Of a DNA stretch of 17,905 nucleotides, positions 1-17,905 are shown piece after piece (within the stretch, counting starts at the first letter, position 1; each line of letters opens with the position of its first letter). The DNA lies in NCBI GenBank assembly GCA_027596035.1, contig JADGJA010000460.1, forward strand, positions 1-17,905. Direction: 5' to 3'. The notes under the pieces are model-generated. The model saw only the letters and a list, made by a program, of their open reading frames with translations. It was not told the DNA's origin and did no database searches. Position numbers and translations under genes: made by a program. Origin of the DNA: Thoreauomyces humboldtii (taxonomy: Eukaryota; Chytridiomycota; Chytridiomycetes; Spizellomycetales; Powellomycetaceae).

Positions 1-149
1 GCTCATTTGCACGCTCCTAACCCTAGGGATTTAGGCAGCTGAGGTGTAGGGTTAGTGTAGGGTTAGTGTAGGGTTAAGGTAGCTGTCAAAGGTTACGGAG
101 CTGTCGAATGTGGGTTACGGATAGCGTTAAGGTTACCGTAGGGCTAAGG
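1..149. repeat. Telomere-like minisatellite and degenerate GGTTA-rich repeats
   Basis: Three perfect tandem copies of the 11-mer GTGTAGGGTTA lie at 44-76. Each contains the TAGGGTTA permutation of the common fungal telomere repeat TTAGGG. The flanks hold further degenerate GGTTA/GGTAAC words, continuing to about 225, plus CCTAACCCTAGGG near 17-29. No gene is visible. It could be an interstitial or subtelomeric telomere-like tract or a simple minisatellite beside a retroelement. The spacing is not a pure hexamer array, so it is not a chromosome end as such. Confidence 0.55.
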
Positions 150-515
150 TTATGGTAACGTGATAACGGGCGGTAACCCGGTAACGGTAACCTGGTAACT
201 GCCGCCAGGGTTACCCCTGTAGCCCTGAACTAGACATTCATTATGCTCTTGTTGTTGCGCCAAACTTTGGGCAACTTCCTCCCGTTGCGCGCGCGACTGG
301 GAGGATAAAATCTCGAGGAGTTGGTCCAGAGTGAGTGCCGGGGAAGCTTCAGGATTTCCCGGGGTCTCTGAACTATGTGCCTTTCCTTTATCGAGGGGTT
401 TGTCGGCTGGAGGAGGTGCGCCAGTCGCTGGCGCACCAGATAGTCGGTTGGATCTGCGCTGGGGTATGCCTCCAGGGTTCGCGGAGGCCGAAGACAATTC
501 GTTCTTTGGACCCAT
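150..515 (-). pseudogene. Gag-like N-terminal fragment of a retroelement
   Basis: A 121-residue open frame starts at an ATG at 515. It begins MGPKNELSSASANPGG, followed by a basic RRSNR patch, a Pro/Ala-rich stretch and a Gln/Glu-rich helical segment (LDQLLEILSSQ...). This composition is typical of the disordered N-terminus and first helices of fungal Ty3-type Gag proteins, but no diagnostic domain is present. The C-terminal about 25 residues run into the GGTTAC-rich repeat tract and are probably not native, so the element appears broken there. It could also be an unrelated low-complexity ORF. The call rests on composition and on the other retroelement remnants nearby. Confidence 0.35.
415..437. 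repeat. Perfect 10-bp inverted repeat, 3-nt loop
   Basis: GGTGCGCCAG and CTGGCGCACC are separated by TCG. The repeat lies inside the gag-like fragment on the minus strand, where it encodes part of the Ala/Pro-rich stretch, so it may be a coding coincidence. Confidence 0.6.
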
Positions 516-768
516 GCTGATTGATGTTGCTCAGAAGTACTGAATCAGAAATAAATGCAGTAGTCACGTAGGGACAGGGCTCATAACCTGTTAGCAGGAC
601 GGCGCAGCTGTGGGAACTGATAGACGAATGTATATGTTGGTGAAGCTTACTCGACTAAGGGGGAGAGAGCCGAGGGGGAAGGAGACTATCTAAGGAAAGG
701 CTGTGCTCCTGCTATGTGTGTCCGGGTACGCCGGACACAGGCGCAGGTGAGACAACGGGTAGGATGAC
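516..768. other. Gene-free stretch with two perfect hairpins
   Basis: No supported ORF is present. Two perfect inverted repeats sit close together just beyond the 3' end of the minus-strand gag-like frame. TGTGTCCGG/CCGGACACA with a 5-nt loop spans 717-739, and GGGTAGG/CCTACCC with a 4-nt loop spans 757-774. They may belong to the retroelement's structural or LTR sequence, but no LTR pair was identified. Confidence 0.5.
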
Positions 769-1872
769 CTACCCCCGCCAACAATACCGCTTCTTCGGAA
801 TCGTGATCTGTGGGCTAGCGAGGTTGGCAGTCATACGGGCCGCGACCAGAGTGTTGACCAGCTGAATCTGGTTGTGGAGGCTACTCTTGACGCGCTTCTC
901 GACGAGCTTGTTGAAGAGGTACCCCGCGGAGATGGCCTCGCTGAGTTTGAACCTGGACTGGATGATTGGGATGGACTCTTCCGGGCGGATATGGTCGTTT
1001 GCCGCGACCCCTTCGCTGTTAGCCTTGCTGTGTACCTTCTCGAATGCAGAAAGGTATTCTCCGATCTTGTCATCGGTGCGGACACGGAGCCGCTTCAGCT
1101 TGACGAGTGCGAGCTGCTTCCAATTCTTTGGGTAGAACCGTGCAGCAAGGGCGACAAAGAAGGTGGCCATGTCAATGGGTTGCGGCGTGACCTCCCGGAA
1201 TCAGTTCCTAGCGGAGCCTTCGAGGGAGGACTCCAGATGGGTAAGTGCAGAAGCGCCTTTAGTAATCGCGTCGTACCCCAGCGTGATCAGGTAACAACGG
1301 TGGTTGTCGCGCCAGTTGTCGATAACCAGGCGGTCCGTGGAGCTGCTGTACTTCTTGAGGTTCCCGCTCAGCAGCTTCAAACGGCGGTCAAGGTCCAGCT
1401 GCTCCTCACAAATGGCTTCCTTAGCGCGCTTCCGCGCAAGTACCTGAGCTTCCTCTGCTTGTGCCGCCAGCTCAGGGTGGACGTCGCCGGGCAGTGGGAA
1501 CTCTGGGGCCAGGGCAATGGCCACGTTGGCCAGCCTGACGGTCTCCTTGCGTTCCCGTCTCATCCGTCATTCCGCGGCTTTGCGGCGCAGCTGGGCGTTA
1601 TGCACTTCCAAGCCTTCCTCCTCCTGGATGCGTTGAGCCTCGCGGTCTGCCTCCTCCTGGATACGTTGTACTCGATCTTCCGGCTCTCGTGATGCTCGAG
1701 GTTCTCGGTCCCGACGCGCCCGGCCCCAGCGCCCCTGTTCCTGGCGCTCCTGGTCCTGGCGCTCCCGATCGAGCTCCTGGTCCTGGCGCTCCTGGCGCTC
1801 TCGGTCCCGACGTTCCTGTTCCCGTTGTTCCTGATGGAGCTTCCACAGGGGAAGGGCGTCGCGTCCGCTCAT
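769..1872 (-). pseudogene. Gag-like retrotransposon ORF interrupted by two in-frame TGA codons
   Basis: One continuous minus-strand frame runs from an ATG at 1872 to a TAG at 771-769. It is broken only by TGA at 1569-1567 and TGA at 1203-1201, so three open segments share one frame (about 367 codons in all). The N-terminal third is a very biased Arg/Glu/Gln repeat region (blocks such as RERQERQDQELDRERQDQ), predicted to be a charged coiled coil. The C-terminal third (motifs such as NWKQLALVKLKRLRVRTDDK and YLSAFEKVHSKA) resembles a retrotransposon Gag capsid helix bundle. No zinc knuckle or pol follows. Both stops are TGA, which could come from CGA or TGG by a single transition; this is inference. 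It is most likely a dead gag or a domesticated remnant. The family assignment is tentative. Confidence 0.45.
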
Positions 1873-2247
1873 GATACTGTTACTGTTGCTGAAGTTCTGT
1901 TTCGTTAGAAGGCAGTGCTACCATGTAGAATGGGCTAAATGAAGCCAAGGTGTTGGAGTTGAACCAAGCACCCGGCAGGGCCACGGTACGTGTAGGGGGC
2001 GGGAAAAGGGCCCTGGGGTCCTTTCCCCAACCTTACCGGTACCGTGCTATAGTACCGACGCCTCAGGACAAGCTCTGGTGGGTGGTAACTACAAGAAACC
2101 ATGGTACGGGTATAACCATACAACACCGCGTGCTCGCCCTCTTTGGGGTGTACCGCCGTTCTAGCCTAGATAATCATCTAGGGAATTTAACCCCAAATGA
2201 TAGCTGTCTAATTTGTACCTCGGAATAAATGAACGAACGCAGCTAGC
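1873..2247. other. Gene-free spacer between head-to-head retroelement remnants
   Basis: No convincing coding frame is seen on either strand. It contains a short perfect inverted repeat, CCTAGAT/ATCTAGG with a 4-nt loop, at 2165-2182, and AT-rich sequence just before the plus-strand remnant. It could include decayed LTR or leader sequence, but no matching LTR copy is recognisable by eye. Confidence 0.4.
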
Positions 2248-3592
2248 GTGCTACACCAGAAGAACAATGACAGAGCTCAGTTAGAGGCCTTGACCTTTGA
2301 TGGCACCTCTTCGGACATATACCATACAAACTTCAACAAGTTGGAGCTGGAAGCTCGACTTGCTGGTGGAATGAACCCGATTCCTGAATCAGATCTCCTT
2401 GCTATGTTCTTTGGTGACTACACCCAACAGGGAGCACTGGGACAAGAATCGCGGATTTTTTGATAGCGCACAAAGTCGTCTGGCCAGATGCAACGTTCCT
2501 TGTCTTACAAGCGATTGGAGACAGCATCAGGCAGCATATGGGCCTGCAGAAGAAAAAGAAGGAGCCCAGATCAGACGGCGATGCCGCCAATGAATCAGCA
2601 AAGACGAAACAGCGGACACAGAACAATAACGTTCAAGCTTGCAAGAAAGAGACCAGTGATCGTGCGAAGAAGTCACCCAACATCTCGAAGGTCAAGTGCT
2701 TCAACTGTCACAAGAAGGGTCATTACGCATCATCCTGTGACCAGCCTTCGGCTAAGAAGGGCAAGAAAGCTCAGGTCAGCCAAGCTGATGTGGATACTGA
2801 GAGCTCACCAGCAGGTTTTCGGAAGGGGCGGCACTGAGGGATCGTGTTTCGCCTGATCAATCAAAATATCCTTCCACAGAGAAGCCGTCGGACGGAAAGC
2901 CCTCGTTAGTCATCATGGAGTTGTTCGTAGTACACAGACAGTATAACAACAGATTTGTCCGCATACTGGTGGACACTGGTTGTGATACCATGATGATGAA
3001 TGGTCGTTTTGCCCGGCGGGCTGGGTTAGAACTGAAGGATGTCGAATCGGTCGATGTCCAGTGGGGTAATGACGGCGGTCACTACTCCAGCAACAAGATG
3101 ACGACCGGAGATCTGACCATTCTGGGGTCAGCTGGGTCAGAATCCATGTTATTGGAGAATACTACATTCCTTGTTGCACCCTTGAGGGTTGACATTATCA
3201 TTGGTACCGCTTTGTTGATGCAGTTCCCATCAATGACGATTATGCGTTATGCGGACCAATGATTAGGCCTGGTGTTAGAGGACACCAATGGTCGAGAATT
3301 CAGATCATTATCACGGATTACACATCGTTGTGCTGACGGTGCTAACTGTAATGCCGCGCATCTTCGATCTTTTCGACCACCACCAAGGATCTCGGTGGAA
3401 GGCAAGAAATAGAAGGCAATCGCAGCAATCTTGGGTGGATTCTGGTTGTCTGGACCTCGTTTCAATCGTATGTTACGAAAGGAACGAGAAGCTCAAGTAT
3501 TTGCAGCCGAGATCGGCGGCGTGAGCGAAAAAGTCACAGCTGACCGAGATCTGACTCCGGACGGTTGCGAGATCACCTCACGACCTCCCCCG
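2248..3592 (+). pseudogene. Ty3-like gag/zinc-knuckle/protease remnant (no RT, RNase H or integrase)
   Basis: The remnant falls in several frames. 2248-2463 encodes a Gag-like segment (LEALTFDGTSSDIYHTNFNK). After a frame change near 2460, a Lys-rich stretch leads to a canonical CCHC zinc knuckle, CFNCHKKGHYASSC (C-x2-C-x4-H-x4-C, about 2698-2739). After another frame change near 2800, 2831-3262 encodes a retropepsin-like aspartic protease with LVDTGCD (about 2965) and a C-terminal VDIIIGTALL motif matching the usual ILG-type strand. Following a TGA at 3260-3262, the same frame remains open to a TAG near 3410, and further retroelement-like coding appears to fade out by about 3590. Reverse transcriptase, RNase H and integrase are absent, so the copy is 3'-truncated. 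The DTG/ILG arrangement favours Ty3 over Copia. Confidence 0.75.
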
Positions 3593-3728
3593 TAAACAAG
3601 TCTCAACCGTAGGAGGGGAACGACGGTTGTCAGGGTTAGGGTACCGTTCCAACAGATCCCGCAACACTTCCATGGCGCTCAATCCTTTACTGGTTAGCAG
3701 AACGACGAACGAGTCGGACGAGTGAATC
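3593..3728 (+). promoter_or_regulatory. Presumed promoter/5' leader of the hydratase-SCP2 gene
   Basis: This short region separates the retroelement remnant from the start codon at 3729. It holds another telomere-like GGGTTAGGG (about 3633-3641) and a CGG-N17-CCG arrangement (CGG 3624-3626, CCG 3644-3646). The latter matches the yeast oleate-response element spacing CGGN15-18CCG, but such matches are common by chance and the yeast factors are not established in basidiomycetes. The start codon context has A at -3 and G at +4. Confidence 0.35.
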
Positions 3729-5208
3729 ATGGACCAAACTTACGGACCTACTGAGCATGAGTACAACGAGCGCGATCTTGCTCTGTATGCTCTCGGCGTC
3801 GGTGCTACTCGCGAGGATCTCTCATTTGTTTACGAAAATGACGAGAACTTCGGTCCTCTTCCTACGTTTGGTGTCGTTCCCGCTTTCTCTACTATGATGG
3901 CAACACCATTTGGGGATTTCATTCCCGACTTCAACCCTGTGAGGCGCTCCGCTGGTCTGCGTGTTGCATCTCAATGAGAGATGAGGAGTCTGCTCACACT
4001 TTCTCTTGGATAGATGCTCTTGCTCCACGGCGAGCAGTACCTCGAGCTTGGTGCTCCAGCACCCACGGCTGGCGTGCTGACTACTACCGGCAAAATAGTG
4101 GACATCGTTGACAAAGGCAAGGGATGCGTGGTCGTAATGGGGACCACCACAAAGGATGCTGCGGGGACCGTTGTTTATTACAACGAGTTCTCGAACTTCA
4201 TCCGGGGCACAAAGAACGTTGGTAACAAAACAGCAAAGGCGCGAGGCGCCGCGACTGCGCACAATGAACCTCCCAATCGCATCCCTGATGCTGTTGTGAC
4301 GGAAAAGACGAGTGAGAGCCAGGCCGCCCTCTACCGCCTCAGCGGCGATACGAACCCTCTCCACATCGACCCCAACATGAGTAGCATCGGCGGTTTCGAC
4401 GTCCCCATCTTGCACGGTCTCTGTAGCTTTGGCATCGCTGCAAAGCATGTCTTGAAAACGTTTGGCGGCGCGGACGCCAAGAATATCAAGAACATCAAAG
4501 CTCGATTCAGTAAACACGTGTTCCCCGGCGAGACCTTGAAAACCGAGATGTGGAAAGAAGGCAACAAGATTATTTTTCAGGTCCGCGTGATGGAACGTGA
4601 TGTCTTGGCCATTTCAAACGCCGCCGTCGAGCTCGTGGGGCGCGGCGGAGACGTTCACATCGCCACCGAGGACGCCAACAACTTCGAGGGTGCCGGCTCC
4701 GCGGTATCCGGCTTCAAATCCAGCCAGGTTTTGGATGCTCTGAAGGCTAGCATCGAGAGTGGTTCGGAAGAGGAGCGCGCCGCTCGTGTGAAGAAGGTCA
4801 GTTTTTGCCTATGCGGCGAACTCCTGCCTCACTGCGCTCATCTTGATTGCCATAGGTGAAGGCAGTCTTTCAATTTGACATCACGAACCCGGCTGGACAA
4901 TCAGCCAGTTGGTACATCGACTTGAAGAACGGTTTCGGAGCGGTTGCAACAGGAGCTGCGCCTGGCAAGGCTGACGCAACCGTAATCGTATCGGACCCTG
5001 ACTTTGTCACGCTCGCGTCCGGCAACGCGAACTCGCAAAAAATGTTTATGGCAGGGAAGATCAAGATCAAGGGACAAATGATGTTGGCAATGGTAAGTCT
5101 ACGATTCCAGAGAGTCGGAACATTCTCCGTTAATTGTGGTGTTTAATTTGTGGCCTTCAGAAACTCGATGATGTTCTTCAGGATGCGAAGAAGAGGGCCA
5201 AGCTTTGA
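3729..5208 (+). CDS. Peroxisomal (3R)-enoyl-CoA hydratase 2 (MaoC) with C-terminal SCP2 domain
   Basis: Model: exons 3729-3938, 4014-4796, 4856-5092 and 5161-5208, giving 425 residues; introns of 75, 59 and 68 bp, all phase 0. Residues 1 to about 300 form the double hot-dog hydratase-2 fold seen in the middle of multifunctional enzyme 2. It begins with the family's RDLALYALGVGA segment and carries the signature YRLSGDTNPLHIDP, with catalytic Asp182 and His187. Residues about 310-425 are an SCP2 sterol/lipid-carrier-like domain. The last codons give KRAKL, a PTS1 peroxisomal import signal. Role: hydration of trans-2-enoyl-CoA to (3R)-hydroxyacyl-CoA in peroxisomal beta-oxidation. No short-chain dehydrogenase domain lies upstream; retroelement debris is there instead. 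The dehydrogenase step would therefore need another gene, unless this is a truncated multifunctional enzyme. The start agrees with where the hydratase domain begins in homologues. Confidence 0.9.
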
Positions 5209-5558
5209 TATTGTAGCCTAGTTTCCACTATTCTTGCCATCTAAGCTCTAGTGACTGGTCTCTCTTGCATTGGCTTTGGACAACGCCCTAGGCTTAAAGC
5301 AAGAGCTCCAGTGTTTCGCAGTTAGCGTGGAGCACCAGCAAAGGTTAGTGCCGCACCGGGTACGCTGCAAGGGAGGTTGCGACGGTTCTATCCAGCGAAA
5401 TGGATATCGAGACATAAATAAATGCGGGGGGCAGCAGACATTCGGGCGGATCTCGCCTGCTCAATGAATATCTGACGTAACCAGTCTACGCCCGCCACGA
5501 CGGTTTGGAAACGTCTTCCGTATAGCCGTCAACCTGGTGAGAACAGCGCATGGCTCAT
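5209..5558. other. Convergent intergenic region
   Basis: This is the 3'-to-3' spacer between the hydratase-SCP2 gene (+) and MDM10 (-). Short open frames are present but show no recognisable domain or splice-supported extension. No RNA gene or repeat was seen. It is expected to hold both 3' UTRs and polyadenylation signals. Confidence 0.6.
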
Positions 5559-6731
5559 TCAAGACACTTGAATCTCGACTCCTATGCTCCTCCGAGGGTT
5601 CGTCGTGAATTGAGTCATCAGACCGATGCTGATGAGAGCCCGCCGATACCGGCCTTCCAGTTTGACGGCCAGTCCCTCAGCCAAACTGAGCCGGGTCTTG
5701 ATAACCTGCTGCTTTTGGCGGGGCGAGTACTCTACGCCGACAGATAGGTCGGCTTCGTAACTATACACGTTAAATCGATACCGGGTGGCCATGTTCAGAT
5801 TGTTCCGCAAAGTAGTTGTGTAGCTCGCGCTGACGTGCCCCATCATGGGGTTGGCGAGGAACGAGAGGACAGTTTTCGCTCCGGAGGAGCTCGAAGCCTG
5901 GTCCTCCGATGATTTATAACGTGCTCCAACTGATACTGTCAGAAACACGAGGAGTTAAAAGACGTCCCGTAATAGTTCCCCTAGCAGGAAGGCTTTACTT
6001 ACGGCCGCCACTCCGTTCTTTAGCTGTGTAGTACACTTCGGTTCCCGTCGCCCAATCGGTGCCCGCAAACCGATACAGGCTGCTCAAACCAATCACTTGA
6101 TCCTCCGATACAAAGCTCAGCTCGGTCGTGCATTGGTCGGAGCCATGCAAGAGACGCATGGTTGCCTATGTAGAGTAATCGTCGTTGAGCACACGTGGAT
6201 GCAGTTGTAAATTGTTACTCAGCTCACCGAACTGGAAGCGTTGGGAAACTTGTGATTCCAGGAATTTACACCATACGCCAGAAGGTGTGTGCAGCTGGAG
6301 AATGACTGAATGTACATAGCCTCCAACCTCAAGTCCTCGAAAAGCCGCCCGTAAACCAAGTAGGTGTTCGCCTCCAAGTCAGACCGCTGGCGATGTGATC
6401 TCCCGTGCATATCATAGGGCAAAATAGCCTCTCCAGGATCTGATCGCAGATCCGTCTTTCCGCGTTTCTCATCCTTCGGGCGCATCGCCGGAAGAGGCAA
6501 GGGTAGCGACGTGAAAAGAAATCCTGCCGCGCGTATGTTTGGAAATCCAAGGGTATAGCTTCCCTTCAATTCAGGAGAGATGGATTTTCTCAAGGTGACG
6601 CTGAATCCCGACGGCACCGGAAAGTCCAGGATACGCCGCGAGTCGGCTAGAAGGGCAGAGTACTGACGATCCTCCCGCCAGCGGGCGGCGACGTAATAGC
6701 GCCGAAGACAATAATCCATGAAGTCAAGCAT
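5559..6731 (-). CDS. MDM10: Mdm10, mitochondrial outer-membrane beta-barrel of ERMES and SAM
   Basis: Model on the minus strand: exons 6731-6228, 6165-6003 and 5935-5559, introns of 62 and 67 bp, 347 residues. The start at 6731 (MLDFMDYCLRRYY) is preferred over an in-frame upstream ATG at 6806 because Mdm10 proteins begin with this short MxxxMD...FY segment. Family features in order: the ILDFPVPSG motif followed by the first barrel strands (KGSYTLGF), the LVYGRLFEDLRLEAM strand pair, and near the C-terminus the LSFLANPMMGHVSASY and YRFNVYSYEADLSVGVEY strands. It ends with a typical terminal beta-signal-like strand (IGVEIQVS). Known role: a 19-strand barrel that anchors the ER-mitochondria encounter structure (with Mmm1, Mdm12 and Mdm34) and helps SAM release Tom40. 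It is divergent from SET2 across a 347-bp shared promoter. Length is at the short end of the family (yeast 493). Confidence 0.9.
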
Positions 6732-7078
6732 CACTACGGAGGCCACGAGAAGGAGTTGGATGTTGTGACTTGATTCGAAGCAAGGGACCGGCACTGCGTA
6801 CCGCATCCTCGCGACAGTTTCGTGAGCTCAATTTGTCCCGGCGACATCCAATCAAGCAAACCTCACCTATTCAATACAAGTAAACCTCACCAGTCTCGCT
6901 AACATTTTGCTTCGAAGACTCGAGGCTCATCAGCAAGAACGAGGATAAACGCATCATCCCAAAGATTTCTGTTTAACTGCAAACTTGGGAGCCACGTTGT
7001 CAATTCGCTGAAAACGAAGATCTCCATCAGTACGACCTCTCCTCGCTCACTCGTTCGTTTGGGTCCAACGGCAAAGCC
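6732..7078. promoter_or_regulatory. Bidirectional promoter between MDM10 and SET2
   Basis: This 347-bp head-to-head spacer contains CCAAT at 6848-6852. It also has a near-perfect repeated 15-mer, CAAGCAAACCTCACC at 6853-6867 and CAAGTAAACCTCACC at 6877-6891 (one mismatch, 24-bp period). No TATA box is obvious for either gene. The repeated AAACCTCACC word is a candidate shared regulatory site; this is inference. Confidence 0.6.
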
Positions 7079-10000
7079 ATGGTGGATAGTGCCCTACGTA
7101 CTCGAGGATCCAGCAGAGTATCCATTGCAGAGACCCATGGGCATCTCCTCAACGAAGAGCCGCCCTTGGCCACGAGAGAGCATTGGGCACTCCGGCCGAC
7201 ACCTCCTCCACCGGCTCCGCCACCGCACGCATCACCAGCGTCGTGGGATAAGCCAATATGTGCATCGCCGGCAGTTGCTCAGAAAGTTGCCAAGGTGTAT
7301 ACGCATATAACCGCAAACGAGTTCAAGACTACTGCAAATGGTCGCAACGACAACGAGGAGCATATGGTGTGCGAGTGCACGTTCGAGCACGGTAATCTAA
7401 GTTTGAGCCGTCTATTAGCCAATGGACGCTGAGCAAGAAACATTCCTTAGGGCGGCCTATGAGCTCGCAGGCCTGTGGGGATGACGCAAACTGCATCAAT
7501 CGAGAGCTTTATATTGAGTGCATGGCAGACTCTTGCCCCTCTGGCCAGTATTGCCAAAACCGGAAGTAAGAGTATTGTACCATTGTCTTGATTAGTCATC
7601 TGGGCTGACTCCATGTTCAGATTTCAAAATCGGGAGTACGCTCCGATCGAAATTTTTGAGACAGTTAAGAAAGGATTCGGGCTGCGGGCTACAGCCCCGA
7701 TAGAGGCGTGAGTGCATCCACCTGGCTCTTTGCCGATTTGTGTCGCCTCTTACTCTAGCTTTCTTTTAGCAATACGTTTGTCATAGAGTACTGTGGGGAG
7801 GTTATCCCGTCTGCGACATTCAAAAAACGTACACAAGAATATGACCGTGAAGGCGTAAAGCATTTTTATTTCATGAGTTTGAAGAGCAGCGAGGTGGTCC
7901 AGACAATTCGAAGCAGGAGATAATACTTCAAGTTACTAAACTCGAATCATCTTCCCCTCATGTAGTTCATTGATGCCGCGAAAAAGGGAAATATGGCTCG
8001 GTTCATGAATCACAGCTGCGATCCAAACTGTGCGCTTCACAAATGGATTGTCGGGGATAGCTATCGGATCGGGATGTTTACATTACAGCCCTTGAAAGTG
8101 GGCGAGGAGTTGACCTTCGATTACAAGTTCAAACGCTATGGGTACTTGAACTGAAATCTGTTTCGAGACATAGCGGAACTGCGTACTGATTTTGTTTCCA
8201 GGGCCAAGGCTCAACCTTGCTTTTGTGGTGCTATAAATTGTGCGGGCTATATTGGTGGAAAGCAAGCTGAGTTGATAGTTGCTCCGACTGATGGTCAGTG
8301 CTTTTGGGGCCGCATGTTCCCGCAATCAGAATCGCGACTGACCAGGCCTTGCAGAGTTGGATATCGACTTCGTTGATGGGGAATCAAGACCAGCAAGGCG
8401 GCTAAAGAAAGGCGACGATAGCGACTACGAGTCAGAAGTTCTTGCAAAGCAGGTACCGCTTGCACTGAGCGAGGAATTGAGTGTTGATGCTTATCCTCCT
8501 GCGTTAGGGTCGTGGCGTGCGCGATATTGACGACATCCGTCAACTCGTGCGCGGTTTCGTCCGACATATCGGGGACCCTCACCGTGTTCTTCGCCGGCTT
8601 TGCGAGATTGAGGTATCTACCTCTTTCCTTTCCCCGTCCGGCCTGAAATCACGATTATCTGCTCATAACATAACCTTTGTCACAGCGGTTAGAGGCCGTC
8701 TTCCAGCGGCGGTTTATCTGGGTTCATGGGCTTACCGTCCTGTCATGGACCATTGATAAATATTTGAGGAAGAACGATGAGATTTGTCTGAAGGTCTGTA
8801 GTCAGGGGTCTCACCTGTTTGACTAACGCTATCAGATTCTGACGGTCGCTCTTAGACCCTGCAAATCCTGCAAATGCTGCCTATAGCGTCGCGCCATGCA
8901 GCCATGGAGGCATGTCTTATAAAGCTAGCGGAAGTTCCGGACGTTACGATTTCTAATCGGGCGAAGGAGGTGAGGGTTGAGCGGAATAGTTTCGTGTTAT
9001 TTAAGGAGGCTTGTTCACCCTTTCGCGTAGCTCGTAGAAAAGTGGTCGTCTTTGGAGAAAGCTTATAAGATTCCTAAAAGAGTTCCTTCAAAGGTAATAA
9101 GAGAGCCTTGGCCAGCAAGCGCAGAGACAAAGGATTGATTTGGTTCTGTCCATTGAAGGGAATCTTACCTTCGGCAGTCGGGGATGTACAACCTGTTGCG
9201 CCTTTGCTGATTTCGCCCGCCAGCTTGGCAAAACGGCCATTTGACGACAACCTCGGCTCGGCTTCTCCGCAATATAAACGGTATCGACGGGCTGAAGAGG
9301 AAGATCGGAACGGTGATACCCGACTTCCCGCAGATCCTTCGATCTCGCTCAGCGCAGATCGTGCTGACTTCCCATCAATATCCTACCGCACTGCCGACGA
9401 CCCTCGACCACATCATGACGGGCGTTCCACATGGCGTCCGCGGGGAAGCGAGGCTCAACCCCATTTCGATCACCGCGTAGCCTTTTCTTCAGCTGCAGGC
9501 CACGCCTCGCGCGTTGCCGATCCGCGCCCTCAAGAACCACGACATCGACCGTCCATTGACCCCCTAATCCTCGAGCGCGAGGAACATGAGAGAGAACGTG
9601 ACCGGGGAAGAGAGCGAGCTATGGATTGGGATCGCGAACGCGGAACTGAAAGTGGATGTCATCCCATACCTTATCGAGGCGAGGCTCATGAGTCTCCGGA
9701 AAAGTTGGTTCTTCCAGAGGGCTGGGAATCGACCAAAAGCCCGGATGGTACTGCGTACTATTACAATCGTGCAACGGGACAAGTGCAATGGGCATTTCCG
9801 ACTGCACCCCGACGAGCAGCCCGGTCACCTGCGTTTAGAAGCGTTTCGCGTTCACCTCGATCGCGATCCCCGATTACTCACGTCCGCGATGACCGGTATC
9901 GGTCTGACTACCGCGACCCACATCTTGAGGATGACCGCCGCCAAGGCAGTGTTTCCAGCCATCGAGTGGCTGAATTGCCGATTGAAGGCGAACACATACG

Positions 10001-10434
10001 AAAGTCTACCATCGAAACCGCTGGAACGATTGCCACTTCACTTGAATATCCCAAGCGTAGGAAACGAGAGGTAAGGATATAAAGCATCGGCAATTCTGTA
10101 AAATGTTAAGCCCCCTTCTTCCTTCCAGCTTGGCGATCATGTCGCAAAGGTGCTCTCAAATTTTAAGGTTCCTGCAGATATCTTTAAAGATCGAGCAAAA
10201 CAGGTTAGTGGTCTCACAGATTTGGCTGCTACGAAACCCTTCATATCGACGCTGATCCTTTGGAAACAGATATCGCGCGCTCTCATGGATAAAGAGTTAA
10301 AAAAGGGGTCCCATATCAAGGATACACTTTCCGAGCGTTCACGAGCGTCCATCACAGAATACGTGAAGGACTGGTGTTGTCGGCATGATTTCCAAAAGAA
10401 AGTCGATAAATACAAGAAAAGCACGGCAAGATGA
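7079..10434 (+). CDS. SET2: Set2, histone H3 lysine-36 methyltransferase
   Basis: Model of 14 exons (848 residues): 7079-7391, 7451-7565, 7621-7707, 7770-7893, 7966-8141, 8202-8293, 8355-8452, 8508-8612, 8686-8793, 8856-8969, 9031-9093, 9159-10070, 10129-10203 and 10270-10434. Introns are 55-73 bp. Order: Pro-rich N-terminus; AWS domain with seven cysteines (C98, C100, C113, C119, C128, C133, C139); SET domain with GFG (161-163, SAM binding), EYCGE (178-182), RFMNHSC (225-231) and FDY (264-266, catalytic tyrosine 266); post-SET C278-x-C280-x4-C285; a helical LEDGF/TFIIS-like region (about 336-465); a charged Arg/Glu/Asp-rich linker; a WW domain (about 650-681, W654, W676, P679); and a C-terminal SRI domain (about 770-848) that binds the phosphorylated RNA polymerase II CTD. 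Role: co-transcriptional H3K36 methylation. The acceptors at 8856 and 9159 were chosen by frame. Intron 10204-10269 is 66 nt and stop-free; its removal restores the SRI spacing. Confidence 0.92.
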
Positions 10435-10651
10435 CTGATCGGGCAATCAGCTACAGCCACAGTCAATTCGGACAAGGGAACACACGCTTGAAGACACCTC
10501 GAAAGCCAGTGATCGCTCCTAGTTATCCTCCCATACGAGCTTCAAACCGTTCCTTCTCCACCCTTACCGGGGCCAAATTACCAAAGTTTTTGTTATTAAA
10601 GCGAAGGCCAGCACCCAGAAGTCATTGACTGGCTGCCTGACTTCCTTTACG
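10435..10651. other. Convergent intergenic region
   Basis: A 217-bp 3'-to-3' spacer between SET2 and the minus-strand membrane-protein gene. Nothing beyond presumed UTR sequence is seen. Confidence 0.5.
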
Positions 10652-12307
10652 CTACCATTGCTGCAGCGTGTGGGAGGACGGGGCTACCTTTGGAGCGGCT
10701 CGTCGTCGCTGACCATGTCGGATGGCCTCCGTGTCCTTTTCGGCCTCTGCGCCGTGAGAACCCCGCTCGTTGCCTTCACCTCGCTTGGATGTGGATTTTT
10801 GGCGCCGAACGTTGTCGCCTTCCTCCAGGGTCCGCCGAGGATCAGCTTGGCTTGCGACTGGTGTACGCTGAGCACTCACTTGCCGTCGATTGTTGATCGA
10901 AGGGCGTCGGCGCGGGACCTCTGTGATATCTGGGTCAAGGTGCAAGTCATCTGTGGCCCATGGGCCATCATTCTCCCGACCCTGCTGCGGCGGTAGTTCC
11001 TCTCGGCCGCGCGGACGCGATCCTTCGCGAGATCGATTGTTCCGGCTTTGCTCATGGTAAGAGCGGGTGGAGCCGCCAGTTTTTGCGCGGTGGAGGGGTC
11101 GACTGCTCGGACGAAGGTCACAATCTTCGTGGTCTGCCTGACTTACACGGCCATCGGAAGGCCCAGCCTTGTAAGGGTCCATGCGCGTGAAGGCCGGCGC
11201 TGTCGGTTCTTCCCGAGCATCGCCGCCTCTCTGAATTCCGGCGTCTTCAGCATAACCTCTGGAGGGCGACGTTTGATGCATGCTACGGGATCTCTGAGTC
11301 CCCGAGCGGTATACGGCCCCGTCCCGATCACCTCTCTCCATATCCTGCGGACTGAAAGCGTCGGGCCGGTCCCTAGTATCCCGGGTGCTTCGACCAGTGT
11401 TCGAGCGCTGCAAAACCCCTGCATTGCCATTGTAAACCTCGCTGCGAATGAGGCCACCAATAAGAGTGCTTTGGCTCCCGTTCGCCAGTACCGCCTCGCG
11501 AGGGTCGCTTCGCAGTCCGCCTAAGAGCGTCCCGGACTGTGCAAAGCTTTTGTCGGACCTGACCTCACGGATGGTAGGCACTCGCCGGACGCTCTCGGCC
11601 CTCACGATAGCCTTTTCCGAAAAGTTGGGCCCGTGACGTTCCTCGTGACGCTTCGCAAGGTCCTCCTCGCCGCCCGTGCCGCGCCGTAGGAGAAAGAACG
11701 CGAAAGCTACCAGGGCGAGAATGGAGCCCCCGATGGCTGCCAGCACGATGGCGAACCAGGAAGGACGGCGACCAAACGGCCCAAAATCGATCAGGCCATC
11801 GTCAACCGCCGTTTGTGGCACAGCAGCGCAAAACGTTGCGCTTGTGCACGCTGCGTAAGTTCCCGAGTCGCCGCGGAGGCTGACAGTCGCGGTTAAGCCG
11901 TTCGAATTGTCCGGGACGTTCGCGTAGAAAGTCGATGAGAACACTGCAGAAATCATATAAGTACTTCTTCTCTTGGGTTGTGAGAAATGAAAGGTCTTAC
12001 CAGGAGATCCGCTCGAAGAGCAGGAGTAGACGTTAGTCGAGGTCGCAATGCATGATACCGTGCCGAGTGGAGCCAAGTATGGCTGCCCGATCGTTGACAT
12101 CGAGTAGGTCGATGGGAAGTTCACCTGGACACGGTAGTTGTAGGCGAAAGATGCTGCGGTCGACCAGTATACTGTTACATTCAGCTGGTGTTGCGGATCC
12201 GTCGGGGAAGCGATGCCGGTCCAGCAGCAAGTGCCGTCGCCCTTGACCAATGCCGCTATCGAAACCGCTGCGACCGTACGCACGCACAAAGTCTTGATTC
12301 CAAGCAT
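10652..12307 (-). CDS. Unrecognised single-pass (type I) membrane protein with long charged tail
   Basis: Model: exons 12307-12001 and 11943-10652 on the minus strand, 532 residues. The 57-bp intron 12000-11944 has GTAAGA...CTGCAG ends but is a multiple of three and stop-free, so the unspliced frame (551 residues) is also open. Residues 1 to about 25 are a signal peptide (MLGIKTLCVRTVAAVSIAAL). The ectodomain is about 140 residues, Ser/Thr-rich, with six cysteines and an N-glycosylation sequon (NVT). One transmembrane helix (core WFAIVLAAIGGSILALVAFA, about residues 165-185 after splicing) is followed by a basic RR stop-transfer. The cytosolic tail of about 340 residues is Arg/Ser/Asp-rich and disordered. 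The topology resembles fungal cell-surface sensors of the Mid2/Wsc kind, but no such domain is recognisable, so no function is assigned. It converges on SET2. Confidence 0.75.
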   Translation of the reverse strand: MLGIKTLCVRTVAAVSIAALVKGDGTCCWTGIASPTDPQHQLNVTVYWSTAASFAYNYRVQVNFPSTYSMSTIGQPYLAPLGTVSCIATSTNVYSCSSSGSPGKTFHFSQPKRRSTYMISAVFSSTFYANVPDNSNGLTATVSLRGDSGTYAACTSATFCAAVPQTAVDDGLIDFGPFGRRPSWFAIVLAAIGGSILALVAFAFFLLRRGTGGEEDLAKRHEERHGPNFSEKAIVRAESVRRVPTIREVRSDKSFAQSGTLLGGLRSDPREAVLANGSQSTLIGGLIRSEVYNGNAGVLQRSNTGRSTRDTRDRPDAFSPQDMERGDRDGAVYRSGTQRSRSMHQTSPSRGYAEDAGIQRGGDAREEPTAPAFTRMDPYKAGPSDGRVSQADHEDCDLRPSSRPLHRAKTGGSTRSYHEQSRNNRSREGSRPRGREELPPQQGRENDGPWATDDLHLDPDITEVPRRRPSINNRRQVSAQRTPVASQADPRRTLEEGDNVRRQKSTSKRGEGNERGSHGAEAEKDTEAIRHGQRRRAAPKVAPSSHTLQQW

Positions 12308-12748
12308 TTCTCGTCTGACTTTTGTACACTTGTTGCGACCAGAAGAGGACGACCCCGCGCACCGTACAGTATTTCGCGAGTATTCGCATTCGCATTCGCA
12401 ACGCCAAAAATAGAACAGGAATTTCCCTGGTACACTGTCAAAAGGAAGTTAACTTTTCTCGAGATTCCGGATATTATCCGGGACGTTATATTGAAGCCAT
12501 CGAACATTCCAACGGTCTTGATAGCCAACGGTCTTGATTTCAAAGTAGAGTTCGGTAGGCAGAAGGTTTAAAGTTCCAAAAATCCAACAGCTCCCTCTAC
12601 CGTGAAGACGGCGGCTTCAAGTGCGCAAGCTGCGCGATGGTGCTTTGTCTGTTTGTGTCCCTAGGTGATACATGACTCCCGGGACGGTTATATATAAATG
12701 GACCGAGCCGAAGAACAACCCGACCAGTGACTACCTACTTCTTGTGGA
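12308..12748. promoter_or_regulatory. Intergenic region with presumed promoter of the membrane-protein gene
   Basis: It lies between two minus-strand genes, so it holds the 3' UTR of the upstream gene and the promoter of the membrane-protein gene. Visible elements: three tandem ATTCGC hexamers (12382-12399) about 75 bp upstream of the start codon, a tandem CCAACGGTCTTGAT repeat (12509-12522 and 12525-12538), and a TATATATAAA stretch (12689-12698) that is probably too far upstream to be the TATA box. No gene was recognised. Confidence 0.45.
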
Positions 12749-13404
12749 CTACTCGACCATCTGGTCACCTTCCTCTTCCTCCTCGTCCTCATCCTCCTCC
12801 TCCTCCTCCTCCTTCCTCTTCTTGCGCTCGATGTCCTCCTTTTCCTCCCTCTTCCGTTTCTTGTTCGCCTTTCTCTTTTCCCGCTGGGCGAGCTTCGTTC
12901 GGATCTGCTCGAGCTCTTCCTGTTCTTCGGTGTCTGCGGAGTCCACCAGATCAAGCCCCTTCTCAATGTTTCGTCGAACGTCCTCTATCGGTTCCCCGAA
13001 ACCAATTGTTTTCATGGGATTGGGACCGGGTGGCCGGTAGACGTCCTTCTCGTCGTCCTTGTCGTCCTTTGCCTCCTCTGGATCCTCGAAGTCCGAGGGT
13101 TCCTCCCGGTCGAAGACCACCTTGCTCTTCGTCTTGATGGTGGTGGTGGTCCTCATCTTTCTCTTCGTAGCCTTCTTCTTCTTCTTCTCAGGTGGGCCGA
13201 GGTAGATTCGGTCTTCAGGGAGGCGTCTGATACATACATATATCAGTAAACGGTCCACTAGTGCATTGGAAGAACTTCCCGCTCATACTTCTTGTCGCCA
13301 CCTCCACCACCACCCCCTCCTCCTCCGCCCGCTCCTCCTGCTGCTGACATCACTGCTACCGCCTTCTTTGCCGCTCTTGCAGGTTGGACTCTACGTGATG
13401 ACAT
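12749..13404 (-). CDS. Low-complexity Gly-, Lys- and Glu-rich protein of unknown function
   Basis: Model: exons 13404-13289 and 13226-12749 on the minus strand; intron 13288-13227 is 62 bp (GTATGA donor, TACTGAT branch, TATCAG acceptor), phase 2; 197 residues. The start at 13404 has A at -3. Order: Arg/Ala N-terminus (MSSRRVQPARAAKK), an 11-glycine run (26-36), the RLPEDRIYLGPPEKKKKK segment, a Thr/Lys patch, an acidic segment, a more ordered middle (PNPMKTIGFGEPIEDVRRNI), then a long Lys/Arg/Glu helix and a C-terminal acidic tail made by CTC/CCT-type triplet repeats. The charged helix and basic clusters suggest a nuclear or nucleic-acid/ribosome-associated protein, but I recognise no family. 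It is divergent from the zinc-finger ORF across 159 bp. Confidence 0.65.
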
Positions 13405-13563
13405 TGTGACGTGTGTTGGTTGTGGTTGTCGGATGTGTTGGTGTTTTTTGTTCTTTGGTATTGGACACTGGGCGAATTGACAGGCTGCGCGGGGAAGCAT
13501 TTCTCGTGGCCATTTTGTTTGTCACAAAGGATAAGTCAACCATCCTTTACTCCCGGAACAAAG
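13405..13563. promoter_or_regulatory. Short divergent promoter region
   Basis: A 159-bp spacer between the minus-strand low-complexity gene and the plus-strand zinc-finger ORF. It is T/G-rich on the plus strand around 13410-13460. No specific element is identified beyond its position. Confidence 0.4.
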
Positions 13564-13848
13564 ATGCCATTCTGCCAGATTTGCCAGATCAACTTCAACG
13601 GCAACTGGGTCACTCATCGATCTACCCAACAGCACCTCCTCAACCAACGCAACGCAGCACCTCCCGTCCAACCTCCTGTAATTCCCACCCTGGTGGACCT
13701 GGGAAGGGACACGGGAGCAGGACCTCTCGCCGCGTACCTCGCCCCTCGGATCGTGCAGATCCGTCAAGCAAATCCAAACCTTTCTGATAGAGAGGTTTAT
13801 CAGCAAGCATTTGGTGAGAGAAGGATTGAGAGGGCCAGGAGATTGTGA
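13564..13848 (+). CDS. Small C2H2 (U1/matrin-like) zinc-finger ORF
   Basis: A 94-residue single-exon frame starts at the ATG at 13564 (MPFCQICQINFNGNW). Residues 4-27 read C-x2-C-x11-H-x5-H, the spacing of U1/matrin-type zinc fingers found in RNA- or dsRNA-binding proteins. The C-terminal half (LAAYLAPRIVQIRQANPNLS, then a basic ERRIERARRL end) looks helical. An in-frame ATG further upstream (13411) would add about 50 hydrophobic residues with no family support; MPFCQ is the natural start for this finger. It is transcribed away from the low-complexity gene and lies about 960 bp upstream of the Fanzor-like gene in the same orientation. Whether it belongs to the same mobile element is unknown. 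It could be a real small host gene or a fragment. Confidence 0.5.
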   Translation: MPFCQICQINFNGNWVTHRSTQQHLLNQRNAAPPVQPPVIPTLVDLGRDTGAGPLAAYLAPRIVQIRQANPNLSDREVYQQAFGERRIERARRL

Positions 13849-13873
13849 AAGAAGCTGATGGGTACATTTTAGC

Positions 13874-13993
13874 TGGTTGGGATGCCCACCCAACCAATCC
13901 TCGAAACATCGGAGCAGAACGACGTCGCCCTTGATTTGATCTATCCATCGTAGTTTCATGGATAGATGGCAACTTCATCAAGGCAACTTCATC
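13874..13993. repeat. Two perfect inverted repeats and a short tandem repeat
   Basis: TGGTTGGG/CCCAACCA (8-bp stem, 7-nt loop) spans 13874-13896. ATCTATCCAT/ATGGATAGAT (10-bp stem, 9-nt loop) spans 13939-13967. GGCAACTTCATC then occurs twice in tandem (13968-13979 and 13982-13993). The first hairpin begins 26 nt after the zinc-finger ORF stop. Confidence 0.7.
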
Positions 13994-14463
13994 GTCGGAC
14001 TCCGTCCTTTCCACTCGCTGTCCCACCTCGAGGACACCCTGTCGAGACACAAGTGTAAGGGTCAGCGACTCGCCAAGCTCATTGGTACCAAGACAACAAC
14101 CGATGCCCAACTGTTCCTTCCATCCCCTCGGTTCATTCGATACCGCCCCAAATCATGCAAAACCCTCTCACAGCCCCTCTCGAACCGGAGCACCCCCTTT
14201 GCGGTCCCTTCGCGATCCCTTCATCCCTTCACCCCTTCCCACACCATCATCCTCCACTCTCACATCGCCTATATAACTAAATCCATGGACTCCCGGATCC
14301 CCCAATAGAAATAACAGACATTCCCACTGTGATAATGCTATGTAGCTTACTCGTATGCACCGTTTCTCATGCTGGTACAAGGTCGAGAGCGACAGGCAGA
14401 GGGACAGGCATCATGTAGCAACATCGGGCTAATGGAATGTGTCCGTCCCGGAGGCCTCCAGTG

Positions 14464-14497
14464 TGACTCATAGCTCCGGATGACTCGCGGTGACTCA
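14464..14497. promoter_or_regulatory. Cluster of three TGACTC (AP-1/Gcn4-like) sites
   Basis: TGACTCA occurs at 14464-14470 and again at 14491-14497, with TGACTCG at 14481-14487 between them, about 315-350 bp upstream of the Fanzor-like start codon. TGA(C/G)TCA is the established consensus of fungal Gcn4/CpcA and AP-1 bZIP factors. Regulation of this gene by such a factor is inference. Confidence 0.45.
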
Positions 14498-14698
14498 CAG
14501 CACCTTGACAGGTTCCGTCCAAATGTGCCGGGTGAATGTGACGGGAGTCTTCCCTTTACCACACTCCATTTAGGCTTGGTATGCCAGGGCATGACAAGCC
14601 TGTCGTCAAAAAGGGAAGACAAGGGCGTCCCGGAAGCATGTGATAGCGGACCAAGCGGATCAGTGGCGCCCGGGCCTCATTGCCACTGCCATGCCCAG

Positions 14699-14707
14699 CA
14701 TAAAAGG
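14699..14707 (+). promoter_or_regulatory. TATA-like element of the Fanzor-like gene
   Basis: CATAAAAGG lies about 105 bp upstream of the start codon at 14812, a plausible core-promoter position. The start itself has an ideal Kozak context (CACCATGG). Confidence 0.4.
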
Positions 14708-14811
14708 CGGCCGGGACGGAGAACCCATCACCGCAAACCACCAGCCCGATACCTCCCGGACCATCCGTCAAGCCAGCAACCGTCCACTGCCTTCCCTGCG
14801 ACTCCCCCACC

Positions 14812-17800
14812 ATGGCGGCATTCGGGCCCGCCCTGAATCGCCGCGCTCCTCCTGCTCCTGGTCCCCACGAGCCATTCCACGATGAGTGGGAGGTAACATG
14901 TCCCCTCGGCAAGTTGAGCAACTTCATCAGGAACAATGCTGGCATCGGAAATCCCAACCTCCGGGGCATAGCCTTGCCTGCAATTCAAGACCGCGTGCAG
15001 ATGATGCACACCCTCACCGTCGACGTCGGCCACCTGCTCTTCATACACCTCACTCGACATGCAACGGCTTTCCTCATGGCGGCTCAGAATGCTGGGGCTG
15101 CAGCCGGCCTACCGATAGGGGATCTGAACATCGCCGGTTTGCCCCTTCTAAACAGCGACTTTGCAACTGATGAAGTCCACCTCATGTGGGCTTACAAGCT
15201 GTGTGGTCGACGAAACGGCTTTGTCCAAGGAAACAACGCCCTTGACCTCACTTACCTCTCGCTCCGACGCTCATACAACATCTATCTGCGACCCACCATG
15301 TACCCAACCTACGTGTGGCCAGTTGGAGTTGCCACGCCAAACCCTCCGCTTCCCGGGGAGAACCCGTCCTACACCCGGATAGTCCTTCCCAACCTCGGGG
15401 TCAACCGGTTTGGCCAGTCCATTACCATCGAGGCCCGACAGTATCTCACCTCCCTCAGGGAGCATTATCGTCGCAACTATGCCGTCTACACGGAGCAGAC
15501 CCTCCTACACCACATGCAACAGGACGCCAACAACAATTGGGGCAAGGAGAGGCGAAAGCTCATCGCCAAACGCACGTTGATGCTGCTCCAGCCTCTCTAC
15601 CTTAACGCAGCGATCGGAGGGAACCCACTCTACCAGATTCCGGACATTGGTGGAGCGAATCCTCCTGGTGCTCAGCCGTTCATCTTCGCGGGCGTCCCAG
15701 CTCATCAGGCGGCCATCGACTCCTACCTCGGTTTCCTCCAACCCATCCGAGAGCTGTTCACGTTTGCCTTCAACCACATGTCAGCCCTGCCGGCTCAAGC
15801 GGGATTGGTTGCTGCCGTTCCTGCTCCGGTGGCGGGAACATATGCTGCGGCTGAGGATGAACTTCACAACGGCGTTTCTTGGCCTATGAACTGGAAGTAC
15901 ATGGCCAAGGGTGCTGGCAACCACGCCTTCCTCCCCCTGTTCTACTGGCTGGCCCGGTACGAGCGCCTCAACAGAAACCCTGCTCCTCCACCTGGTGCAA
16001 ACTGGGCAGACGATTCCATGAGTCCCGTGCTACTGTGCCCCATGCGCAATGATCAAGGTCTTCAGTTTCACCGATTCGACGTCGAGTCCGTGGTTCAACT
16101 CTTCGGAGACGTCAACTTACCCCACATCCGCTGCGTCAACCCAGTTACCGGGGGGGGGCTCCTATTGTCGTGCCTCCGGCTGCCAGGCTCATCCTTACTC
16201 AAGGCCACACCTCCAACCACCGCAATCAACTGATGGAGCAATGGTTTAACCTCAACCGCTGTCGCCAGCTCAGAACCGATCCGTGGGGTGAATGGATGTA
16301 CCGAAACCAAGGGCAGGACCACAACGTGTCCCGTTTCACCTTCAGCACCGACGGGGAGCAAGTACACCTCCACTTCCTTGTCACCGGCTGCGCAGCCAAC
16401 GTTCGAAGAAGGATCCCTACCCACGCCCAGATCAACAACCTGGAACCACGGCCAAACTACAACACACATTACCACGACGAGTTTCGAGTTGTCCGCAGCC
16501 CAGACATCTCTCGAGGCGGCCTCACATCACTTTCTCGACGTCCCATCATCACACGGGACAGAGCATTGATGACACCACTTGGTGCTCGCCGAGTGATTGG
16601 AGTTGATCTCGGTCAGAAGAATTGCATCACCGCCGTGTATGCTGACACCTCTCAGGCTCCCAACGCTCCTCAACCCAACGCGGCCAACCTCAAGATCAAC
16701 ATGAAGGCGGCTTGTCGGCGGGTACGAGGGCGTCACTACCGTGAGAAGAACAAGTCGGCGTGGTTCGAGCGGAAATGCAAAGAGATGCGGAATGCCCAAG
16801 TGAGTGAGGATGAGGTTCGATCATAATAATGCGAGGACCTAACCTATTGTATTCTTTTTTTCTTCAGCAAGAGGAACACGACAACCAGATGGCCGCCTTC
16901 GTTGCCGCTGCCATGGGGGCTGTAGCCCTTCCTGCTCCACCCTGGCGATACAGTTTGATCGAGATGATCGACCTGCTTCGAGGCCGGGTGGCTGCCCTTC
17001 ACGGCAACACCGTTCGGTCCGCGTTGAACTACTTTCACCTTTATTACTCTCTCATTGACGAGATGCGGAGACTTCACAACGGGCGGCTATATCAAAGGTG
17101 CCGCCTGACCCGCAGCATACATCAGCAGAGCACCGACGCTCTGGTTGCCAAGTGAGTTAGTTATACAAACGTGAGCCTTATACAGATGAAAAATCTCATC
17201 CGACCATCTCATCAGCTACATCATTGACCCCACCTACGTCAACGGAAACGGCGTCTCGACCGTAAGCCTAATGTTGAGCACCAACATGTTGCAGGGTAAC
17301 CGAGCAACAAGACGTCAGCCTCTTCAAGCTCTGTTCCCGGTCGTACCTCCTCCCCGGCAAGACCTTCCCATCATCGCGGTGGGAAACGCCAACTACAAGT
17401 TTCAACGGGGACACGGTCCCGTCCCGACCAAGCGTCTCATCACCCAGCTGGCTAGCCGCACAGAGACGGTGATGATGCCCGAGCAGAGAACGGGGATCTA
17501 CTGCCCTCAAGGGATCAACGGTTACGACAACATGATGGGAGCCGCTCTCAATATACCTGTTCCAATGCACAATGCTCGGATAGCCCTTCAGCAGTTCGAA
17601 CGCACGGCGCATCGAGGACGTGATTACAAGTTCAACTACGACTGGTGTATAACCCATCAACGGAAGAAGAGGATGCGCCGTTCCAACTGTCCAGATCAAG
17701 CGGTGCCAGCAGGTCCTCCTGTGTTGCCTCCAGGTGCTCCGCCTCCTCCCTTCAGGAACGCATCCTGGCAGCAGGGAGCACCTCCCGCAGCCCCCAACGG

Positions 17801-17876
17801 ATTCCGCCCTCCCCATGCGCCCTTCCTTGATGGGTTTGGAGCACCGGTTCACTTGATCGGTGGCCATCGTCGGTGA
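14812..17876 (+). CDS. Fanzor-like (eukaryotic TnpB/Cas12-related) RuvC nuclease, frame-broken by a G9 tract
   Basis: Model: exons 14812-16799, 16868-17151 and 17216-17876 with introns of 68 and 64 bp (donors GTGAGT). It gives about 977 residues if one base is added at the G9 tract 16150-16158, where the frame changes; numbering below assumes that. The long helical N-terminal half is alpha/REC-like. Then come a conserved CPMRNDQG segment, the FTFSTDG motif (TDG 513-515) typical of the TnpB/Fanzor wedge region, and RuvC-I RRVIGVDLGQKNCITAVYAD (Asp599). An insert and bridging helices follow, then a RuvC-II-like strand PIIAVGNANYKF (Asn815 where acidic residues are usual) and PEQRTGIYCP with Glu847, fitting the relocated glutamate described for Fanzors. 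The RuvC-III-like motif is GYDNMMGAALNI (Asp862). A basic RKKRMRR (907-913) is NLS-like, and the tail is Pro-rich. The zinc ribbon normally between Glu and RuvC-III is missing. The family would act as an RNA-guided DNA endonuclease carried by transposons; activity of this copy is doubtful. Confidence 0.85.
16150..16158 (+). other. G9 homopolymer at the Fanzor frame break
   Basis: Nine consecutive G residues. Upstream, the conserved frame reads ...HIRCVNP-VTG. Downstream, the conserved frame (GAPIVVPPAARLILTQG) is reached only if the tract had 10 or 7 G. As written, the first frame ends at 16231-16233. This may be a sequencing or assembly error, a true disabling indel, or a slippage site. Confidence 0.85.
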
Positions 17877-17905
17877 GTTACTCTCGTGAGTTTCACTCGC
17901 ATACT
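17877..17905. other. Window end just past the Fanzor-like stop codon
   Basis: Only 29 bases remain. The TGA stop overlaps a GTGAGT that would be a good 5' splice site. No guide RNA region or transposon end can be judged. Confidence 0.6.

Follow-up and report, generated by a model that had tools for sequence, protein, structure and literature searches.

Does a long gene at the edge of a chytrid contig encode an RNA-guided nuclease of the Fanzor type? The window analysed here is an entire contig (C402, 17905 bases) from a 20.7 Mb assembly, in 823 contigs, of the chytrid Thoreauomyces humboldtii (Spizellomycetales, Powellomycetaceae). An initial annotation of this DNA proposed that the gene starting at position 14812, which matches the public T. 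humboldtii protein HKX48_006158, is a divergent fungal Fanzor. The window also contains ordinary genes, including an MFE-2 type MaoC hydratase, MDM10 and frames with WW and SRI domains, and near its other end are retroelement pieces that include a zinc knuckle and an aspartic protease.

The plus-strand coding sequence begins at the ATG at 14812, in the context ACCATGG, and the strong start that had been proposed is confirmed. The long plus-strand gene described in the initial annotation is real as coding sequence, but a frame shift of one nucleotide within it had been missed. The first frame is open from 14812 to 16233, and the frame carrying the TDG and RuvC-I motifs is open from 16053 to 16826. 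The shift falls at a run of nine G residues (16150..16158), where the first part of exon 1 (14812..16158, residues 1-449), an open frame that makes up the variable N-terminal half, gives way to the second (16158..16799). The latter is also open, contains the TDG segment and RuvC-I, and aligns with two homologues from Geranomyces variabilis, P0002 (972 aa, 38% identity) and P0003 (400 aa, partial). By position, the N-terminal half may be a REC-like region, and the TDG segment may be WED-like. All the parts of the gene given here are on the plus strand.

The NCBI model of the protein (P0001) instead has a 59-nt intron, GTCCGT...ACCCAG, at 16086..16144, which bridges the frame break. The other introns all have GTGAGT donors, which this one does not share. 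This intron is the less likely solution, because the uninterrupted reading aligns better with the Geranomyces homologues, scoring 113 rather than 89 against P0002 and 97 rather than 88 against P0003. Within the stretch that this intron would take out, the window reads ESVVQLF, P0002 DTIQQLF and P0003 ETISQLF. The local match is moderate: among 5000 shuffles, 45 did as well with P0003 and 473 with P0002. The proposed intron is probably coding sequence and, since the homologues favour reading through it, the frame is probably broken at the G run in this assembly, either by a real mutation or by a homopolymer error. Such a break would be expected of a dying or dead gene lying among relics, to whatever family it belongs. 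This explanation, which is compatible with the other readings considered below, is possible if somewhat doubtful: an assembly error at the homopolymer may account for the break, the splice sites are clean and, the G run aside, the three visible exons stay open over 977 codons.

The two short introns reported downstream are both well formed. Intron 1 (16800..16867, 68 nt) runs from GTGAGT to TTCAG, and the protein spliced across it agrees with the NCBI model and aligns with P0002. Intron 2 (17152..17215, 64 nt) runs from GTGAGT to ATCAG. Between them, exon 2 (16868..17151) lies between RuvC-I and RuvC-II, shows homology to P0002 and P0003, and by its position could form a helical insertion in the RuvC domain. 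Exon 3 (17216..17872) contains the relocated-Glu motif, followed by a divergent region with a proline-rich linker. The introns are not remarkable in themselves for a Fanzor-type gene, since the first Fanzor paper, in the part available, already mentions multiple-exon genes carried by Fanzor elements (PMC3627910).

The end of the gene had been placed at 17876. The apparent stop, TGA at 17874-17876, sits within a 5' splice site, CATCGTCG and then GTGAGT, and probably belongs to a third intron, whose start is in the window (17873..17905), so that the gene would not end here. A relic of the gene on another contig, C506, reads GGHRR, then the same GTGAGT donor, a stretch to ACAG and KFYCVDD; P0002 reads GGHRRKLYCFDD without a break at this point and has 110 more residues after GGHRR. 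Because the stop lies in a donor and both the relic and P0002 continue beyond it, one or more final exons are placed off the contig together with the entire 3' flank, which is where the omega RNA of a Fanzor would be expected. The gene modelled in this way would have at least four exons, truncated by the contig end, with the frame broken once at the G run.

The motifs on which the Fanzor proposal was founded are for the most part present, and their coordinates were rechecked. TDG (16347..16355), a hallmark of the Fanzor1 WED domain according to an excerpt of PMC10711439, is kept in three of three proteins, the window protein and both from Geranomyces, and is replaced by TGG in a degraded relic on contig C354. 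In both long proteins it lies 86 residues upstream of the RuvC-I Asp. RuvC-I itself, IGVDLGQKN (16596..16622), has its Asp codon at 16605-16607 (Asp600 when the frame is read through), and this residue too is kept in all three. The relocated RuvC-II Glu (17481-17483; Glu848 in the same numbering) is found in an E-x2-T-x3-C context, EQRTGIYC (17481..17504), with the Cys at 17502-17504. Both proteins that span the site have E-x6-C, P0002 reading ERGTSDHC within PERGTSDHC, and the Glu-Cys spacing in the window is that of the published Ealt pattern, ExxxxxxC. The NLS-like RKKRMRR (17661..17681) falls within a conserved WCxxHQxKKRxRxSN block.

The Fanzor fingerprints set out in the excerpt of PMC10711439 are DPG at RuvC-I and a Glu six residues before the first Cys of the zinc ribbon, ExxxxxxC. 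At RuvC-I, the window has DLG and both Geranomyces proteins have DFG in place of DPG; the rule has exceptions, since the Fanzor1 protein SpuFz1 reads DPN. After E-x6-C, the second ribbon Cys is absent from the window and from P0002, neither of which has CxxC at the ribbon site, and the visible part contains no C4 zinc ribbon. The second half of the ribbon may lie off the contig. The longer Fanzor/TnpB motif given in the available part of PMC3627910, D-X(125,275)-[TS]-[TS]-X-X-[C4 zinc finger]-X(5,50)-RD, does not occur in the visible window sequence, which reads TGIYC and has its 3' exon off the contig. P0002 has the core of this motif, D..[TS][TS]xxC, as do 1399 of 20000 shuffles.

How often might such a set of motifs arise by chance? 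With broad spacing limits, the ordered combination of TDG, D[P/hydrophobic]G and E-x6-C appeared 9 times when the window protein was shuffled 20000 times and 5 times in as many shuffles of P0002, counts that serve as a guide and not as a test, the pattern having been picked after the sequence was read. Without TDG the pattern is common in shuffles (1042 of 20000 for the window protein, 833 of 20000 for P0002).

Searches of profile and structure databases gave no significant match. Exon pieces searched against Pfam at E up to 1 matched nothing significantly, and with whole proteins at E up to 10 the best lines, at E 0.23-0.36, were to other families. NCBIfam returned no match at all, and PF07282, the C4 zinc ribbon or TNB domain, was not matched by the Fanzor-like protein at E up to 10. 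The Pfam scan does work on this genome, because five other loci in it match PF07282 above the cut-off. Against the PDB at E up to 10, no Fanzor was matched by P0001, by the exon-3 piece or by a two-sequence profile (A2). A lack of any match to OrfB, TnpB or Fanzor profiles, one half of what the initial annotation held would count against its reading, is what was found. AlphaFold models reached a mean pLDDT of 33.2 from one sequence and 29.8 from a three-sequence alignment, too low for the fold to be judged. In open-licence literature, covered by titles and the starts of abstracts, there was no paper on this gene, and none of the papers that name at least two of Powellomycetaceae, Geranomyces and Thoreauomyces contains the word Fanzor.

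A direct comparison of profiles was made with hhalign, in which a profile of three family members was set against a Fanzor1 profile built from pieces of SpuFz1, PpFz1 and GtFz1, these being retyped printed pieces of the three chains padded with X. A single path of 293 columns placed TDG on TDG, VIGVDLGQKN on VVVIDPNKRD, and MMPEQRTGIYCP on LLDEYKTSSVCP. Of 400 column-shuffled controls, 10 equalled or exceeded its score of 23.7, the highest at 32.0; in an earlier version of the comparison, 9 of 300 were as high. The P-value reported by hhalign was 0.052 and its probability about 1%, and global mode gave nothing. This alignment points to kinship with Fanzor1 weakly by its score and better by its register.

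The gene might instead encode a lineage-specific protein unrelated to Fanzors, in which TDG, DxG and ExxxxxxC have come together by chance. The empty database and profile searches are in keeping with this, as are the post hoc choice of the motif set and an hhalign score near the edge of its null. It is nonetheless judged unlikely, given that the ordered set is found in shuffles at a frequency of only about 0.0003-0.0005, that the same residues are retained in Geranomyces, and that the three sites are co-registered in a single alignment.

The third catalytic residue of the RuvC site was also sought. In the printed chains it lies in WNRD (SpuFz1 and PpFz1) or WNRN (GtFz1), and in the visible sequence no conserved residue stands where this third one would be expected. 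GAALNI (17538..17555), which had been called RuvC-III, is probably not that motif, as P0002 reads APANQA and the site is not conserved. When matched by eye without gaps, the third-residue site holds Met in the window (YDNMMGAALNI) and Leu in P0002 (YEQLAAPANQA), with an acidic residue, D or E, two positions upstream. The tail of P0002, RD..AA...FR.I, looks by eye like the RuvC-III of PpFz1; it is not claimed as such because its score does not rise above shuffles, 714 of 2000 being as good against PpFz1 and 1549 of 2000 against SpuFz1. The third catalytic carboxylate, and with it RuvC-III, is probably in the missing exon.

The Met and Leu at this site raise the question of whether the protein cuts DNA at all. 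TldRs are nuclease-dead, TnpB-derived RNA-guided repressors of prokaryotes, and the window gene could by analogy descend from a Fanzor1 whose cleavage has been lost or weakened, with the third carboxylate and zinc ribbon gone, leaving at most an RNA-guided binder. That no C4 ribbon is seen, and that only one long copy was found in the genome, would fit with such a protein. Yet the RuvC-I Asp and the Glu are retained, and the third residue may sit in the missing exon, P0002 running 110 residues past GGHRR, so that loss of cleavage is regarded as improbable.

Beyond the protein itself, P0002 and P0003, there was no match in a collection of 5.8 billion proteins; 1 of 7997 scored candidates matched at E up to 0.001, and 2 of 4241 and 2 of 7994 at E up to 10. 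Distant relatives may be missed because this search needs shared exact words. Within the T. humboldtii genome, searches with exon pieces recovered, besides the gene, three fragmentary stretches on C354 and a fragment on C400; exon 3 matched only itself, and a DNA search added the relic on C506. Of the further copies that the initial annotation had suggested looking for in the same genome, relics were found on these three contigs and no second long copy.

The relics permit an estimate of selection. Residues 48-166 match the relic at C354:2241-2597 with 87% identity, giving dN 0.071, dS 0.289 and dN/dS 0.25 over 119 codons; against another C354 fragment, dN is 0.221, dS 1.615 and dN/dS 0.14 over 88 codons, the dN/dS for the fragment termed copy B being that of NG86 alone. 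Since the ratios against two relics from its own genome are 0.25 and 0.14, the ancestral gene was, on these codon comparisons, under purifying selection. Values so far below 1 argue against a dead gene, although there are relic pieces with stops on C354, C400 and C506, as would be expected if the gene itself were on the same course.

Since only a single long copy was found, with a few fragments beside it, the Fanzor-like gene has little of the look of a flourishing transposon. SPu-1 is one, and for it the available portions of two papers give 17 full-length copies (PMC3627910) or 19 full-length Fz genes (PMC10432273). A stretch just upstream of the gene, within 14328-14637, is repeated on five further contigs at 81-89% identity, and none of the five flanks fetched at these copies matched the Fanzor-like protein. 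Among the 11 loci compared, a protein match was seen only at those of C354, C400 and C506. The upstream repeat may be a separate repeat or the end of an element without the gene; ORF-less ‘ghost’ elements are described in Spizellomyces in an excerpt of PMC10432273. Nineteen inverted-repeat pairs were listed in 13380-17905, none of them convincing as element ends, and an Rfam scan of the window gave no family at its gathering score.

A C2H2 ORF at 13564 was considered as forming one unit with the Fanzor-like gene and this was rejected. Elsewhere this ORF matches only a fragment with which contig C404 begins, and no relic of the Fanzor-like gene occurs in the 1675 bases of C404 that were compared. 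In viral contigs, the relocated-Glu pattern matched a single contig, in a frame other than that of its long ORF, the DPG pattern matched none, and the family profile gave 28 pattern matches, none of which was confirmed.

The locus is best read as kin to Fanzor1, because TDG, the RuvC-I Asp and the relocated Glu are conserved and a single path aligns them with Fanzor1. The gene is thus reasonably likely, on sequence grounds, to be a divergent member of the Fanzor1 lineage in Powellomycetaceae chytrids. It is offered as a lead and is not filed as a proven Fanzor, because the DPG fingerprint is lacking and no ribbon is seen in the visible part. The divergent fungal Fanzor first proposed is upheld as regards its conserved motifs in Fanzor1 order, but not by any significant Pfam, NCBIfam or PDB match. 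As a Fanzor1 descendant, the product would be a eukaryotic TnpB-family RuvC-type RNA-guided nuclease, and the gene would have originated in a mobile element. By analogy with Fanzor1, this product would associate with an omega RNA that derives from the element's 3' end and, through its RuvC site, cut target DNA beside a short flanking motif. That the gene works like a Fanzor is plausible.

A more specific proposal, rather unlikely as a whole, is that a Fanzor1 lineage of about 1000 residues, peculiar to Powellomycetaceae, has lost the proline of DPG together with the C4 ribbon and gained a long proline-rich insertion; it would be maintained by selection at very low copy number, possibly as a host gene with altered or absent cutting. 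Fanzors are recognised by a small number of motifs. At least one published search, described in the excerpt of PMC10711439, took as its pattern DPG and then ExxxxxxCxxC with the C4 ribbon, and a lineage that breaks two Fanzor motifs would escape searches of this kind. If true, the proposal would make the eukaryotic descendants of TnpB more varied than is now known and bear on whether Fanzors can persist outside high-copy transposons.

Among known systems, the likeness to TldR would lie in a possible loss of a catalytic residue from the window gene; TldR is prokaryotic, whereas the window is fungal. The same genome has Fanzor2/TnpB-type loci on C128, C800, C21, C52 and C107, all of which match PF07282, unlike the window gene. 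The relocated Glu is common to the window gene and to C128, C800, C21 and C107, where it takes the form E-x6-C-x2-C. C128, C800 and C52 differ from it in having DPG, and the C800 protein, of 782 aa, differs in lacking TDG. Upstream in the same open frame, part of C800 weakly resembles a resolvase, at an E of 0.0081 that falls short of the cut-off.

GtFz1 of Guillardia theta (Fanzor1, PDB 9CER) resembles the window gene by eye in the region of the Glu, where GPTP...TVPEHYTSQECPSC can be set beside GPVP...MMPEQRTGIYCPQG. Unlike the window gene, it has DPG and a C-x2-C ... C-x4-C ribbon. Its third catalytic residue is a non-canonical Asn, according to the available part of PMC11423790.

SpuFz1 (Fanzor1, PDB 8GKH) comes from Spizellomyces punctatus, a member of the same order, Spizellomycetales, as the window fungus. 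The SPu-1 protein is described in the available part of PMC3627910 as having 633 aa and a single ORF; the element that carries it measures 2.1 kb and ends in terminal inverted repeats of 33 bp. Compared with SPu-1 and SpuFz1, the window gene is longer (more than 970 aa) and has introns, reads DLG and not DPN, and shows no visible C4 ribbon and no element ends in the sequence searched. What SpuFz1 and the window gene have in common is the order of TDG, RuvC-I Asp, long insertion and E-x2-T-x3-C, and a series of short patterns that can be paired: TTDG in both, VVVIDPNKRD in SpuFz1 with VIGVDLGQKN in the window, and DEYKTSSVCP with PEQRTGIYCP.

In the public protein model of the plus-strand, divergent Fanzor1-like candidate gene (P0001, HKX48_006158), the 59-nt intron is probably artificial, and the stop codon, which falls inside a splice donor, is probably false. 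Upstream of the gene, a non-coding stretch of the window (14328-14637) is repeated on five contigs of the T. humboldtii assembly (C757, C630, C439, C610 and C7), the copies being 81-89% identical; the gene itself was not found beside them in the fetched flanks. Other repeated stretches of the window lie within 588-783 and 1167-2127, and 2418-3262 contains the remains of a retroelement, with zinc knuckle and aspartyl protease frames. A small ORF of 94 aa (13564-13848) encodes a CIZ1-like C2H2 zinc finger (Pfam PF23330, E 1.3e-8), and its single further match in the genome is a fragment at C404:62-175.

Three degraded fragments of the gene's family are clustered on another contig (C354:1-10000), interspersed with repeated copies of another ORF (MPPKKGG...), fragments of which are also found on C719 and C454.

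A Pfam scan of the organism's own genome matched the zinc-ribbon/TNB domain PF07282 above cut-off at five loci. The DPG and E-x6-C-x2-C motifs are both present at C128:21125-21337 and C800:7645-7857; E-x6-C-x2-C is found at C21:27900-28073 and C107:15956-16123, and DPG at C52:22949-23161. All five are apparently of Fanzor2/TnpB type. At the C800 locus, a weak resolvase-like stretch lies 5' of the PF07282 match within one shared open frame, an arrangement like that of IS607-like elements.
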